In this document: piece by piece, positions 1-64,000 of the stretch
Position numbering within the stretch: position 1 is the stretch's first letter
Layout of the letters: each line of letters opens with the position of its first letter
DNA from: Parvibaculaceae bacterium Mf 1.05b.01
GTDB lineage: Bacteria > Pseudomonadota > Alphaproteobacteria > Parvibaculales > Parvibaculaceae
NCBI GenBank assembly: GCA_000509225.1
Contig: BAOK01000001.1
Span: 1,612,001-1,676,000, forward strand
Direction of reading: 5' to 3'
Length of the DNA: 64,000 bases
The notes under the pieces: model-generated
Database searches by the model: none
What the model was told of the DNA's origin: nothing
The model's input: only the letters and a program-made list of their open reading frames with translations
Translations under genes and position numbers: made by a program

Positions 1-1236
1 AAAGGCGATGAGTGGCAGCGCAATGCCAACTCCTGCTGCTTCAAAGAACTTTCGTGCAAACCCCAAAAACGCAAACAGGAGACCGGTGCGGTGTTCGCCG
101 GAACGCATCATGTCCAGATCCACAACATCAGCAAGCATTGAAGCGCCCAGTATCGCCCCTGCGCCGAAAGCAAAGCCTTGCACCATCGTGACCAGGAACA
201 TGGCCACAAAGGTAAAGTCGGGTGACTCTGGAACAATGAAATAGACAACGAGCGGAACCGAGCTAAAGGCAAGCATGGACAGGAACACTGCAACGCAAAG
301 CGCGCGATGCTTGCCCATCTTATTGCCCAGCGACACCCAGAATGGAGAGCCAAGGGCAGCAGTACCGAAGAGCACAAGAATGAGCACAAAACCCGCTTCG
401 CCCAGTTTCAGCACATGGTCATAAAACAGGATCGCCACCGCGGCATTCAATGATCCGGCCAATGCGCTCACCATTGTGGAGATGAGCACCCGGCGGAATG
501 GACCATTGCGCATGATCGCTTTCAGACCATCCATCAATGAAATCGTCTGAGTTGTTTGCGGTGCAGGTTCACGAATTCTCCAGAACAGGATAGCCGCGCA
601 GACGGGCAACAGGATAATCACCATCCATCCAAGAGACGCCATCGCTTCTTTTGAAACCGAATTGAGTTCGCCCTCTTGCGTTTCTGCTCCTGACGCTACT
701 GCCCAGACGACGGGGATAAGGATTGCCGAGATGAGGCCAATCAGCAGGAAGACCTCTCGCGCGCCGGTGATGCGGCTGCGTTCGCGATAGTCCGTCGACA
801 GTTCCGCGCCCCAAGCGCCGTAGGGAATGGTGATCAGCGTAAACCCTAGATAGATCGCCGAGATCCAAAGAAACAGGTAGCCAAGAGAGACAGGTTCGCT
901 CGGCACGAACAACATGAAAGCGGAAAGCGCCATCAGCGGCACGCCCAGTGCAATCCAAGGTCGGCGGCGACCAAAATTGCCTCGCGTCCGGTCGCTCAGG
1001 CGTCCAATCAGCGGATCAGTGATCACGTCGGAGAAACGCGCCAGCATCAGGACTACACCAACCGCCGCAAGGTTCAGCCCAAGTGTGCCGCTATAGAATG
1101 CGGGGATGTAAATGGCGATGGGAAGACCAATCACTGCGAGCGGCAAAGTCATTTGTGCGTAGGCAACAAGATGCCCAAAAGGGACCCTGTCTTCCGCGCC
1201 GCTTTCTGATTCCTCTGCGTGATCTTTTGCCGACAT
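1..1236 (-). CDS. GPH-family sugar:cation symporter (MelB-like), C-terminus cut by window edge
   Basis: Inner-membrane secondary transporter of the glycoside-pentoside-hexuronide:cation symporter family (MFS fold). It probably takes up a sugar or glycoside with Na+ or H+, but the substrate cannot be read from sequence. The reading frame is open to the left edge, so 412 codons are visible and the end is missing. After an acidic cytoplasmic N-terminus of about 20 residues, hydrophobic helices alternate with short loops. The motif LARFSDVITDPLIGRLSDR carries Asp70 and Asp74, matching the paired cation-site aspartates of MelB, and is followed by the basic RTRGNFGRRRPW loop typical of the family. 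The start is the ATG at 1236; no strong ribosome site is seen. No sugar catabolic gene is adjacent. Confidence 0.85.
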   Translation of the reverse strand, partial: MSAKDHAEESESGAEDRVPFGHLVAYAQMTLPLAVIGLPIAIYIPAFYSGTLGLNLAAVGVVLMLARFSDVITDPLIGRLSDRTRGNFGRRRPWIALGVPLMALSAFMLFVPSEPVSLGYLFLWISAIYLGFTLITIPYGAWGAELSTDYRERSRITGAREVFLLIGLISAILIPVVWAVASGAETQEGELNSVSKEAMASLGWMVIILLPVCAAILFWRIREPAPQTTQTISLMDGLKAIMRNGPFRRVLISTMVSALAGSLNAAVAILFYDHVLKLGEAGFVLILVLFGTAALGSPFWVSLGNKMGKHRALCVAVFLSMLAFSSVPLVVYFIVPESPDFTFVAMFLVTMVQGFAFGAGAILGASMLADVVDLDMMRSGEHRTGLLFAFLGFARKFFEAAGVGIALPLIAF

Positions 1237-1538
1237 TACGCCTCCCCTGGCCCCTCAAACCTTGCGGCGAAACAGTAACACAAATTTACGACCCACCAAA
1301 AACCCATAAAAACTGCCAAAAACACATTGATTTCGTGATGAGCGAAACCTGTTCATCTAGTTCAGGAACCGTTCAGGTGAATCTTGTCATCTTCATTTCA
1401 ACCGCTGGGAACGGCGGCCTGAATGCCCCGGCTAGATTGTCATGCGTTATCTGGTTGGGTCCTGAGGGGGCAAGGCGGTGTCTGAATGTACCCCCGGCCA
1501 CCGCCTTCGCCCCTCTCAACTTTCCTCTCAAAAAACCA
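1237..1538. other. Intergenic stretch upstream of the symporter gene
   Basis: No convincing gene is seen here. Short open frames on both strands lack a ribosome site and recognisable content. The part nearest the symporter is A/C-rich and probably holds its promoter. Three GTTCA pentamers occur close together around 1349-1374. The part nearest the glutathione transferase holds a long imperfect hairpin, listed separately. Confidence 0.5.
1464..1515 (-). repeat. Large imperfect hairpin downstream of the GST gene
   Basis: The arms GAGGGGGCAAGGCGGTG (1464-1480) and CACCGCCTTCGCCCCTC (1499-1515) pair at 15 of 17 positions around an 18-base loop. The hairpin starts 24 bases past the stop of the leftward GST gene, where a transcript end or an RNA 3' stabiliser is expected. 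There is no T run after it, so it is not a classical intrinsic terminator. Confidence 0.5.
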
Positions 1539-2147
1539 TCAGGCGCGCGCACTCGGTCGCGCGGAGACCCGCTCATGCCAGGCTTTCAGGTTGGCTGCGT
1601 CGTCAGGGATCGGGATGCCCACGAAGGTGGCAAAATCGATGACACAAAGCGCTGTAATGTCTGCCACCGTGAAGCTGTCACCGGCAAAATAGTCTCGGCC
1701 TGCAAGGTCTTCGTTCAACCAATTCAGAATGAACTCAGCGCGCTTTTTGCCCGCCTCACCTGCTTCCTTGATCTGTCCACCAAGAGCGGCTGTCAGGGGG
1801 TGGCAATGACGCCAATAGGCCCCGACTGTGCCAAGCAGCTGAAACTCGATCCGTCGGTTCCACATCTCAACCTGCGCCTGCTCCAGCGGCGTTGTGCCGA
1901 ATAGCGGATTTTCTGGGTGTGCAGCTTCAAAATAGCGGCAGATCGCGAGGCTCTCCGCGATGCAGGTACCATCGTCCAGCTCCAGCACAGGGATCTGTTG
2001 CAGGGCGTTCTTCTCCTTAAACGCCTCGGTCCGGTTTGCCCGCTCCATCACCGGTGTTTGTTCCAGAGGCACGTCAATGCCCTTCTCCGCCAGATAAATG
2101 CGAACGCGCCGCGGATTGGGTGCCCGTGTGTCGTCATAGATTTTCAT
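1539..2147 (-). CDS. Glutathione S-transferase family protein
   Basis: A 202-residue cytoplasmic GST: thioredoxin-fold N-domain (about 1-80) and all-helical C-domain. The N-domain shows APNPRRVRIYLAEKG at the active-site helix, the cis-proline QIPVLE and the glutathione-contacting AESLAI. The C-domain has the FTVADITAL N-capping box. The position usually held by catalytic Ser or Tyr reads Asn-Pro, as in several bacterial GSTs of unknown substrate. The ATG at 2147 is chosen because GGAA lies about 10 bases upstream and the domain begins right there; the open frame continues upstream but overlaps the transporter gene. It follows the nucleoside transporter by 20 bases, so the two are probably co-transcribed. 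A detoxification role is inferred from the family only. Confidence 0.87.
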   Translation of the reverse strand: MKIYDDTRAPNPRRVRIYLAEKGIDVPLEQTPVMERANRTEAFKEKNALQQIPVLELDDGTCIAESLAICRYFEAAHPENPLFGTTPLEQAQVEMWNRRIEFQLLGTVGAYWRHCHPLTAALGGQIKEAGEAGKKRAEFILNWLNEDLAGRDYFAGDSFTVADITALCVIDFATFVGIPIPDDAANLKAWHERVSARPSARA

Positions 2148-2167
2148 GGGTGGTTCCTTTTTTGGGT

Positions 2168-3427
2168 TTATGAAATCATTCCGATGGTCGCCCCTGTCAT
2201 CGCAGCGGCGAGCGTACCGCCCACGAGGGCTTTCATGGCTAAAGATGTAATTTCGACGCGGCGCTCTGGCACAATGGCGGACAATCCACCGATCATGATG
2301 CCGACTGAGCCCAGATTGGCGAATCCGCAAAGGCCATAGACCATGATGAGGCGCGAGCGCTCGGACAGATCTTCGACCGGTGTCTGGGTCAGACTTACAT
2401 AAGCCAGGAATTCGTTGAGGATGGTCTTAGTGCCCATAAGCTGGCCTGCGACTGATGCCTCACCCCAGGGCACACCCATGAGCCAGACGAGCGGCGCAAA
2501 AATCCAGCCAAGGATGCGTTGAAGTGTCAGCGGCGCCTCACCCACATTGGGAAAGAGACCCAGCAGGATGTTCGCAAGCGCGACGAGCGCAACGAGCACC
2601 AGAAGCATCGCGAGGATATTGAGGAACAGCGCAAGCCCATCCAGCGTGCCCCGTGTCACTGCGTCCATGCTGCTTTGATAGCCCAGGTCTTCTGCGCTCA
2701 CCTCACCGTCTGTTGGTTCTTCGTCAGCGCTGCCTGGCACCATCAGCTCGGCGACCAGCACAGCAGCTGGCAGAGAGATAAGCGACGCCGTAAGAATTTG
2801 CCCCATGGCACCTTCAAGGATGGAAGAGAGCACAAATGCGTAGAGCACAATCACTGTGCCCGCGACGGTGGCGAGCCCCACCGTCATCAGGATAAAAAGC
2901 TCAGAGCGTGTGAGGCGTGCCATGTAGGGCCGAATGAGCAGTGGCGATTCCACCATCCCCAAAAACACGTTGGCAGCGGTGCCAAAACCCACCGCTCCCC
3001 CCAGGTTGAAGGATCGTTGCAGCGCCAGCGCAAAGCCTTTAGTGACCCAGGGCAGGATGCGCCAGTACCAGAGCAAGGCCGACAGTGCCGAGACAACAAG
3101 CACCAATGGCAATGCCTGAAACCCCAATACAAAAGCATTTTGCGGACTGGAAACATCGAAGGGCGCGTCGCCACCGCCGACATAGCCAAAGACAAAAGAT
3201 GTGCCTTCGTTGGTTGCAGCCATCAATGTGTCGACAACACCATTGAGCGCAATTAGCGCCTCGCGAGCGAGCGGCACTTTTGTGAGGATGAGCGCAATCG
3301 CGACCTGCAGACCGAGGCCGGTGGCGATCAAACGCCAGGAGCGCCTGGACCTGTCTTCGCTGATCGCCCATGCGAGCGCCGTCAGCACCAGCAGTCCAAA
3401 GGCGCTCTGCGCCGCATAAATCGTCAT
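2168..3427 (-). CDS. NupC/CNT-family concentrative nucleoside transporter
   Basis: Inner-membrane nucleoside:cation symporter of 419 residues. Family-typical stretches are GFQALPLVLVVSALSALLWY, GGAVGFGTAANVFLGMVESP (the core glycine-rich hairpin with the nucleoside-site Glu), GTKTILNEFLAYVSL, and the C-terminal CGFANLGSVGIMIGGLSAI. These correspond to the substrate-binding and scaffold regions of CNT proteins. The ATG at 3427 is preferred, with GGGGGC just upstream, over an in-frame TTG at 3463 that would sit inside a palindrome. It lies upstream of the GST gene with a short gap. The palindrome at 3444-3469 directly before the start is the obvious candidate control site. Which nucleosides are carried cannot be told. 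Confidence 0.88.
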   Translation of the reverse strand: MTIYAAQSAFGLLVLTALAWAISEDRSRRSWRLIATGLGLQVAIALILTKVPLAREALIALNGVVDTLMAATNEGTSFVFGYVGGGDAPFDVSSPQNAFVLGFQALPLVLVVSALSALLWYWRILPWVTKGFALALQRSFNLGGAVGFGTAANVFLGMVESPLLIRPYMARLTRSELFILMTVGLATVAGTVIVLYAFVLSSILEGAMGQILTASLISLPAAVLVAELMVPGSADEEPTDGEVSAEDLGYQSSMDAVTRGTLDGLALFLNILAMLLVLVALVALANILLGLFPNVGEAPLTLQRILGWIFAPLVWLMGVPWGEASVAGQLMGTKTILNEFLAYVSLTQTPVEDLSERSRLIMVYGLCGFANLGSVGIMIGGLSAIVPERRVEITSLAMKALVGGTLAAAMTGATIGMIS

Positions 3428-3443
3428 ATAGCCCCCAGCTAAT

Positions 3444-3469
3444 CCGGTTTTGATGGAATTCAAAACCGG
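3444..3469. promoter_or_regulatory. Perfect palindrome upstream of the nucleoside transporter
   Basis: The arms CCGGTTTTGA and TCAAAACCGG are exact reverse complements separated by TGGAAT. The site sits 17 bases upstream of the transporter ATG, inside the probable promoter or leader. This geometry suits a dimeric repressor operator; a leader-RNA hairpin is the alternative. No regulator gene is adjacent. Confidence 0.5.
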
Positions 3470-3491
3470 GTGCTATTTTTTCCTATTCATC

Positions 3492-3535
3492 GCGTTTCCG
3501 GACAGAAAACCGCTTCGGACTTTTCTTGGAAACGC
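3492..3535. repeat. Dispersed palindromic element, copy 1
   Basis: A 44-base element with terminal arms GCGTTTCC and GGAAACGC and an inner GAAAACCG...CGG..TTTTC pairing. A near-identical 45-base copy lies at 11631-11675. The pattern resembles short intergenic palindromes scattered through Rhizobiales genomes, so this is a small repeat family and not a gene-specific site. Confidence 0.65.
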
Positions 3536-3769
3536 TCTTACCCTTCAAACTCGCCCCGGCATCTTAAGGGCGGGAGCGGCAGCAGCAACCACAAAGCCTT
3601 GAAATCTCACCCTTTTTGACCGCCAGCCCGGCCGCTTGACCCATAGGGCCTGCTCGGGCACAAAGAGCGCCAAATTCCCCGTAAATCCGCGAGCGGAGGG
3701 GCTTTTGTCCAGCTTGGGCGCGCCGCTCGCACATCTACAAGAAAACACCTCACAAGGAGACTGTCAGAC

Positions 3770-4672
3770 ATGACCATTAGCTTTGAAGGCAAAGTAGCCA
3801 TCGTAACCGGCGCAGGCGGGGGCCTTGGCCGCTCGCATGCTTTGGATCTTGCCAAGCGCGGCGCAAAGGTCGTCGTGAACGATCTCGGCGGTTCTGTCGA
3901 CGGATCTGACGGATCTTCCGCTGCTGCCGACGCTGTGGTTGCAGAAATCAAAGCAGCTGGCGGTGAAGCCATCGCCAATGGCTCATCTGTCACCGACGAT
4001 GCTGGCGTTGCCAATATGGTCTCTCAGACCATGGACGAGTTCGGCCGCATCGACATTCTAATCAACAATGCCGGCATTCTTCGCGACAAGAGCTTCGTGA
4101 AAATGGAAATGGGCGACTTCCAGATGGTGATCGACGTTCACCTGTTCGGCACAGTGAAACCTACAAAAGCCGTGTTCCCGATCATGAAGGAGCAGGGTTA
4201 TGGCCGCATCATGGTCACGTCTTCTTCTTCCGGTCTCTATGGCAATTTCGGCCAGACCAATTATGGCGCTGGCAAGCTCGGCGTTGTTGGATTCATCAAC
4301 ACGCTGAAGCTCGAAGGTCAGAAAGACAATATTCGGTGTAACGCGCTGGCTCCTGTTGCTTACACACGGATGACAGAAAACCTGATGCCGCCTGAAGCAG
4401 AACAGATGCTGACGCCTGAAAGCGTGACACCTGCCGCCATGTACCTCGTTTCCGAAGATGCGCCTACTGGCACAATCATGTGCGCAGGCGCTGGCGTCTT
4501 CTCTGTTGCGAAGATTATGGAATCTGATGGCATGTATCTCGGACGCGACGGCCTCACAGCTGAAGATGTTGCTGAGAATTTCGATAAGATCGCTGACATG
4601 TCAAACGCCAAAGCCTTCTTCATGGGTGGCGAGCAGACCGGCAAGTTCTTCGAAAAAGCATCTGGCAAGTAA
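3770..4672 (+). CDS. SDR-family oxidoreductase, 3-hydroxyacyl-CoA dehydrogenase-like
   Basis: A 300-residue short-chain dehydrogenase using NAD(P). The Rossmann motif TGAGGGLGRSHAL lies near residues 12-24, NNAG follows at the fourth strand, and Tyr165 and Lys169 (NYGAGKLG) with the preceding TSSSSG serine form the catalytic set. The N-terminal sequence and the NDLGGS loop resemble the dehydrogenase domain of peroxisomal multifunctional enzyme type 2 and related bacterial (3R)-hydroxyacyl-CoA or 17-beta-hydroxysteroid dehydrogenases. A role in acyl-CoA or steroid oxidation is therefore inferred. The start follows AAGGAGA by nine bases. It stands alone and ends in a strong terminator. The wider window is rich in acyl-CoA dehydrogenases, which suits this role. 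Confidence 0.88.
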   Translation: MTISFEGKVAIVTGAGGGLGRSHALDLAKRGAKVVVNDLGGSVDGSDGSSAAADAVVAEIKAAGGEAIANGSSVTDDAGVANMVSQTMDEFGRIDILINNAGILRDKSFVKMEMGDFQMVIDVHLFGTVKPTKAVFPIMKEQGYGRIMVTSSSSGLYGNFGQTNYGAGKLGVVGFINTLKLEGQKDNIRCNALAPVAYTRMTENLMPPEAEQMLTPESVTPAAMYLVSEDAPTGTIMCAGAGVFSVAKIMESDGMYLGRDGLTAEDVAENFDKIADMSNAKAFFMGGEQTGKFFEKASGK

Positions 4673-4696
4673 GCCGCACACTTTTCTGCGTTTAAA

Positions 4697-4721
4697 GGGG
4701 AGCCTCGAGCTCCCCTTTTTT
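4697..4721 (+). terminator. Intrinsic terminator after the SDR gene
   Basis: GGGGAGC pairs with GCTCCCC around a CTCGA loop and is followed by six T. It lies 24 bases after the SDR stop. Confidence 0.88.
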
Positions 4722-4799
4722 GTGCCTGGTGCGACGCCTGCTTGTCTCTCCTGCCCTCTCGTTTCATAGTCGGCCCCAGAAAAGAACACCAAGAATTGG

Positions 4800-6557
4800 A
4801 TGTGTCCCTTGCTTAGAAAAACCGGCCTTTGGCTCCTTACGCTCCTGGCAGTTCTGATATTTGGCGTCCTGTTCGTGCATCAGGATTTCTATTGGAACAA
4901 ACGGGCGGCCGTGTTTGACCGCGAGGACGAGGTCCGCGGAGAAAATGGCATGGTTGTGAGCGCGCATGCGCTGGCGAGCCAGGTGGGCATCGATGTTCTG
5001 AAGCAGGGTGGCAATGCGTTTGATGCCGCAGTCGCGGTGCAGTTTGCCCTGGCGGTTGTGTACCCTCAGGCGGGCAATATTGGCGGCGGTGGCTTTCTGG
5101 TCTATCGGCAAGCAGATGGCGCCACCGGCACGTTGGACTATCGTGAACGGGCGCCAAAATCAGCCCACCGGGACATGTATCTGGACGAAGAGGGCAATGT
5201 GGTCCCGGGCCTTAGCCTCACCGGTCCGCTGGCTGTTGGGGTGCCGGGCACCGTGGACGGCATGGTTGAGACCCACGCCCGTTTTGGGTCCTTGCCCTTT
5301 GCGGATCTTGTGCAACCTGCCATCACGCTGGCTGATGAAGGCTATGTCCTGACATCCAAAGGGGCAGGCTCCCTCAATCGTTTCCGCAACAGTTTTGCGA
5401 GCGTGAACCGTTTTACCCCTGCTGCGTTGAAAGACGTGCCCTGGGAAGCCGGTGAGAAGATTTCCTATCCCGATCTCGCAGCCACGCTCACGCGGATTCG
5501 CGATGAGGGGCGTGCTGGCTTTTATGAGGGTACCATCGCAGAACTGATCGTCGAGGAGATGAAAGCGGGCAAAGGCCTCATCACCCGAGAAGATCTATCG
5601 GACTATCGGTCTGTCTGGCGCGACCCCATTGTCGGCACCTATCGCGGCCATCGGATCATTTCCATGCCACCGCCCTCTTCGGGGGGCATTGCGCTTGTCC
5701 AGCTTCTCAAAGGGATTGAGCCCTACGACGTGGCTGACATGGGGCACAATTCAACGGACCATATCCACCTGATGACGGAGCTGGCGCGGCGCGTCTATGC
5801 GGACAGGGCGACCTATCTCGGTGATCCGGATTTTGTGGAGATCGACATTCCGCGCCTTACGGGCGACGAGTTTGTCAGCGCGCGCATGGCGACCATCGAT
5901 ATGGGAAGCGCCACGCCCAGCGAAGAGGTGAAGCCCGGTACTGTTGAGGTGATCGAAAGTGTTGAGACCACGCACTATTCCATTGTCGATAAAGACGGCA
6001 ATGCGGTGTCTGTCACCACAACGCTTAACGGCATGTTCGGCTCCAAACTTGTTGTGAAGGGCGCAGGTTTTTTCCTCAATAATGAGATGGATGATTTTTC
6101 CATCAAGCCCGGTCATCCGAACCAGTTTGGTCTGGTGGGCGCAGAAGAAAATGCCATCCAGCCTGAAAAGCGTATGTTGTCCTCTATGACACCGACCATT
6201 GTCGAGAAAGACGGGGATCTCTTCATGGTTGTGGGCTCACCTGGTGGCTCCACCATCATCACGTCCGTGTTCCAGTCCATCGTGAACGTCATCGACTTTG
6301 GCATGAGCGCGCAACAAGCCGTCGACGCACGGAAATCGCACGCGCAATGGCTGCCGGATGTCATCTTGATGGAAAAGGGCAATCCGGATGTCTTCACCCT
6401 CTTTGGCCTGCTTATGCGGGGCCACACCCCGGTCATTTACCCGTTTTTCGATTGGGAGCTTGGGCGCCTTGAAGTCATCATTGTCGAGGAAGACGGCACA
6501 CTTGTCGGCGCACCGGATGATACGCGCGGATACGATGATACGGCGATTGGGTATTAG
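4800..6557 (+). CDS. ggt: Gamma-glutamyltransferase
   Basis: A 585-residue N-terminal-nucleophile hydrolase that cleaves gamma-glutamyl bonds of glutathione and related compounds in the periplasm. An uncleaved-looking N-terminal hydrophobic segment (about 9-26) would export or anchor it. Hallmarks are QAGNIGGGGFLVYR, the PPPSSGGIAL region of the large subunit, and the autoprocessing site TTHYSIVDKDGNAVSVTTTL, whose first Thr (residue 390) should become the nucleophile of the small subunit. NNEMDDF and GSPGGSTIITSV complete the glutamate-binding pocket. Length matches the family. The ATG at 4800 has only a weak ribosome site. The next gene in the same direction encodes a betaine-type uptake fusion, but 146 bases separate them. 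Confidence 0.92.
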   Translation: MCPLLRKTGLWLLTLLAVLIFGVLFVHQDFYWNKRAAVFDREDEVRGENGMVVSAHALASQVGIDVLKQGGNAFDAAVAVQFALAVVYPQAGNIGGGGFLVYRQADGATGTLDYRERAPKSAHRDMYLDEEGNVVPGLSLTGPLAVGVPGTVDGMVETHARFGSLPFADLVQPAITLADEGYVLTSKGAGSLNRFRNSFASVNRFTPAALKDVPWEAGEKISYPDLAATLTRIRDEGRAGFYEGTIAELIVEEMKAGKGLITREDLSDYRSVWRDPIVGTYRGHRIISMPPPSSGGIALVQLLKGIEPYDVADMGHNSTDHIHLMTELARRVYADRATYLGDPDFVEIDIPRLTGDEFVSARMATIDMGSATPSEEVKPGTVEVIESVETTHYSIVDKDGNAVSVTTTLNGMFGSKLVVKGAGFFLNNEMDDFSIKPGHPNQFGLVGAEENAIQPEKRMLSSMTPTIVEKDGDLFMVVGSPGGSTIITSVFQSIVNVIDFGMSAQQAVDARKSHAQWLPDVILMEKGNPDVFTLFGLLMRGHTPVIYPFFDWELGRLEVIIVEEDGTLVGAPDDTRGYDDTAIGY

Positions 6558-6703
6558 CTGATCGGCAGATTCGCCAGGTCGCCGTGTTTCCCGCTGAAGA
6601 TCCGGTCTGACTGATGTGGGCAATCGGGGTGTCGCCAGCGAATTTTCACACCGGTTTGACCGCATCTGCAGGGTCTCTACAATCAGCACACCTTCCATAA
6701 CCT

Positions 6704-8653
6704 CTGCAGGTTCCCATCTCTTTTCTCCGCCTTTTTTGTCTCCTCATCGTCGGCCTCTTCTGGCTCACGCCCTCCGCTCACGCTGAAACCTGCGATATTG
6801 ACCGCCCGATCATGTTTGGCGGGCTCGACTGGGATTCTGCTGCCTTTCACAATGAGGTTGCACGGATCATCCTTGAAGAAGGCTATGGCTGCGAGACCGA
6901 TGCCATTCCTGGCTCTACCCTGCCTTTGGTAACGGGCCTCGGGCGCGGCGACATTGATGTGCTGATGGAGGTCTGGCGGGACAATCTCGTAGAGCCGTGG
7001 ACGGCAGCCCTTGAGCGCGGTGACGTGATTGATCTCGGGATCAATTTCCCAGACGCGGTGCAGGGCTGGTATGTGCCGCGCTATCTGGTGGAAGGTGATC
7101 CGGCACGGGGCATTGAGGCGGCAGCGCCTGAGCTCAAATCCGTCTATGACCTGCCGCGCTATGCCGCGCTCTTCACCGATCCGGAAGAACCCAGCAAAGG
7201 GCGCTTCTATAATTGTATTCTGGGCTGGCAGTGCGAGCTCCTCAACAGCGCGAAGCTGCGTGCCTATGGGTTAGACGAGACCTTCACCAATTTCCGTCCT
7301 GGCGCCGCGTCCTCCCTCGCTGCGGCCATTGCGTCCGCCTATACGCGCGGCAAACCCATTGTTGCCTATCATTGGGGGCCCACCTGGGTTCTGGGCAGCT
7401 ATGACATGGTGCTGTTGGAAGAACCGCCCTATTCGCGCGAGGCCTGGGAAGCGTTCAGCGACAATCCTGACACTGCGCCGCCCACCGCCTATCCAACGAC
7501 CGAAGTCTCGATCGGGGTGAACACAAAATTTGCGGCGCAAGCACCCCAAGTGGTCGCGTTTCTCAAGCAATATAAGACCACGTCGGCCATGGCGAGTGAG
7601 GCACTGGCCTTCCTCAATGCCAACAAGGAATCCACCACCCGGGATGCCGCGCGGAATTTTCTGGAAACCCGCCCGGACGTCTGGCGAGACTGGGTCTCAC
7701 CGGAAATTGCCGCTCGTATTGTGGGTGATCGCCGAGAGGAAGAAGCATCCTCCTTCCCACAAGAATGGCGATTTCCCATCTCCGCCTGGGTCAATGAGTG
7801 GATCGAGGGTTTTGTGGCCAATTATGGCGGGCTCTTTGAAGCCGCAGGCAATCAGGTTCTGAAACTCATTCTTCTCATGGAGGATGGGTTGCAGGCGCTG
7901 CCCTGGTGGCTGGTGCTTGTCATCGCAGCAATTGTCGGCTGGCATGCGACGGGCAGTCTCTGGGCGCCTGTCGGATTCACGGTTGCGCTCTTCTCTGTAG
8001 GGGTCTTGGGACTTTGGGACCTCGCCATGCAGACGCTGGCACTCACGACCGTCTCCGTGCTTCTGGCCCTGGTGATTGGTATTCCTATTGGCGTGATGCT
8101 TGCCAAACTTCCCCGCGTCCGGCGCTTCTCGCTCCCAGTGCTTGACGCCATGCAGACCCTGCCAAGCTTCGTCTATCTCATTCCGGCTTTGATGCTCTTT
8201 GGCCTCGGAAAAGTGCCGGCGGTCTTCGCCACGGTCATCTATGCCACGCCGCCGCTCATTCGTCTGACAGATCTGGGTATCCGCCTGGTCGCTGACGCGT
8301 TTACAGAAGTCGCGGCGGACCTTGGCGCGGAACGCTGGCAGCAATTGATCGACATTGAAATGCCGCTCGCCCTTCCCAACATTATGGCAGGTATCAACCA
8401 GACCATCATGATGGCTCTCTCCATGGTGGTGATCGCCTCCATGATCGGTGCGCGTGGTCTTGGCGAGCAGGTGTTGCTCGGCATCCAGCGGCTGGATGTG
8501 GGGCAAGGCCTCACGGCGGGCATCGCCATTGTGGCACTCGCAATCGTCTTTGATAGGATTACGCAAGCCTATGGCAAGCGCGAGATCAAACGGCCTGCTC
8601 TCCTCAAGCCCCTCAAACGGCTTCTTCAGGGGACTAGTCAAAGAGAAAGCTGA
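6704..8653 (+). CDS. Glycine betaine/choline-type ABC transporter: binding protein fused to permease
   Basis: One polypeptide with an N-terminal substrate-binding domain of the ProX/OpuAC type (MFGGLDWDSAAFHNEVARII, LGRGDIDVLMEVWRDN, IVAYHWGPTWVLGSY) and a C-terminal ProW-like permease. The permease carries LDAMQTLPSFVYLIPALMLF and the EAA loop AADLGAERWQQLIDIEMPLA. The binding domain would sit in the periplasm and the permease in the inner membrane. The first ATG is at 6812, but coding sequence clearly continues upstream through ETCDIDRPI and a good signal peptide ending TPSAHA. Between an in-frame TAA at 6698-6700 and 6812 there is no ATG, GTG or TTG. The coordinate given uses the CTG at 6704; an ATC at 6716 with AGG five bases before it is another option. 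No ATPase gene is adjacent. The substrate is inferred. Confidence 0.85.
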   Translation: MQVPISFLRLFCLLIVGLFWLTPSAHAETCDIDRPIMFGGLDWDSAAFHNEVARIILEEGYGCETDAIPGSTLPLVTGLGRGDIDVLMEVWRDNLVEPWTAALERGDVIDLGINFPDAVQGWYVPRYLVEGDPARGIEAAAPELKSVYDLPRYAALFTDPEEPSKGRFYNCILGWQCELLNSAKLRAYGLDETFTNFRPGAASSLAAAIASAYTRGKPIVAYHWGPTWVLGSYDMVLLEEPPYSREAWEAFSDNPDTAPPTAYPTTEVSIGVNTKFAAQAPQVVAFLKQYKTTSAMASEALAFLNANKESTTRDAARNFLETRPDVWRDWVSPEIAARIVGDRREEEASSFPQEWRFPISAWVNEWIEGFVANYGGLFEAAGNQVLKLILLMEDGLQALPWWLVLVIAAIVGWHATGSLWAPVGFTVALFSVGVLGLWDLAMQTLALTTVSVLLALVIGIPIGVMLAKLPRVRRFSLPVLDAMQTLPSFVYLIPALMLFGLGKVPAVFATVIYATPPLIRLTDLGIRLVADAFTEVAADLGAERWQQLIDIEMPLALPNIMAGINQTIMMALSMVVIASMIGARGLGEQVLLGIQRLDVGQGLTAGIAIVALAIVFDRITQAYGKREIKRPALLKPLKRLLQGTSQRES

Positions 8654-9102
8654 TGGAAGCACACCTCGTCGAAGGCCCGTTCTCTGAGCATTTTATCGAC
8701 CGGTATGTGCAGGCGTCCGAGCGCATCTTCGGTGAGGATGCCGATGAAGCCTGGCTCAACTCTCTTAAGTGGCGGCTCACAAACATGCCCGACGTCACAG
8801 TCTTTACAGTCGAAAAGGGTGATCGCCTGATCGGCTATAAAGCAGGCCACGCGTTGGCATATGACCGCTATTACAGCTGGCTCGGGGGAGCTGACCCGGA
8901 CTATCGACGGCAGGGACTCGGCAGCCTTCTCATGGAGGCCCAGCATAGCTGGCTTCGTGGGTCACGCTTCAAGCAGGTTGAGACCTATGTTGAACCGAAA
9001 AACGCGCCCATGGTTCAACTCAACATGAAGCACGGATTCATTGTTGGCGGCCAGTTCATGAAGGGCGACAAACCCTTTCTCATCATGCAAAAGACGCTCT
9101 AG
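8653..9102 (+). CDS. GNAT-family N-acetyltransferase
   Basis: A 149-residue acetyl-CoA-dependent acyltransferase. The acetyl-CoA loop appears as DPDYRRQGLGSLLMEAQ (about residues 79-95) and the C-terminal half shows NAPMVQLNMKHGFIVGGQF, the typical strand-6 and helix-4 arrangement. The start overlaps the stop of the transporter fusion by one base (TGATG), so translation is probably coupled. That makes a link to the transported compound plausible, but the substrate is unknown. Confidence 0.83.
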   Translation: MEAHLVEGPFSEHFIDRYVQASERIFGEDADEAWLNSLKWRLTNMPDVTVFTVEKGDRLIGYKAGHALAYDRYYSWLGGADPDYRRQGLGSLLMEAQHSWLRGSRFKQVETYVEPKNAPMVQLNMKHGFIVGGQFMKGDKPFLIMQKTL

Positions 9103-9137
9103 ACATTGCCAAGTGCCTACCTAGTATACGACCCATT

Positions 9138-10019
9138 ATGTCTGTCTCCCGTTCTCCCACGCCCTTCGACGAACTCAATCAGGTGCTGCGCTATTGGCTC
9201 GACGGCGTTAAAGCATCGCTCGGGAACAATCTTGTGGGTGCCTATCTTCAGGGGTCCTTTGCGCTTGGAGACTTCACCGCAAAAAGCGATGCTGATTTCA
9301 TCGTGGTGACGGAGCGAGATCTCTCGTCACAGGAATTTTCAGACCTTTCAAGGTTGCACAAAGAGATCCACACGCTGCCGTTTCTCACCTGGCGCAACGC
9401 GTTGGAGGGGTCTTATGTGCCACAAGCTATAGTCAAGCGTCTCACGTTCACGCCCCGAGACCCACCTGGAGAGCCGCGTGACGCCGACTGGCGCGACCCA
9501 GGCCTGGCCGGACAGTCTGCCCGGGCCTATCCCTTTTGGTATCTGGATCATGGGTCCGATGTGCTTGTGCGGTCCGAGCATGACAATAACCAAGTCGTGC
9601 GTTGGATCCTCCGGGATCATGGCGTGGTTCTTTATGGGCCCGAGCCGAAGTCGCTCATTGACCCGGTCAGCGCCGAAGCGTTGCGGGACGAAGTTCGCGA
9701 AACGCTGTCTCTCTGTCTGGAGGCTGATCTTCAGCCTATGAGTATGCGGGCCTGGCAAGGCTTCTGGGTGGTCCTCTTCTGCCGCATTCTCCACACGCTT
9801 CAGACCGGCATTGTCACTTCCAAGCGATCTGCAGCGGCATGGGCGCGCGAGACACTCGATCCTGAATGGGCGGACCTGATCACCCGCGCAGAAGCCGTCC
9901 ACGAGATGGAAGACGAAGAAGCCATGGAGGATGCTGACCCAGAAGAAGTGAAGGCGACACGCCTGTTCGCCGACTATGTCGAGACTTGGGTGAAAAGCTG
10001 GGCGGAGCGGGCGCAGTAG
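9138..10019 (+). CDS. Nucleotidyltransferase, aminoglycoside-adenylyltransferase-like (DUF4111)
   Basis: A 293-residue protein with the polymerase-beta-type nucleotidyltransferase signature near residues 37-58: LQGSFALGDF followed by SDADFIVV, giving the GS and DxD metal site. The rest resembles the helical C-terminal domain of AadA-like enzymes, including RWILRDHGVVLYGPEPKSLI. Such enzymes adenylylate small molecules, including streptomycin in the resistance members. The acidic tail and genomic setting give no sign of a mobile resistance gene, so a housekeeping or unknown substrate is equally likely. It starts at the ATG at 9138, 35 bases after the GNAT gene. Confidence 0.78.
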   Translation: MSVSRSPTPFDELNQVLRYWLDGVKASLGNNLVGAYLQGSFALGDFTAKSDADFIVVTERDLSSQEFSDLSRLHKEIHTLPFLTWRNALEGSYVPQAIVKRLTFTPRDPPGEPRDADWRDPGLAGQSARAYPFWYLDHGSDVLVRSEHDNNQVVRWILRDHGVVLYGPEPKSLIDPVSAEALRDEVRETLSLCLEADLQPMSMRAWQGFWVVLFCRILHTLQTGIVTSKRSAAAWARETLDPEWADLITRAEAVHEMEDEEAMEDADPEEVKATRLFADYVETWVKSWAERAQ

Positions 10020-10085
10020 CTTTCATTCAGGATGATTTTGGCACCGCTGGTCCGGCATCTATCTCCGTCCCTCTGGCTCAGACCT

Positions 10086-10958
10086 TCAAGGTGTATTGCC
10101 CACAGTCAATGGCAGGTTCTCATCTCTCACCCATTCCCCCATAGACCCATCATAGACAGCCACATTCGTCTTGCCGGACATGAGGCAGGCGAAGGCGTCA
10201 ATGGTGGCTGAGATGCCGCCACCGCAATAGGCAATCACAGGCCGGTCATCCAACAGGCCTGCATCGGTAAGCGATTGTTTGATTTCCTGCGGTGAGCGGA
10301 ACTTCTCGTTTTCTAGAAGCGTGTCGTAGAAAACATTGATGCTGTTGGGGATATGCCCCCGGCGGCCGTAGTGATGATCACCGGTCCCTGCATAGACTGC
10401 TGGCGAGAGCGCGTTCACCGTGCAGACACCGGGATTGTCGATGGCAGACACCACATCGTCTTTGTCGACAAAGTGCTGAGCGAGAGCGGCTGACTTCCAC
10501 TCTGACGCGTTGTAGCTGGCAGGTTCCGTCGACAGGTCAAGACCTGCGGCCTTCCATGCTTGCAGTCCACCATCAAGAATGGCCACGTTCTTGTGCCCGC
10601 AATAGTTCAACAACCACCAAGCGCGGGTTGACCACATGGTCATGCTGGTTGAGTAAAAGACAACATCGCTGTCTTCATCTATTCCGGCATCTGCAAATGC
10701 CTGGATAAGCAGATCATCTGGAAGCCGCGTGAACCCAACAGGACTGGTCTTATCGGTCAGTTGGTCATATTGATTGAGGAACACCGCACCAGGGATGTGT
10801 TCCTTGTCATAGACTGCCTGACCGGATGTGGGGATCATCCCGCCTTTGGGGTTGGGCTTCAGATAAAAAGACACATCAAACAGGCGCAGGTTCGTATTGC
10901 CGAGCTTGTCCGCCAATGCCTGCGGTGAGATCAGATATTCCGGATTCGCAAAACCCAT
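10086..10958 (-). CDS. 3-mercaptopyruvate/thiosulfate sulfurtransferase (tandem rhodanese)
   Basis: A 290-residue protein with two rhodanese domains. The first is structural (YLISPQALADKLG, HIPGAVFLNQYDQ). The second carries the active-site cysteine, Cys245, in VIAYCGGGISAT. The loop CGGGIS lies between the classical mercaptopyruvate type (CGSGVT) and others, so substrate preference is open. Sulfur is transferred as a persulfide to thiol acceptors or cyanide. The start at 10958 follows GGGAGAAACAAG. It is a single gene. Confidence 0.88.
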   Translation of the reverse strand: MGFANPEYLISPQALADKLGNTNLRLFDVSFYLKPNPKGGMIPTSGQAVYDKEHIPGAVFLNQYDQLTDKTSPVGFTRLPDDLLIQAFADAGIDEDSDVVFYSTSMTMWSTRAWWLLNYCGHKNVAILDGGLQAWKAAGLDLSTEPASYNASEWKSAALAQHFVDKDDVVSAIDNPGVCTVNALSPAVYAGTGDHHYGRRGHIPNSINVFYDTLLENEKFRSPQEIKQSLTDAGLLDDRPVIAYCGGGISATIDAFACLMSGKTNVAVYDGSMGEWVRDENLPLTVGNTP

Positions 10959-11090
10959 CTTGTTTCTCCCAGTTTTCCCCGCCGCTGTCGCGATCTGTTC
11001 CCTTCATTGAAGCATGTTTAACTGTTCAGGTATGTAAAATGTGAGTGGCGCAAATGATCGGCCACCGAAAAGAACACCAACCGACGGGAT

Positions 11091-11573
11091 CTATATATCT
11101 TTCTCCAGGTGCCAGGCGCGATCTGGCATCGGACCTTTGTGCGTTCCGATCTCATAATCAAAAGTACGCGTCACCGACCAGCCATGCTTCTCGTAGAAAC
11201 GCCGCGCCCGGTCATTGCCTTCAGCGCAATGCAACCAGATGTGCTCATACCCTTCTGACTTCAGGATGGCTTCAACGGTCGCAAGGAGCCTTGGCGCAAC
11301 CTGCTTGCCAAAATGGCTTGGCAATACGAAAAGCTGCCCGATCCCATCGCCTTCCCATCCAGAGAAACCAACTACATCCTCCCCCTCTTCCGCCACAATC
11401 ATACGACCAATATTGGAGCCGACGCGGGCCTCAAAATAGGGAAGGTCTCGATACCTTGCGGCTTCTGGTTGCAGGTGCGCATGACCTGCGTGCCAGCTGT
11501 CGTTCCACACATGGGCAAGAGCGGGAACATCAGCTGTTTCGGCCTTTCGGATATTCACATCGTGCACGGACAT
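11091..11573 (-). CDS. GNAT-family N-acetyltransferase
   Basis: A 160-residue acetyltransferase. It shows the RKAETADVPALAHVWNDSW N-terminal strand-helix, a central acetyl-CoA binding segment QLFVLPSHFGKQVAPRLL (residues 83-100, with a degenerate Q/RxxGxA loop), and EGNDRARRFYEKHGW toward the C-terminus. The start ATG at 11573 has AGGAAAACCTC just before it. Substrate unknown. It lies downstream of an acyl-CoA dehydrogenase gene but is separated from it by a strong terminator, so it has its own promoter. Confidence 0.85.
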   Translation of the reverse strand: MSVHDVNIRKAETADVPALAHVWNDSWHAGHAHLQPEAARYRDLPYFEARVGSNIGRMIVAEEGEDVVGFSGWEGDGIGQLFVLPSHFGKQVAPRLLATVEAILKSEGYEHIWLHCAEGNDRARRFYEKHGWSVTRTFDYEIGTHKGPMPDRAWHLEKDI

Positions 11574-11588
11574 GAGGTTTTCCTAACG

Positions 11589-11617
11589 AAAAAGGGAGCG
11601 GATCGAAATCCACTCCC
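11589..11617 (-). terminator. Intrinsic terminator of the acyl-CoA dehydrogenase gene
   Basis: Read leftward, GGGAGTGGAT and ATCCGCTCCC form a ten-pair stem (one G-T pair) closed by a TTCG tetraloop, followed by five T. This is a textbook terminator for the gene ending at 11676. Confidence 0.9.
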
Positions 11618-11630
11618 TCATTCTATAGAC

Positions 11631-11675
11631 GCGTTTCCGGACGCAAAACCGCAAACCCACTTTTGCTGGAAACGC
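11631..11675. repeat. Dispersed palindromic element, copy 2
   Basis: A 45-base element with arms GCGTTTCC and GGAAACGC. It shares most internal bases with the copy at 3492-3535, including CGGAC.GAAAACCGC and ACTTTT.CTGGAAACGCT with few differences. It abuts the acyl-CoA dehydrogenase stop codon and precedes the terminator. Confidence 0.65.
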
Positions 11676-12884
11676 TTACAAACCCAACACCGCTTTCGCC
11701 ATGATGTTGCGCTGTACTTCATTCGAGCCCGCAAAGATCGAGGTCTTGCGAACCGAGAAGTAGTAAGGCGCGATAACCTTGGCATAGGACGGGCCCACAT
11801 CCGGTTCGTTCGACTGGATCAGCGTGTCCTCAACATAAGGCTGTGCATAGGAACCAACGGCTTCGAGAGCCAGTTCTGTGCATGCCTGCTGAAGCTCTGT
11901 GCCACGACACTTCAAGAGCGAGCTTTCTGGACCAACATTGCCGCCGGTTGAAAGTGCGGAGAAGATCCGCAACTCGGTGAACTCCATGGCGCGAACCTGG
12001 TTCTCAATGTCAGAGACCTTGGCCTTGAACTCCGGCTGATCGATCAGCTTGCCACCGTCAATGTCGGTGTCAGCGGCTATCTTGCGGATATTCTGTAGCG
12101 AGTGATAAAGGCCCGGCGAATAGGCATTGCCGCGCTCAAACTCGAGCAGATATTTCGCATAGGTCCAGCCCTTGTTTTCTTCACCGATGCGATTCTCAAT
12201 CGGAATTTTCACATCATCGAAGAAGACCTGGTTCACTTCCTGGTGCGGTGCCGGTGATCCATCAAGACAGACGATGGGTTCGACTTTCACGCCCGGGCTG
12301 TCCATTGGGACCAGCACGAAGGAAATACCCTCCTGACGCTTGCCTTCATTGGATGTCCGTACAAGGCAGAAGATCCAATCGGCGTGCTGAGCAACGGACG
12401 TCCAGATCTTGGAGCCGTTCAGCACATAATGATCGCCTTTGTTTTCAGCTTTCATCTGCAAGGACGCGAGGTCTGACCCAGAGCCTGGCTCGGAGTACCC
12501 CTGACACCACCAAACATTGGTTTCCTGGATATCGGGCAGGAACTTCTTTTTCTGCTCCTCGGTGCCAAACTTCATGATGACGGGCGCCACCATGGTGATG
12601 CCGAAAGGGACTGTGTGCGGCACGTGAGCCCCACTCATTTCAACGTCGAAGATGTATTTCTGCGTGGCGGTGAAGCCTGGGCCGCCATGCTCGACTGGCC
12701 AGTTGGGTGTCGCCCAACCTTTTTTCGCCAGAGACTTCTGCCATTTAACGTGCAGATGCTTGTCGATATAGCCATTCTTCGACCGCGACACCTGATCACG
12801 AATATCGTCCGTGTAGTGTTCTGCGATGAAGTCTTTCACTTCCTTGCGGAAGGCTTCGTCTTCTGGACTAAAAGAGAGGTCCAT
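11676..12884 (-). CDS. Acyl-CoA dehydrogenase (large-type, FadE/ChsE-like)
   Basis: A 402-residue flavoprotein that oxidises an acyl-CoA to the 2-enoyl-CoA and passes electrons to ETF. The helical N-domain is followed by WCQGYSEPGSGSDLASLQ (FAD and substrate loop, near residue 132), NGSKIWTSVAQHADW, and the C-terminal helices ending KTSIFAGSNEVQRNIMAKAV. In the last motif the residue that is Glu in MCAD-type enzymes is Ala, so the catalytic base must lie elsewhere, as in isovaleryl/long-chain and steroid-side-chain types. The start follows AGGAGA. The next gene upstream on the same strand is a small monooxygenase-fold protein 26 bases away, so they likely share a transcript. Confidence 0.92.
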   Translation of the reverse strand: MDLSFSPEDEAFRKEVKDFIAEHYTDDIRDQVSRSKNGYIDKHLHVKWQKSLAKKGWATPNWPVEHGGPGFTATQKYIFDVEMSGAHVPHTVPFGITMVAPVIMKFGTEEQKKKFLPDIQETNVWWCQGYSEPGSGSDLASLQMKAENKGDHYVLNGSKIWTSVAQHADWIFCLVRTSNEGKRQEGISFVLVPMDSPGVKVEPIVCLDGSPAPHQEVNQVFFDDVKIPIENRIGEENKGWTYAKYLLEFERGNAYSPGLYHSLQNIRKIAADTDIDGGKLIDQPEFKAKVSDIENQVRAMEFTELRIFSALSTGGNVGPESSLLKCRGTELQQACTELALEAVGSYAQPYVEDTLIQSNEPDVGPSYAKVIAPYYFSVRKTSIFAGSNEVQRNIMAKAVLGL

Positions 12885-12910
12885 AAAAGTCTCCTACTGA
12901 GCTCGGCTTA

Positions 12911-13207
12911 TTAGTCGAGAATGTCGAGATACTGAATGTCAGGCGCGCCAGCAAGAACTGCACCAAGTGCTGGGCCAGCTGCCTTGAAATATTCTGTCTG
13001 GCCGTGCGCTTCGAGCGCTTCCTGGGATGCGTATTTCTCCATGATCACATAGGTCTGTGCATCTGCTTTGGACCGCGTGAGATCATACTGAAGATTGCCA
13101 TCTTCATTGGACTGAACTTTGTCCCGCAGATCTTTGAAGGTTGCTTCGAAATCGGCTTCCTTGCCTGCCTGTACTTTCAATGTCGCTACAACGCCAATCA
13201 CGCCCAT
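12911..13207 (-). CDS. Antibiotic biosynthesis monooxygenase (ABM) domain protein, YgiN-like
   Basis: A single ferredoxin-like ABM domain of 98 residues. It shows the opening strand GVIGVVATLKVQAGKEADF, the central QYDLTRSK, the strand TYVIMEKYAS, and the helix ALEAHGQTEYF, whose His is typical of the family. Members dimerise and act as cofactor-free monooxygenases on quinols or similar, or as small regulators. It lies just upstream of an acyl-CoA dehydrogenase gene, so it may act on or be induced by the same substrate. That is inference. Confidence 0.85.
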   Translation of the reverse strand: MGVIGVVATLKVQAGKEADFEATFKDLRDKVQSNEDGNLQYDLTRSKADAQTYVIMEKYASQEALEAHGQTEYFKAAGPALGAVLAGAPDIQYLDILD

Positions 13208-13301
13208 GGAATTTCTCCCTGAATATTGTGGATTTTGAATTTGACCGGACTTTAATGGCTGAGGGGCTATTCAGCAATGAAAAGCCGCTACAAAAACAGG
13301 C

Positions 13302-13334
13302 AAAAAGGCGGTGCATAAATGTTCAGCACCGCCT
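13302..13334 (-). terminator. Intrinsic terminator of the enoyl-CoA hydratase gene
   Basis: Read leftward, AGGCGGTGC pairs perfectly with GCACCGCCT around an 11-base loop and is followed by five T. It begins 31 bases past the stop at 13365. Confidence 0.88.
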
Positions 13335-13364
13335 CTCAATCGACCGGTTTCCCTACGTATTTTC

Positions 13365-14165
13365 TTATTGGCCCTTATAGGACGGCGCCCGCTTTTCAAA
13401 GAAGGCGTCGAGTGCTTCTCTATGGTCGTCTGTGTGATGCGCCAGAGCCTGCATATTCGCCGACATCTCCATGACGCTGTCATAGGAGTTCATCATGCCT
13501 TCGCGCATCAAGCGCTTGGTCATACGCAGCACGTTTGGCGATTGGCCGCAGATGCGTTCTGCCAGCTCGTTTGCCCGCGCCATTAGCTCATCGTGGGGGA
13601 CCACCTCAGACACGAGGCCCCAGTTTTCTGCTTTCTCCGCGCTGATCACATCGCCGGTGAAGAAGAGTTCCGATGCACGGGCCATACCGATGATCTTCGG
13701 CAGCAACCAAGCCCCGCCGTCTCCTGGTACGAGACCAATTTTCAGGAAGGTCACACCAAACTTGGCCTTGTCAGAGGCGATGCGCGTGTCACACATGCAG
13801 GCCACGTCATTGCCAAGGCCAATTGCCGGGCCATTGACGGCAGCAATCACCGGAACCTGCATGTTCCAGATTGATTTGACGATGCGGTGAATGCCATTGC
13901 GGTAGCGATCTGCAATCTGCACACCAGGACCGCCAAAACCCCCGCCCTTCTCGCGCATGGCCTTTACATTGCCACCTGCAGAGAAAGCAGATCCTGCCCC
14001 TGTCAGGATCACACAGCGGACATCCATGTCTTCATTGATGCGGCGCGCCGCTTCCGTGAAGTTATCGGCGTCTTCTGCCTCACCTAAAGGATTACGACTT
14101 TCCGGCCGATTGATGGTGAGAGTAACAACGTGTCCGTCTTTTTCAAAAATAAGTGGATCTGACAT
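13365..14165 (-). CDS. Enoyl-CoA hydratase/isomerase family protein
   Basis: A 266-residue crotonase-fold enzyme. The oxyanion-hole segments are SAFSAGGNVKAM (near residue 60) and NGPAIGLGNDVACMCD (near residue 115), and the active-site segment is IGLVPGDGGAWLLPKIIG. The glutamate that acts as base in many hydratases at this last position is Asp here (GDGGAW), so hydratase, isomerase or thioesterase-like chemistry is possible. The C-terminal helix ends in DAFFEKRAPSY, normal for the family. The start at 14165 (MSDPLIFEKDG) fits family length; in-frame ATGs lie 27 and 36 bases upstream, at 14192 and 14201. It belongs to the acyl-CoA catabolic group here. Confidence 0.87.
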   Translation of the reverse strand: MSDPLIFEKDGHVVTLTINRPESRNPLGEAEDADNFTEAARRINEDMDVRCVILTGAGSAFSAGGNVKAMREKGGGFGGPGVQIADRYRNGIHRIVKSIWNMQVPVIAAVNGPAIGLGNDVACMCDTRIASDKAKFGVTFLKIGLVPGDGGAWLLPKIIGMARASELFFTGDVISAEKAENWGLVSEVVPHDELMARANELAERICGQSPNVLRMTKRLMREGMMNSYDSVMEMSANMQALAHHTDDHREALDAFFEKRAPSYKGQ

Positions 14166-14413
14166 GGATTTATTTGTGTCCCCGCGTTCCATCCGCGCCA
14201 TGCGGAAATTGTTGTTTTATTTTATAGACTTAAGTGGCAACTGTCCTTAGATCAGCACGAAACAGGCCCCGTTTTCCACCGGTTTTCTTGTCGCCCAAAA
14301 GTTTTTTAACCAAACTGCCGAAGTGCTTTTTAACACTTTTGGCCGAGGCTCCGCGCACTTGAAGTGAGGACTGCATCATTTGCAGTCATGTCGTGCCGGG
14401 GGGCTCTGAGACA

Positions 14414-15868
14414 ATGGACAAATTGCTGAACTGGTGGGCTGGCCTTTGGCCGGTCGACGAGCGGCATGTTCCGGTCGTCCAGCAACTCATGCGGCAACTA
14501 GCGACGACGCATGCTCATAGTTATAAACAGAACCTTCCGACGGTCTTTGCGATTGCCCCCACCTTCCTGTTTTGGGTTGAGTGGTCGGTAGTCCTCGGGT
14601 GGGTGACAGCGACCACCGCAGCGCAGCTACTTAATTCAGCAAATGCGAGGGCCTTTTTAAAAACCTCAGAGCATAAAAACACTTCAAAACACCAGGAGAA
14701 GGTCTGGGCACTCCGGCTCGTCAGCACATCGGCCCTGTACAGTGGCATTTGGGCTTCCAGCATTGTGATTTTCTGGGTAGACGGTGCACTTGCGAACAAT
14801 TTCTTTCTTCTCGCTTTAATCGCGATCTCTCTCGCACCTGTCACCCTGCTAAACGCTGCCTACCTGCCGAACTTCTTCGGCGCAGCAATAGCAAATTCGA
14901 TCTTCATGCTGACCACTCTGCTGAGTCATCCCGACCCTATCTACTGGGCAATGGCTGTGGCCTATTCCATGTTTTTCTTAGCAATGACCGGGCATGCCAT
15001 TCGGATCAACCGCGCTGCCCGCGCCATGATTGAAATGTCAATTGAGAAGACAGAGCTGATTGAAGCCTTATCCCAGGCAAAAAAGAAGTCCGATGAAGCA
15101 CGGGCAACTGCAGAGGATGCAAGCCGAGCCAAGTCTCAGTTTCTAGCAAATATGAGCCATGAACTTCGTACACCGCTCAATGCCATTATCGGGTTTTCCG
15201 AAGTGATCAGCCGGGAAGTTTTCGGCCCGCTGCAGAATGAAAAATATCTGCAATATACCGGTGACATTCACTCAAGTGGCCGGCATCTCCTTGCGCTCAT
15301 CAATGATATTCTCGACCTATCCAAAATCGAGGCTGGGCAATATTCGATTTTTGAAGAGCGTGTCGATCTCTCCATAGTTGCTGACGATTGCCACAAGCTT
15401 TTGGATCTGCGCGCCAGTGTCAACGACATTAAAATCGAACGCCGGTTTAGCCGTTCGCTTCCTGAACTACATGCGGACAAACGTGCGGTGCGACAGATAT
15501 GGCTGAACCTCCTCACCAATGCGGTGAAGTTTGCCCCAAGCGGTAGCCGGGTCCACATCGTCGCCGACTATGAACCTGATGGATCATTCTGCATTGGTGT
15601 ACATGACGAAGGACCGGGCATCGCTGAGGATGAGTTGGAAAACGTTCTGGAAACTTTCGGCCAGGGCAAGGAAGGCGTGTCCCGGCCAGGCTCTGGCACT
15701 GGACTTGGTCTGAGCATCGTCAAAGGCCTCGCGGAAGCTCATGGTGGCCTGTTCATCCTTGAGAGCGAGTTGGGCGTTGGTACGCGTGCGAGTGTGACCT
15801 TCCCTCGCGACCGGGTTCTGCCCGCGAGCCCTGGCGCGATCAATCGTCTTTCCAAGGCCTATCCATAA
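14414..15868 (+). CDS. Membrane sensor histidine kinase (PleC/DivJ-like core)
   Basis: A 484-residue kinase. About five hydrophobic helices lie between residues 35 and 200 with no recognisable periplasmic or PAS domain, and a short coiled linker follows. Then come the HisKA domain with LANMSHELRTPLNAIIGFSE (phospho-acceptor His249) and the HATPase domain with N (LTNAVKFAP), G1 (HDEGPGI) and G2 (GTGLGLSIVKGLAE) boxes. The HisKA sequence, with GPLQNEKYLQYTGDIHSSG, is of the alphaproteobacterial PleC/DivJ group that acts on DivK or PleD. The start at 14414 follows GGGGGG; a GTG at 14393 would add seven residues. No response regulator is adjacent, so its partner is elsewhere. Confidence 0.88.
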   Translation: MDKLLNWWAGLWPVDERHVPVVQQLMRQLATTHAHSYKQNLPTVFAIAPTFLFWVEWSVVLGWVTATTAAQLLNSANARAFLKTSEHKNTSKHQEKVWALRLVSTSALYSGIWASSIVIFWVDGALANNFFLLALIAISLAPVTLLNAAYLPNFFGAAIANSIFMLTTLLSHPDPIYWAMAVAYSMFFLAMTGHAIRINRAARAMIEMSIEKTELIEALSQAKKKSDEARATAEDASRAKSQFLANMSHELRTPLNAIIGFSEVISREVFGPLQNEKYLQYTGDIHSSGRHLLALINDILDLSKIEAGQYSIFEERVDLSIVADDCHKLLDLRASVNDIKIERRFSRSLPELHADKRAVRQIWLNLLTNAVKFAPSGSRVHIVADYEPDGSFCIGVHDEGPGIAEDELENVLETFGQGKEGVSRPGSGTGLGLSIVKGLAEAHGGLFILESELGVGTRASVTFPRDRVLPASPGAINRLSKAYP

Positions 15869-15881
15869 AACCCGCATAGAA

Positions 15882-15911
15882 AAAGCCGCGAGACCAGAGT
15901 CCTGCGGCTTT
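15882..15911. terminator. Bidirectional terminator between histidine kinase and acyl-CoA dehydrogenase
   Basis: AAAGCCGC and GCGGCTTT pair across a 14-base loop that can itself pair (GGAC/GTCT). Flanking A and T runs allow termination in both directions, as expected between convergent genes. Confidence 0.82.
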
Positions 15912-15933
15912 CAAAATCTAGTTGTCAGGCGTG

Positions 15934-17064
15934 TTACGCAGCCGACGAATAGCGTGTCAGGTGATGATCGACATTACCGAACTGCGTGTCGATCATGGTC
16001 AGACGCTTGAAATAGTGACCAACATTAAGCTCGTCGGTCATGCCCATGCCGCCATGCAGCTGAACAGCTTGTTGACCAACAAAACGACCTGCTTTGCCGA
16101 TCTGAACCTTTGCACCTGAGGCCGCCTTGAGACGCTCTTCTTCGCTCTCACCCAGTTTCAGGGTCACCATGTAGGTCATGGACACGGATTGCTCATAGGC
16201 CATGAACATGTCCACCATGCGGTGCTGCAGAACCTGGAATTTACCGATTGGAACACCGAACTGCTTGCGGGTCTTACAATATTCGACTGTCGCGTCGTTC
16301 AGCTCTTTCATGCCACCGGCAGCTTCAGCGCTGAGTGCTGCGATTGCCTGGTCTGTGACTTTTTCGATGAGCGGCAGCGCTTTGCCAATTTCGCCGATCA
16401 CAGCGTCTGCTCCGACCTTCACATTTTCCAGTGTAATTTCGGAAGCGCGGCGACCGTCTACCGTTGGGTAGTCGCGAGTTGATACACCAGCGGCTGACTT
16501 ATCAACAATGAAGAGCGAGACACCGTCTGCATCGCGCTGACCACCGCCTGTGCGCGCGGAAATGATGAGCTTGTCTGCCCATGGAGCGCCCAGAACAACA
16601 GCCTTGTAGCCATTGATGACATAGCCGTCGCCATCAGCTTTCGCGGTGGTCACCAGGTCTGCCAGATTGTAGCGACCCTGTGGTTCGGCATAACCGAACG
16701 CCCAGACATTCTCGCCACCGATGATGCCGGGAACATGCGCTTCCTGCTGTGCAGCCGTGCCTGCTTCACGGAGGAAACCGCCGCAAATAACGACTGTTTC
16801 CATGAAAGGCTCAATCACAAGGTTGCGACCGAATTCTTCCATCAGGATCATTGTTTCGATCGGACCGCCACCAAGGCCACCCTGTTCTTCAGAGAATGGG
16901 GCTGCCAGAAGGCCGAGTTCAGCGAACTGGCCCCAGATTTCCTTGCTCCAACCATCTGCGCTTGCTGAAATTTTGCGGCGCGTGTCGAAGTCATATTTGT
17001 CCTGAAGGAAGCTCTGCACTGTGTTGCGCAGCAGTGTTTGTTCTTCAGTAAATGAAAAGTCCAT
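15934..17064 (-). CDS. Acyl-CoA dehydrogenase, small subunit-type
   Basis: A 376-residue acyl-CoA dehydrogenase-fold protein with MDFSFTEEQTLLRNTVQSF at the start, AFGYAEPQGRYNLADL in the FAD loop region, and QAVQLHGGMGMTDELNVGHYF near the end. It finishes in DTQFGNVDHHLTRYS and lacks the usual YEG-T-Q-Q segment. Together with its position 102 bases after a second, larger acyl-CoA dehydrogenase gene, this matches the small (beta) partners of heterotetrameric enzymes such as ChsE1-ChsE2 used on steroid side chains. Catalytic competence alone is doubtful. It is transcribed with the upstream gene and ends at a bidirectional terminator. Confidence 0.88.
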   Translation of the reverse strand: MDFSFTEEQTLLRNTVQSFLQDKYDFDTRRKISASADGWSKEIWGQFAELGLLAAPFSEEQGGLGGGPIETMILMEEFGRNLVIEPFMETVVICGGFLREAGTAAQQEAHVPGIIGGENVWAFGYAEPQGRYNLADLVTTAKADGDGYVINGYKAVVLGAPWADKLIISARTGGGQRDADGVSLFIVDKSAAGVSTRDYPTVDGRRASEITLENVKVGADAVIGEIGKALPLIEKVTDQAIAALSAEAAGGMKELNDATVEYCKTRKQFGVPIGKFQVLQHRMVDMFMAYEQSVSMTYMVTLKLGESEEERLKAASGAKVQIGKAGRFVGQQAVQLHGGMGMTDELNVGHYFKRLTMIDTQFGNVDHHLTRYSSAA

Positions 17065-17166
17065 GATGGTTCTTCCCTGCGGTAGTCGCTTTGCTGTGTT
17101 TTTTTAGGTAACCGCCCGCAGATGGATCCACGGACAGCACCCTTTAATTGACTATTGGCCTATGTG

Positions 17167-18357
17167 TTAGAGGCCCAACACCATTTTGGCAATAATGTTA
17201 TGCTGAATTTCGTTCGATCCGCCATAGATCGAGGTTTTCCGCATGTTCTGGTAGTTCTGTGCCACCCCGATGGAATATTCGGGGCCAGGCGTAAAGGCGT
17301 TGTCGCCCTCGCCTTTGCCGTGGGGTGCATAAACATGCGCGTAGTTTCCGACGGCCTCTAGAGCCAGTTCTGTGATCCGCTGCTGGATTTCTGTCCCCTT
17401 GATCTTGAGGATGGAACTTTCGGGCCCTGGCCCCTGTCCCTTGCTTTCAGCCGCCAGCGTGCGCAATTCGGTTACTTCCAGCGCTGACAGGTCGATCTCG
17501 ACTTCCGCGATCTTCCGGCCGAATTCGCCGTCTTTGATCAGCGGCTCGCCATCCATAAGCTCGCTCGCAGCGATGTTACGCAGACGCTCGATTGCCTTTT
17601 TAGAGCGGGCAACACCGGCAATCCCTGAACGCTCGTTGCCGAGCAGGAACTTGGCATAGGTCCAGCCCTTGTTTTCCTCGCCGATCATGTTCTCAGCGGG
17701 GACTTTGACATTGTCGAGATAGACTTCGTTGACCTCGTGTGCGCCGTCCATCGTGATAATCGGACGTACTTCGATGCCCGGGGTCTTCATGTCGATCAGG
17801 AAGAACGAGATGCTTTCCTGCATCTTTGCATCGGGATCGGTGCGCGCCAGGCAGAACATCCAGTCGGCGAACTGCGCCAAAGTTGTCCAGGTTTTCTGAC
17901 CGTTGATGATGTAGTGATCGCCTTCGCGAACCGCTTTCGTTTTGAGCGAGGCAAGGTCAGATCCAGCACCGGGCTCTGAATAGCCCTGACACCACCAGTC
18001 CTCGCCATTATAGATGCCTGGCAGGAAACGCTTTTTCTGTTCTTCATTGCCGTAGGTGTAGATCACAGGGCCAACCATGGAGAGGCCGAATGGCAGCAGC
18101 GGCGTGGTTTCCGCGCGCGCGCATTCTTCATTCCAGATGTAGCGCTGCGTGATCGTCCAGCCTGAGCCGCCGTGCTCAGCAGGCCAATGAGGCGCGACCC
18201 AGCCTTTTTTTGCGAGAATTTTATGCCAGGCGAGCATGTCGTCACGGCTCATATCACCGCGAGACCGCGTGTTGGTTATGCGCGGGTAGTTTTCTTCGAT
18301 AAAAGTTCGAACTTCTTCGCGAAATGCCAGGTCTGCTGACGAGAAACTCATGTCCAT
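17167..18357 (-). CDS. Acyl-CoA dehydrogenase, large subunit-type
   Basis: A 396-residue flavoprotein related to the single enzyme at 11676-12884. It carries WWCQGYSEPGAGSDLASL, NGQKTWTTLAQFADWMF, FLLGNERSGIAGVARSKK and the C-terminal KTSIYGGSNEIQHNIIAKMV. Gly occupies the MCAD catalytic-base position, so the base would be on another helix, as in ChsE-type enzymes. The start has AGGAGGT nine bases upstream. It is the first gene of a pair with the small-type protein, suggesting an alpha2-beta2 enzyme for a bulky acyl-CoA. A palindrome at 18444-18456 lies in its upstream region. Confidence 0.9.
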   Translation of the reverse strand: MDMSFSSADLAFREEVRTFIEENYPRITNTRSRGDMSRDDMLAWHKILAKKGWVAPHWPAEHGGSGWTITQRYIWNEECARAETTPLLPFGLSMVGPVIYTYGNEEQKKRFLPGIYNGEDWWCQGYSEPGAGSDLASLKTKAVREGDHYIINGQKTWTTLAQFADWMFCLARTDPDAKMQESISFFLIDMKTPGIEVRPIITMDGAHEVNEVYLDNVKVPAENMIGEENKGWTYAKFLLGNERSGIAGVARSKKAIERLRNIAASELMDGEPLIKDGEFGRKIAEVEIDLSALEVTELRTLAAESKGQGPGPESSILKIKGTEIQQRITELALEAVGNYAHVYAPHGKGEGDNAFTPGPEYSIGVAQNYQNMRKTSIYGGSNEIQHNIIAKMVLGL

Positions 18358-18400
18358 TGGAAGTACCTCCTGATGTTCTGGCTGGGTATTCTTGCCAGAT

Positions 18401-18420
18401 GCCGAAGGGGGGACTTCGGC
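18401..18420. repeat. Hairpin between cobT-like gene and acyl-CoA dehydrogenase
   Basis: GCCGAAG and CTTCGGC pair perfectly around GGGGGA. It lies 50 bases after the cobT-like stop and 44 bases before the acyl-CoA dehydrogenase start, both leftward. No T run follows, so it could be a weak transcript end or a leader structure. Confidence 0.4.
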
Positions 18421-18443
18421 GGTTAGGTTTGGCGGGATTTTAC

Positions 18444-18456
18444 TGACAAACTGTCA
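18444..18456. promoter_or_regulatory. Palindrome in the acyl-CoA dehydrogenase promoter region
   Basis: TGACA and TGTCA flank AAC. On the leftward strand this reads TTGACAGTTTGTCAGT, a compact dyad like those bound by TetR-family regulators of acyl-CoA catabolism. It lies about 90 bases upstream of the gene starting at 18357. The regulator is not adjacent. Confidence 0.4.
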
Positions 18457-18469
18457 ATCTGCAAGGAAA

Positions 18470-19441
18470 CTAAGTGCCTGGTTTCTGAACAGCGATGGCG
18501 GCAGATCTGCACAGATCAACGCCCAGAACAGAGCCCAACCCGCTGCTGCCCTGCAGGCCAAGATCAAGAAGTGGCTCTAAACCAAGTTCCGTCAAGAGGC
18601 GCTGATGACCGCAGTCTGCGTCTGCATGGGTCGCGCGGCAATGGGCGATCGTTGCCGGGTTTAGAGCCCTCAGAACCGCAGCCGCCGCGACGGAAACCGG
18701 CCCGTCAAGGAGTACAGGAATCTTCTGATAGCGAGCGGCCAGAATGGCGCCGGCGATAGCCGCGAACTCCCGCCCGCCGACCCGCCGAAGCACTTCCAAC
18801 GGGTCGCTGACACTGCCTTTAAGGCGTGCGACAGCGCGCTCTACCGCCTGTTTTTGGTTCTGCCCCTTTGTATCCGTTGGCTCCCCGGGAAGCCAATCTC
18901 CTGCGCCGCCGCCGAATAGTGCGAGAGCAAGGGCTGCGGCGACGGTGCGATTCCCGACGCCAATATCGGTCACGCACAGCAAATCCGCGCCTCCTGCAAT
19001 GGCTTCCATGCCAAACGCCATGGTGGCGGCACATGCCGCTTCGTCGAGCGCGTCCTCTCGGGTGATATCTGGCGTCGGCAGGTCGAGGGCCAAATCGAAA
19101 ACCTTCAGACCAACATTGCTTTGCAAGGCGGCACGGGAAACAGCAGCGCCGCCAGCGGCAATCGCTTCAACGCGCGCTTGAGTGGCGGACATGGGCTCAT
19201 CGGTAATGCCCTGGTCGAGAATATTGTGATTTGCCGCGAAAACGGCCACCAGCGGCTGTGTAATGGCCGGATTCGGGCGGCCCTGCCAGGCGGCCAGCCA
19301 TTCGCCCACATCCTGAAGCTTCCCAAGACCAGCTTCGCTCTGGGACCGCACACTGTCGGCGGCTTCGGTGTCGGGAAGCGGCGGCCCCTCAATCAATCGG
19401 CGAATATCATCAAACGGCAGGCCGGTTGCAGCACGGTCCAT
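18470..19441 (-). CDS. cobT: CobT-like nicotinate-nucleotide:dimethylbenzimidazole phosphoribosyltransferase, atypical C-terminus
   Basis: A 323-residue protein clearly of the CobT family, which makes alpha-ribazole phosphate for the lower ligand of cobamides. It shows GLPFDDIRRLIEGPPLPDTEA at the start, PLVAVFAANHNI, CAATMAFGMEAIAGGADLLC, ITDIGVGNRTVAAALAL, and DPLEVLRRVGGREFAAIAGA. The C-terminal end is unusual. Where classical enzymes read L-G-E-G-T/S-G-A, with the catalytic Glu, this reads LQGSSGLGSVLGVDL, so Ser or Gly stands in place of Glu. The SGEPGH-like motif is also changed (DADCGH). It may be inactive, changed in substrate, or misaligned here by eye. No other lower-ligand gene is adjacent; SUMT is 1.1 kb away. 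Confidence 0.85.
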   Translation of the reverse strand: MDRAATGLPFDDIRRLIEGPPLPDTEAADSVRSQSEAGLGKLQDVGEWLAAWQGRPNPAITQPLVAVFAANHNILDQGITDEPMSATQARVEAIAAGGAAVSRAALQSNVGLKVFDLALDLPTPDITREDALDEAACAATMAFGMEAIAGGADLLCVTDIGVGNRTVAAALALALFGGGAGDWLPGEPTDTKGQNQKQAVERAVARLKGSVSDPLEVLRRVGGREFAAIAGAILAARYQKIPVLLDGPVSVAAAAVLRALNPATIAHCRATHADADCGHQRLLTELGLEPLLDLGLQGSSGLGSVLGVDLCRSAAIAVQKPGT

Positions 19442-19551
19442 CGGTGGCTCCTGACTTTTACTTTTGTGGGGCTATATAGAGCGTTCAGCGCCCAATGGCC
19501 AAATCAAGATCTGCCTTGTATGGTCACGCGTTCAAATACGAGAGTGAAGCA

Positions 19552-19746
19552 ATGTCCACCGATCCCATTAAAAGCCCCTGCAAACGGCTCTGCGCCGTCG
19601 ACGGTCGGCTGGGCTTTTGCCGTGGCTGCGGGCGTACGCTGAAAGAGATCGGCGGCTGGAGCCAATTCACCCATGATGAACGAGACTCAATTATGAGCGA
19701 TTTGGCAAACCGATTTGCAGAGGTTGGGCTAGTCCAACCTGAATAA
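19552..19746 (+). CDS. DUF1289 small cysteine-rich protein
   Basis: A 64-residue protein of the DUF1289 family. Four cysteines in SPCKRLC and LGFCRGCGRTLKEIGGW suggest a metal or Fe-S site, followed by a short helical WSQFTHDERDSIM segment. Function is unknown; proteins of this family are common next to housekeeping genes in alphaproteobacteria. The ATG at 19552 is chosen because GAGTGA precedes it and the family domain begins a few residues in; the open frame extends to 19495. It is divergent from the cobT-like gene. Confidence 0.82.
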   Translation: MSTDPIKSPCKRLCAVDGRLGFCRGCGRTLKEIGGWSQFTHDERDSIMSDLANRFAEVGLVQPE

Positions 19747-19791
19747 TCGGCGTACCCACCAACCGCATCTTTATGAGCGAGGAGCGGTTCG

Positions 19792-20550
19792 ATGAAACTC
19801 TATACAAGCTGGTTCAGTCCCTTCGCGCGCAAAATTGCGCTCATCCTGGAACACAAAAACATACCCTATGAGGCTGTTGACGGTCTGGCACGGTCCGGTC
19901 ATGCCGCGCTCCGATCCGTCAATGAACGAGTTGAAGTGCCAGTCCTGGAGGATGACGGATTGATCGTCGTGAACTCAAGTGACATTGCGCAATATCTCGA
20001 GATGCAATATCCAGACATTCCCGTTTACCCAACAGACATTGGAGATCGCGTGGAAGCGCGTGCGCTGGAGCGTTTATCAGACACATTGCTTGATGCCATC
20101 ATCGTCAATTGCTCCCTTTGGAGTTGGGCAGACCGATCAGACAGCCCACCTGAGGGAATGATGGATGCAGCCCAACGGGATCTCGATACAATCTGGGAGC
20201 GGCTGGAACAGGCCCTGAACCGGTCCCCAAGTGATTTCTCTTCTGAAACACCCGGGATCGTTGAGTTCAGCTTTTTCCCACATATGTCTGCAGTCAGAGC
20301 GCTCGGCTTCGCAATCGACGCGGACCGATATCCCCGCGTCAAAAAGTGGCTGCAGGCCATGCGGGCACTTCCCATCTGTCGGCACGATCTCCGAAGAACC
20401 CGTGACTTTATGAAGACACTTCCTGCCAGTGACTATGAACGGCAGAAAATTGCCTGGCGGGGTGATCGGATGGAATGGATGATGGTGAACGGGTTTCACG
20501 AATGGCTGATGGGGGAGATCAAGGCAGACCGCGTCATCTGGCCGAGGTAG
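19792..20550 (+). CDS. Glutathione S-transferase-like protein
   Basis: A 252-residue protein with a thioredoxin-fold N-domain: KLYTSWFSPFARKIALILEH with a Ser-Pro-Phe active-site turn, VEVPVLEDDG with the cis-proline, and NSSDIAQYLE. A helical C-domain of about 150 residues has little similarity I recognise. It is longer than most GSTs. AGGAG lies eight bases before the start. Substrate and role are unknown. It follows the DUF1289 gene by 45 bases and converges on SUMT. Confidence 0.78.
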   Translation: MKLYTSWFSPFARKIALILEHKNIPYEAVDGLARSGHAALRSVNERVEVPVLEDDGLIVVNSSDIAQYLEMQYPDIPVYPTDIGDRVEARALERLSDTLLDAIIVNCSLWSWADRSDSPPEGMMDAAQRDLDTIWERLEQALNRSPSDFSSETPGIVEFSFFPHMSAVRALGFAIDADRYPRVKKWLQAMRALPICRHDLRRTRDFMKTLPASDYERQKIAWRGDRMEWMMVNGFHEWLMGEIKADRVIWPR

Positions 20551-20559
20551 ACAGAAAAA

Positions 20560-21456
20560 CTAACCGGCGTCTTCCACCGCGCGGGTCCCGAGCGGATCGG
20601 TCTTCAACAGTTTTCCATCCAACGCGCCGAGCCAATCGAGACTCTGGCGCATACGGACGATCTCCCCAATGGCGATGATGGCAGGACCCTTAAATTCTGT
20701 GCGGTCGATTTCAGCAACCGCCGTGCCAAGCGTTGCTTCCAGAACTTCCTGATCCGGCAGACTCGCATTGCGCACAAAGGCAATGGGCTCACTTTGAAGT
20801 CGACCATTCTCCAGTAGGAGCTTGATGATCGCATCGAGATGGGAGAGCGCCATGTAGAGCACGATGGCCGGTGAGCCCTTGGCGATCGCAGCCCAATCCA
20901 GGTTCTCAGGCACATCGCCACCTGCCATATGGCCCGTCACAAAGGTCACCGCATGATTGGTGTCCCGGTGCGTGGCGGGAATGCCTGCATAGGCGAGACC
21001 GCCAATGCCAGCTGTAACGCCTGGGATCACCCGAAACGGAATACCTGCCTCCACAAGGCTCAAGGCTTCTTCCCCACCCCGGCCAAAGACGAACGGATCG
21101 CCCCCTTTGAGGCGCAGCACACGTTTGCCTTGACGTGCAAGCTCAATGAGTTTTGCTGAAATGTCGCGTTGCTTAGCGCTCGGCTTACCACCGCGCTTGC
21201 CTGCGTAGAACTTCTCAGTATCTGGCGATGCCAGTGCCAGGATCTCTTCGCTGACCAGCGCGTCGTGGACGATCACATCTGCCTGCTGCAGAGCATTGAC
21301 TGTGTGAAGGGTGAGCAGACCTGGATCGCCTGGACCCGCGCCTGCGAGCCAGACCCAGCCCGCTTCGAAAGTTGGCAGATCAAGACCAGCAACCGTCGGT
21401 GACGTCGCTTTTTCTCTGGTGCCGTTGAGGGGCACAATTTTGTCTGATCTTGCCAT
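20560..21456 (-). CDS. cobA: Uroporphyrinogen-III C-methyltransferase (SUMT)
   Basis: A 298-residue SAM-dependent methyltransferase that converts uroporphyrinogen III to precorrin-2 for siroheme and cobamides. Motifs are [17 protein letters not shown] (SAM loop, near residue 35), [42 protein letters not shown], and [22 protein letters not shown]. About 30 residues precede the catalytic domain. The ribosome site is weak. Two inverted repeats lie 8 to 52 bases upstream and probably control expression. No CysG-type dehydrogenase domain is fused, so it is the methylase only. The neighbouring ABA4-like gene points the same way. Confidence 0.93.
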
Positions 21457-21463
21457 TTAACTA

Positions 21464-21508
21464 ATTTTCTTTGTAGAAAATTTAAAAATCCATCTACAAT
21501 TTGTAGAT
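21464..21508. promoter_or_regulatory. Double inverted repeat upstream of SUMT
   Basis: Two dyads sit side by side: ATTTTCT-TTGT-AGAAAAT (21464-21481) and ATCTACAATTTGTAGAT (21492-21508, one central base). Both contain TTTGTAGA. Similar half-sites in tandem upstream of a gene suggest two operator sites for one dimeric regulator; the nearest regulator gene is the MarR protein at 22027-22473. Confidence 0.55.
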
Positions 21509-21528
21509 ATGCGAAATGTCCGTCGGTT

Positions 21529-21960
21529 TCAAGACATAGAGGCGGTTTGTCTCTTGTGGACCGCTTCAAGGGAAAGATATAGGAGAAAGCCAGCTGGGCC
21601 GAACAGAAAGGTCACTGCAAGGCACGGGATTACAAGCAGATGGTTGATCTCTGAGCCCCGCGCCCGCTCGACAATCCAAGACCCGATCAGCAAGTCAAAC
21701 GCCAGGAAATGGGTCCAGCCAGTCATCATGTGGCTCGGGGCGGCCATGCCCTTCATGACACCAGTGAGGGACCCATAGCCTACCTCGGGCTCGACGCCCC
21801 ATCCCGCCCCCAAAAGCAGCACATAGGCAATGGCCAGCAAGATGCCCACAGTCCGCGCGGCAAACATCAAGACCCGCGGTTTAAGCGGCGAAGCCACGAG
21901 CGCACCCCAACCAACAAATGAAAGGATACCAACAGCGGAGAAGATAATTTCATAATCCAT
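21529..21960 (-). CDS. ABA4-like family membrane protein (DUF4281)
   Basis: A 143-residue inner-membrane protein with four hydrophobic helices. The stretches MTGWTHFLAFDLLIGSWIVE and PCLAVTFLFGPAGFLLYLSL are the hallmark of the ABA4-like family, named after a plant protein needed for neoxanthin formation. In bacteria the function is unknown. Start ATG at 21958-21960. The gene lies between a MarR regulator and SUMT, all leftward. Confidence 0.82.
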   Translation of the reverse strand: MDYEIIFSAVGILSFVGWGALVASPLKPRVLMFAARTVGILLAIAYVLLLGAGWGVEPEVGYGSLTGVMKGMAAPSHMMTGWTHFLAFDLLIGSWIVERARGSEINHLLVIPCLAVTFLFGPAGFLLYLSLEAVHKRQTASMS

Positions 21961-22026
21961 GGCCGAACGTGCCTTCGCGAAGAGAGCGGCTTGTGTAGGC
22001 CGCGTGGGTGATGAGGGTGTTTGAAT

Positions 22027-22473
22027 TCAGATCAGCGAGCCTGGAAGGCTCACCGTTAGCCGGCCCAGAAGCTCCGAAAGACTGGCAATCTCGTCCTCCG
22101 TCCAGCGGTCACGGAAAAACGTATTGGACGAGCGTTCGAAAGTTGCGCGTGCATCTTCGACAAGCTGCTTGCCAGTTGGCGTCAAGACCACATAGGAGAG
22201 CCGGGCGTCGCGCGCATCTACATCACGTCCGACCAGGCCTCGCTTCTCCAATGGGGCCGCCTGCCGCGTGATGGTTGATGCGCTAGTGTGCATGCAGCGG
22301 GCGAGTTCCACGCGGCTCAGCCGCCCGGCCGTCGCCCCATCCAGGAACATGAGCAGCAGCAATTCATTGAGCGACAGGCCGTGAACAGCAGACAGCTCGC
22401 CGGACAGGCGCTCTTCAACGATGGTGTGTGCCCTTAAAAGGTGGGCGATAGCTGGGAAGGATTGATCGGTCAT
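22027..22473 (-). CDS. MarR-family transcriptional regulator
   Basis: A 148-residue dimeric winged-helix regulator. The recognition region shows LSRVELARCMHTSASTITRQAAPLEKRGLV, and the wing carries RDVDARDARLSYVVLTPTGKQL with the DxRD motif. N- and C-terminal helices form the dimer. It lies upstream of the ABA4-like gene in the same direction and divergent from a protease-like gene. A loose dyad TTGC...GCAA around 22492-22510 between the divergent starts could be an autoregulatory site, but the match is weak. Confidence 0.9.
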   Translation of the reverse strand: MTDQSFPAIAHLLRAHTIVEERLSGELSAVHGLSLNELLLLMFLDGATAGRLSRVELARCMHTSASTITRQAAPLEKRGLVGRDVDARDARLSYVVLTPTGKQLVEDARATFERSSNTFFRDRWTEDEIASLSELLGRLTVSLPGSLI

Positions 22474-22547
22474 CGCCTCTATCTATTGCTAATTACTTCC
22501 GTATGCAAGCTTTTTAAAACTATTTTCGGGTAGCTAGCTCCAAACTG

Positions 22548-23291
22548 ATGAAAAATGTTCACTCTCCAGCAAAGACCGCCGCCCATACTCCCTTCATGAG
22601 AAAGAATACTTGGACATGGGTTGGATTGGCCGGACTTGCGATGACCGCGGCCCTCTTTGCTTTGGTGCAAACGCAACCTCAGCTGTTTGCACCGCTGCTT
22701 GGCCAAACAGGGCTCTTTGCTGCAGCCGGTCTGTTTGGCTGTGTCGCGCTCAGCATCCTCCTAGGCTGGCGTGCAAATGCCGGCCTTGCGCTGCGACAAG
22801 CGATGAGCTGGGTCGCCATCGCGCTCACCCTGGTCATCGCTTACACCTATCGCCAAGATTTAATGGGAGCCGTCCCGCTTCCAGACACTCAACAGTTCAC
22901 AACACCGGCGGTTCAGACGCAGCATGGGGTTGTGAGCCTTGGGGGATCTGGCAACGGGCATTTTTATGCCGACGCCAAAGTTGATGGCACCCATGTGCGC
23001 TTCCTGGTTGATACAGGCGCGAGCCATGTTGCGCTCACCCCGTTTGATGCTCAGCGTCTCGGCTTTGATTTGGATGAGCTCAATTACCGCCTTCAGTACC
23101 AGACGGCGAACGGTGTGGCCTATGCTGCTCCGATCACACTTGATGAAATCTCTGTCGGCTCAATTACGGTTCATCGTGTTCGGGCCTCTGTTTCTCAAGC
23201 CGGACTTTCCCAATCCCTCCTGGGAATGAGCTTTCTTGGCAAGCTGAACGCTGTCGAGCTGTCAGGTGACAGGCTGATCCTGCGAGAATAG
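22548..23291 (+). CDS. Membrane-anchored retropepsin-like aspartic protease (TIGR02281-type)
   Basis: A 247-residue protein with two or three N-terminal membrane helices (residues about 20-105), a linker with HGVVSLGGSGNGHFYADAKVDG, and a single retropepsin-type domain. The active-site motif is FLVDTGASHVALTPFDAQRLG (Asp in DTGAS), and the C-terminal half shows the SLLGMSFLGKLNAVELSGDRL segment. Dimerisation would be needed for activity. Related alphaproteobacterial proteins are of the clan AA type found in the periplasm; substrate unknown. The ATG at 22548 is used; the ATG at 22596 would remove 16 residues and keep the first membrane helix. Confidence 0.82.
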   Translation: MKNVHSPAKTAAHTPFMRKNTWTWVGLAGLAMTAALFALVQTQPQLFAPLLGQTGLFAAAGLFGCVALSILLGWRANAGLALRQAMSWVAIALTLVIAYTYRQDLMGAVPLPDTQQFTTPAVQTQHGVVSLGGSGNGHFYADAKVDGTHVRFLVDTGASHVALTPFDAQRLGFDLDELNYRLQYQTANGVAYAAPITLDEISVGSITVHRVRASVSQAGLSQSLLGMSFLGKLNAVELSGDRLILRE

Positions 23292-23425
23292 CTACGGGTT
23301 CAGGCCACGAGCGATCCACTGTCCCGCTGGCACCAATTTCGCAGACCCTTTACTCAAATGCCTGTATAAGACCTGCGCCGTCCACTTTTTGAGTGGGAAT
23401 TGCAGAATGCAAAGGACAAGTTCGC

Positions 23426-24925
23426 ATGTTGCCTAAGCCCAGCCCTTCTATCGCGCCAAATTCAGAAGAGTTTGAAACCGCTCCCCTCGTCGCCCCACAG
23501 GGGTTTCGGGAGTATGACGCCCGCTGGCTCTTTCCCGACGAGATCAATCTGCGTGGAATCCAGGCACTGGGCATGGGGTTGGGGACTTTGCTGCACGACC
23601 TGAAAGTCGATCCTCGTATCTCTGTTGGGCATGACTACCGTTCCTATTCCGGCTCGATCCAGCAGGCGCTGATGAATGGTTTGATGGCGGCTGGCGCGGA
23701 AGTGTTCGATATCGGTCTAGCGCTATCCCCCACTGCCTATTTCTCACAGTTCGCGCTTGATGTGCCCGCCGTTGCCATGGTGACAGCAAGCCATAATGAA
23801 AATGGCTGGACTGGTGTCAAAATGGGGGCGGCGCGCCCTCTCACATTCGGGCCTGACGAAATGAGTGCCCTGCGCGAAATCGTTCTGAACGGTACCTATC
23901 AAGCGCGTCCGGGCGGCAGCTACACTTATGTGAGTGATATGCGGGAGCGCTATATCGCGGACCTTGTCGACCGCCCCAAGATCAAACGCAAACTGAAAGT
24001 GGTTGCTGCCTGCGGCAATGGGACTGCAGGCATTTTTGCGCCAGCGGTTCTTGAAGGCATAGGCGTTGAGGTGATCCCGCTTGATTGTGAGCTAGACCAT
24101 ACCTTCCCCCGCTACAATCCAAACCCGGAAGATATGGAAATGCTCCATGCCATGCGGGACAAGGTTCTCGAAACTGGAGCAGATGTGGGCCTTGCTTTTG
24201 ACGGTGATGGCGACCGTTGCGGCGTTGTCGACAATGAGGGAGAGGAAATCTTCGCGGACAAGGTTGGTGTGATGCTCGCGCGCGATCTGTCGGCCACTCA
24301 GCCCAATGCACAATTTGTGGTTGATGTGAAATCAACCGGCCTTTTCCTCACCGATCCGGTGCTGATCGAAAATGGTGCCAAGACTGACTACTGGAAAACG
24401 GGTCATTCCTATATCAAACGCAGGGCGCATGAACTGGACGCTCTGGTCGGCTTCGAGAAGAGTGGTCACTATTTCTTCAATCCGCCAATTGGCCGGGGCT
24501 ATGATGATGGCCTTGTGTCCGCCATTGCGATTTGCGACATGCTCGACCGGGCACCTGATCAAAGCATGGCGGATCTTAAACGTGCGCTCCCCAAAACCTG
24601 GGGCTCGCCCACCATGTCGCCCCACTGCCCGGACGATAAGAAGTACGCTGTTGTGGATCGCATTATCGCTCGTATCCAGGCCATGGCAGACAATGGCGAT
24701 CAGTTGATCGGCCAGCCTATTCGGAGTGTCGTGACCGTGAACGGCGTTCGTGTAACGGTGGAAGACGGCACATGGGGCCTTATCCGCGCATCCTCCAACA
24801 AACCGGGGCTGGTTGTTGTGGTTGAAAGCCCAGCGACGGAAGCCAACAAGAAAGCCATGTTTGACGCGCTGGACGCGATGCTGGCCGAGGAACCGGATGT
24901 TGGGGAGTATGATCAGAAGATCTGA
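23426..24925 (+). CDS. Phosphomannomutase/phosphoglucomutase
   Basis: A 499-residue four-domain phosphohexomutase that interconverts hexose 6- and 1-phosphates for surface polysaccharide sugars. Motifs are FREYDARWLFP near residue 28, the phosphoserine loop VTASHNENGWTGVKMG, the metal loop LAFDGDGDRCGVVDNEG, the sugar-specificity loop VGFEKSGHYFFN, and the C-terminal phosphate site RASSNKPGLVVVVE. This set matches AlgC/ManB-type enzymes. The ATG at 23426 has AAAGGA about ten bases before; a GTG at 23393 would add 11 residues. Its TGA abuts the stop of the convergent exporter gene with no gap. Confidence 0.92.
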   Translation: MLPKPSPSIAPNSEEFETAPLVAPQGFREYDARWLFPDEINLRGIQALGMGLGTLLHDLKVDPRISVGHDYRSYSGSIQQALMNGLMAAGAEVFDIGLALSPTAYFSQFALDVPAVAMVTASHNENGWTGVKMGAARPLTFGPDEMSALREIVLNGTYQARPGGSYTYVSDMRERYIADLVDRPKIKRKLKVVAACGNGTAGIFAPAVLEGIGVEVIPLDCELDHTFPRYNPNPEDMEMLHAMRDKVLETGADVGLAFDGDGDRCGVVDNEGEEIFADKVGVMLARDLSATQPNAQFVVDVKSTGLFLTDPVLIENGAKTDYWKTGHSYIKRRAHELDALVGFEKSGHYFFNPPIGRGYDDGLVSAIAICDMLDRAPDQSMADLKRALPKTWGSPTMSPHCPDDKKYAVVDRIIARIQAMADNGDQLIGQPIRSVVTVNGVRVTVEDGTWGLIRASSNKPGLVVVVESPATEANKKAMFDALDAMLAEEPDVGEYDQKI

Positions 24926-25765
24926 TCAACCCCCATTCAGCAGGCCATAGAACATCCTAAGCGATGTCAGAAGCAGGAAGAAGGCAAAGGCGCGGGCAAG
25001 GGCCTTGCGGCTGATGGCGTGTGCGAGGCTTGCCCCCCAGGGCGCGGCGAGTACGGTGGCCGGCACGATGAGTGCCAGGCCAATGAGGTTCACATAGCCC
25101 ACACTAAAAGGCGGGCGCGCTTCCACACCAATGCCGGATATCATGAAGCCAATGGCGCCGGGCACAGAGATCAAGAGACCAAGGCCCGCAGATGTCGCCA
25201 CTGCCTGATGAATGGGCTTGCCAAAGAGAGTCATGATGGTGACGCCAAATGTTCCCCCACCAATGCCCATCATGGCTGAAACGCTGCCGATGGTGCTCGC
25301 AATAATTCCCTGCCCGGCTTTCCCAGGAAGCGCGTCGCCCAATCGCCATTCTTCCTTGCCAAAGGCCATGTTAAAGGCGACGAGGAGCGCGACCGTGGCA
25401 AAGATGGCGGTTAGCGCCGCACCGTTCACATAAGCCGCGACCACTGTTCCAAGTGCAACACCAATCAGCATGGGCAACGCCCAGCGCTTCAACAGGTCAA
25501 CATCAACGGCACCTTTTTTGTGATGGGCCCGTACTGACCTTATTGACGTCGGAATGATCGTGCCAAGAGACGTGCCCACAGCCAGATGCATGCGCACACT
25601 TTCGTCGATCCCGATCAGCGTAAACATATGAAAGAGCACGGGGACAATAACGATGCCACCGCCGACGCCAAGCAGTCCGGCAAGAATTCCAGCGACCACG
25701 CCGGTGACCAACAAGGCGCCGGCAAACAGAAGCAGCTCGCCGAGCTCCAACCCCATAAATTCCAT
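24926..25765 (-). CDS. TauE/SafE-family sulfite/anion exporter
   Basis: A 279-residue inner-membrane protein with about eight helices in two repeats. Each repeat opens with the glycine-rich family motif: GILAGLLGVGGGIVIVPVLF near residue 25, and ASTIGSVSAMMGIGGGTFGV in the second half. Members export sulfite, sulfoacetate or similar organic or inorganic anions; the substrate here is not known. GGAG precedes the ATG at 25765. It is divergent from an FMN-dependent oxidase gene and convergent with the phosphomutase gene. Confidence 0.9.
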   Translation of the reverse strand: MEFMGLELGELLLFAGALLVTGVVAGILAGLLGVGGGIVIVPVLFHMFTLIGIDESVRMHLAVGTSLGTIIPTSIRSVRAHHKKGAVDVDLLKRWALPMLIGVALGTVVAAYVNGAALTAIFATVALLVAFNMAFGKEEWRLGDALPGKAGQGIIASTIGSVSAMMGIGGGTFGVTIMTLFGKPIHQAVATSAGLGLLISVPGAIGFMISGIGVEARPPFSVGYVNLIGLALIVPATVLAAPWGASLAHAISRKALARAFAFFLLLTSLRMFYGLLNGG

Positions 25766-25988
25766 TATGCAATCTCCAACCTAACCAGGGCCTGAGCCTC
25801 GTGCGGCGCATTTAGTCCTCAGGTAGCCGATATTGGCCCAAAACACCAGTATTGCCCGGATCTGGTTCCCCGAACCCGGCTCCGAACTCTGTCCCGGCGG
25901 GTCGTACAAATGCCGGACAGGCAAGAGCTGTGCGGACTCGTCTCCCAGCGATATGTCCGCTAGATTTGTTCCTAGAAGGAGACCCGTG

Positions 25989-27149
25989 ATGCCAACCTTA
26001 AACCTCGCTCCAGCTTCGACTGAAGATTACCGACTGCTGGCGGAAAAACGCCTTCCACGGTTCATATTCGATTACCTGGATGGCGGTGCTTATCAGGAAC
26101 GCACGCTGGTTTCTAATGTGACCGACTTTGAAGGGTTGCAGCTCAAGCAGCAGGTCATGCGGGATGTCTCTCAGCTGACGACCACAACCAACCTATTCGG
26201 CCAGGAATGGTCCATGCCGGTTGCCCTGGCCCCCGTCGGCCTTGCCGGCATGATGGCGCGGCGCGGCGAAACACAAGCCAAAAAGGCGGCCGACCAATTT
26301 GGCATTCCTTACTGCCTGTCGACTGTTGGCATCTGTTCACTTGAAGAAGTTGCAGCAGTGTCGGGTATCCCCTTCTGGTTTCAGCTCTACATGTTGAAAG
26401 ATCGCGGTGCCGTTGAAGAACTCTTGCAGCGCGCCAAGTCTGTCGGCGTGAAGACGCTGGTGTTCACTGTCGACCTTGCAGTTGTCGGAGCGCGCTACCG
26501 TGATGTGCGCAATGGCATGAGCGGCCAGCTCGACACTTACGGAAAGCTGCGGGCCGCGATTGACACCTATCTCGCGCACCCAAGATGGGTCATGGATGTG
26601 GGCCTGCAAGGGCGTCCTCACACATTCGGGAACCTCACCGAATATGTGCCCAAAGCAACAACACCTGCTGATTTCGCGGCCTGGATTGGTGCCCAGCTCG
26701 ACGCATCTGTTACCTGGAAAGACATTGAGTGGTTGCGCTCCATCTGGGATGGCAACCTCATCATCAAAGGCGTGCTTAGTCCGGAAGACGCCATTGCCGC
26801 GGCAGATGCCGGAGCAGACGCGGTGATCGTGTCGAACCATGGCGGACGGCAGTTGGATGGGGTTTCTTCATCCATTGCCATGCTGCCACGGGTGGTGGAC
26901 GCCCTTGGTGATCGCACCGAGATCCTCGTCGATGGCGGCGTGCGCAGCGGACAGGATGTCATTAAGGCCCTCGCCCTTGGGGCCAAGGGGACGCTTATCG
27001 GCAGGCCCTGGGTTTATGCGGTTGCCGCGCAGGGGCAAGTCGGCCTGGAGAATTTTCTTGGCACAATGGCCGGGGAAATGCGCGTCTCCATGGCGTTGAC
27101 CGGTGTCACAGAGGTCGGGGAAATTTCAAGTGCTCTGCTAGACCGCTAA
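25989..27149 (+). CDS. FMN-dependent alpha-hydroxy-acid dehydrogenase (LldD-like)
   Basis: A 386-residue TIM-barrel flavoenzyme of the lactate/mandelate/glycolate oxidase family. Key stretches are LPRFIFDYLDGGAYQERTL, PVALAPVGLAGMMARRGETQ, FQLYMLKDRG, FTVDLAVVGARYRDVRNGM, and VSNHGGRQLDGVSSSI, whose His acts as base and Arg binds the carboxylate. DGGVRSGQDVIKALALGAKG binds the FMN phosphate. LldD-type dehydrogenases pass electrons to the respiratory chain, oxidases to O2; this cannot be settled here. GAAGGAGA lies before the ATG at 25989. The frame is open to 25833, but that part does not look like coding sequence. Confidence 0.9.
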   Translation: MPTLNLAPASTEDYRLLAEKRLPRFIFDYLDGGAYQERTLVSNVTDFEGLQLKQQVMRDVSQLTTTTNLFGQEWSMPVALAPVGLAGMMARRGETQAKKAADQFGIPYCLSTVGICSLEEVAAVSGIPFWFQLYMLKDRGAVEELLQRAKSVGVKTLVFTVDLAVVGARYRDVRNGMSGQLDTYGKLRAAIDTYLAHPRWVMDVGLQGRPHTFGNLTEYVPKATTPADFAAWIGAQLDASVTWKDIEWLRSIWDGNLIIKGVLSPEDAIAAADAGADAVIVSNHGGRQLDGVSSSIAMLPRVVDALGDRTEILVDGGVRSGQDVIKALALGAKGTLIGRPWVYAVAAQGQVGLENFLGTMAGEMRVSMALTGVTEVGEISSALLDR

Positions 27150-27172
27150 GACGGCGCTTCAAGCAGTCTTAG
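27146..27172. terminator. Hairpin spanning two convergent stop codons
   Basis: CTAAGAC and GTCTTAG are exact reverse complements separated by 13 bases. The TAA of the oxidase gene and the TAA of dusA both lie in the stem. It may stop or stabilise both transcripts, but a T run is missing. Confidence 0.4.
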
Positions 27173-28176
27173 TCAGCCGAATGGGTTTCCAAATCAGGCT
27201 CGCGAACCTTGTTTACCGCCTCAGTCACGATGTCGAGGCCCGCCCCTTTTTTGTAGGCATTCTCGCTGATGTGCCGACGCCAGGCGCGCGCTCCTGGCAA
27301 TCCCTGAAAGAGCCCCAGAATATGCCTCGTCATCGCATGAAGCGTCACGCCTTCTTCCAGCCGCCGCGCCATGTAAGGCATGAAAGCCTCAATCACCTCG
27401 TGGCGCGTTCGGGAAGGCGTTGTTACACCAAACAGGCGTTGATCAACGTCTGCCAACACATAGGGCCGTTCGTAAGCCATGCGCCCCATCATCACACCAT
27501 CCACATGCTTTAGATGTGTTTTGGTTTCATCGAGGGTTGCGATCCCCCCATTGATGCAGATTTCCAGATCCGGATAGGTCCGCTTCATCTCGTAGACGAG
27601 ATCATAATCGAGCGGCGGCACCGTCCGGTTTTCCTTGGGCGACAGACCTTCCAGCCAGGCTTTGCGCGCATGCACAATGATTGTGCGACATCCTGCATCG
27701 CGTAGTTTTTCAATAAGTGTCGGCAACGCTTCTCGCGGGTCCTGGTCGTCGACGCCGATGCGGCACTTCACAGTCACAGGGACCGCCACCTCCGTCGCCA
27801 TGGCCGCGACACAGTCCGCGACCAGATCTGGTTCCTTCATAAGACAGGCGCCAAAACGGCCGGACTGCACGCGGTCGGACGGACAGCCGACATTCAGATT
27901 GATTTCGTCATAGCCGTAGCCTTCGGCAATACGGGCGGCTTCGGTCAGTTCTCTGGGATCGCTACCGCCGAGCTGGACCGCAACAGGATGTTCAGCCTCA
28001 TCGAAGCCCAGAAGATAGTCGCGCTTCCCATGAATGATCGCCGGTGCCGTCACCATTTCGGTGTAAAGAAGAGCGTGGGTCGAGATAAGCCGCAGGAAGA
28101 ACCGATCGTGGCGATCGGTCCACTCCATCATCGGCGCCACAGAAAAGCGGCGATTGGGCTCCGGCTTCGTTTTCAT
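27169..28176 (-). CDS. dusA: tRNA-dihydrouridine synthase A
   Basis: A 335-residue FMN enzyme that reduces uridines in the tRNA D-loop (U20/U20a for DusA). It begins RRFSVAPMMEWTDRHDRFF, then shows LGFDEAEHPVAVQLGGSDP, the catalytic cysteine motif NLNVGCPSDRVQSGRFGACL, VKCRIGVDDQDPREAL, IIVHARKAWLEGLSPKENR and INGGIATL. The YTEMVTAPAIIHG and EGLSPKENR segments separate DusA from DusB and DusC. The start at 28176 fits the family. Confidence 0.94.
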   Translation of the reverse strand: MKTKPEPNRRFSVAPMMEWTDRHDRFFLRLISTHALLYTEMVTAPAIIHGKRDYLLGFDEAEHPVAVQLGGSDPRELTEAARIAEGYGYDEINLNVGCPSDRVQSGRFGACLMKEPDLVADCVAAMATEVAVPVTVKCRIGVDDQDPREALPTLIEKLRDAGCRTIIVHARKAWLEGLSPKENRTVPPLDYDLVYEMKRTYPDLEICINGGIATLDETKTHLKHVDGVMMGRMAYERPYVLADVDQRLFGVTTPSRTRHEVIEAFMPYMARRLEEGVTLHAMTRHILGLFQGLPGARAWRRHISENAYKKGAGLDIVTEAVNKVREPDLETHSAD

Positions 28177-28239
28177 GAAGTCATCTATGCCTCACAGCAC
28201 CGCACGCAGCAAGACTAATCAGACCACCTCACAACTACG

Positions 28240-29100
28240 TCAGACTGATCTGCTACGAGGGAAATGCTTATCCACAAAAGATTTTTCAGCGAGTCCGTAA
28301 GCAAATTTCTTCGCATTGTTTAGCATGGAAATATTATTTCTAGTCGCAATCTCCTTGTCAGAAGTTGCTTCTGCAGCCGCGAGGACATCCGGCGATCCAG
28401 ATGCGAGGAAGAGTTTGGTTGGCGAAAGTGGCAATACAACCAAACACTTTTCGTCAAACAAACCTCCCGCCAGAACGAAGGGGTTATCGCCGATGAGCAG
28501 TCGAGTGGAAATGCGAGATAGGTCTCTTACATCCCATTTAAATTCACAGAACCTTCGCAGCAATCGCTCACCGTGAAGCATTTTTACCAATACTCGCATA
28601 CCAGAATTTTCCAGATAATCGGGTGCATGCTCCTGAGCCCAAAAAAGCAGCGTGTCTGCGTCTGTTTCTGACTTCAATGCATCGTACTCATCTGATTGTT
28701 TTGCAAGATCACTTGTTACGTGCATTGCACTGTCGAATTTAATCTTCTGCACATTGTGAGGCAGTCTTAGCAATGAGGTGTTCAAATACAAAGCCCAACG
28801 TATTCTCTCATTTGAGGTCAGCTTTGTGACTTTAGACCCAATAATTTTCTTCAATATAGGTGACGCCTCATTCTCAATTCTACCAAACACCTCTTTTTCT
28901 GCTTTTTGGACCACCTCGGGGCGCGGGCTTTTCAAGTTGTACAGCCCAGGGACATACGCAGTTTGCGCCGGCGTAACTAGTTTTCGTCGAATGCCTCCCT
29001 TGTAGGGAATTCGACTCCATTGAACAAACTCGCCCTGTGCGTTTCTCCACTGTTTTAGATGAAACTGTGCGAGATAGTGGTGGTCACCCTCTTTGCTCAC
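28240..29100 (-). CDS. DUF4238 domain protein, low-GC gene
   Basis: A 286-residue soluble protein opening with GDHHYLAQFHLKQW, the signature of DUF4238, whose function is unknown. Further segments are PAQTAYVPGLYNL, NERIRWALYLNTSLLRLP, and the later domain core STRLLIGDNPFVL followed by VVLPLSPTKLFLASG, also typical of the family. The start is a GTG at 29100: GGAGG lies six bases upstream, the family motif begins a few residues in, and no ATG is available. The gene is visibly richer in A and T than its neighbours, in codon choice as well, which suggests recent transfer. It lies between dusA and an AlkC-like repair gene and is divergent from the latter. Confidence 0.8.
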   Translation of the reverse strand: MSKEGDHHYLAQFHLKQWRNAQGEFVQWSRIPYKGGIRRKLVTPAQTAYVPGLYNLKSPRPEVVQKAEKEVFGRIENEASPILKKIIGSKVTKLTSNERIRWALYLNTSLLRLPHNVQKIKFDSAMHVTSDLAKQSDEYDALKSETDADTLLFWAQEHAPDYLENSGMRVLVKMLHGERLLRRFCEFKWDVRDLSRISTRLLIGDNPFVLAGGLFDEKCLVVLPLSPTKLFLASGSPDVLAAAEATSDKEIATRNNISMLNNAKKFAYGLAEKSFVDKHFPRSRSV

Positions 29101-29157
29101 AATATCCTCCAAACTCTGGTGAGTTGCGACGACCTCAACCGAGAAAACATAATCACT

Positions 29158-29176
29158 CCTGACAATAATCGTCAGG
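29158..29176. promoter_or_regulatory. Inverted repeat in the DUF4238/AlkC divergent region
   Basis: CCTGAC and GTCAGG pair around AATAATC. It is midway between the two divergent starts (29100 leftward and 29231 rightward), where a shared operator is possible. Confidence 0.35.
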
Positions 29177-29230
29177 GTCAATGTGATACTAGCAAGACCA
29201 TCGCGCAACACTCACTCAATCCGGAGCCCC

Positions 29231-30355
29231 ATGGAACCGTTTAAGAACAGAATTTCTGCTGACCTCGTCCGTCACATCAGCAGCCAATTGGACCAGCATG
29301 TTCCCGCCTTCAAGCGAAAGCCTTTCGAGAAGGCGATCTTCGGGCTGCTTGACGGTCTGGAGCTGAAGGAACGAGCCCAGCTCATTGCAGATCACCTCCA
29401 CGAGGTGCTGCCGACCGCGCCGAAGAAACGCGCTAAGATTGTCCGCGCCATGTTGCATCCGCGCGGGACTGAGAAGGGTCAACAAAGCGATGCCGACGGG
29501 ATTACCGGCTGGGGCATGTTTCCGCTTGGTATGGTGGTTGGCCAATACGGCCTCAAGGACTTTGAAGGCTCCCTTAAACTGCTGAAAGACATGACCGGAC
29601 ACTTTTCGTCTGAGTTCGACGTGCGGTTCTTCCTTATCGAAGATCAGGAGCGCGCGCTTGCCGTCATGAGTGACTGGGTTGATCATCCGGATTTTCATGT
29701 TCGCCGCCTTCTGTCTGAAGGCACCCGGCCCCGCCTCCCGTGGGGCATGCAGCTTCCGCGCCTGATTGAAGACCCGTCTCCCATGCTGCCGCTGCTAGAG
29801 GCTTTGCGCGATGACCCGGAAGAATATGTGCGACGCTCGGTCGCCAATCATCTGAATGACATTGCTAAGGACCACCCCGACCTTGTCGCAAAGATTGCCA
29901 AGAGATGGCTGAAGGGTGCGAGCCCGCAGCGAGAGAAACTGGTGCGCCACGCCTGTCGTTCTCTCATCAAGCAGGGACATACGGCAACGCTTGAAGCATT
30001 TGGATTGGGGGCGCCTCAGATCGCTGAACCGAAGATCACTATCAGCACAAAAACCGTTTCGTTTGGTGGCGCCCTTCAGTTTTCAGCTTCTATGTGTTCC
30101 ACGTCCAAGAAGCCGCAATCCCTCGTGATTGACTATCTCGTCCACTTCAAAAAAGCGAATGGTGAGCGCGTTGGGAAAGTCTTCAAATGGAAGAAGGTCA
30201 TGCTTGCGCCAGGAGAGACTGTGGTGATCGAGAAGTCGCACCCGATCAAGCCCATCACCACGCGCAAATATTATGCGGGCAAACAAGGCCTGTCGCTCCG
30301 CATCAATGGAGCGGACTTTGGTTTCGAGGAGTTCTCTTTGAAAATACCGAAATAG
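29231..30355 (+). CDS. AlkC-like DNA alkylation repair protein
   Basis: A 374-residue protein of the HEAT-like-repeat DNA glycosylase superfamily, AlkC branch. Helical repeats run to about residue 255, with SDWVDHPDFHVRRLLSEGTR followed by RLPWG, then EDPSPMLPLLEALRDDPEEY and VRRSVANHLNDIAKDHPDL. The C-terminal 110 residues (from about KITISTKTVSFGGALQFS) form a predicted Ig-like beta domain, as in AlkC. Such enzymes remove 3-methyl adducts from DNA. The ATG at 29231 fits the domain start; an upstream in-frame ATG at 29183 would overlap the operator region. It follows no operon partner. Confidence 0.85.
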   Translation: MEPFKNRISADLVRHISSQLDQHVPAFKRKPFEKAIFGLLDGLELKERAQLIADHLHEVLPTAPKKRAKIVRAMLHPRGTEKGQQSDADGITGWGMFPLGMVVGQYGLKDFEGSLKLLKDMTGHFSSEFDVRFFLIEDQERALAVMSDWVDHPDFHVRRLLSEGTRPRLPWGMQLPRLIEDPSPMLPLLEALRDDPEEYVRRSVANHLNDIAKDHPDLVAKIAKRWLKGASPQREKLVRHACRSLIKQGHTATLEAFGLGAPQIAEPKITISTKTVSFGGALQFSASMCSTSKKPQSLVIDYLVHFKKANGERVGKVFKWKKVMLAPGETVVIEKSHPIKPITTRKYYAGKQGLSLRINGADFGFEEFSLKIPK

Positions 30356-30388
30356 AGTCCGGCAAGGCATCCACCGGGGCTTCGGGAT

Positions 30389-31423
30389 CTATTCCGATGC
30401 GATCAGCCAATTCAGACCGTCTTCTGAATGGGTCACCTCTATGTTCATAAATTCGCGGTGGGAGGCAATGGCCCCTTTCCAGATTTCGGTCCAGCAGGAA
30501 AGAAGATGATCGCGTTCCACACCGTCTAAGCCCCGCACGATGCGCAAGCCCATCTGGTGGACCGCAAAGCGGTCACCGCCGTCGAGGGTTTCCATGCGGG
30601 TCTCATCTCCCATGCCTTGAAAGAGAGCACTCAGGAATTTGGCGGCACTTTCCGGACCGCCCTCGTCAAGACCAACGGCGGCAGCCATGGTCTTATAGTG
30701 GTGCAGACCGGTCAGCCGGGCAGACAGGTGGCCTAGCTCCAGAGCACGGTCAGCGCCGAGTACACCGACGAGTTCCCTCACGCCATTGCGAATATACTCG
30801 ATCGCATAGTTGCGGTTTGCTTTTGCGAGCCGCTCCTCGGACCATTCAGCGTCGGGCGGTGTCGGTTGTTCGGCAGGGTCATAGGCTGGTGGTCGCTCAT
30901 CAGGCGCGAAAGTCAGTCGTTCGTCTTCCCTCAGATCGTGGTCAAACTCCTTGAAATAACCGCAAAAGCCGAACTGCCCTGTCATATCTTCGGACACACA
31001 GACAAAGCCCAGACGTGGGTTTTTCAGCGATACGCCGTTTTGAGCGTACCAGCCCTTCAGAAAGCCTCGGCTGGCTTCAACGGGAATGCCGCAGACAACC
31101 GCGCCGTCATACATCCAGCGTGGATAGCGAAACCTTACCCAAGCCTTCTTGTCAGTTTCCGGCATGTATTCAACAGCCACGCCACCCATACTGTTTGAGA
31201 GAACATGATATTTGGCGCAGGCGACCGCATCCGGCAGACCGTCCAGCCCCAGCTTTTTAAAGCTTGAAAGAAACTTTTCCTCATGTTGACGACGGAACAG
31301 TCTGAACATCCACTCGCCTACCGCGTCAGGCCCCTCCCGCGTCGAGACCATCAGTTCAAGACCCAGCAGATATTGATGGTGCAGATCGGCTTGCGCGTTG
31401 ATGGCCTTCAGTTCTGGGGTCAT
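30389..31423 (-). CDS. Uncharacterised protein coupled to a TetR regulator
   Basis: I do not recognise this 344-residue soluble protein. It has no signal peptide or membrane helix. Conserved-looking patches are VRFRYPRWMYDGAVVCGIP, KNPRLGFVCVSEDMTGQFGF, AIEYIRNGVRELVGVLG, and GDRFAVHQMGLRIVRGLDG, with the late SCWTEIWKGA. The central DERPPAYDPAEQPTPPDAEW is a proline-rich linker. The start at 31423 overlaps the TetR stop as ATGA, so translation is coupled and the regulator probably controls it. The function may be linked to whatever ligand the TetR senses. Confidence 0.7.
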   Translation of the reverse strand: MTPELKAINAQADLHHQYLLGLELMVSTREGPDAVGEWMFRLFRRQHEEKFLSSFKKLGLDGLPDAVACAKYHVLSNSMGGVAVEYMPETDKKAWVRFRYPRWMYDGAVVCGIPVEASRGFLKGWYAQNGVSLKNPRLGFVCVSEDMTGQFGFCGYFKEFDHDLREDERLTFAPDERPPAYDPAEQPTPPDAEWSEERLAKANRNYAIEYIRNGVRELVGVLGADRALELGHLSARLTGLHHYKTMAAAVGLDEGGPESAAKFLSALFQGMGDETRMETLDGGDRFAVHQMGLRIVRGLDGVERDHLLSCWTEIWKGAIASHREFMNIEVTHSEDGLNWLIASE

Positions 31424-31995
31424 GTGTCTTCTCTCTTCGTCCTGGGCGTCTCGTGGGTTTCTAATATCTCCCGCAGCCAAAGCTCAATATCGGACAGACG
31501 CGTTCTTCTTCCATCGAACAAGCGCTGCATCAAGGCACCGAGCATAAATGTCAGAACCTTTGCCGCATCCGCTTTGCCGACGATCGCTGCAATCATTTCC
31601 AGATATCTTTTGCTGGCGAGCTTCATGTTTTTATCACGGGCAATTTCGCGATGTGCCTTGCCCCGCATATAGTCCAAAAGCAAAAAGGCCTCGCCCTGGA
31701 AACCTTTCTCAATCTCCCCGAACACTTCCATCAGCACGGCGGTTTTCTCGCGTGCCGTTGCGTCGGTCATGTCCGCCTCAACCAGAGCCCCATCTCTCTC
31801 GACGACAAATTCTGTGCAGGCAGCGAAGAGCTCGTCCTTTGACGGAAAGTAGTGGTAGAGAGCACTTTTAGACATGCCAAGCTCTTGCGCGATCTGGCGC
31901 ATGCCCAGCCCGCTAAACCCATGCGCAGAAAAAACGGGCGTCGCCTTCTCAACAATTGAGCGCCGGTATTTTTCGTGGTCCACAATTTTCGGCAT
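31420..31995 (-). CDS. TetR-family transcriptional regulator
   Basis: A 191-residue repressor-type protein. The N-terminal helix-turn-helix spans about residues 10-55: YRRSIVEKATPVFSAHGFSG, then MRQIAQELGMSKSALYHYFP with the canonical YHYFPSKDEL. The C-terminal ligand-binding domain is all helical. The gene is divergent from a pair of membrane protein genes, and the perfect palindrome at 32055-32066 lies between them, so autoregulation and control of the divergent pair are likely. It is translationally coupled to the unknown protein downstream. Confidence 0.9.
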   Translation of the reverse strand: MPKIVDHEKYRRSIVEKATPVFSAHGFSGLGMRQIAQELGMSKSALYHYFPSKDELFAACTEFVVERDGALVEADMTDATAREKTAVLMEVFGEIEKGFQGEAFLLLDYMRGKAHREIARDKNMKLASKRYLEMIAAIVGKADAAKVLTFMLGALMQRLFDGRRTRLSDIELWLREILETHETPRTKREDT

Positions 31996-32054
31996 CGTTC
32001 TCCGGCCTCATTGCATCACATCATTGACTCCTCCGTGTAACATATTCTATTTTC

Positions 32055-32066
32055 GTCCATCTGGAC
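32055..32066. promoter_or_regulatory. Candidate TetR operator
   Basis: GTCCATCTGGAC is a perfect dyad (GTCCA-TC-TGGAC) 22 bases before the rightward start at 32088 and 60 bases from the TetR start at 31995. Its place between divergent genes fits a TetR dimer site, though 12 bases is short for this family. Confidence 0.5.
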
Positions 32067-32087
32067 TATTTAAAGGATTGTGAGACA

Positions 32088-32696
32088 ATGACCGTCAATC
32101 GTGTCAATTGGAACCATCCGTCGCCAAGAAGCGGGTTCCTCGGATATATCGACAAAGGCATGGGACCTGGCGCGACTTGGGCTGAGTATGTATTGCAACT
32201 TGTCCTTCCCGGGGGCGCCGCGCTTTTCGCTTACTTGTACGCTGAAACTGCATTCCCTGCCTGGCCCTGGTGGAAGGTCCTGCTCTATTGTGTGCTGGCA
32301 TTTGATATGGTCGGAGGCGTCGTCACCAATTCCACGTCGTCGGCCAAACGCTGGTTCCACAGGGCCACTCAGACGTGGCGCAACCATCTCGGATTTGTTG
32401 TCCTTCATGTCGCGCATATCGCGCTTGTTGCGACTCTCTTTCGCGACTTTGACCTGATCTACCTGGTTGCGATGGCTGGCTACCTCACCAGCGCTGCGAT
32501 CCTGACCCTGCTCTTCCCCCTTTACCTGCAGCGCGCTATCGCGCTCTTTCTGGTCACTCTCGGTATGGTGCTGGAAATCTATGGCTGGGGCGCACTCCAC
32601 GAGATCGCATGGTTCACGCCCTTGTTGCTGCTGAAGCTTCTGGTGGCGCATCTGCTGCGTGAAGAACCCTATCGCCCACCGATGAAAGGCCATTGA
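32088..32696 (+). CDS. Uncharacterised multi-pass membrane protein
   Basis: I do not recognise this 202-residue protein. It has about five hydrophobic helices, beginning near residue 32 (TWAEYVLQLVLPGGAALFAY), with the polar motif GGVVTNSTSSAKRWFHR between helices two and three and a His-bearing helix FVVLHVAHIALVATLF. The acidic/His pattern NHLGFVVLHVAH could bind metal or quinone, but this is speculation. It is the first gene of a divergent pair opposite the TetR regulator; the next gene starts one base after its stop. Confidence 0.72.
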   Translation: MTVNRVNWNHPSPRSGFLGYIDKGMGPGATWAEYVLQLVLPGGAALFAYLYAETAFPAWPWWKVLLYCVLAFDMVGGVVTNSTSSAKRWFHRATQTWRNHLGFVVLHVAHIALVATLFRDFDLIYLVAMAGYLTSAAILTLLFPLYLQRAIALFLVTLGMVLEIYGWGALHEIAWFTPLLLLKLLVAHLLREEPYRPPMKGH

Positions 32697-32697
32697 A

Positions 32698-33237
32698 ATG
32701 CCCCTTCCTCTCCGACAAGGCCTCACCCTTGGTCTTCTGATTAGCTCTATCGCTTTGCTGAGCTCCCTGATCCCCGGCGGTCCCATTGAGAACAGAGATT
32801 TTGGTCATTTGGGGGCTATCCTTGTTCTCTCCTTCAACATGTTCCTGGCCGGTCTGATCCTTGCCTCCACGGTTGCCGTCGTCCTCATCTGGAAGCGGTC
32901 CCACTTTGGCGGAGGTCTAGCGTTCCTCTGTAGCGTCGGGTTTGCAGGTGTCTATCTCCTCGACCTTCTGCAGATATTCCCCACCTCTCCGACCCCAATG
33001 TCGGTGGCGCTTTATTATGTTGAAGCGATCGGACTGATTGCCGCTGGTCTCCTCATGGCTGCTTCACAATCCCTCATAGTCGGCAAGGGCCATGCGGAAC
33101 CGCTCAGTGATCCGACCGGATCCTTCAACCTGTCGATCCCAATGATGCTCATGATCCTGACGGTGTCGGTTGGCATCATCGCCTTTGCAACGATTTCAGC
33201 GCTCGGCCTGGAGTCCACGCTATTGCTTAATCGATAG
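32698..33237 (+). CDS. Uncharacterised membrane protein, second of the pair
   Basis: A 179-residue protein with about five membrane helices (near residues 8-25, 38-65, 72-90, 105-122, 150-172). No family is recognised. It starts one base after the stop of the preceding membrane protein gene, so the two are translated together and may form a complex. A tiny frame with a strong ribosome site follows directly. Confidence 0.7.
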   Translation: MPLPLRQGLTLGLLISSIALLSSLIPGGPIENRDFGHLGAILVLSFNMFLAGLILASTVAVVLIWKRSHFGGGLAFLCSVGFAGVYLLDLLQIFPTSPTPMSVALYYVEAIGLIAAGLLMAASQSLIVGKGHAEPLSDPTGSFNLSIPMMLMILTVSVGIIAFATISALGLESTLLLNR

Positions 33238-33246
33238 GAGACTCAA

Positions 33247-33291
33247 ATGAGCGATGTATTGGGTGAACCGGGCCACGGAAAACGAGCCTGA
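33247..33291 (+). CDS. Possible 14-residue peptide or gene remnant
   Basis: AGGAG lies eight bases before an ATG that opens a frame of only 14 codons (MSDVLGEPGHGKRA) and then stops. It begins nine bases after the second membrane protein gene, in the place of a third operon gene. Either a micropeptide is made, or a longer gene was truncated when the region against fabY was rearranged. Confidence 0.3.
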   Translation: MSDVLGEPGHGKRA

Positions 33292-33340
33292 GCGCGACGA
33301 TTTTAAGGCACCATGCCTGGCAAACACTGTTGCGATAAGC

Positions 33341-35269
33341 TCAGTCTGTCATATCCTGGTAGGGATTTTCCGTTGGCAGGGAAATGTCGTTGGCAAAGCC
33401 TTTGATCGAGATGCGGGTCTCGCTGATGTCAATGTTCGCTTCGTCAATCATGTCTTCGCCAAACCGATAGATGGGGGCATATTCACCCCGGTCGGCGGCG
33501 CTGAGATATTGCTCTGATGCCCGCAGGCTCCCTTCCCGCTTCTTGGTGTAGGCGTCCATCGCCTTGTCCCCATGGCGCTTGCGCAGCATCGCTTCCGTGC
33601 GATCTGGCGACAGCACAACCGCAGAGGCATTGTTACCGCCAAATCCTTTGGAATTGAGGATCGCGACTTCAAGTTTTTCCGGTGCGGTCTGAATGTGATC
33701 AGGCCCAAGCTTGATGCGATCCTGATAGACATCGTCCGCCACAGCATCAATCGTTGGGATGCCAGGCAAGATGCCATATTTGAAACTTCCGAGCGCTGCG
33801 GCCAATTGGTCTGCACTCGCTGGCGCAATGGTGTGGCCGAGATAGGCTTTGACCGCGACCACCGGCCAATCAGTGATGTCAAAGGCCTCAGCGACCTGAT
33901 CAAAAATCTGGGACTCAGAAACACGATTTTGTGGCGTGCTGGACCCATGCGCCAGGACAAAGCTTTTCTTCTGCACAGCGTTTTTCCCGGCAACGGCTGA
34001 TGCGGCAGCGACTGCTTTCGCCATGCTGATGTGGTTTCCCGGGCCGGGGGCGCTGATGGACTTTTTCGTCCCATCCGCATCGACGAACACGTCGGTGACC
34101 GATCCTAGACACGGGGCGCCCAGTTCGATGGCAAGTGCGTCATCCATCAGGATGAAATATTGGCTCGATTCACCGATTGTGAAGCCGCAATTCTCGCCAA
34201 ATGGACGGCTTGCGCGACGATGGTCGACCTCGTTTGTGCCATAGAGCTTCATCATGTTGGCATCGGTGGCAAGCGCCCCCATTGTCCCAAACCCATCCAT
34301 GAGCTCCGGACCGATTGGGGCTTCGCTATTGCCCACCATGGCTACTCTGATCTTGCCAGATCTGATGTCTGACACCGCATGGCGCAAATTGGACAGGAAG
34401 GTTGCGCAGGCAGCGACGGAGCTGCTGGCAATGCCAACATTGGCCAAGACATAAGCATTGATAAAGTCGGTCGGCATCGAATTGACGCCCATCACCAGGG
34501 ACTTGGTTGTGACACGCTCGCCCTTCATGCGGGCCTGGTGCATGCCGCCATAGCCTTCTTTGTCCATTTGACCAAAGCCGCTGCTGGAATAGACACCCAC
34601 TTCATCTGGTTCTATGTGCTCAAGAACCGTGTCCCATTCAATGCCCATGGCGCGTAGCGCATCGGTCGCCCCGAACAGAGCCATTTGAAGACCGCGCGGC
34701 TGAAAGCGCGAATTGTAGAGATCGGCAATCTCAAAACCGGTCGGTAGCTGCCCGGCTGCCTTGATTGGAAAATCCCGGTAGTTTTCCAGTTTAACTTCGA
34801 GATCGCCTTGCACCGTTACCGCTACATTTCCCTCGTCACCTGGCTCAACGATCCAACTGTCTGGAAGGCGTTTGGGTAGCTGGTCGTTCGCCAAAGTGAA
34901 CTTTAGAGGCTCGCCTTCCTGCGCCGAAGCCGACCGCAAGGACGCAGAAGACTGCCAATGCAGTGCGTCGACATCAAAAACCGATTCTTCGACCCGTCGG
35001 ACCAAGGTCCCGTTTAGCACCTGCTCTCGGAAACGATCCGCGACTTCGGCCATAGTTAGAGGATCACGTGGCCCGTCCGTCGCTGTCGGCACAAAATGTG
35101 TTTCGTCCTCTGCGGTAACCAGACCCATCATCACAGCCAAAGCAGCGAGCGTCTGCTGCTGTTCAGCCTCAGGCAGCAGATCAATCACCATGCGGCGGAA
35201 ACTCTGAAACCCAGATGTGCGGCCCGCGGCATTCACCCCGCCCATACCTACAATGACTGGTAACCGCAT
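33341..35269 (-). CDS. fabY: Beta-ketoacyl-ACP synthase FabY-like
   Basis: A 642-residue ketosynthase. It begins MRLPVIVGMGGVNAAGR, followed by a 200-residue N-terminal part found in FabY proteins (SAGQLPTGFE-like AAGQLPTGFEIADLYNSRF), then NSMPTDFINAYVLANVGI. The nucleophile is Cys288 in VAACATFLSNL, and the two histidines are in LAHGSSTPQNR and KAYLGHTIAPAS. The arrangement and length match Pseudomonas FabY (PA5174), which starts fatty acid synthesis in place of FabH. It probably condenses acetyl-CoA with malonyl-ACP. GGAGAATAATCG precedes the ATG. It is 43 bases after the transglycosylase gene on the same strand. Confidence 0.9.
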   Translation of the reverse strand: MRLPVIVGMGGVNAAGRTSGFQSFRRMVIDLLPEAEQQQTLAALAVMMGLVTAEDETHFVPTATDGPRDPLTMAEVADRFREQVLNGTLVRRVEESVFDVDALHWQSSASLRSASAQEGEPLKFTLANDQLPKRLPDSWIVEPGDEGNVAVTVQGDLEVKLENYRDFPIKAAGQLPTGFEIADLYNSRFQPRGLQMALFGATDALRAMGIEWDTVLEHIEPDEVGVYSSSGFGQMDKEGYGGMHQARMKGERVTTKSLVMGVNSMPTDFINAYVLANVGIASSSVAACATFLSNLRHAVSDIRSGKIRVAMVGNSEAPIGPELMDGFGTMGALATDANMMKLYGTNEVDHRRASRPFGENCGFTIGESSQYFILMDDALAIELGAPCLGSVTDVFVDADGTKKSISAPGPGNHISMAKAVAAASAVAGKNAVQKKSFVLAHGSSTPQNRVSESQIFDQVAEAFDITDWPVVAVKAYLGHTIAPASADQLAAALGSFKYGILPGIPTIDAVADDVYQDRIKLGPDHIQTAPEKLEVAILNSKGFGGNNASAVVLSPDRTEAMLRKRHGDKAMDAYTKKREGSLRASEQYLSAADRGEYAPIYRFGEDMIDEANIDISETRISIKGFANDISLPTENPYQDMTD

Positions 35270-35312
35270 CGATTATTCTCCAATAGGATCTGTCGTTTCA
35301 TACATGTCGCGT

Positions 35313-36638
35313 CTATCGCTGTTCTTTCAAGACGTGCCAATAGGTCCGGACCTGCTCTACATGGCGGCGGGCTTCATAGCCGCGCGCGTATCCATGGCGC
35401 AATGTCGGATAAACCTTCTCGTCGGAGAGAAACCTCAGCATTTTTTTCACATCAACCCAGATGTTTTTGTTAAGCCCCCGCCGCTCGGCAAGAGCCCGCG
35501 CATCATACACATGGCCCATGCCCATATTGTAGGCCGCAAGCGCAAACCAGTAGCGGTCGTCGCCTTCGACTTCCTCCGGCACGCGGGCCAGCAGGTCAGC
35601 AAAATAGTTGGCACCTCCCCAAATGCTCTCGCGCGGGTCGGTTCGGTCTGACACACCCACCCGTTCCGCCGTTGCCCGCGTCAGCATCATAATGCCGCGC
35701 ACCCCAGTGGGGCTCACCGCATCCGGGTCCCATTTGGATTCCTGGTAGGCCTTGGCGGCCAGAAGCATCCAGGGAAGTTCGTTGCGCCGCGCACTTGTGC
35801 GAAAATCACGCTCATATTCCGGCAAAACCTCTTTGATGTCGCGGCGAAACCGGACCATATCCAGATAGTCAAACTTTCGAAAAAACCCGAAATGGGACGC
35901 TGTCAGACGATCAATTTCTTTCGCCGTGCTCTCCCGTGCAAACCAGGCATCCACCGCATCCGCCAATTCATCCGCACCGGGGGCAATCACCCAGGCGAGC
36001 GGTTCCTCTTCGGTGAGAGAAAAGGCTTTTGTCAGTTCCGGGTAATGGCGCCGCGTTACTTTGAAAACCGGATCGTCTGCGACGGTGCAATCATAGTCTC
36101 TCTCCCAGACCTGAAGCATGAGTGTTTCGGGACCGATATCGAGCGCTGTCCATTCCAGTCCCTCAACGTCAGATGCCGAGGCTTCGAGAGCTGCCACGTG
36201 CGAACTGCCAGCTGTAACCGCAATGGACCGGCCAACAAGATCTGCAGCACTTTTGGGCGAGGCCCCGTCTTTCCGGCACACAACGATCTGGCGCACGCGG
36301 TCATAGGAGGGCGCAAAACGATAGGCATCGTTGCGCTCCGGCGTAACTGTCAGCCCTGCGGCGGCGACGTGCGCTGCGCCATTGTCAATTGCCTCAAAGA
36401 TTTCAGGAACGGTATCAACGACCAAAAACTCGACACCAACCCCCTGCCCCAACGTGGCGGCGAAGGACTGAACCAGGTCAACTTCAAAACCTTCTTCTGT
36501 GCCGTCGCGCCCGAGATAATAGGTGGTTGGCGCGTTGCGTGTGACGACGACAAGGCGCCCGTCTTCTTCAATCGCCGCAAGAGAAGTATCCAATCCCCAG
36601 TCGCTCAAAGAGAGGTAGAGGCCGGCAAGCACCAGCAC
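35313..36638 (-). CDS. mltF: MltF-like membrane-bound lytic transglycosylase
   Basis: A two-domain cell-wall enzyme. The N-terminal two-thirds is a periplasmic binding-protein (family 3) module, from RLVVVTRNAPTTYYLGRDG to about residue 255. The C-terminal part is a lysozyme-like transglycosylase domain with LLAAKAYQESKWDPDAVSP (catalytic Glu in the QES motif) and GVRGIMMLTRATA. The N-terminal hydrophobic helix is cut short if the GTG at 36638 is the start. The frame continues upstream with KRRRPNAKLF and PYLIIG, giving a proper basic tail and anchor. A CTG at 36716 has AGGAG seven bases before it and would make the protein 467 residues. The coordinate given uses the GTG, the outermost standard start. 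Confidence 0.88.
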   Translation of the reverse strand: MLVLAGLYLSLSDWGLDTSLAAIEEDGRLVVVTRNAPTTYYLGRDGTEEGFEVDLVQSFAATLGQGVGVEFLVVDTVPEIFEAIDNGAAHVAAAGLTVTPERNDAYRFAPSYDRVRQIVVCRKDGASPKSAADLVGRSIAVTAGSSHVAALEASASDVEGLEWTALDIGPETLMLQVWERDYDCTVADDPVFKVTRRHYPELTKAFSLTEEEPLAWVIAPGADELADAVDAWFARESTAKEIDRLTASHFGFFRKFDYLDMVRFRRDIKEVLPEYERDFRTSARRNELPWMLLAAKAYQESKWDPDAVSPTGVRGIMMLTRATAERVGVSDRTDPRESIWGGANYFADLLARVPEEVEGDDRYWFALAAYNMGMGHVYDARALAERRGLNKNIWVDVKKMLRFLSDEKVYPTLRHGYARGYEARRHVEQVRTYWHVLKEQR

Positions 36639-36766
36639 CCCAATGATCAGATAAGGGAGGTGTGGCTTGTCGAACAGTTTCGCGTTCGGACGTCGCCTTT
36701 TTTCACTGTCGCTCAGCGCACTTCTCCTGCTTTCGGAATGCGGGTTGAGCTTAACAAACCCTCTGC

Positions 36767-36799
36767 AAAAAAGCCCGCGAGGAATTCCCCGCGAGCTTT
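36767..36799 (-). terminator. Intrinsic terminator of the second acyl-CoA dehydrogenase pair
   Basis: Read leftward, GCTCGCGGGGA pairs with TCCTCGCGGGC (two wobble pairs) and six T follow. It ends the transcript whose last stop is at 36824 and lies just upstream of the mltF-like gene. Confidence 0.85.
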
Positions 36800-36823
36800 C
36801 AATCCAACTAACAAACCCGTGTC

Positions 36824-38044
36824 CTATTTGGGCAGTTCGTTATAGGGCTTGTCTTTGTCAACACGGATATCCTGCGGCAGGCCGAGAACCCGTTCAGCGA
36901 CAATGTTGCGGAGGATTTCATCCGTACCGCCAGCGATGCGGTAGCCGGCACCGCCCATCCACTGGTTCTGGAAAATTGCCCCCTGAGGTGAAACCTCGCG
37001 ATCGCGGATGATGCCCGCCTGGCCCTGCAGGTCCATCGCGAAGGACCCAAGATCCTGCATCTTCGCAGCTGAGACCACTTTGGAGATGCTGCTTTCCGGT
37101 CCCGGTGTCTGGCCCTTGGACAAGGCGGTCAGCGTGCGAAAGCGGGTATATTTCAGCCCTTGGGTCTGCACATACCAGTCCGCAACGCGTTCGCGCACGG
37201 CACCGTTCGACATGGCGGCCATCTGTTCCAGTTCGCTTTCGCGACCAAGGGACATCAGCTCTTCCCAGTCAGCTCCGCCGCCACCACCAACGGCAAGACG
37301 TTCGTTCATCAGCGTGGTGAGCGCCACTTTCCAGCCGTCGCCCGGATTGCCGAGACGGTTGGAATCCGGCACGCGGACATTGGTGAAGAAGACTTCGTTG
37401 AACTCGCTTTCACCTGACATCTGCTTAATCGGACGGACATCAACGCCTTCCGACTTCATGTCGATGATGAACATGGTGAGGCCTTTGTGCTTTGGCACAT
37501 TGGGATCTGTTCGGACCACGACAATGCCGTAGTCACAATAGTGCGCGCCTGAGGTCCAGACTTTCTGGCCGTTGATCACCCACTCATCGCCATCCTTTTC
37601 CGCTTTTGTGCGAAGGCCCGCGACGTCTGAGCCACCAGCAGGTTCGGAGAACAGCTGACACCAGATTTCATCACCATGAATGGCGGGCGCCACATAGCGC
37701 TCTTTATGCTCTTCTGTGCCCCAGGCCAGAACCGTCGGCACACACATGCCAAGGCCAATGGCGTAAAAACCACCCGGCACGAGATAGTTCGATTCTTCCT
37801 GGCTGTAGATCACGTTGTGGATAGATGACCCGCCCTGGCCGCCATATTCCTTTGGCCAGGTGATGCAGGCAAAGCCGCCTTCAGCTTTGGTTGCCTGCCA
37901 CTTGCGGGCGCGTTCCAGCGCCTCTTCAAGACCAAGCGAAGGAAGCGCGTCTTTGCTGCTCTTTTTGCGTTCCGCGTTCTGGTCAAGCCAGGCGCGGACT
38001 TTCGCGCGGTAGTCGGCTTCTTCTTTTGTGTCGTTAAAATCCAT
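36824..38044 (-). CDS. Acyl-CoA dehydrogenase, large subunit-type (second pair)
   Basis: A 406-residue flavoprotein with AWLDQNAERKKSS near the start, WCQLFSEPAGGSDVAGLRTK, NGQKVWTSGAHYCDYGIVV, VGGGGGADWEELMSLGRES and the ending YRIAGGTDEILRNIVAERVL. The Gly-Gly in the AGGTDE segment again replaces the MCAD-type base. The DWEELM and QTPGPESSISK features place it with FadE-type enzymes of steroid or branched-chain catabolism. GGAGACGATCC precedes the ATG. It follows the small-type partner gene by 42 bases and is terminated by a strong hairpin. Confidence 0.9.
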   Translation of the reverse strand: MDFNDTKEEADYRAKVRAWLDQNAERKKSSKDALPSLGLEEALERARKWQATKAEGGFACITWPKEYGGQGGSSIHNVIYSQEESNYLVPGGFYAIGLGMCVPTVLAWGTEEHKERYVAPAIHGDEIWCQLFSEPAGGSDVAGLRTKAEKDGDEWVINGQKVWTSGAHYCDYGIVVVRTDPNVPKHKGLTMFIIDMKSEGVDVRPIKQMSGESEFNEVFFTNVRVPDSNRLGNPGDGWKVALTTLMNERLAVGGGGGADWEELMSLGRESELEQMAAMSNGAVRERVADWYVQTQGLKYTRFRTLTALSKGQTPGPESSISKVVSAAKMQDLGSFAMDLQGQAGIIRDREVSPQGAIFQNQWMGGAGYRIAGGTDEILRNIVAERVLGLPQDIRVDKDKPYNELPK

Positions 38045-38086
38045 GGATCGTCTCCATCAGAGGGAATTTGGTAAATCGGAAGAGGT

Positions 38087-39211
38087 TCAGGCGGCGTTTC
38101 GCGTTTCGAGACGCGCGACCAGCTTGTCTTTCCACTCAAGGGCACTGCCCAACGCCAAAGCCAGGAGCTTTGACCGGCGGAAATAGAACTGAGTGTCTGC
38201 TTCCCATGTGTAGCCGATGCCACCATGCACCTGGATGTTCTCCTGGGCGGCATAGCGATAGGCTTCTGTTGCTGAGATCCGCGCTGCGGCGGCGGCTTCC
38301 GGCAGTTCCGCACCCTTGTCGTTCAGCATCATGGCGCCGAAGTAGCAATTGGAGCGTGCGAGCTCGAGCTTCACATACATGTCCGCGATCTTGTGCTTGA
38401 TCGCCTGGTAGGAGCCGATCAGACGTCCGAAGGCATAGCGTTCCAAAGCATAATCACGTGCCATCCACATGGCTGCTTCCGCTCCACCGATTTGTTCAAA
38501 TGCCATGAGCACCGCTGCGCTGTCAAAGACCGCGCTGGTGCTTGCCCAGCCTTCGCCTTCCGTCCCCATCAGTTCTGCTGGGGCATCCTTGAAAGTAATG
38601 TTGGCGTGGGATCGGGTCGGGTCGATGGTCTTCACCGTCTCAATGGTGACGCCGCTTGCCTTTAGGTCCACAATGACGAGTGAGAGCGCTTTGTCGCCGG
38701 ACCCGCCTGTATTCGCCAGAACCACCGCAACGTCGGCAATGTCGCCATCTGGTACTGCAACCTTGGTGCCGTTCAGCTTGTCGGCATTGAAGGCGACTTC
38801 CACCGTGCGCGGGCTTGCGGCTGTGAAGCCTTCTGCCATCGCGAAAGTGCCAATTGCTTCGCCTGATGCGAGCTTTGGCAACCAGGCCTGTTTCTGCTCT
38901 TCCGTCCCTGCGACAAGCAGCGCTTCAGTTGCAAGATAAACAGAGCTTGAAAAGGGAACGGGTGCTGCCGCGCGGCCAAGCTCTTCTGCCACGACGCAGA
39001 GCTCCAGTGCACCGAGCCCCAGTCCGCCATATTCTTCCGGGATCGCTGTTCCGGTGACACCCAATTCCACCAGGGCGTCCCACACGTCTTTCGCGAAGGG
39101 TTCGTCGCCGTCCAGGACTTTGCGCACACGGCCCAAGTCACATTTGTCGCTGAGCATTTTCTTGACCGACTCTTTTAAGAGTTTTTGGTCGTCAGAAAAA
39201 TCGAAATTCAT
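38087..39211 (-). CDS. Acyl-CoA dehydrogenase, small subunit-type (second pair)
   Basis: A 374-residue acyl-CoA dehydrogenase-fold protein: NFDFSDDQKLLKESVKKML at the start, GTAIPEEYGGLGLGALEL, KIADMYVKLELARSNCYFGA and IQVHGGIGYTWEADTQFYF. The C-terminal region SKLLALALGSALEWKDKLV lacks the conserved Glu/Gly-T-Q segment of full enzymes. This is the expected beta-type partner of the next gene. In this pair the small gene comes first, the reverse of the pair at 15934-18357. GGGAGACGAT lies just before the ATG. Confidence 0.88.
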   Translation of the reverse strand: MNFDFSDDQKLLKESVKKMLSDKCDLGRVRKVLDGDEPFAKDVWDALVELGVTGTAIPEEYGGLGLGALELCVVAEELGRAAAPVPFSSSVYLATEALLVAGTEEQKQAWLPKLASGEAIGTFAMAEGFTAASPRTVEVAFNADKLNGTKVAVPDGDIADVAVVLANTGGSGDKALSLVIVDLKASGVTIETVKTIDPTRSHANITFKDAPAELMGTEGEGWASTSAVFDSAAVLMAFEQIGGAEAAMWMARDYALERYAFGRLIGSYQAIKHKIADMYVKLELARSNCYFGAMMLNDKGAELPEAAAAARISATEAYRYAAQENIQVHGGIGYTWEADTQFYFRRSKLLALALGSALEWKDKLVARLETRNAA

Positions 39212-39441
39212 ATCGTCTCCCAAGTGTCCCGATCAGGTGCTTTGCCAGATCGTTTTATGAGCGGCCAGGCCTCTTGTTTCCGAAGGAGAAACCAGGGCCG
39301 GCCCCGCGATGAGCTATCGTCAAGTCGGCGAGTATTCTTGCTCCAAATGCCCAGAAATCAAAGGTTTTTTGGGCTTAGCCATTTCGCGTAGGGGAACCGG
39401 GATGTGGAGATGGGTTTTGACGCAGGGTCAGCCACGCGGCC

Positions 39442-39954
39442 TTATTCGGCCGCTTTGGATCCTTGCTGCCGATCAGCGACCGCCTCGTCCAAATCGAGAG
39501 AACTCAGATTCGTTTTTATTGATGCCAGAACGTCCAACATGGTGTCGATTTTCTTCTCCGGCACGTCTTTCAGGGCGACAGCAAACACTGACCTTGCGGC
39601 GTCGCGCATATCCGGCAAGGCTGCCATGCCCTGGTCATTTATGAAAACCCGGCGTGCGCGGCGATCTTCCGGATCCTGCTCCCGGGTCACGTATCCACTC
39701 TCCTCCATCCGGTCGAGCAAACGTCCGAGCGGCGCCTTTTCCATCTCCAACTCATTGGCCAGCTGCGTCTGGGTCAGCCCCCCGTCCTGACGTTCGAGAT
39801 TGGCCAGAATGCGCGCCTGTGGCTCGGAAAGGTCTGATCCAGAGGCTTTGAAGGTACGGGCCCAGTTTCGCCGGATCAGGCGCTGCACATCGTGCATCGA
39901 CCACGCAAATGTGCGCTCAAACTCAAAATCATCGCCGTTTTCTGCCTTTGGCAT
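39442..39954 (-). CDS. MarR-family regulator, divergent from RND efflux genes
   Basis: A winged-helix regulator of about 170 residues. The DNA-binding part includes GLTQTQLANELEMEKAPLGR followed by LLDRMEESGYVTREQDPEDR and RARRVFINDQG, with the usual D-RAR wing. The frame is open to an ATG at 40044, but that ATG lies in a palindrome and adds residues unlike the family, so the ATG at 39954 is preferred. It is divergent from the efflux operon, which it probably represses. Confidence 0.85.
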   Translation of the reverse strand: MPKAENGDDFEFERTFAWSMHDVQRLIRRNWARTFKASGSDLSEPQARILANLERQDGGLTQTQLANELEMEKAPLGRLLDRMEESGYVTREQDPEDRRARRVFINDQGMAALPDMRDAARSVFAVALKDVPEKKIDTMLDVLASIKTNLSSLDLDEAVADRQQGSKAAE

Positions 39955-40042
39955 GCGGAACTTATCCCCGTCTCGTGTGGGTCGCCTATCCTTGATTTCG
40001 CTCCCCGAGACCATAGAAAAAGGAACGCTGGATATAATATCC

Positions 40043-40053
40043 ATAGTTACTAT
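40043..40053. promoter_or_regulatory. Candidate MarR operator and divergent promoter
   Basis: ATAGTTACTAT is a perfect 11-base dyad. TATAAT sequences overlap it on the rightward strand (40034-40039 and 40051-40056), the position of a -10 box for the efflux genes starting at 40114. This is a typical MarR operator arrangement. Confidence 0.55.
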
Positions 40054-40113
40054 AATCAGAGCAACAAAAATTCAACAGCCGGTTTCAGGAGACCGACATT
40101 AAAGGTGCCGCAA

Positions 40114-41331
40114 ATGTCCCTTACCCCCCAAAAGCGTTCGCTTTCTTTTCGTGTACGGATGAAAACAGGTGTGCGCGCGGCGCTTGTCGCAAGTGTCGCC
40201 CTGTTTCTTGTGGCGTGTGGCGAAGAGGAAGCGGCGCAATCGGACGGTGAGACAGCCCTTATTGCAGCCGTAAGCGTTTTCTCGACCCATGTGCAAAAAG
40301 AAGAGCTGGTTAAGCCCGTCACCGGCACCGGCACCATCGCGGCTCAGAAGACGACGGACGTCGGCCCACTCGTCGATGGCATCATCGAAGAAGTTTTTGT
40401 GCGCGTGGGTGACCGGGTCTCTGAAGGCGACCCGCTTTTCAGGACGCGTGATGTGGAATTTCGACTCCGGGTCCAAGAGCTGGAAGCCCAATACCGCCTG
40501 GCGGAAGCAGAGTCCCGCAATTCTCGGCGCGAGTTGGATCGCATTAAGGAACTACACGGCAAAGGTGTTGCCTCTGTTGGCCAGCTCGACAATGTGCAGA
40601 CAAAAGCAGACATCGCCCAGGCGCGTCTCAGCATTGCGCGTGCCCGCCTTGATGCAGCCAAGCAAGCTCTGACAGATGCGGTTGTGCTGTCACCATTTGA
40701 TGGTGTCGTCACGTCCCAGGACATTTATGAAGGCAAATTCATGTCTACCCGCGGAGGCGGCGGCAGCATGGGTGGACCATCTGGTGTTGTGCAGGTTCTC
40801 AAGATCGACATTGTTGGCGCCATCATCAATGTGCCGGAAGTCCATGTCGGGCAAATTGGTGTCGGCACGAAGGCCCGGGTCTATGTCGACGGAATCGACA
40901 AAGTCTATGACAGCGAGATCCATATCTTCAACGACCGGGTCGATCATACCACCCGCTCCGCGGAAGTCCGTGTTGGATTGCTCAATCCCGATTATCTCAT
41001 CAAACCGGGCATGTTTACCCGGGCTGAATTCTTCCCACCGCCGCGCGAAGCCCTCACACTTAATCGCAAAGCCGTTCTTGGCATTGAAGGCAATCACTAT
41101 GTCTTTATCGAAGATGCTGCGGGCCGCGCCAAGCAGATGCCGGTTCGAGTCTCTCAAATTGATGCGGAACGGGTTGAGGTTCTTGAAGGCCTTACCGAAG
41201 GCGCAGAAGTTCTGATGGGCCCTACTGTCAGCTCGCTGGTTGAAGGCATGCCGGTTCAAATTGAAGCTGCCTATGATGACGGCCAGCCTTCTGCTGCGCT
41301 CACTGCCGCTCCGACATCTGAGGTGCAATAG
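40114..41331 (+). CDS. RND efflux periplasmic adaptor (membrane fusion protein)
   Basis: A 405-residue lipoprotein adaptor. The signal peptide ends in the lipobox LVAC (Cys near residue 31). It then has a barrel-sandwich/lipoyl half (GTGTIAAQKTTDVGPLVDGI), a helical hairpin (AQYRLAEAESRNSRRELDRI and VQTKADIAQARLSIARARLD), and the second lipoyl half (DAVVLSPFDGVVTSQDIYEG). A beta-barrel and C-terminal domain follow. A glycine-rich loop RGGGGSMGGPSG inside the barrel is unusual. AAAGGTG lies before the ATG at 40114. It is followed five bases later by the RND pump gene. Confidence 0.9.
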   Translation: MSLTPQKRSLSFRVRMKTGVRAALVASVALFLVACGEEEAAQSDGETALIAAVSVFSTHVQKEELVKPVTGTGTIAAQKTTDVGPLVDGIIEEVFVRVGDRVSEGDPLFRTRDVEFRLRVQELEAQYRLAEAESRNSRRELDRIKELHGKGVASVGQLDNVQTKADIAQARLSIARARLDAAKQALTDAVVLSPFDGVVTSQDIYEGKFMSTRGGGGSMGGPSGVVQVLKIDIVGAIINVPEVHVGQIGVGTKARVYVDGIDKVYDSEIHIFNDRVDHTTRSAEVRVGLLNPDYLIKPGMFTRAEFFPPPREALTLNRKAVLGIEGNHYVFIEDAAGRAKQMPVRVSQIDAERVEVLEGLTEGAEVLMGPTVSSLVEGMPVQIEAAYDDGQPSAALTAAPTSEVQ

Positions 41332-41335
41332 ACCC

Positions 41336-44300
41336 ATGTGGATTTCTGATATTTCCATCAAACGCCCCGTCTTTGCCGTAATGCTGATCGGTGCGCTTGT
41401 CGCGCTTGGTTGGCTTTCTCTCGGTCGGCTGGGCGTCGATCTTTTCCCCAAGGTGGAGTTTCCGGTCGTCTCCGTTGAGACCCGCCTTGAAGGCGCGTCA
41501 CCTCAAACCATAGAGAGTGAGCTCAGCGACGCCATTGAAGAACAGGTCAATACGATCTCGGGCATTGAGACCCTCTCCTCCACCAGTTCCGAAGGTCGCA
41601 GCTCGGTCGTGATCCAGTTTGAACTGGATGAAGATGCGGACGCCAAGGCCCAAGATGCGAGGGACAAAGTAGCACTCGCCCAGGGCGAAATGCCGAACGA
41701 TGCAGAACAGTCTATCGTTCAGAAGATCGACCCAGATTCACAGCCCATCATGTCAATCATGATTGCTGGTGACATGCCAATCCGCGACCTCACCCGCTTT
41801 GCCGACAAAACGGTGAAAGAACATTTGCAGCGCATCTCTGGTGTGGGCTCCATCCGTGTGGTTGGCGGCCGCGACCGGGAAGTTCGCGTCTGGCTCGATG
41901 CTGTGAAGCTTCGCTCCTATGCAGTGACGGCAGACGATGTGATTAGCGCGCTGCGGCGAGAACATGCTGAGATTCCAGGCGGGCGATTGGACACGGCCGG
42001 CCTGCAGTCCGAGTTCTCTGTGAAGACCATGGGCGAAGTCACGTCTGTTGTTGAGTTTGGTGACATTGTCATCAATTTCAGAGATGACGGGTTGCCCACG
42101 CGTATTCGCGATGTGGCCCGTGTCGAAGATGGGATGGAAGATCGTCGTTCCTATGCAGAGCTCGACGGGAAGCCCGGCATCTCGCTGGAAGTCCGTCGTC
42201 AGTCGGGTCGGAACACCGTCGAAGTCGCCCAAGCAATCCGTACTGAGCTTGATGGCATTCGGGCTCTCGCCCCTCCCGGTGTCAGGATCGTGTCCGCCCG
42301 TGACACGTCCAAGTTCATTGAAGCGGCGGCGAATGATGTGTTTGACGACATCATCCTCGGCGTCATCCTGGTGATCATTGTAACGCTCGCCTTCCTGCTC
42401 AGCTTCCGCGCCACGCTCATTGTGGCCATGGCGATGCCCACAGCGCTGATCTCCAGTTTCTTTGCCTTCTATGTGATGGACTTCACCATCAACATGATGA
42501 CGCTGATGGCGCTGTCCATTTCGGTCGGGCTGTTGGTTGACGATGCCATCGTGGTGCTGGAGAGCATCTACCGGAAGCTCGACGAGGGCCATCCCCCTAT
42601 GGAAGCGGCCTCCTTGGGTGTGAAACAGGTGGGCCTCGCTGTCTTTGCGGGCACAGCGTCTGTTTGCGCTGTCTTCGTTCCCATTGCTTTCATGGAAGGT
42701 ATGGTGGGACGCTTTTTCTTCCAGTACGGCATGGCAATTACCTTCTCGGTATTGGTCTCACTTCTCACCTCCATCACGCTCACGCCAATGCTCTGCTCGC
42801 GCCTTTTGAGCGAAGCCGCTGACAAGCGCGAAAATATGGGCCGCGTTGCCCGTTTCTTTGACGATGGGTATGTGATGCTGGAACAGGCTTACAAGGGCCT
42901 GCTTGGCCTCGCGCTCTCTTACCGCTGGATCGTTATGCTGGGCGCTGTCGGCACCGTTATGCTCGGTGTCATGGTCGCACGCACCCTTCCCATCGCCTTT
43001 GACAGCAGCTCTGATCGATCTGAATTTTTGGCGAATGTCGATCTGCCTTTTGGCACCGGCATAGACCAGATGCGCACCATTGCCAGCCGCGTCGCGCGAC
43101 GTTTAAGCGGTCTGGATCACGTCACCACGGTTTTCTACACCATCGGCGCCGATGCCCAGGAGCGGGTCAACGAAGCAGAGTTCTACATCGCCGTCACGCC
43201 CAAGGCTGACCGAGATGTGGGCATTGTGGCGCTGATGGATGCGGTGCGCGCGGAGATGAAAGTCTCAGCACCGGAAGCGCAAAAGGTCTCCGTGACGGAA
43301 GTCCCGTGGATATCGGGCGGCGGGAGCTCGAACTTTGGCATCAATTATGCCGTGAGCGGCGCGGACCTGGGTGTGTTGCAACAACGTACCGACGCCATCT
43401 TGGCGCGCATGCGGGCAAGCGGCATGTTCGCCGACGTTCAATCAAGCTTTGAAGCGGGCAAGCCAGAAGTGCAGGTTGCCATTGACCGTCGCCGTGCTGC
43501 TGACCTTGGTGTCAGCATGCGCACCCTGGCGGAATCTGTTCGGGCCCTTGTTGGCGGCACCGACGTCACCACCTATGAAGAATTCGGGTCGCGCTATGAT
43601 GTGCGTGTGCGGCTCGAAGAAGATCAACGCAATGACGTCACCAAGCTGGAGATGATTCAGATCCGTGCTGCGGACGGGCGCTTGATTGATATTGCGAACC
43701 TTGCGCAATTTGACATTGACTCTGGCCCCGCCCAAATCACCCGGCAGAACCGATCCCGCAGCATCATGATCATGGCCAACACACCGGAGGGTGTCTCTCT
43801 CGGGCCAGCTACAGACAAGCTTGAGGAAATTATCGCGGAAGTCGGGCTTCCCGCCGGTTATATCTGGAGTGCCGAGGGTGAAGCCAAACGCATGAAGGAG
43901 AATCAGCAGGCTATCGGCTTTGCCTTCATGGTGGCGCTGGTCGCGCTTTATATGATCCTAGCGAGCCAATTCAACAGCTTCGTTCAACCGGTCATCATCA
44001 TGCTCACAGCGCCCCTCTCTTTTGTGGGGGCATTTATTGCGCTCAAACTTTCAGGTCTTGAGCTCACCATGTTTGCCCAGATTGGCTTGCTCGCGCTCAT
44101 GGGGCTGGTGATGAAAAACGGCATTCTGCTTGTGGACTATGCCAATCACCTGAAAGCCGAAACGGGCTCGTCGCGCGAAGCCATGCTGGGGGCTGGCCCC
44201 GTCCGGCTGCGGCCGGTCCTTATGACCGCCTTTTCCACCATTTGCGGCATGATCCCCGTTGCTTTTTCCGACAGCCAGGGCGCTGAATTCCGCAATGCCA

Positions 44301-44482
44301 TGGGCTTTCTAGTCATTGGGGGCTTGGCGTCTTCGACCTTCCTCACCCTCCTGGTCGTGCCTGCTGCATATACGCTGATGGACGATGCCGGGGTGCTCAT
44401 ACGGCAAGGCATAGACCGGGTGAAAGGCCTCGGTGGTGAGGGCGATGCACGTGGGCTCTCGCGGTTTAGAAGAAAACTCTAA
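41336..44482 (+). CDS. RND-family multidrug efflux pump (AcrB/MexB-like)
   Basis: A 1048-residue inner-membrane proton antiporter with twelve helices and two large periplasmic loops. The N-terminus WISDISIKRPVFAVMLIGA and helix 1 are typical. The proton-relay pair Asp402-Asp403 lies in SVGLLVDDAIVVLESIYR, and helix 12 ends near PVMAAMV-like PVLMTAFSTICGMIPVAF. The porter domain begins with SPQTIESELSDAIEEQVNT. It pairs with the adaptor five bases upstream. No outer-membrane channel gene is near, so a TolC-type protein encoded elsewhere is needed. Substrates are unknown; the divergent MarR suggests induction by small aromatics or drugs. Confidence 0.92.
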   Translation: MWISDISIKRPVFAVMLIGALVALGWLSLGRLGVDLFPKVEFPVVSVETRLEGASPQTIESELSDAIEEQVNTISGIETLSSTSSEGRSSVVIQFELDEDADAKAQDARDKVALAQGEMPNDAEQSIVQKIDPDSQPIMSIMIAGDMPIRDLTRFADKTVKEHLQRISGVGSIRVVGGRDREVRVWLDAVKLRSYAVTADDVISALRREHAEIPGGRLDTAGLQSEFSVKTMGEVTSVVEFGDIVINFRDDGLPTRIRDVARVEDGMEDRRSYAELDGKPGISLEVRRQSGRNTVEVAQAIRTELDGIRALAPPGVRIVSARDTSKFIEAAANDVFDDIILGVILVIIVTLAFLLSFRATLIVAMAMPTALISSFFAFYVMDFTINMMTLMALSISVGLLVDDAIVVLESIYRKLDEGHPPMEAASLGVKQVGLAVFAGTASVCAVFVPIAFMEGMVGRFFFQYGMAITFSVLVSLLTSITLTPMLCSRLLSEAADKRENMGRVARFFDDGYVMLEQAYKGLLGLALSYRWIVMLGAVGTVMLGVMVARTLPIAFDSSSDRSEFLANVDLPFGTGIDQMRTIASRVARRLSGLDHVTTVFYTIGADAQERVNEAEFYIAVTPKADRDVGIVALMDAVRAEMKVSAPEAQKVSVTEVPWISGGGSSNFGINYAVSGADLGVLQQRTDAILARMRASGMFADVQSSFEAGKPEVQVAIDRRRAADLGVSMRTLAESVRALVGGTDVTTYEEFGSRYDVRVRLEEDQRNDVTKLEMIQIRAADGRLIDIANLAQFDIDSGPAQITRQNRSRSIMIMANTPEGVSLGPATDKLEEIIAEVGLPAGYIWSAEGEAKRMKENQQAIGFAFMVALVALYMILASQFNSFVQPVIIMLTAPLSFVGAFIALKLSGLELTMFAQIGLLALMGLVMKNGILLVDYANHLKAETGSSREAMLGAGPVRLRPVLMTAFSTICGMIPVAFSDSQGAEFRNAMGFLVIGGLASSTFLTLLVVPAAYTLMDDAGVLIRQGIDRVKGLGGEGDARGLSRFRRKL

Positions 44483-44588
44483 AATTGCCGCTGCACGGTT
44501 GGCGGCGGCAGCTTAAAGGCATACATTCGGCGCAACCTGCAAATCGCTTCGCTCGCATCCCCCGCTTGCCAAAAAGAATGTCGTGCCC

Positions 44589-47234
44589 ATGAAAACGGAA
44601 GAACCGCGTCCCGTTCTCCTTAAAGAATATCGTCCGCCAGCCTTCCTGGTAGACGCTGTTTCCCTAGATGTTTCCCTTGATCCCGAGAAGACCGAGGTGC
44701 GCTCTGTCCTTCAGATGCGGCGGAACCCGGATGCAGACGGAACCGGTCCTCTGGTGCTCGACGGTGAGCAACTGACACTCAAAGAAGTCCGTGTAAACGA
44801 CGAGCGGCTGGGTGAAAACCAATATCAGGTCGACGACACCTCTTTGACCATCGCCGATCTACCCGACACGTTCACCCTTTCAACGCTCACCACCTGTTCT
44901 CCCGCAACCAACACTGAGCTTACGGGTCTTTATCAATCGAACGGCATTTTCTGTACCCAGTGTGAAGCAGAAGGCTTCAGACGGATCACCTACTATCTCG
45001 ACCGTCCTGATGTGATGGCTGAGTTTCGGACGCGTATTGTCTCCCCCAAAGAGCTCGCGCCTGTTTTGCTCTCCAACGGCAATTGCATCGATGAGGGCGA
45101 AACAGAAGACGGGCGGCATTTTGCTGAGTGGCATGACCCATTCAAAAAGCCTGCCTATCTTTTTGCGCTCGTCGCAGGCGATCTCGCCATGGTGGAGGAC
45201 ATTTTCCGGACCCAATCCGGTCGCGATGTGACCCTTCGGATCTTTGTCGAGCCAGGAAACGAAGACCGCTGCGACTACGCAATGGACGCGCTCAAGCGGT
45301 CCATGAAGTGGGATGAAGAGGTCTTTGGCCGGGAGTATGATCTCGACATCTTCATGATCGTCGCAGTCAGCGCGTTCAATATGGGGGCCATGGAGAACAA
45401 GGGCCTCAATGTCTTCAACGACAAATATGTGCTGGCGCGGCCAGACACGGCGACAGATGCGGACTATGCCGCAATTGAGTCCATCATCGCGCACGAATAT
45501 TTCCACAATTGGACCGGCAACCGTATTACCTGCCGCGATTGGTTCCAGCTTTGCCTGAAGGAAGGGCTCACCGTATTTCGGGATCAGGAATTCACCGGCG
45601 ACCAGCGCTCCCGTCCTGTTAAGCGGATCGCGGATGTGCGCCTGCTCCGGACACATCAGTTTCCAGAAGATGGTGGCCCTTTGGCGCACCCTGTGCGTCC
45701 CGACAGCTATATAGAGATCAACAATTTCTATACGGCGACTGTCTACGAAAAAGGGGCAGAGCTTGTCCGCATGATCCATACGCTTCTGGGGGCCGAGCGG
45801 TTCCGCAAGGGTATGGATCTCTATTTCGAGCGTCATGACGGAGAGGCAGCGACCGTTGAAGACTTCCTTTCTTCACTTGCCGATGGCGGTGAGGAAGATC
45901 TGGCGTCGTTCAAGCGCTGGTACGCTCAAGCCGGGACACCGGAAGTTCTGATTGCTGGGAAGTGGGATGCTTCCACCAAGACTTACACGCTCAATATGAG
46001 CCAGGTCACGGCACCGACCCCGGGCCAGCCGACCAAAGAAGCGTTGCCTATTCCCATTGCGCTTGGTCTGTTGGATGGCCAGGGCCGCGAGATTGAGCTT
46101 CACCTCGAAGGAGAAGAGGCGCCCAGCGGCACCTCACGAGTCGTCACGCTCAGTAAACGGGACCAGGTATTTCGCTTCCAGAATGTGCCAGAGCAGCCGG
46201 TCCCGTCTTTGCTGCGCGGCTTTACCGCGCCGGTCAAACTCAATGCCAATCAAAGTGAGCGCGACTGGACGTTCCTGATGGCGCACGACACTGATCCCTT
46301 CAACAGATGGGAAGCCGGTCAGAAATATGCTTCAGCTATTCTCGTCGGCAATGTTGAAGCCATTCAGAACGGTCAAAAAGAACGCCAAGGCAGTGCCTTC
46401 GCGGACATTATCAAAAGTCTGCTCGCGGACCCCAAGCTTGAGCCTGAGTTTGTGGCTCAGATCATCACCCTCCCTGCAGAACAGACACTCGCGCAGACAA
46501 TCGCCACCAATGTTGATGTGGACGCAATACATGAAGCGCGCGACAATCTGAAAGCCTCGCTTGCGGACACGCTTTGGGATGAGTTCAGATCAGCCTATGA
46601 CCGGTTCGAGGTGCGTGGTCCCTATTCGCCGGACGCTGAAAGTGCGGGACGCCGCACCTTGCGCAATGTCTGCCTCTCCTATCTTGTGGCCGCTGCAGCG
46701 CCCGAAGGACGGGCTCTTGCTGCCCAGCAGTTCAAGACAGCCAACAATATGACCGACCAGATTGCCGCCCTTGGCCTTTTGGTGGATCAAGATGGACCGG
46801 CACGCGACGATGCGCTCAAAACCTTTCATGATCGCTGGGCCGACGATCACATCGTCATCGACAAATGGTTTGCACTGCAGGCGACCTCGACGCGCCCAGA
46901 AGCGCTGAATGACATTAAGCGCTTAACCGGTCACGCCACCTTCTCAATGTCGAACCCGAACAAGGTGCGCGCTTTGATCGGCAGCTTTGCCTCAGCCAAC
47001 CAGGTCCGCTTTCATGCGGCAGACGGAGCGGGCTATGCCTATATAAGCGACAAGGTTCTGGAGCTCGACAGGATCAACCCCCAGGTTGCTGCTCGGATGT
47101 TGGGTGCTTTCCGGTCCTGGCGTCAGTTTGATGCGGGCCGGCAGTCACTCATCCGCGAGGCCTTGCAGAAGGTGGTTAACACGCCGGGCATTTCGCAGGA
47201 TGTTTATGAAATTGCAAGCAAATCTCTGGGCTGA
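44589..47234 (+). CDS. pepN: Aminopeptidase N
   Basis: An 881-residue M1-family zinc aminopeptidase of the cytoplasm that removes N-terminal residues from peptides. The exopeptidase motif is NMGAMENKGLN, and the zinc site is IIAHEYFHNWTGNRITC (His302, Glu303, His306) with the third ligand Glu 18 residues on. The N-terminal beta domain and the long C-terminal helical domain are complete, and the length matches E. coli PepN. A GTG at 44583 would add two residues. Confidence 0.94.
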   Translation: MKTEEPRPVLLKEYRPPAFLVDAVSLDVSLDPEKTEVRSVLQMRRNPDADGTGPLVLDGEQLTLKEVRVNDERLGENQYQVDDTSLTIADLPDTFTLSTLTTCSPATNTELTGLYQSNGIFCTQCEAEGFRRITYYLDRPDVMAEFRTRIVSPKELAPVLLSNGNCIDEGETEDGRHFAEWHDPFKKPAYLFALVAGDLAMVEDIFRTQSGRDVTLRIFVEPGNEDRCDYAMDALKRSMKWDEEVFGREYDLDIFMIVAVSAFNMGAMENKGLNVFNDKYVLARPDTATDADYAAIESIIAHEYFHNWTGNRITCRDWFQLCLKEGLTVFRDQEFTGDQRSRPVKRIADVRLLRTHQFPEDGGPLAHPVRPDSYIEINNFYTATVYEKGAELVRMIHTLLGAERFRKGMDLYFERHDGEAATVEDFLSSLADGGEEDLASFKRWYAQAGTPEVLIAGKWDASTKTYTLNMSQVTAPTPGQPTKEALPIPIALGLLDGQGREIELHLEGEEAPSGTSRVVTLSKRDQVFRFQNVPEQPVPSLLRGFTAPVKLNANQSERDWTFLMAHDTDPFNRWEAGQKYASAILVGNVEAIQNGQKERQGSAFADIIKSLLADPKLEPEFVAQIITLPAEQTLAQTIATNVDVDAIHEARDNLKASLADTLWDEFRSAYDRFEVRGPYSPDAESAGRRTLRNVCLSYLVAAAAPEGRALAAQQFKTANNMTDQIAALGLLVDQDGPARDDALKTFHDRWADDHIVIDKWFALQATSTRPEALNDIKRLTGHATFSMSNPNKVRALIGSFASANQVRFHAADGAGYAYISDKVLELDRINPQVAARMLGAFRSWRQFDAGRQSLIREALQKVVNTPGISQDVYEIASKSLG

Positions 47235-47429
47235 CGCGCAGGCCTAAAGTGAGTCATAAATGCACCGGTCCCGCCTGATTTTTGGCTCCCCAACAAGGCT
47301 GAACTGGACAAGCACACGCATGGCTTGAATCATCAAAAAAGCGAATCACATATGCAGAAACTCACTTTTTCTGCGGGATTGGCGGGCGCAGTTTGGAGGT
47401 CTAGGATAGACCTCGCCAAGAGGGGGCAG

Positions 47430-49271
47430 ATGAGCATGAACCTTGTGGCCACGTTTAGAGAAAAGATGCCTGGTGCCATGTCGCGTGAAACAGACGGCGC
47501 AGACCTACCCGCAAAGACCACCGAACCCACGACGTGGGCGCAGAAGCTGACACTTGGTGTGTCTGCTGTCGCGCTCACAGCTGTGAATGGTGCGCTGTGG
47601 TGGCAGGAAGGTCTTTCCCGACCTTTGATGCTTTCGGCTATCGCGAGTGCGGCCTGCCTTGGCCTGGGATATGCCCTTATCCGTTCCAATGAACGAAAAT
47701 CGGAGGCCCAGGCTCGGGCAACCGACAATCAGCAGCGCTTTGACATGGCATTTGCAGGGGCCCGGTGCGGCATCTGGGACTGGGACATTACGGAGAACCG
47801 CGTCTACTGGTCCAAAGCGATGTTTGACATGTTGGGGCGCAGACAACCCGCGACGCGCATAACGCCAGCTGAGATCAAGGCTCTCACCCACCCTGATGAT
47901 GTCAGCGCTATTGATGAGATCATTGCGGCACCAGAAAAAGCATCCCGCTCCTATGACACGAGCTTTCGCCTGCTGCATGACGATGGCAGCTGGATCTGGG
48001 TCCACGCCAAAGGGCAGGTCTGGAGCGGCCCGCGCAATACTGGCGACCGTGTCATCGGTCTCACGATTGATATATCCGAGCAACGCAATGCGGAAGCCTC
48101 GGCGCAGCTTGCAACAGACCGCCTCAGCGATGCCATTGACAGCATTGGCGAAGCGTTTGTCCTGTTCGATCAGAACGACACGCTACTGGCCTGCAATGAC
48201 AAGTTCCAAGAGTTCCTCGAGATCGATGCGGAACGGGCCACCGCGGGCACAACACGCGCTGCCCTCTTCGAAGATACGGGCGTTGCGGACGCCTGGCCGT
48301 CAGACCCGGAAGCTGCTGCCACAGAAATCAGGCTGCCGAGCGGCCGCTGGCTGCAGATCAGCACGCGCTCGACCGCAGATGGCGGTCACGTGAGTGTCGG
48401 CACAGACATTTCCGCGATCAAAACACAGGAAGAGGCGCTCACCACTCACCAGGATCAGTTGCAGTCGACTGTGACAGATCTGGAAATGTCGAAATCCAAA
48501 CTGCAGGACCAGGCAGGTCAGCTGGTTGAGCTTGCGGAAAAATACGCAGCAGAGAAATCCCGCGCAGAAGCTGCAAACCGCTCCAAGTCAGAATTCCTGG
48601 CCAATATGAGCCATGAGCTACGAACGCCGCTGAATGCCATTATCGGCTTCTCTCAGATGATGGAGACACAATTGTTCGGACCGCTCGGCGCGCCGAAATA
48701 TGATGAATATGCGACCGACATCAAAGCAAGCGGCGAACATTTGCTCGATGTGATCAATGACATTCTCGACATGTCCAAGATCGAGGCCGGGCGCCTCACC
48801 CTTGAGCTTGAACATCTCGACGTTGCAGATGCCGTGCGCGATGCACTGCGCCTCGTCGCTGGACGGGCAGACATCGCTCAGGTCCGTCTTAACAATGAGA
48901 TTGGGGTTCAGCCACCAGTCCTCGCTGACAAGCGGGCTGTCAAACAGGTGCTGCTCAACCTGCTTTCAAATGCGGTAAAGTTCACGGAAACCGGTGGTGA
49001 GGTAAACATCACCGCTGAAGCTTCAGGTGGATCGCTCAAGGTCGCCGTCGCAGATACGGGCATCGGCATCCCGGCGGCGCATCTCTCCAAACTTGGCAAA
49101 CCCTTTGAACAGGTGGAGTCCCAACACAGCAAGAAACACAAGGGCACGGGGCTCGGCCTCGCCCTATCGCGTTCGCTGGTTGAAATGCATGAAGGTGTGC
49201 TCACGATTGAGAGTGATGAAGGTGTCGGTACGACGGTTACCTTCACCCTTCCTCTTGCTGCCACGCATTAG
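47430..49271 (+). CDS. PAS-containing sensor histidine kinase (PleC-like)
   Basis: A 613-residue kinase. Two membrane helices lie near residues 45-85. A PAS domain follows (FDMAFAGARCGIWDWDITEN to IGLTIDISEQ), then a second PAS-like domain (AIDSIGEAFVLFDQNDTLLA to SVGTDISAIK) and a coiled coil (residues about 335-385). HisKA has FLANMSHELRTPLNAIIGFS with His395. The HATPase domain has LLNLLSNAVKFTETGG, ADTGIGIPA and GTGLGLALSRSLVEMH. The start at 47430 is preceded by AGGGGG; the frame runs upstream to 47325. This is the PleC/DivJ-type HisKA again, as at 14414, without an adjacent response regulator. Confidence 0.88.
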   Translation: MSMNLVATFREKMPGAMSRETDGADLPAKTTEPTTWAQKLTLGVSAVALTAVNGALWWQEGLSRPLMLSAIASAACLGLGYALIRSNERKSEAQARATDNQQRFDMAFAGARCGIWDWDITENRVYWSKAMFDMLGRRQPATRITPAEIKALTHPDDVSAIDEIIAAPEKASRSYDTSFRLLHDDGSWIWVHAKGQVWSGPRNTGDRVIGLTIDISEQRNAEASAQLATDRLSDAIDSIGEAFVLFDQNDTLLACNDKFQEFLEIDAERATAGTTRAALFEDTGVADAWPSDPEAAATEIRLPSGRWLQISTRSTADGGHVSVGTDISAIKTQEEALTTHQDQLQSTVTDLEMSKSKLQDQAGQLVELAEKYAAEKSRAEAANRSKSEFLANMSHELRTPLNAIIGFSQMMETQLFGPLGAPKYDEYATDIKASGEHLLDVINDILDMSKIEAGRLTLELEHLDVADAVRDALRLVAGRADIAQVRLNNEIGVQPPVLADKRAVKQVLLNLLSNAVKFTETGGEVNITAEASGGSLKVAVADTGIGIPAAHLSKLGKPFEQVESQHSKKHKGTGLGLALSRSLVEMHEGVLTIESDEGVGTTVTFTLPLAATH

Positions 49272-49290
49272 AGATTGCACACCCCTCAGT

Positions 49291-49385
49291 TGTCATCCCG
49301 GACGCACCAGCGATCCGGGATCCAACGGAGGTTTCGTGTTTTCCGTGAGTCAGTTTGGACCCCGGCTCGGGGGCCGGGGTGACAG
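49291..49385. repeat. Double-hairpin repeat element between convergent genes
   Basis: The element is bounded by TGTCATCCCGG and CCGGGGTGACA, which are imperfect inverted repeats. Inside, CCCGGA/TCCGGG forms the left hairpin and ACCCCGGC/GCCGGGGT the right hairpin. The same sequence style (TCATCCCGG...GGATCC, ACCCCGGCTCGGG) is widespread between genes in alphaproteobacteria, so a REP/MITE-like repeat is likely. It may also stop the transcripts of both flanking genes. Confidence 0.6.
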
Positions 49386-49439
49386 TTGTTATTCTCTCGC
49401 GGCGGTCGTGTCCGATCCGTGGCAGACGTAGAGTAGAAC

Positions 49440-50822
49440 CTACAAATACCATTCCAGTTCGCGGGTCGAGATGATCTTGTTGAACTTTTCAAACTCAAGT
49501 CGCTTTGTCTCTGCATAGATGTCGACAAACAGATCCCCGAAATAATCACGCAAGACCGGTGACCCTACAAAGGTGTCCAGGGCGCGGGGCAATGTGAGCG
49601 GCAGGTCCGGATCGACCCGGTCACAGGCATTCACCTGCGTCGGCTCCCCCGGATCAATTTTGTTCTCAAGTCCGTAGTCAATACCTGCCAGGATAGCCGC
49701 CAATACGAGATAGGGGTTGGCATCCGCACCGGCGACGCGGTGCTCGACGCGCCGTGCCTTTGATGATCCTGTGGGCACGCGGAAGGCTACTGATCGATTG
49801 TTATATCCCCAGGCACCGTTCACCGGCACAAAGACGTTGGGCGCAAACCGCCGATAGGCGTTGAGATTGGGCGCCAAGAGCGCCATCGCGGCTGGGAGCG
49901 TGCGTTGCAGTCCGCCAATGGCGTGCCGCAATTGATCCGTCCCCTTGTCGCCGCCATCGTCAAAGACGTTGTTTCCGTCTGCATCTAGGAGGCTCGTATG
50001 GATGTGACATCCATTGCCTACCTGATCGACATAGGGTTTCGCCATGAAGCTTGCCCGAAAGCCATGTGCGCTTGCCGCGGCGCCAATCAGATAGCGCAAC
50101 AGTATTCCATGATCGGCGGACCGCAAAGGATCGGGTCCATGCTTCAGATTGATTTCATATTGTCCGGGCGCAAATTCTGCGACCGCAGCAGAGGCCGGAA
50201 CAGATAGATCTGAGGCAAAGACGCTGATGTCTCTGAGCAAATCGCTGAACCCGTCCAACTCTGAGAGACCATACACCTGATTGCTTCGTTCACGCTCACC
50301 TGTGCTGGGGTTGATCGGGGCCAGCGGACGCCCATGCGAATCCATCTTTTTGTCGAGAAGATAGAATTCAAACTCGACCGCTGAGACCGGGGTCAAGCCT
50401 CGGACACCAAGGCGCTCAGCCACTCGTGCGAGCACATTGCGCGGTTCGAATTCGCAGGCGCCCCCATCGGGCATATCCATGCTCATCATCACCTGGGCTT
50501 GATCTCGTGCCCAGGGTACGATGGCCAGGGTGCCTGCGATTGGATGCGCCGTGCCATCGGGATCGCCATCAGAAAAGCCGCGCCCATGAATGTCTTCATT
50601 CTCTCCGGTCACGTCCAGAAAATAGACCGACATTGGCAGTTCAAGACCGTCGGTGAAGACCTTGCCCGCTTCAGCCAAGGGCATGCGCTTGCCCCGCACC
50701 GTGCCGCATTGATCGGTAAAGACAGCATTCAAATAGGCGACATCAGGATGGGCCGCACAAAAGGCTTTCCAGTCTGCCAAAGTAGCTCTTCCTGCCGAGG
50801 CAGGTATTTCTCGATTGCTCAT
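49440..50822 (-). CDS. Glutamine-synthetase-family protein (gamma-glutamylpolyamine synthetase-like)
   Basis: A 460-residue GS-fold enzyme of the PuuA/GlnA3-type branch, which joins glutamate to amines using ATP. The N-domain has AYLNAVFTDQCGTVRGKRMP. The catalytic domain has SAVEFEFYLLDKKMDS, FAPGQYEINLKHGPDPLRSA, FMAKPYVDQVGNGCHIHTSL, and AFRVPTGSSKARRVEHRVAG. The adenylylation-loop tyrosine region of GlnA is not obvious. Substrates may be polyamines, ethanolamine or another amine. It lies 3' of the EF-hand/ECF operon on the same strand, separated by 93 bases. Confidence 0.88.
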   Translation of the reverse strand: MSNREIPASAGRATLADWKAFCAAHPDVAYLNAVFTDQCGTVRGKRMPLAEAGKVFTDGLELPMSVYFLDVTGENEDIHGRGFSDGDPDGTAHPIAGTLAIVPWARDQAQVMMSMDMPDGGACEFEPRNVLARVAERLGVRGLTPVSAVEFEFYLLDKKMDSHGRPLAPINPSTGERERSNQVYGLSELDGFSDLLRDISVFASDLSVPASAAVAEFAPGQYEINLKHGPDPLRSADHGILLRYLIGAAASAHGFRASFMAKPYVDQVGNGCHIHTSLLDADGNNVFDDGGDKGTDQLRHAIGGLQRTLPAAMALLAPNLNAYRRFAPNVFVPVNGAWGYNNRSVAFRVPTGSSKARRVEHRVAGADANPYLVLAAILAGIDYGLENKIDPGEPTQVNACDRVDPDLPLTLPRALDTFVGSPVLRDYFGDLFVDIYAETKRLEFEKFNKIISTRELEWYL

Positions 50823-50915
50823 AGCCGTCTCTTATTCGCTTCGACCCTTGCTAATCATAAGCGACGAAGCTTAACAGGTACCAGCCATGAGCTCACCAGC
50901 TGTTCTATATCTTCA

Positions 50916-51434
50916 TCATTCGGGATTTGAGGGCTCAGCGTTCCGGTCGAGACCCCGATCACCCGGGCGGCCGCGACGAAGGGCCTGAGCAATTTTTTCG
51001 CGAGATTCAGGCGTTAAATCCGCGAATGCCTGCACCAAAATGTCCTGAGACTGTGTCACCACAGCATTCATACCGGCGCGGAGCTCAGCAAATGCCGCTC
51101 TGGCTGCTTCTGGATCATATGGGTCAGCGGCAATGGCCACACTGAGCGCCTGGCGCGTCTGACGCATTTCTCTGAAGAGAGGGCGGAGCTCAGCCCGGTT
51201 CTCCCTCATGGTCGCTTTGAGCTTATCGCGCTCCTCACCTGACAGTTCGCGCGCCACAATATGATGCGGCAATCCGAGCGGCGATGCGTGACCACGACCG
51301 CCCCGGTCCATATTGCGGATGAGACCCGCCGTGATGGCAGCGATCAGAAACAAGTTGATCACCAGGGAGACCAGCAATGCAGGCCCCAACCATTTGCGGA
51401 CGGGCCGCGTGGTGTTTGACGTTTCGTCACTCAT
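50916..51434 (-). CDS. Spy/ZraP-like periplasmic heavy-metal sensor protein
   Basis: A 172-residue protein with one N-terminal membrane anchor (GPALLVSLVINLFLIAAITA, residues 17-36) and a periplasmic helical hairpin rich in Arg and Glu: LSGEERDKLKATMRENRAEL and FREMRQTRQALSVAIAADPY. It has the LTPESREKIAQAL tail of the CpxP/Spy/ZraP and CnrX families. The start is the ATG at 51434, chosen because GGAGG lies seven bases before and it overlaps the upstream stop as ATGA. It is the last gene of the sigma-factor operon and probably senses envelope metal or stress and relays to the anti-sigma protein. Confidence 0.78.
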   Translation of the reverse strand: MSDETSNTTRPVRKWLGPALLVSLVINLFLIAAITAGLIRNMDRGGRGHASPLGLPHHIVARELSGEERDKLKATMRENRAELRPLFREMRQTRQALSVAIAADPYDPEAARAAFAELRAGMNAVVTQSQDILVQAFADLTPESREKIAQALRRGRPGDRGLDRNAEPSNPE

Positions 51435-51898
51435 TGCCATTCCTCCGTCAATGTCGTGTCACCGAGCGCAAGGGCAAGGACATCATAGGATTGTTCCTCG
51501 CTCCAGCTGTCCGTCGCGATCGTCGTGACAGCACCAGACGTCACGCCCAGGACAATAGAGGCTGCAAGAGCGCCAGCCGGAACTGCTGTTGACCCATAGG
51601 GCCAAAGCAGATTGAGTACCTGTTTCACAAGCCCGACTCCGCCTATGCCCTCCTCCTTTTGGGTGGATAGGATGCGGCTCTGCAGGGCATAGCTCGGTGC
51701 TTCAACGGGCGCCGATGCGAGCAGGCCGTCCAGCTCTGCTTCTCCAGCTTGTCGCTTTGCAAGCATCGGGTCCATTGCGATGGACTTTCGGACCGCTTCG
51801 CGATCTGCCTCAGGCCAGCGGGCTTCGTCCGCCCCATAGGCGTCCAGCACTTCTTGTGCCCGCGCTTTTGCTTTTTCAAAATCTGATGCGTCTGTCAT
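51431..51898 (-). CDS. Putative anti-sigma factor (membrane)
   Basis: A 155-residue protein with a cytoplasmic helical N-part (AQEVLDAYGADEARWPEADR), a central membrane helix (PAGALAASIVLGVTSGAV, residues 108-125), and a short periplasmic tail ending in DTTLTEEWQ. No zinc-binding HxxxCxxC motif is seen. Position is the main evidence: it overlaps the ECF sigma gene by ATGA on one side and the periplasmic sensor gene on the other. Such order (sigma, membrane anti-sigma, periplasmic sensor) is typical of metal or envelope-stress systems like CnrHYX, though the sequence is not closely similar. Confidence 0.65.
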   Translation of the reverse strand: MTDASDFEKAKARAQEVLDAYGADEARWPEADREAVRKSIAMDPMLAKRQAGEAELDGLLASAPVEAPSYALQSRILSTQKEEGIGGVGLVKQVLNLLWPYGSTAVPAGALAASIVLGVTSGAVTTIATDSWSEEQSYDVLALALGDTTLTEEWQ

Positions 51899-52632
51899 GG
51901 TTTCACGCTCATGGTTGGGTCGGGAGATGCAGGATCCCCCTCTCCTCTTAGTTCAGACCATTCCGGTCTCAATGATTGTTTCAACGCCCGTCGCCCACGC
52001 GACAGGAGCGATTCTAGTGCTTCAACGCTGACACCCAATATTTCAGACGCCTCCTGATTTGAGAGGTGCTGGTAGTGGGAGAGCACGATCGCCGCACGCT
52101 GTCTCTCCGGCAGAGCCTGGATCGCCCCATCAATACGTCGACCCAATTGCTGTTGATAGAGCTCTGCTTCAGGATCCGGGCGATCGCTTGGTGCATCGAA
52201 ATCGGGGGCGAGAGGTTCCGGCTTCTTCTTTCGGAGCCGATCCAGGCACTGGTTCATCGCGATACGGTGCAGCCAGGTCGATAGTTTTGCCCGTCCTGGC
52301 TCCCATCGGCCGGCCGCTTTCCAGGCCCGCATAAAGGTGTCCTGTGCGACATCTTCTGCCTCTGCCTGATCGCCCAACATGCGCCGGGCAACTGCGAGCA
52401 CGTGTGTCAGGTGGTCGTCCACCAAAGCGCGTCCGGCTTTCGGGTCGCCGTCAGCGAGCGCCGCCATCAATGCATCGTCCTGCGATGCGCCTTCAGGCTT
52501 GTGGGTTTCTGTCTTCAGAGGAATGACGCCCTGCCCTTTCCTCGATCGTCTTTGGACACTGCTACTTCTATACCGGGGCGCCGCGGCGAAGTCACCTGGT
52601 CTGGAAACAGATGATCTCGACGCGACACTCAT
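51895..52632 (-). CDS. ECF-type RNA polymerase sigma factor
   Basis: A 245-residue sigma-70-family ECF factor. Region 2 shows VLAVARRMLGDQAEAEDVAQ, with the following DTFMRAWKAAGRW and KLSTWLHRIAMNQCLDRLRKK. Region 4 shows ALPERQRAAIVLSHYQHLSN and QEASEILGVSVEALESLLSR. The start is uncertain: the ATG at 52632 leaves a Ser/Arg-rich 40-residue extension, and the conserved part begins after GVIPLK. No better standard start exists. It follows the EF-hand gene by four bases and precedes the putative anti-sigma gene with an ATGA overlap. Confidence 0.87.
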   Translation of the reverse strand: MSVASRSSVSRPGDFAAAPRYRSSSVQRRSRKGQGVIPLKTETHKPEGASQDDALMAALADGDPKAGRALVDDHLTHVLAVARRMLGDQAEAEDVAQDTFMRAWKAAGRWEPGRAKLSTWLHRIAMNQCLDRLRKKKPEPLAPDFDAPSDRPDPEAELYQQQLGRRIDGAIQALPERQRAAIVLSHYQHLSNQEASEILGVSVEALESLLSRGRRALKQSLRPEWSELRGEGDPASPDPTMSVKP

Positions 52633-52636
52633 GGGC

Positions 52637-53104
52637 TTAACGCTGGCCGCGACGCTCTTGCATTTTCTGGTGCATTGCTTCGGCTTCTTCGCGGGTAATT
52701 TTTCCATCACCGTTCTCATCCACGCGATCAAACATGCCTTCGCGTCTCTCACCACGCGGACCGGCGGCCATTTCTTCAGGACTCAGGAGCCCGTCCTCAT
52801 TGGTGTCGAGTTTCGCAAACCGTCTTTCCTGTCGCTCCGCCGCGCGTGCTTCGTGTGCGGCACTCATTTCTTCACGGGAAAGCAAGCCGTCCCCGTTTGT
52901 GTCCGCCGCCTGGAAGCGCTGCTCACGGGCCGCCTCTGCTTCTTCCCGCGTGATTTCGCCGTCTTTGTTCAGATCAAGCATTTCGAACATCCGGTCAGGG
53001 TTAGGCGGTCCGCCACCTGGGCCCTTTGCGGCAACAGCAACGCCTGCCGAGGTCAGTAAAAGACCTGCGAGCGCTGATGACAGGATCAGTTTGTTTTTAC
53101 GCAT
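52637..53104 (-). CDS. Secreted EF-hand calcium-binding protein
   Basis: A 155-residue protein with a signal peptide (residues 1-25, cleaved after VAVAA) and four EF-hand loops: DLNKDGEITREE, DTNGDGLLSREE, DTNEDGLLSPEE and DENGDGKITREE. Each has the D-x-D/N-x-D-G pattern and a final Glu. It should bind calcium in the periplasm. It is the first gene of the operon that also holds an ECF sigma factor, a membrane anti-sigma-like protein and a periplasmic sensor, so it may be the regulon's main product or part of the sensing. An upstream palindrome lies at 53158-53196. Confidence 0.88.
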   Translation of the reverse strand: MRKNKLILSSALAGLLLTSAGVAVAAKGPGGGPPNPDRMFEMLDLNKDGEITREEAEAAREQRFQAADTNGDGLLSREEMSAAHEARAAERQERRFAKLDTNEDGLLSPEEMAAGPRGERREGMFDRVDENGDGKITREEAEAMHQKMQERRGQR

Positions 53105-53157
53105 TGCTCATCTCCAATGTGGGTCGACGATGTTCGTCCCGACCGTAAGAAATAGGA

Positions 53158-53196
53158 GCGGCAGACACGCTAGGGGTGGGGGGACGTGCCTGCCGC
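53158..53196. promoter_or_regulatory. Long inverted repeat upstream of the EF-hand operon
   Basis: GCGGCAGACACG and CGTGCCTGCCGC pair at 11 of 12 positions around a G-rich loop (CTAGGGGTGGGGGGA). It lies 54 bases before the EF-hand start, where it could be an operator or an RNA leader hairpin. Confidence 0.45.
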
Positions 53197-53316
53197 ATGA
53201 ACACATTGAGCGGAAATTCATGGTCCGAATATCCCAAACCGGAAAAGCGTCGCCGTCTGCATTCAGTCAATAGAACGCATGGGAGGCCCGGTTCCGTCGG
53301 ACGATCTCAATATATT

Positions 53317-54564
53317 TCAGGAAAAGCGCAAAAAGGGTCGTTTTGTGAGCTTTGCAGGGATGTTTTCCCCGGTCTGAGTCTTGATGGTGAAACCATCGGA
53401 CGCACCCAGCGCAGATGCCCTCACCAACCCGAGCGCGATGGTGCACTGAAGCGTGGGCGACCAGGCAAGAGAGGTGATCCGCCCCACCTGCTTGTCTCCG
53501 TTGCAAATCGGCCCCCCGACTCCCGCGTCAGCCAGATCAAGTTCAAAGCCGACCAACGCGTTTCGGCTTCCGCTTTCGGCCGTTTTTCTCAAGGCCGCTT
53601 GTCCGTTGAAAACAGAGCGATCCAAGTCAACACATCCGCCGAGGCAGAGATCATAGGGGGAGAGTGCGTCTGACGGGTCAACAGCAGTGAATGCGGATAG
53701 ATAATCCACACCTTCCAGCGCCACGCCGTTCTCTAGACGGGCAATGTTACGTACCGCAGATCCGACAGGTCGAAGCCCGACTTTCTGTCCGACGCCGAGC
53801 AGGCGGCGCCAGACAATCGAAGCGTCCGCCGGGTCGCACCAAAGCTCATATTCGAGCCCACCCATCATGCCCGTGCGGCTTAGATAAACGGGCATGCCGC
53901 CGAGTTCTACCCAGACACCTTGATGTTTGGCCAGCGCTGCAGGTTTTTCCATACCAGCCAGTCTAAGGACACTGTCCGCCATGGGTCCTGCAAGCGATAG
54001 ACCTGCAATCGTCCCTGAGACGTCTTCCAACTGAATGTCAAAGCCCAGTGCTGATTGCCGCAGCCAATCCAGATGGGATGAGCGCAGAACCAGGCGAAAT
54101 TCTTCGTCACCCAGACGAAACAAAACACCTTCGGCAATGACGCATCCATTCCCGTCGCACAAAACCGCCCGCGTGGACTGGTTTGGCTCCAGGTTTCCCA
54201 CAGGCCGTGTGAGCAATCGATCCAAGTAAGGAACGACGTCTTCCCCAGACAGGCGCACTTTGGTAAGCGGCGAAATATCTGACAGGCCTGCCCGTGTCCG
54301 CAGCGCATCATATTCCTGCTCAATGCTCGTATAAACGTCCGCCACCGTGTAGCCGGCCCAAGCGGTCCAGCTGTTGGTCCGGCTTTCGTCTGCGACGTCA
54401 AGGTGGAGCGGTGTGGTGAGCACATGACGCGCATAAGGTGCCTCATCTGCTGCCTGCTCGAACCATGCAGGATCTGGCGGGACACCCGGTCCATTCAGCG
54501 GGCTATCGCGAGACACATCTGTGACCTCTTCAGACACGCTATGCTCCGTCACATCTTCCGTCAT
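53317..54564 (-). CDS. GcvT-like folate-binding aminomethyltransferase family protein
   Basis: A 415-residue protein of the glycine-cleavage T-protein fold. It has YEALRTRAGL-like YDALRTRAGLSDISPLTKVR, SGEDVVPYLDRLLTRPVGNL, TRAVLCDGNGCVIAEGVLFR, the RTGMMGGLEYELWCDPADAS loop, and the core GLRPVGSAVRNIARLENG. These match GcvT and the C-terminal domains of sarcosine and dimethylglycine dehydrogenases, which use tetrahydrofolate to accept one-carbon groups. The N-terminal 60 residues are not typical. Start at 54564 overlaps the stop of the upstream flavoprotein (ATGA). It is the third gene of a coupled operon with two PYROXD2-like proteins, suggesting one-carbon transfer from the amine they oxidise. 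Confidence 0.82.
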   Translation of the reverse strand: MTEDVTEHSVSEEVTDVSRDSPLNGPGVPPDPAWFEQAADEAPYARHVLTTPLHLDVADESRTNSWTAWAGYTVADVYTSIEQEYDALRTRAGLSDISPLTKVRLSGEDVVPYLDRLLTRPVGNLEPNQSTRAVLCDGNGCVIAEGVLFRLGDEEFRLVLRSSHLDWLRQSALGFDIQLEDVSGTIAGLSLAGPMADSVLRLAGMEKPAALAKHQGVWVELGGMPVYLSRTGMMGGLEYELWCDPADASIVWRRLLGVGQKVGLRPVGSAVRNIARLENGVALEGVDYLSAFTAVDPSDALSPYDLCLGGCVDLDRSVFNGQAALRKTAESGSRNALVGFELDLADAGVGGPICNGDKQVGRITSLAWSPTLQCTIALGLVRASALGASDGFTIKTQTGENIPAKLTKRPFLRFS

Positions 54565-56138
54565 GACACTTTCTCCGCAGCTAACGCAGCTTCCGCAGAC
54601 AATTTCCCAGGCAGACCGGTTAAGCCGCCGCCAGGATGGGTCCCGACTCCGCACAAATAGAGACCACTGACACCGGCTTCATAGTGAGCCATGCCCGGCG
54701 CCGGACGGAAGGAGAGTAGCTGGTCAAAACTCATATTTCCCTGGTGCCAGCCGCGATTGCCCCAGCCAAACCGGTCTTCAAGTTCTGGCGGTGTCAGCAC
54801 TTCACCCGCAATGATCTTATCGCTCAGGTCCGGTGCATAATCAGAGATCGTATCAATTACGCGCTTCACGAAGGGGTCTTTCTGCGTGTCCCAGCCGCCA
54901 TCTACGTCAAAAGGAACATTGGGCACGATGATCGACATGACGTGATGCCCCATCGGCGCGAGCCGTGGATCATGATAGGAAGGGATCACCAGCTCCATCA
55001 CCGGATCCAGCGTAAGTTCACCACGCTTCGCGGCGGTAAAAGAGCGTTCCACTGTTCCCATATCCGGCGCGATCAAAAGCCGGCCACCATACTCCCGATC
55101 TGAGAAATTTGCGAAAGTGGGCAACCCTTCCAGGGCCAGATTGATCTTGGCGGTCGCCCCCTTCATCTTGATCCGGCTGACATGGGTGACCGCTGGTGTC
55201 TCGAAGTGCCGCGCACCAACAAGATCCAGGCAGGTTGTTTTGGGGTCAACGCTGCTCAGCACAATGGGGGCTTCGAAGACCGTGCCATCTGCCAGCCGCA
55301 CGCCCTTTATGCGCCCTTCTTCAATGATGATCTCAATCACCGGGCTCTCAAGGCGAATGCGAGCCCCCAACCCTTCCGCCGCACTTGCCAATGCTTCCGT
55401 CAGCGCGCCTGTGCCGCCGACCGGATAACCCATGCCCTGCCCAATTGCCTCTTGTGTCTTTTTGTAAACATAAGAAAAGGCCGTGCCAGGCGTGTGCGGA
55501 CCGGCATGTGCACCAAGCGTTGCTTCAAGGGATAGCGCGCCTTTGATCAGGTCGCCTTCGAAGCTCCGATCCAACAAGGAGGCGACACTGGACGGGACAA
55601 GCTGTAAAAATGCCCTCAAGTCTGCGGGTCCCATTTTCTCCAGACGCAATGCCAGCATGGCAGCTGCCTTTGTCGCGGCCTCAGCTGAGACATCCGGCAA
55701 GCGCTTGTCCAGAAGTGGTTTCAGCAGCTTCACATATTTTCCGACGCGGCCCTCAAATGCCTTCCAGGCATCGGCGTCTTGAGCGGCATGTGCGGTGAGC
55801 GTCGCAATGTCAGACTTTCGGCTCGAAGACAGCATGATGTGCTTGCCGTCGCGATCAAGCGCGACGGTCGCCATATCATTTGTTGCCCAGGCAAGACCGT
55901 GTTTTGAAAGTTTCAGGTCTTTTTCGATCTGACGTGGAAAGCCTGAAACTAGATGTGCCGCCGTCGACACCTGATAGTCCGGCGATATTTCCGCTGTCTG
56001 CGCGGCGCCGCCGACAGCCTCTGCGCTGTCCAGCACCACAACATTCTTCCCGGCTTTCGCGAGATATCCTGCCGCAACGAGGCCATTGTGCCCAGCGCCA
56101 ATGACGATGGCATCATATTGAAGGGCGTCATCACTCAT
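54561..56138 (-). CDS. PYROXD2-like/CrtI-type FAD oxidoreductase, second gene
   Basis: A 525-residue flavoprotein of the phytoene-desaturase/amine-oxidase superfamily. The dinucleotide motif is AIVIGAGHNGLVAAGYLAKAG with the acidic end LDSAEAVGGAA. The C-terminal FAD motif is GVSGLYLCGVGTHPGGGLTG and LPGKLSAEAALAAE. The middle part resembles PYROXD2 (pyridine-nucleotide-disulfide-oxidoreductase domain 2), not carotenoid desaturases. The substrate is unknown. It overlaps both neighbours by four bases (ATGA). No membrane helices. There is no carotenoid gene around, which argues against CrtI. Confidence 0.85.
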   Translation of the reverse strand: MSDDALQYDAIVIGAGHNGLVAAGYLAKAGKNVVVLDSAEAVGGAAQTAEISPDYQVSTAAHLVSGFPRQIEKDLKLSKHGLAWATNDMATVALDRDGKHIMLSSSRKSDIATLTAHAAQDADAWKAFEGRVGKYVKLLKPLLDKRLPDVSAEAATKAAAMLALRLEKMGPADLRAFLQLVPSSVASLLDRSFEGDLIKGALSLEATLGAHAGPHTPGTAFSYVYKKTQEAIGQGMGYPVGGTGALTEALASAAEGLGARIRLESPVIEIIIEEGRIKGVRLADGTVFEAPIVLSSVDPKTTCLDLVGARHFETPAVTHVSRIKMKGATAKINLALEGLPTFANFSDREYGGRLLIAPDMGTVERSFTAAKRGELTLDPVMELVIPSYHDPRLAPMGHHVMSIIVPNVPFDVDGGWDTQKDPFVKRVIDTISDYAPDLSDKIIAGEVLTPPELEDRFGWGNRGWHQGNMSFDQLLSFRPAPGMAHYEAGVSGLYLCGVGTHPGGGLTGLPGKLSAEAALAAEKVS

Positions 56139-57727
56139 GACCGCCTCCCCTTCAATGAGCCCAATATGCTTTGAGCGGCATTTGCCCCGGCGGCACCAAG
56201 GGCCAGACCTGCTGGATGACCACTTGCAGAACAGACATAGAAGTTTTTGATCGGGCTTTCATAGCCGCTAAAGCCCGGCACAGGCCGATTGAAAAACATC
56301 TGGTCCAGCGACATCTGCCCGAGGAATGGGTCGCCTCTTGTGTATCCTGCCTGATCTTCAATATCTGACGGCAAGCGCAACTCTTCTGCGACAATGTGAT
56401 CTTCAAACCCATGGGCGTGGTGGGAGATCATGTCTTTCACAGTCTGCATTAGCGCCTTTCGCCGCACATCCGACCACACCCCATCGTGCAGCTCTGTCGG
56501 AATGTATTGCGCGGATACCGCGAAAATGTGCCCGCCCTCTGGGGCCAGACTTGGGTCTTCCAGTGTCGGAATAGCAATCTCTAAAAGGGGTGCGGAAGGT
56601 GGCCGCTCGTCCAGCCAATCCTCATAGGCGCGCTCCATGGCGTGCAAGCCGCCGCCAATCATCAATCCACCACTCAGCGCAGGGTTATCCGATGCAACGC
56701 CATTTATCTCCGGCAGGCCTTTCAGCGCAAAGTTGATCCGCGCAACGATGCCATCCATACGCACATTGGCGACGTCCCGGGCAAACCCGTCAGGCAATCC
56801 AGACCATTGAAAGAGGCTGAGGAAGCTCCGTTTGATGTCGAGGTCAGACAGGACAATGCCTGCGTCGATTTCTTCCCCGTCGGCGAGAATGACCCCAGCG
56901 GCTTTCTTGTCCATCATCTTGATGTCTGTGACTTCCGCATGGAAGCGAATGTCGCCGCCCCGAGCCTGGACCACACCGGCCAGACAATCGGCCAGCGCTT
57001 GCGTGCCGCCCTTGGGGCTCATTCGCCAGGGCGCACCGCCAGTAGTGCCGGTCATCCATTGCGCGGGCAAGAAGGCTGCACCCGTTGGGTCTGCCGGGCC
57101 AAGGGCCCGACCAATCAATGCGGGCGCTGCCAGATGCGCACGCACTGCTGGGCTTTCAAAGTAGCCTTCCAGAAAATCGTCCAATGAAAGCGACCAGAAC
57201 CGAGTGAGATCGTAGAGCGCCTCCGGCTCCATCTGCAGGACAGACTTCGTACGCGACATCATCTGCTTGAGGGCGCTGAGGGACCATTCGCCCGGGTCTT
57301 CCTGTGCCTTCAGCAATGACTGACGAATGAGTTCGGCCTGGCGCTTCATATCCCGCACAAATCGTGGCCAGGCGTCAGCATCCCGCCGCGAATGACGCGC
57401 CAGCTCCCGGCGCATGACATTCTCGTTTGCATAATTGGCGACATGCGAGCCGTCGTCGAAGAGAGAAATTCCACCCTCGCGGCGAATAAGCTGAAGGCCT
57501 TCCCGCGCCAAATCAAATTCACGGATTAGCTCAGGCGGCACGTAGCCATGGGAAAAGCCGATGGGTGGTGCTGAATAGCCTGGTGCAGGTTGCCCATGGG
57601 CCGCGCCGCCGCCGACCTGAGCCGAGCGTTCGACGATCAGTACGGAAAGGCCTGCTCCGCCCAGACGCGCGGCCGCAGTGAGGCCGTTCAGCCCCGCTCC
57701 GATTATCACTGCGTCTACGCGATCCAT
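56135..57727 (-). CDS. PYROXD2-like FAD oxidoreductase, first gene of operon
   Basis: A 530-residue paralogue of the next gene. It has AVIIGAGLNGLTAAARLGGA and VERSAQVGGGAAHG at the FAD site, a long central part with TTGGAPWRMSPKGGTQALAD, and the C-terminal NFYVCSASGHPAGLALGA. Both flavoproteins lack the GHTAPG-type ending of carotenoid desaturases. Start is the ATG at 57727; a GTG four codons upstream overlaps the GGAG. An inverted repeat at 57754-57770 lies 27 bases before it. The two proteins may form a heterodimer or act in sequence, with the GcvT-like protein accepting a one-carbon unit; this is inference. Confidence 0.86.
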   Translation of the reverse strand: MDRVDAVIIGAGLNGLTAAARLGGAGLSVLIVERSAQVGGGAAHGQPAPGYSAPPIGFSHGYVPPELIREFDLAREGLQLIRREGGISLFDDGSHVANYANENVMRRELARHSRRDADAWPRFVRDMKRQAELIRQSLLKAQEDPGEWSLSALKQMMSRTKSVLQMEPEALYDLTRFWSLSLDDFLEGYFESPAVRAHLAAPALIGRALGPADPTGAAFLPAQWMTGTTGGAPWRMSPKGGTQALADCLAGVVQARGGDIRFHAEVTDIKMMDKKAAGVILADGEEIDAGIVLSDLDIKRSFLSLFQWSGLPDGFARDVANVRMDGIVARINFALKGLPEINGVASDNPALSGGLMIGGGLHAMERAYEDWLDERPPSAPLLEIAIPTLEDPSLAPEGGHIFAVSAQYIPTELHDGVWSDVRRKALMQTVKDMISHHAHGFEDHIVAEELRLPSDIEDQAGYTRGDPFLGQMSLDQMFFNRPVPGFSGYESPIKNFYVCSASGHPAGLALGAAGANAAQSILGSLKGRRS

Positions 57728-57753
57728 TGACCGATTCACTCCAATTTCGTTCG

Positions 57754-57770
57754 TGTCTCAGATAGAGACA
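57754..57770. promoter_or_regulatory. Inverted repeat upstream of the flavoprotein operon
   Basis: TGTCTC and GAGACA are exact arms around AGATA. The site lies 27-43 bases upstream of the operon's first start codon, the usual place for a repressor or activator dimer. Confidence 0.5.
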
Positions 57771-57970
57771 AAAATCCTGCTTCGTCTAGCTTTCACCACC
57801 CAGCCTGCCCCTTTCCGGGACGCGCCGCGTCGATCCAGCAACCCCCGTTAACCTTGTTTTTCGCGGAGTTCCGGCAATGCAAAGGCACGCCATGAACCCA
57901 CCACCAAACAAGGCGGACTGGGGCCTTCACTGAACTGCAAATGTTTAGCCAAACTATGACGGCGGGTTTT

Positions 57971-60907
57971 TCAGGAGGCGGGATCGCCGATTATCTCGGC
58001 ATACGCGTCCATGACTTCTGCCTGCGCTTCTCTGAGCGATGCCTCCAGGACAGCAAAGTCTGGCGCATTGCCTGCCTGAGCCAAACGCATTTTTAGACTT
58101 TCTGTCGCTGTGTCTGGCGCGAGATTGCCCGTCACACATATCCGTAAAACATGGGTGAGATCGTGTTGCAGGTCGAAGGCGGCCTGCAACCGGTCCGACA
58201 GGCTTTGCGTGAGCAGGCCAAGACGCGCGGCATTGGAATATACCGAGCGGGTGTCCGGTGTCAGAATGTCTGGATGAGCTCGTGCATGCACGAGTTGCAA
58301 ATATTGCGCGATGAATTCGAGATCAATGAGACCGCCGCGAACCTGCTTGAAGGACCAAGGGTCTTTCGTCCCAAACTCTTTTTCAATGCGCGTTCTCATC
58401 TCTTCTACGTCCATAGCGGTCTTACCGGGATCGCGCTCCTGGGTGAGTGTCTCTCTGATGATCGCCTCAACTTTACCCACGATTGTCGGTGGACCGCTCA
58501 CAACCCGAGCGCGGGTCAATGCCATATGCTCCCAGGTCCAGGCGTTTTCCGCTTGATAGGCTTTAAACGATGCGAGTTGCGATGCTACCGGCCCCGCATT
58601 GCCCGACGGTCGAAGTCTGAGGTCCACCTCATAGAGCTTGCCCTCAGCGGTAGGTGCTGTGAGGGCACTCACCAGCTGCTGGGTCTGCCTTGCGTAATAT
58701 TGAGAGGGCACGAGTGGTTTCTTGCCATCAGATGCGTCAACGCCTTCTTGCATGTCATAGATGGTGATGATGTCGAGGTCGGATGCGGCACTCATCTCCC
58801 GGCTGCCCAATTTACCCATGGCAATCACTGCCATCTCCCCGCTCGGCATTGCGCCATGCTTTCGTTCGATCTGTCTGGCAACGTGAGTTTGCATCTGGCG
58901 GATCAGCACTGTTGCGACAGCGCTGTAGGCAGGGCCTGCCTCCTTGGCGTTCGCGCTGGCGGATAGGACCCGGACGCCTAATCGGAAGCGCTGTTCGCGT
59001 GCCCAGATGCGGGCGAAATCCAGCACATCCTCAAAATATTGCGCAGCGTTCAGTGCTTCTGCCAGTTCCGCCTCCAACGCAGTTTCCTCTGGAAGTGCGG
59101 AGAAGAAACTTGGCGACAGGACAGCGTCCAACACACCCGCGTTTTGGCTGAGATAGCTTGAAAGACGGGGCGCCGTGCCGCAGATCTCAGCAATCAAGCT
59201 CAACAAGCTGGGGTTTGCATAGAGCAGTGAGAAGAGTTGCACGCCAGCAGGCAGGCCACTGAGGAACTGATCAAAGCGAAGGAAGGCGATGTCCGGCTCG
59301 GCTGTGCGCGACAGCGCACGCAACAGCTCCGGCATGAGAGCCGTCAGCCGTTCTCGCGAGCGCGGACTTCGGGTCGCAGAAAACCGGCCCGTGTGCCACC
59401 CGCGGATGGTCGCTGACATGTCAGTTACATTTGCAAAGCCAAGTTCGCTGAGCGTCGTCAGTGTCTCAGGATCATCTTCGGTTCCGGTGAACACGAGGCT
59501 CCCGCCCTCTTCACCTAACGGCGGGGCGGTCTCGAAGAGCGCCATATAATGCGTCTGGACCCGCGAGAGGTGGTTGAGCAGATCGTGCTCAAAGGCGTCT
59601 CGGTCGCCATATCCCATGAAGCAGGCGACATGTTCGATGCCTTCGGCGGTTGCCGGCAAAGAATGCGTCTGCTCATCATCGATCATCTGTAAGCGATGTT
59701 CTAGCGTCCGCAGGAACCGGTAGGCCGCCTTCATTTCGTCAGCGACCAGTGGTTCGATCCATTCCTTTGCCACCAGCTTGTCCAGCATAGGAACGGTTTG
59801 CATACCGCGCAGGTCTTCATCTCTGCCGCCAGCGATCAATTGCTGGGTTTGAACGAAAAATTCAATCTCCCGAATGCCGCCGCGGCCAAGTTTTATGTTG
59901 TGCCCCTCAACAGCAATGGTGCTGTGTCCTCCGACCGCATGGATCTGGCGTTTCATCGAATGAACATCTTCAATCGCTGCATAGTCGAGATATTTGCGCC
60001 AGATGAAGGGAGACAACATGGACAGGAAACGTTTGCCCGCCTCAAGGTCACACGCAGCAGGGCGCGCTTTTATGTAGGCCGCACGTTCCCAGTTCTGACC
60101 GCGGCTTTCGTAATATTGTTCCGCAGCAGGAAGCGACACAGCGACGCGTGTGCCCCCTGGGTCAGGACGCAGCCTCAGGTCCGTGCGGAAGACATAACCG
60201 TCCGCTGTGCGCTCCTGCATCAGTTTCACAATGTCTTTGGTGAGACGCACGAAGAATGTGCTCTCGTCGAGTCCTTCTTTCAGCGACAGGGTGCCCGGCT
60301 CATAAAAGACGACAATATCAATGTCACTGGAATAGTTGAGTTCACCCGACCCGTATTTTCCCATTGCCAAAACCACGAGCCCACTCGTCGCCGGAGAGAC
60401 GCTGTCCTCAACAATGTCGCCCTTCTCCCTCGCCCGTTGCAGCGCCCAAGCAAATCCCGCCTCCAAGACCGTGTCCGCGAACCGTGTGAGGTTGCCGGTT
60501 ACTTCCTCCAGGGACCAAAGACCGGTGACGTCTGCAGCAGCGGTGCGAACCGCCATCTCCGATTTCGCCCGGCGGACGATGGCCATCAGTTCGTCAAAGG
60601 TTGCGGCGCCTTCTGAAGCAACCATGATTTCGTTTAGGGATGCCTCAAAGGCCTCACTTGGTGGCGTTTTAGCAATGGATGGCAACAGCGCTGGATAGCG
60701 AAGGCAGGTGCGGGCAATGAAGGGGGAATTTCCAGCCAGAGAGACCGCAAAATCGCCGAAGGTTTCCGTCTCAGCCACATCCTGCCAGTCAGTTCCCGCC
60801 AGCGCCGCTCGCAGATCGGTCAATGTCTCCTGCCCACGGGCTTTATCAGCGCCCGCTGGCAGCGCATGCGTGACCTCAAGTAAGGACCTATCAGACTTTG
60901 CTGCCAT
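57971..60907 (-). CDS. glnE: Glutamine synthetase adenylyltransferase/adenylyl-removing enzyme
   Basis: A 978-residue two-headed enzyme that adds AMP to and removes it from glutamine synthetase, tuning nitrogen assimilation in answer to PII. Both nucleotidyltransferase centres are seen: GSGELNYSSDIDIVVFYE (N-terminal adenylyl-removing domain) and GSREMSAASDLDIITIYD (C-terminal adenylylating domain), each with the D-x-D site. A central helical regulatory part lies between. The ATG at 60907 is used; a GTG at 60919 overlaps the ribosome site GGGAG. It lies downstream of HU but behind a terminator. Confidence 0.94.
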   Translation of the reverse strand: MAAKSDRSLLEVTHALPAGADKARGQETLTDLRAALAGTDWQDVAETETFGDFAVSLAGNSPFIARTCLRYPALLPSIAKTPPSEAFEASLNEIMVASEGAATFDELMAIVRRAKSEMAVRTAAADVTGLWSLEEVTGNLTRFADTVLEAGFAWALQRAREKGDIVEDSVSPATSGLVVLAMGKYGSGELNYSSDIDIVVFYEPGTLSLKEGLDESTFFVRLTKDIVKLMQERTADGYVFRTDLRLRPDPGGTRVAVSLPAAEQYYESRGQNWERAAYIKARPAACDLEAGKRFLSMLSPFIWRKYLDYAAIEDVHSMKRQIHAVGGHSTIAVEGHNIKLGRGGIREIEFFVQTQQLIAGGRDEDLRGMQTVPMLDKLVAKEWIEPLVADEMKAAYRFLRTLEHRLQMIDDEQTHSLPATAEGIEHVACFMGYGDRDAFEHDLLNHLSRVQTHYMALFETAPPLGEEGGSLVFTGTEDDPETLTTLSELGFANVTDMSATIRGWHTGRFSATRSPRSRERLTALMPELLRALSRTAEPDIAFLRFDQFLSGLPAGVQLFSLLYANPSLLSLIAEICGTAPRLSSYLSQNAGVLDAVLSPSFFSALPEETALEAELAEALNAAQYFEDVLDFARIWAREQRFRLGVRVLSASANAKEAGPAYSAVATVLIRQMQTHVARQIERKHGAMPSGEMAVIAMGKLGSREMSAASDLDIITIYDMQEGVDASDGKKPLVPSQYYARQTQQLVSALTAPTAEGKLYEVDLRLRPSGNAGPVASQLASFKAYQAENAWTWEHMALTRARVVSGPPTIVGKVEAIIRETLTQERDPGKTAMDVEEMRTRIEKEFGTKDPWSFKQVRGGLIDLEFIAQYLQLVHARAHPDILTPDTRSVYSNAARLGLLTQSLSDRLQAAFDLQHDLTHVLRICVTGNLAPDTATESLKMRLAQAGNAPDFAVLEASLREAQAEVMDAYAEIIGDPAS

Positions 60908-60934
60908 TGTGCGTCTCACTCCCTTTTAGCCAAA

Positions 60935-60964
60935 GAAAAAGGCCCGTCGGAAACCGACAGGCCT
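60935..60964 (-). terminator. Intrinsic terminator of the HU gene
   Basis: Read leftward, AGGCCTGTCGG pairs with CCGACGGGCCT around TTT and is followed by a T run of five or more. It ends transcription from HU before glnE. Confidence 0.87.
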
Positions 60965-60990
60965 ATTCCTACAGCATTGCTGAAATAAGA

Positions 60991-61275
60991 TCAGCAGCCA
61001 GCTGACTCTTTCAGCTGTGAAGACGGGCGGAACCGCAATGTCTTCGATGCTTTGATCTTGATCGCTTCGCCGGTGCGTGGGTTGCGACCCATGCGGGCTT
61101 TCCGCTTGGAAACAGAAAATGTTCCAAACGTACCGATCGTGTATTTGCCTTCTTTCTTCGATGCTTTGAGACCGGCTTCGATCTGACCGAATACCAGTTC
61201 TACAGCCCGCTTTGCTTCTGCTTTGCTCAGATCGCCAGCGTCTGCAACGCGTTCAATAAAGTCTGCTTTGCTCAT
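60991..61275 (-). CDS. HU-family DNA-binding protein
   Basis: A 94-residue nucleoid protein. The helical N-part is SKADFIERVADAGDLSKAEA, and the beta arm is GKYTIGTFGTFSVSKRKARM and GRNPRTGEAIKIKASKTLRF, with the conserved proline that intercalates DNA. It acts as a dimer. The last residues, SSQLKESAGC, are longer than E. coli HU and end in Cys. GGAGAGTGGACTT precedes the ATG. A strong terminator follows. Confidence 0.95.
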   Translation of the reverse strand: MSKADFIERVADAGDLSKAEAKRAVELVFGQIEAGLKASKKEGKYTIGTFGTFSVSKRKARMGRNPRTGEAIKIKASKTLRFRPSSQLKESAGC

Positions 61276-61544
61276 AAGTCCACTCTCCTAAATTGGCCTC
61301 CGGGTGCCCCCGTCGTAACGAGCAGTAACAAATGACAAAAATTGCCGCTACGAAAATTCGCACTGTTTTCGCTTAAGGAAGCATTTTTCCGGGGATAAAC
61401 GGCAAACAGAGGCGGAAATGATGCAAATTGGTGTCGCATCAGCGCTTCAAACTGTAAGAATCCGGCTTGGGAATGCGGGTCAGAGAACATTTTCCGAATC
61501 AGTTTTGACAGACCACCGACGCGAATCGCATGACAGGAGACAGT

Positions 61545-62438
61545 ATGAGCACGATCGGAATAATCGGAATGGGTGGTATGGGGCATCGCGTCGCCGCAGA
61601 ACTCAATGAGGGTGGACATCGCGTTTTGACCTGTCTTGCCGGTCGGAGCGACCTCTCCAGAACTCGCGCAGCCCAAGCCGGTGCACTTGACGTCGCAACT
61701 TTGGAGGCATTGGTTGACGAGGCCGGGATCATTCTCTCAATCATGCCGCCGGAGGATGCTGCCTCTGTCGCAGCAACGATCAACTCGGCTTTCAAGACGA
61801 CTGGGTCAAATGCGTATTATGTCGACTGCAATGCAGTCGCTCCGCAAACAAGTCAGGATATCGGAGCGGGAATTGTGGATTCAGGCGGGCGCTTTATCGA
61901 TGGAGGTATCATCGGCATGCCGCCACAAAACGGACAACGCATCAGACTGTTTGTCAGTGGTCCTGATTTGGATGCACTCGCACCTCTTGATGGCCATGGG
62001 ATTGATCTCAAGCCGATTGGTCCGACTATTGGCCAGGCATCAGGTATCAAGATGTGTTACGCGGCTCTCACAAAAGGACAAATGACGCTGCACGCGGCGA
62101 TTCTCATGCTGGCCCACTCTCTGGATCTGCTGGGGCCTCTCTCAGCCGAGCTGGAACTCAGCCAGAATGATGCCTGGCAGCGCATGCAGTTTACGACGCC
62201 TTTCATTGCACCTGATTCAGGCAGGTGGGTCGGTGAGATGAATGAAATTGCCGCCACATTTCGTGCCGCTCACCTGCCGACCGGCTTCCACGATGCCGCC
62301 GCACAGGTTTTTGAAGCAGCCGCAACCACGCCGCTCGCTGCTGCTACGCGGGAGACCGCGGATTTCAGCGTACCTCTGAGCGAGGTTGTTGCGCTCTATA
62401 CCGACGCTTGCCAGAAGGCGCTGCAGCGAAACAACTAG
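61545..62438 (+). CDS. NAD(P)-dependent 6-phosphogluconate-dehydrogenase-like oxidoreductase (DUF1932)
   Basis: A 297-residue enzyme of the beta-hydroxyacid dehydrogenase group. The Rossmann motif is IGIIGMGGMGHRVAAELNEG. The middle has VDCNAVAPQTSQDIG (substrate loop) and FIDGGIIGMPPQNGQRI, and the catalytic lysine is in ASGIKMCYAALTKG. The C-terminal domain (LGPLSAELELSQNDAW to the end) is of the DUF1932 type. Substrate unknown. The ATG at 61545 is preferred because AGGAGACAGT precedes it; an ATG at 61530 would add five residues. Its TAG overlaps the stop of the convergent histidine kinase gene. Confidence 0.86.
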   Translation: MSTIGIIGMGGMGHRVAAELNEGGHRVLTCLAGRSDLSRTRAAQAGALDVATLEALVDEAGIILSIMPPEDAASVAATINSAFKTTGSNAYYVDCNAVAPQTSQDIGAGIVDSGGRFIDGGIIGMPPQNGQRIRLFVSGPDLDALAPLDGHGIDLKPIGPTIGQASGIKMCYAALTKGQMTLHAAILMLAHSLDLLGPLSAELELSQNDAWQRMQFTTPFIAPDSGRWVGEMNEIAATFRAAHLPTGFHDAAAQVFEAAATTPLAAATRETADFSVPLSEVVALYTDACQKALQRNN

Positions 62439-63820
62439 GTGGCCCTCACCGGCAATCGCAAAACCGCTTTCAAACCCGGCTCAGCATCATCGAGCTTAAG
62501 CTTGCCGCCATGCAATTGTGCCGCCGCCGCTACGAGTGATAGCCCAAGGCCACTGCCGGGTGTATTGCGGCTTTCTTCCAGGCGAACAAACCGTCCAAGA
62601 ACGCGTTCTCGATCTTCAATGGCAATTCCTGGTCCATTGTCGGAGACACTGACCGTCACCGCACCCGGCTCCCGTCGTGCAACGACCCTAATCTGAGGCG
62701 CACCACACGTCGCCTTGTTGCCATGCTTGATCGCATTGTCGAGCAAATTTGCGATCGCCTGTGCCAACAATTCCCGATTGCCGAATATCTCAAGTTCCTC
62801 ATCGGTTTCCACGGTGCAGGTGATTCCGGCATCTTCGGCGACAGGTTCGTAGAGCTCAACCGCGTCATGCACGAGCTCTCCCAAATCAAAGCGCGTCATG
62901 GTATCGCGCATAGACCCCGTCTCCGCACGTGCAATGGCGAGCAATGAATTAAATGTCGAGAGAAGATGATCTGCGTCAGCGATAGAGCGCTCAAGCTCCG
63001 TGCGAACTTCTTCGGTTGATCCCTCCCGCATCATCGCCATTTCAAGACGCGTCCTCAGGCGGTTCAACGGGCTTCTGAGATCATGGGCCACATTGTCGGT
63101 CACTTCGCGCATGCCGGTCATCAGACTCTCGATCTGTTCCAGCATCTCATTCAAATTCTCAGCCAGTTGGTCGAACTCATCACCAGATCCCGCGACGGAG
63201 ACACGCTGGGAGAGATCACCACGGATGATGTTGCGGCTGGTTTGGTTGATCTCATCAACGCGGGCCAACATGTTCCGGCTGATGATGACACCGCCGACAA
63301 GCCCCAGTGCCACAGTGAGGGCAATTGCCCAGGCAAGGGATGAGGTGATGAGGTTTTCAATGCTGCGCAATTCCTGCACGTCGCGCCCAACCAGGAGGAA
63401 TGACCCGTCAGGCAATGGAAACGCCCGCGCGCGCGCAGAGTGAACTTCCGAGCCTTCCATGGTGAGCCGATTGAACTGAAAATCCATCCACCCGTCGGGG
63501 CCTGGCTCCACCCCCGGCCGACGGCCCAGATTGCCCGCGAGTACGCTGCCTCTCGGATCGACGAGCAGATAGAGGCTCTGACGCGGGTCGCGGCTGCGTT
63601 GAATGACAATATGCACGAGCTGGGCAAGGCCCCCTTGGGCATATTGTTCGGCCAGACCTGTGATTTCCACCTGAACCGCTTCATCCGACTGGCGGGCCAG
63701 AAACCCGGCGGTGTTCCAGTACACATAACCCAGAAGCGCGATCGCAGAAGTGGCGAAAAGCGCGAGGTAAATCAGCGCCAGTCTGAAGGTGGTTGTATTT
63801 AGAAGATTACCCTGCTGCAC
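62435..63820 (-). CDS. Sensor histidine kinase of an OmpR-type two-component system
   Basis: A 461-residue kinase with two membrane helices (about 12-34 and 165-187), a periplasmic loop of about 130 residues between them, and a HAMP domain (SRNMLARVDEINQTSRNIIR). HisKA has NVAHDLRSPLNRLRTRLEMA with His246, and the HATPase domain has N (LLDNAIKHGN), G1 (VSDNGPGI) and G2 (GSGLGLSLVAAAAQLHGG) boxes. The start is a GTG at 63820, overlapping the end of the response regulator gene by 14 bases; no standard start is better placed. The periplasmic sequence gives no hint of the signal. Confidence 0.88.
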   Translation of the reverse strand: MQQGNLLNTTTFRLALIYLALFATSAIALLGYVYWNTAGFLARQSDEAVQVEITGLAEQYAQGGLAQLVHIVIQRSRDPRQSLYLLVDPRGSVLAGNLGRRPGVEPGPDGWMDFQFNRLTMEGSEVHSARARAFPLPDGSFLLVGRDVQELRSIENLITSSLAWAIALTVALGLVGGVIISRNMLARVDEINQTSRNIIRGDLSQRVSVAGSGDEFDQLAENLNEMLEQIESLMTGMREVTDNVAHDLRSPLNRLRTRLEMAMMREGSTEEVRTELERSIADADHLLSTFNSLLAIARAETGSMRDTMTRFDLGELVHDAVELYEPVAEDAGITCTVETDEELEIFGNRELLAQAIANLLDNAIKHGNKATCGAPQIRVVARREPGAVTVSVSDNGPGIAIEDRERVLGRFVRLEESRNTPGSGLGLSLVAAAAQLHGGKLKLDDAEPGLKAVLRLPVRAT

Positions 63821-64000
63821 GTAGCGAGTATCCGGCACCTCGGATCGTATGCAAGAGGGGAACGTCGAAATTTTTGTCAATTTTCGACCTGAGCCGCGAA
63901 ATATGCACGTCGATCACGTTGGTTTGGGGATCAAAATGATATTCCCAGACATTCTCCAGCAGCATCGTCCGGGTGACGACCCGGTCAGCATTTTTCATGA
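63807..64000 (-). CDS. OmpR-family response regulator, C-terminal part at window edge
   Basis: Only the last 64 or so residues are in the window. They form the end of an OmpR-type winged-helix domain, including NADRVVTRTMLLENVWEYHF (recognition helix region) and NVIDVHISRLRSKIDKNFDV, then HTIRGAGYSLRAAG. It is the partner of the histidine kinase that overlaps its stop. The receiver domain lies beyond the right edge. Confidence 0.88.
   Translation of the reverse strand, partial: MKNADRVVTRTMLLENVWEYHFDPQTNVIDVHISRLRSKIDKNFDVPLLHTIRGAGYSLRAAG

Follow-up and report, generated by a model that had tools for sequence, protein, structure and literature searches.

A conserved ECF sigma factor operon in a Parvibaculaceae bacterium, predicted to act as an envelope sensor-sigma switch

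Organization and conservation of the locus

The window analysed here is a stretch of 64,000 nucleotides from Parvibaculaceae bacterium Mf 1.05b.01, an alphaproteobacterium (contig BAOK01000001.1, forward-strand positions 1,612,001 to 1,676,000). It holds four genes on the minus strand that are transcribed in the order EF-hand protein, ECF sigma factor, membrane protein and Metal_resist protein, with a GcvT-like gene upstream and a glutamine-synthetase-like gene downstream (Table 1). An initial annotation, made from the sequence alone, had placed these four genes in the same order within 50916-53196, which our analysis confirms. It had also described them as tightly packed, in agreement with the 4 bases that separate the EF-hand and sigma genes and with the ATGA overlaps further downstream. 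The open frame of the sigma gene (51895-52755) opens at GTG 52755; its likely start is ATG 52632, four bases past the EF-hand stop, because an ATG or GTG lies 2-4 bases past this stop in all six genus relatives checked. The sigma and anti-sigma genes share an ATGA at 51895-51898, and the anti-sigma and sensor genes share one as well, provided that translation of the sensor begins at the second ATG (51434); counted from there, the overlaps originally assigned to the last three genes are correct. Start/stop overlaps of the NTGA type join the sigma and anti-sigma genes in 64 of 108 loci of the class, and the anti-sigma and sensor genes in 61 of 99.

Table 1. Features of the locus, in window coordinates
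Feature	Position	Strand	Remarks
EF-hand protein, secreted	52637..53104	-	155 aa; four canonical loops; homologue upstream of the sigma gene in 56/106 class loci
ECF sigma factor	51895..52632	-	245 aa from ATG 52632; Sigma70_r2, Sigma70_r4_2, PRK05602
Putative single-pass anti-sigma	51431..51898	-	AlphaFold2 model; sigma gene directly upstream in 107/109 class loci
Membrane-anchored periplasmic sensor, CnrX/Spy fold (Metal_resist)	50916..51440	-	PF13801; likely start 51434
Promoter CGACGGAACCGGGCCTCCCATGCGTT	53274..53299	-	-35 CGACGGAA, 14 bases, -10 CGTT; conserved upstream of the operon
Leader hairpin, 12-base arms, in the predicted 5' leader	53158..53196	-	Covariation in 7 genus sequences

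To avoid selecting for particular neighbours, we looked for related loci by means of the membrane protein only, represented by a profile. The profile matched at least 113 of the 385 class genomes sampled, and as few candidates were scored per genome, this number is a minimum. We examined 110 of the 119 places found in the class, leaving out nine low-scoring ones; five of the 110 are either the window locus or closely related to the profile. With neighbour profiles built from relatives, those for the anti-sigma and the sensor partly from these same loci, a sigma homologue was found directly upstream of the anti-sigma gene in 107 of 109 class loci with room for it, and the next gene downstream encodes a Metal_resist homologue in 95 of 104. 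The initial annotation had made its proposal depend on an order that is kept in relatives, and these counts show that it is. An EF-hand homologue lies upstream of the sigma gene in 56 of 106 loci of the class; on a FastTree phylogeny of 108 sigma factors, its presence or absence switches 14 times. The 80 loci from named genomes, whose titles include Alpha-, Beta- (Trinickia, Paraburkholderia, Burkholderia) and Gammaproteobacteria (Luminiphilus, Pseudohongiella), have the sigma gene in 75 of 75, the Metal_resist gene in 75 of 76 and the EF-hand gene in 56 of 72.

With the sigma and sensor genes as conserved neighbours and the EF-hand gene present in about half of the class loci, the conserved core, as judged from gene order, is the ECF sigma, anti-sigma and sensor, the EF-hand gene being an accessory. 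The complete signalling unit that had been proposed thus finds strong support from conservation for its sigma, anti-sigma and sensor parts. The sensor gene, for its part, is missing in seven class loci that have a sigma gene and in one named locus, and is therefore not indispensable.

The four proteins

The sigma factor exceeds the cut-off of the NCBIfam model PRK05602 (239.3 against 208 bits) and carries regions 2 (Sigma70_r2, PF04542; 8.3e-25, 86.8 bits) and 4 (Sigma70_r4_2, PF08281; 1.8e-15, 56.7 bits), with no region 3 model among the Pfam matches listed, which places it with the ECF sigma factors.

The membrane protein matched no Pfam family above cut-off and no NCBIfam family. It has no cysteine at all and therefore no Hx3Cx2C zinc motif, as initially annotated, which rules out a zinc anti-sigma domain (ZASD) for the protein of the window; for 66 members of the family, zf-HC2 was not found among the best 25 of 35 families. 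The AlphaFold2 model (mean pLDDT 84; 98 for residues 11-50) predicts four cytoplasmic helices (4-21, 30-42, 44-62 and 70-81), followed after a linker by a membrane helix (105-129), a periplasmic helix (134-144) and a tail ending in TEEWQ. Class I anti-sigma domains (ASDI) consist of a three-helix bundle and a separate fourth helix before the membrane helix, according to the accessible text of PMC7406223. The model shows the same helix order; among the Foldseek and VIA-align rows obtained for it there was no solved anti-sigma structure. Class II anti-sigmas such as CnrY have two sigma-embracing helices; the model predicts four cytoplasmic ones, and CnrY was not matched by the anti-sigma profile. 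A likeness between the anti-sigma and the sensor, which we also considered, reached an hhalign probability of only 8%. On the strength of the model, the membrane protein is likely to represent a new non-zinc anti-sigma family, predicted to restrain the sigma factor.

The sensor matched Metal_resist (PF13801) with 93.2 bits (1.8e-26; cut-off 29.2 bits), and a profile of 20 relatives found Spy (8.9e-6), CnrX (4.7e-5) and NccX (1.2e-4) among solved structures, bearing out the earlier description of a Spy-like periplasmic protein. Its AlphaFold2 model (mean pLDDT 85) has a single N-terminal membrane helix at residues 18-45 and is structurally closest to CnrX (2y3b; Foldseek E 0.01, probability 1.00, TM 0.69 by target length), followed by NccX, CpxP and Spy; no Foldseek match of this model reached an E of 0.001. 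We took the metal ligands of CnrX to be H42, H46, E63, H119 and M123; the CnrX segment aligned is that of the M123A mutant. In an alignment of 65 sensors, none of the five positions is kept: the window protein has G, L, K, I and A there, and nowhere do His or Cys occupy a column in more than 23% of the rows. In an alignment of the 20 nearest relatives, a His stands in the H42 column in 10 of 20, the window protein being gapped there, while E63, H119 and M123 are not kept and H46 could not be placed. Metal sensing through the full CnrX ligand set was rejected, as E63, H119 and M123 are kept in neither alignment. Given a CnrX-like fold whose ligands are not kept, the sensor is, judging from model and alignments, probably a CnrX-fold partner rather than a CnrX-type metal sensor.

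In the EF-hand protein there are four 12-residue loops of canonical form, DLNKDGEITREE, DTNGDGLLSREE, DTNEDGLLSPEE and DENGDGKITREE, so that the four intact EF-hands of the initial annotation hold, and its N-terminus resembles, by eye, a Sec signal. It stayed below the NCBIfam cut-offs for lanmodulin (37.3 against 135 bits) and XopAW (66.4 against 120 bits).

The periplasmic tail of the anti-sigma has a median length of 31 residues (10th-90th percentile 24-40) in sensor-bearing class loci and is net negative in 93 of 95 of them. In all seven sensor-less class loci with a sigma gene, by comparison, it comprises 60-76 residues (Mann-Whitney p 1.6e-5). Six of these seven loci fall into one supported branch, together with three sensor-bearing loci, and sensor loss and long tail require about three changes on the sigma tree; the association therefore amounts to about three events, not seven independent cases. 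A counter-example is the sensor-less named locus, L098, the tail of which is short. This pattern of tail lengths across loci fits a contact between tail and sensor, but is not proof of it.

Promoter, leader and predicted targets

The upstream regions of the genus have CGACGGAA, 14 bases and CGTT in common. Among 122 loci (drawn from L003-L141, near-duplicates included), GGAA-N14-CGTT occurs upstream of the operon in 53, against 0.45 expected from shuffles; on the opposite strand it occurs in one, and each other spacing from 9 to 20 bases yields 0-2 loci. The strict form was not found in 69 of the 122. It precedes the EF-hand gene if there is one and otherwise the sigma gene, the promoter thus staying in front of whichever gene is first in the unit. 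The promoter at 53274-53299 had not been part of the initial annotation. A first scan at 16-20 bases had given 3 of 121 loci against 2.0 expected, near chance because the spacing was wrong.

Two known promoter types were compared and set aside. EcfG-type (general stress) promoters have a spacing of 16 or 17 bases, at which none of the 122 loci has the motif. The ECF26 type (S. meliloti RpoE1/E4), with GGAA, 16 to 18 bases and CGTC or CGTG as deduced from three promoters, disagrees in spacing and -10 element: GGAA/CGTT is found at 16, 17 and 18 bases in 0, 0 and 2 of the 122 loci, against 53 at 14, a comparison at the level of the promoters.

In the Caulobacter-like loci the motif is present in 15 of 19, and in 12 of these it lies 64-73 bases before the chosen EF-hand start. 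The cabp promoter of Caulobacter, deduced from a start mapped by 5'RACE 40 bases before the ATG, reads GGAAA, 13 bases, CGTTCA in the accessible text of PMC13171946. The agreement of the operon motif with this mapped promoter provides independent experimental support for its role as a promoter. Going by position and conservation of the motif, the operon promoter is very likely read by its own sigma factor, which would make the unit autoregulated.

The hairpin with 12-base arms that had been noted before the operon is real (arms 53158-53169 and 53185-53196). It is conserved in seven sequences of the genus, with 97.6% of cells paired and two-sided changes in 4 of 12 pairs. Searched against Rfam, the leader yielded nothing beyond a hit at chance level (E 0.74), on the opposite strand. 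Long stems, not necessarily homologous, are also present in other leaders of the family.

In its own genome, the exact promoter motif occurs once, at the operon. Allowing up to one mismatch gave 19 sites, the exact one included, against 48 for a reversed-pattern control, and thus no enrichment; most of the one-mismatch sites lie inside long reading frames. When 40 family genomes were scanned, the exact motif, with either C or T following GGAA, turned up outside the operon too. Of 25 macA orthologues in the family, 17 have it 61-68 bases upstream; 8 of these 17 were already in an earlier list of family-genome sites and 9 are new. The looser GGAA-N14-CGT precedes macA in 18 orthologues against 0.54 expected. 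The adaptor encoded by macA scores 325 bits with the NCBIfam MacA model, just below the cut-off of 342; the gene after it has a Walker-A motif in 13 of 14 readable loci, and the two such genes that were tested are MacB-like (ABC_tran and MacB_PCD). Further sites precede an MFS gene in four genomes (one checked by Pfam), single genes for PepSY_TM, LTXXQ (Spy-like) and M48 peptidase proteins and, 66 bases upstream, the phyR gene in three related Caulobacter-like genomes (one checked by Pfam). Some of the extra sites fall inside reading frames, and one lies before an RcnB-like gene, yet inside other reading frames. The predicted targets, most of which are single cases, point to envelope defence and stress over metal export.

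Proposed mode of action and related systems

One of the closest known systems is CaBP-SigV of Caulobacter vibrioides, where, as PMC13171946 (2026) describes in its accessible text, an EF-hand gene is likewise followed by an ECF sigma gene, with the same promoter elements and spacing. CaBP is periplasmic and has three loops, whereas the EF-hand protein of the window has four; cabp and sigV mutually affect each other, and both react to acid and to calcium limitation, including EGTA (PMC13171946). The two genes are reported to be independently transcribed and also under SigT, which counts against the model proposed below, with a further sigV promoter inside cabp, and the component that links CaBP to SigV is left as a '?'; the two downstream genes are not mentioned in the accessible text of that study (PMC13171946). 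The 19 Caulobacter-like loci of our sample come from one Caulobacteraceae genus, taken for Caulobacter, its placement in the family resting on the 81-88% sigma identity of one member to four named Brevundimonas loci. All 19 have EF-hand, sigma, anti-sigma and sensor genes in that order, which, on this genomic context, makes the gene after sigV a strong candidate for the missing membrane link of the CaBP-SigV circuit. Going by the numbering, this gene and its downstream neighbour are probably CCNA_02836 and CCNA_02835 in Caulobacter crescentus NA1000.

CnrYXH of Cupriavidus metallidurans shares with the window an ECF sigma factor, a membrane anti-sigma, single-pass in the Cnr case, and a membrane-anchored sensor of the CnrX fold. 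It differs in that the window sensor lacks most of the CnrX metal ligands, that units of the window type often have an EF-hand gene and that CnrY bears no recognisable likeness to the window anti-sigma. The Cnr gene order is also different from that of the window unit, where the sigma gene comes first of the three. CnrX serves as the sensor of a known sigma/anti-sigma unit, as stated in the accessible text of PMC4598750.

We propose, with a probability of about 0.72, that the locus encodes a CnrYXH-like envelope sensor-sigma switch with a three-protein core, an accessory EF-hand protein and a promoter of its own. Without a signal, the sigma factor would be kept at the membrane by the helical bundle that forms the N-terminus of the membrane protein, whose short acidic periplasmic tail would dock on the CnrX/Spy-like protein. 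An envelope condition, such as the presence of a toxic compound, a shift in pH or calcium, or envelope protein that is misfolded or has become exposed, would alter or titrate the CnrX/Spy-like protein; the anti-sigma would then release the sigma factor, which would transcribe its own operon and, in Parvibaculum-type relatives, envelope genes such as macAB. The EF-hand protein would be made first from the same transcript and may serve as a periplasmic modulator or buffer that depends on calcium, with calcium plausibly a modulator rather than a universal input. The initial annotation had envisaged that calcium or metal binding outside the membrane controls the sigma factor. This part is less well supported. 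One relative only, Caulobacter, offers indirect, genetic support for a calcium link (PMC13171946, accessible text); on the other side are the upstream EF-hand gene in only 56 of 106 class loci and a sensor in which most CnrX ligands are not kept, and calcium or metal is not established as the controlling signal.

It is conceivable, though unlikely, that the EF-hand protein is the true sensor, with loading or loss of Ca2+ altering how it engages the anti-sigma tail, and that the CnrX/Spy-like protein is no more than an output chaperone. The mutual effects of cabp and sigV and their responses to EGTA and acid would suit such an arrangement (PMC13171946, accessible text), as would the EF-hand gene in each of the seven class loci that have a sigma gene but no sensor, compared with 47 of the 95 sensor-bearing ones (Fisher p 0.014), its presence in L098 as well, and locus L048, in which it sits downstream in the sensor's place. 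However, 50 of 106 class loci lack an upstream EF-hand gene (L048, with its downstream gene, being one of them), the sensor is kept in 95 of 104, EF-hand presence flips repeatedly on the sigma tree, and the sensor-less association shrinks to the few events mentioned above. As a further sign that the sensor-less class loci are not independent cases, their EF-hand proteins share a motif, as seen by eye.

That the unit senses metal in the manner of CnrYXH, with Ni, Co, Cu or Zn as its signal, appears highly improbable, even though CnrX and NccX are among the closest solved relatives of the sensor, its Pfam family is named for heavy-metal resistance and half of the 20 nearest relatives have the His in the H42 column. 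The window protein lacks the CnrX ligands in the wider alignment, the 65 sensors show no well-filled His or Cys column, the readable extra promoter sites precede MacAB-type, MFS and other envelope genes, and the numbers 02835-02838 are absent from the main text and printed tables of a Caulobacter copper study. The sensor-sigma switch with an accessory EF-hand protein is thus the reading that we prefer. A bolder extension of it, which we offer tentatively and regard as rather doubtful, is a widespread calcium-gated sigma switch, in which the EF-hand and CnrX/Spy-like proteins would together sense calcium and the condition of the envelope at the tail of the new anti-sigma family. The sigma factor would then switch on MacAB-type export as an envelope defence, as well as PhyR, the regulator of the general stress response, in Caulobacter-like bacteria.

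The analysis brings out a signalling unit that is conserved in at least 113 of the 385 genomes sampled from the class and whose anti-sigma falls outside the Pfam and NCBIfam families at their cut-offs, and it turns the '?' of the Caulobacter calcium circuit into a testable gene. It supplies a promoter consensus with macAB and phyR as predicted targets. Metal sensing, it further suggests, is not a necessary property of the Metal_resist proteins in units of this type. Calcium signalling across the bacterial envelope is a long-standing question, for which the unit offers defined parts for testing.

Our literature searches returned no paper on the four-gene unit; the 2021 ECF classification, which lay outside them, could describe it. 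In Azospirillum brasilense, the self-activated rpoE8 operon comprises a sigma factor, a hypothetical protein and a 'periplasmic heavy metal sensor', a likeness by gene names alone, with no EF-hand protein named in the accessible text of PMC12826043. CpxP and Spy share the fold and a weak profile likeness with the window sensor, which differs from them in being anchored by an N-terminal helix and encoded together with a sigma/anti-sigma pair.

Leader hairpin and flanking genes

When leader sequences from the window's genus were compared (7 sequences), two-sided changes were found at 4 of the 12 base pairs of the hairpin that lies in the operon leader, and long stems are also present in several further leaders of the family. 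The hairpin may represent a regulatory leader. As judged by eye, a GcvT-like gene is again found upstream in several relatives from the family.

Features in and around the operon (window coordinates)
Feature	Position	Remark
Hairpin in the operon leader, downstream of the promoter and ahead of the EF-hand gene	53158-53196	covariation in genus
GS-like flanking gene	49440-50822	
GcvT-like flanking gene	53317-54654	

The operon promoter at other genes

The exact form of the operon promoter (GGAA-type -35, 14 bases, CGTT) also occurs at macA-type genes in 17 loci from other genomes (L353-L369), with a macB-like gene following where the sequence was readable; in the window's genus, these macA-type genes have distant best matches only. 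In three related Caulobacter-like genomes (L398, L409, L412), the exact promoter is followed after 66 bases by phyR, the general stress response regulator. At a further locus, L384, it stands 67 bases before the gene for a small Trp/Tyr/Arg-rich protein, which has no Pfam match and is probably secreted; sites similar to this one, with the exact promoter recurring, were seen in L383, L403 and L407.

Unusual layouts and taxonomic labels

In locus L048, no EF-hand gene was found before the sigma gene; one is located immediately 3' of the anti-sigma gene (2126-2611, reverse orientation), the usual place of the sensor gene. On the minus strand of L052, the sigma gene is broken across two reading frames, beside apparently intact EF-hand and anti-sigma genes. 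Two loci from records titled Planctomycetota and Mesoflavibacter (L063, L095) resemble alphaproteobacterial ones, indicating that these assemblies are probably mislabelled or contaminated; the L063 anti-sigma is 72% identical to that of the window.
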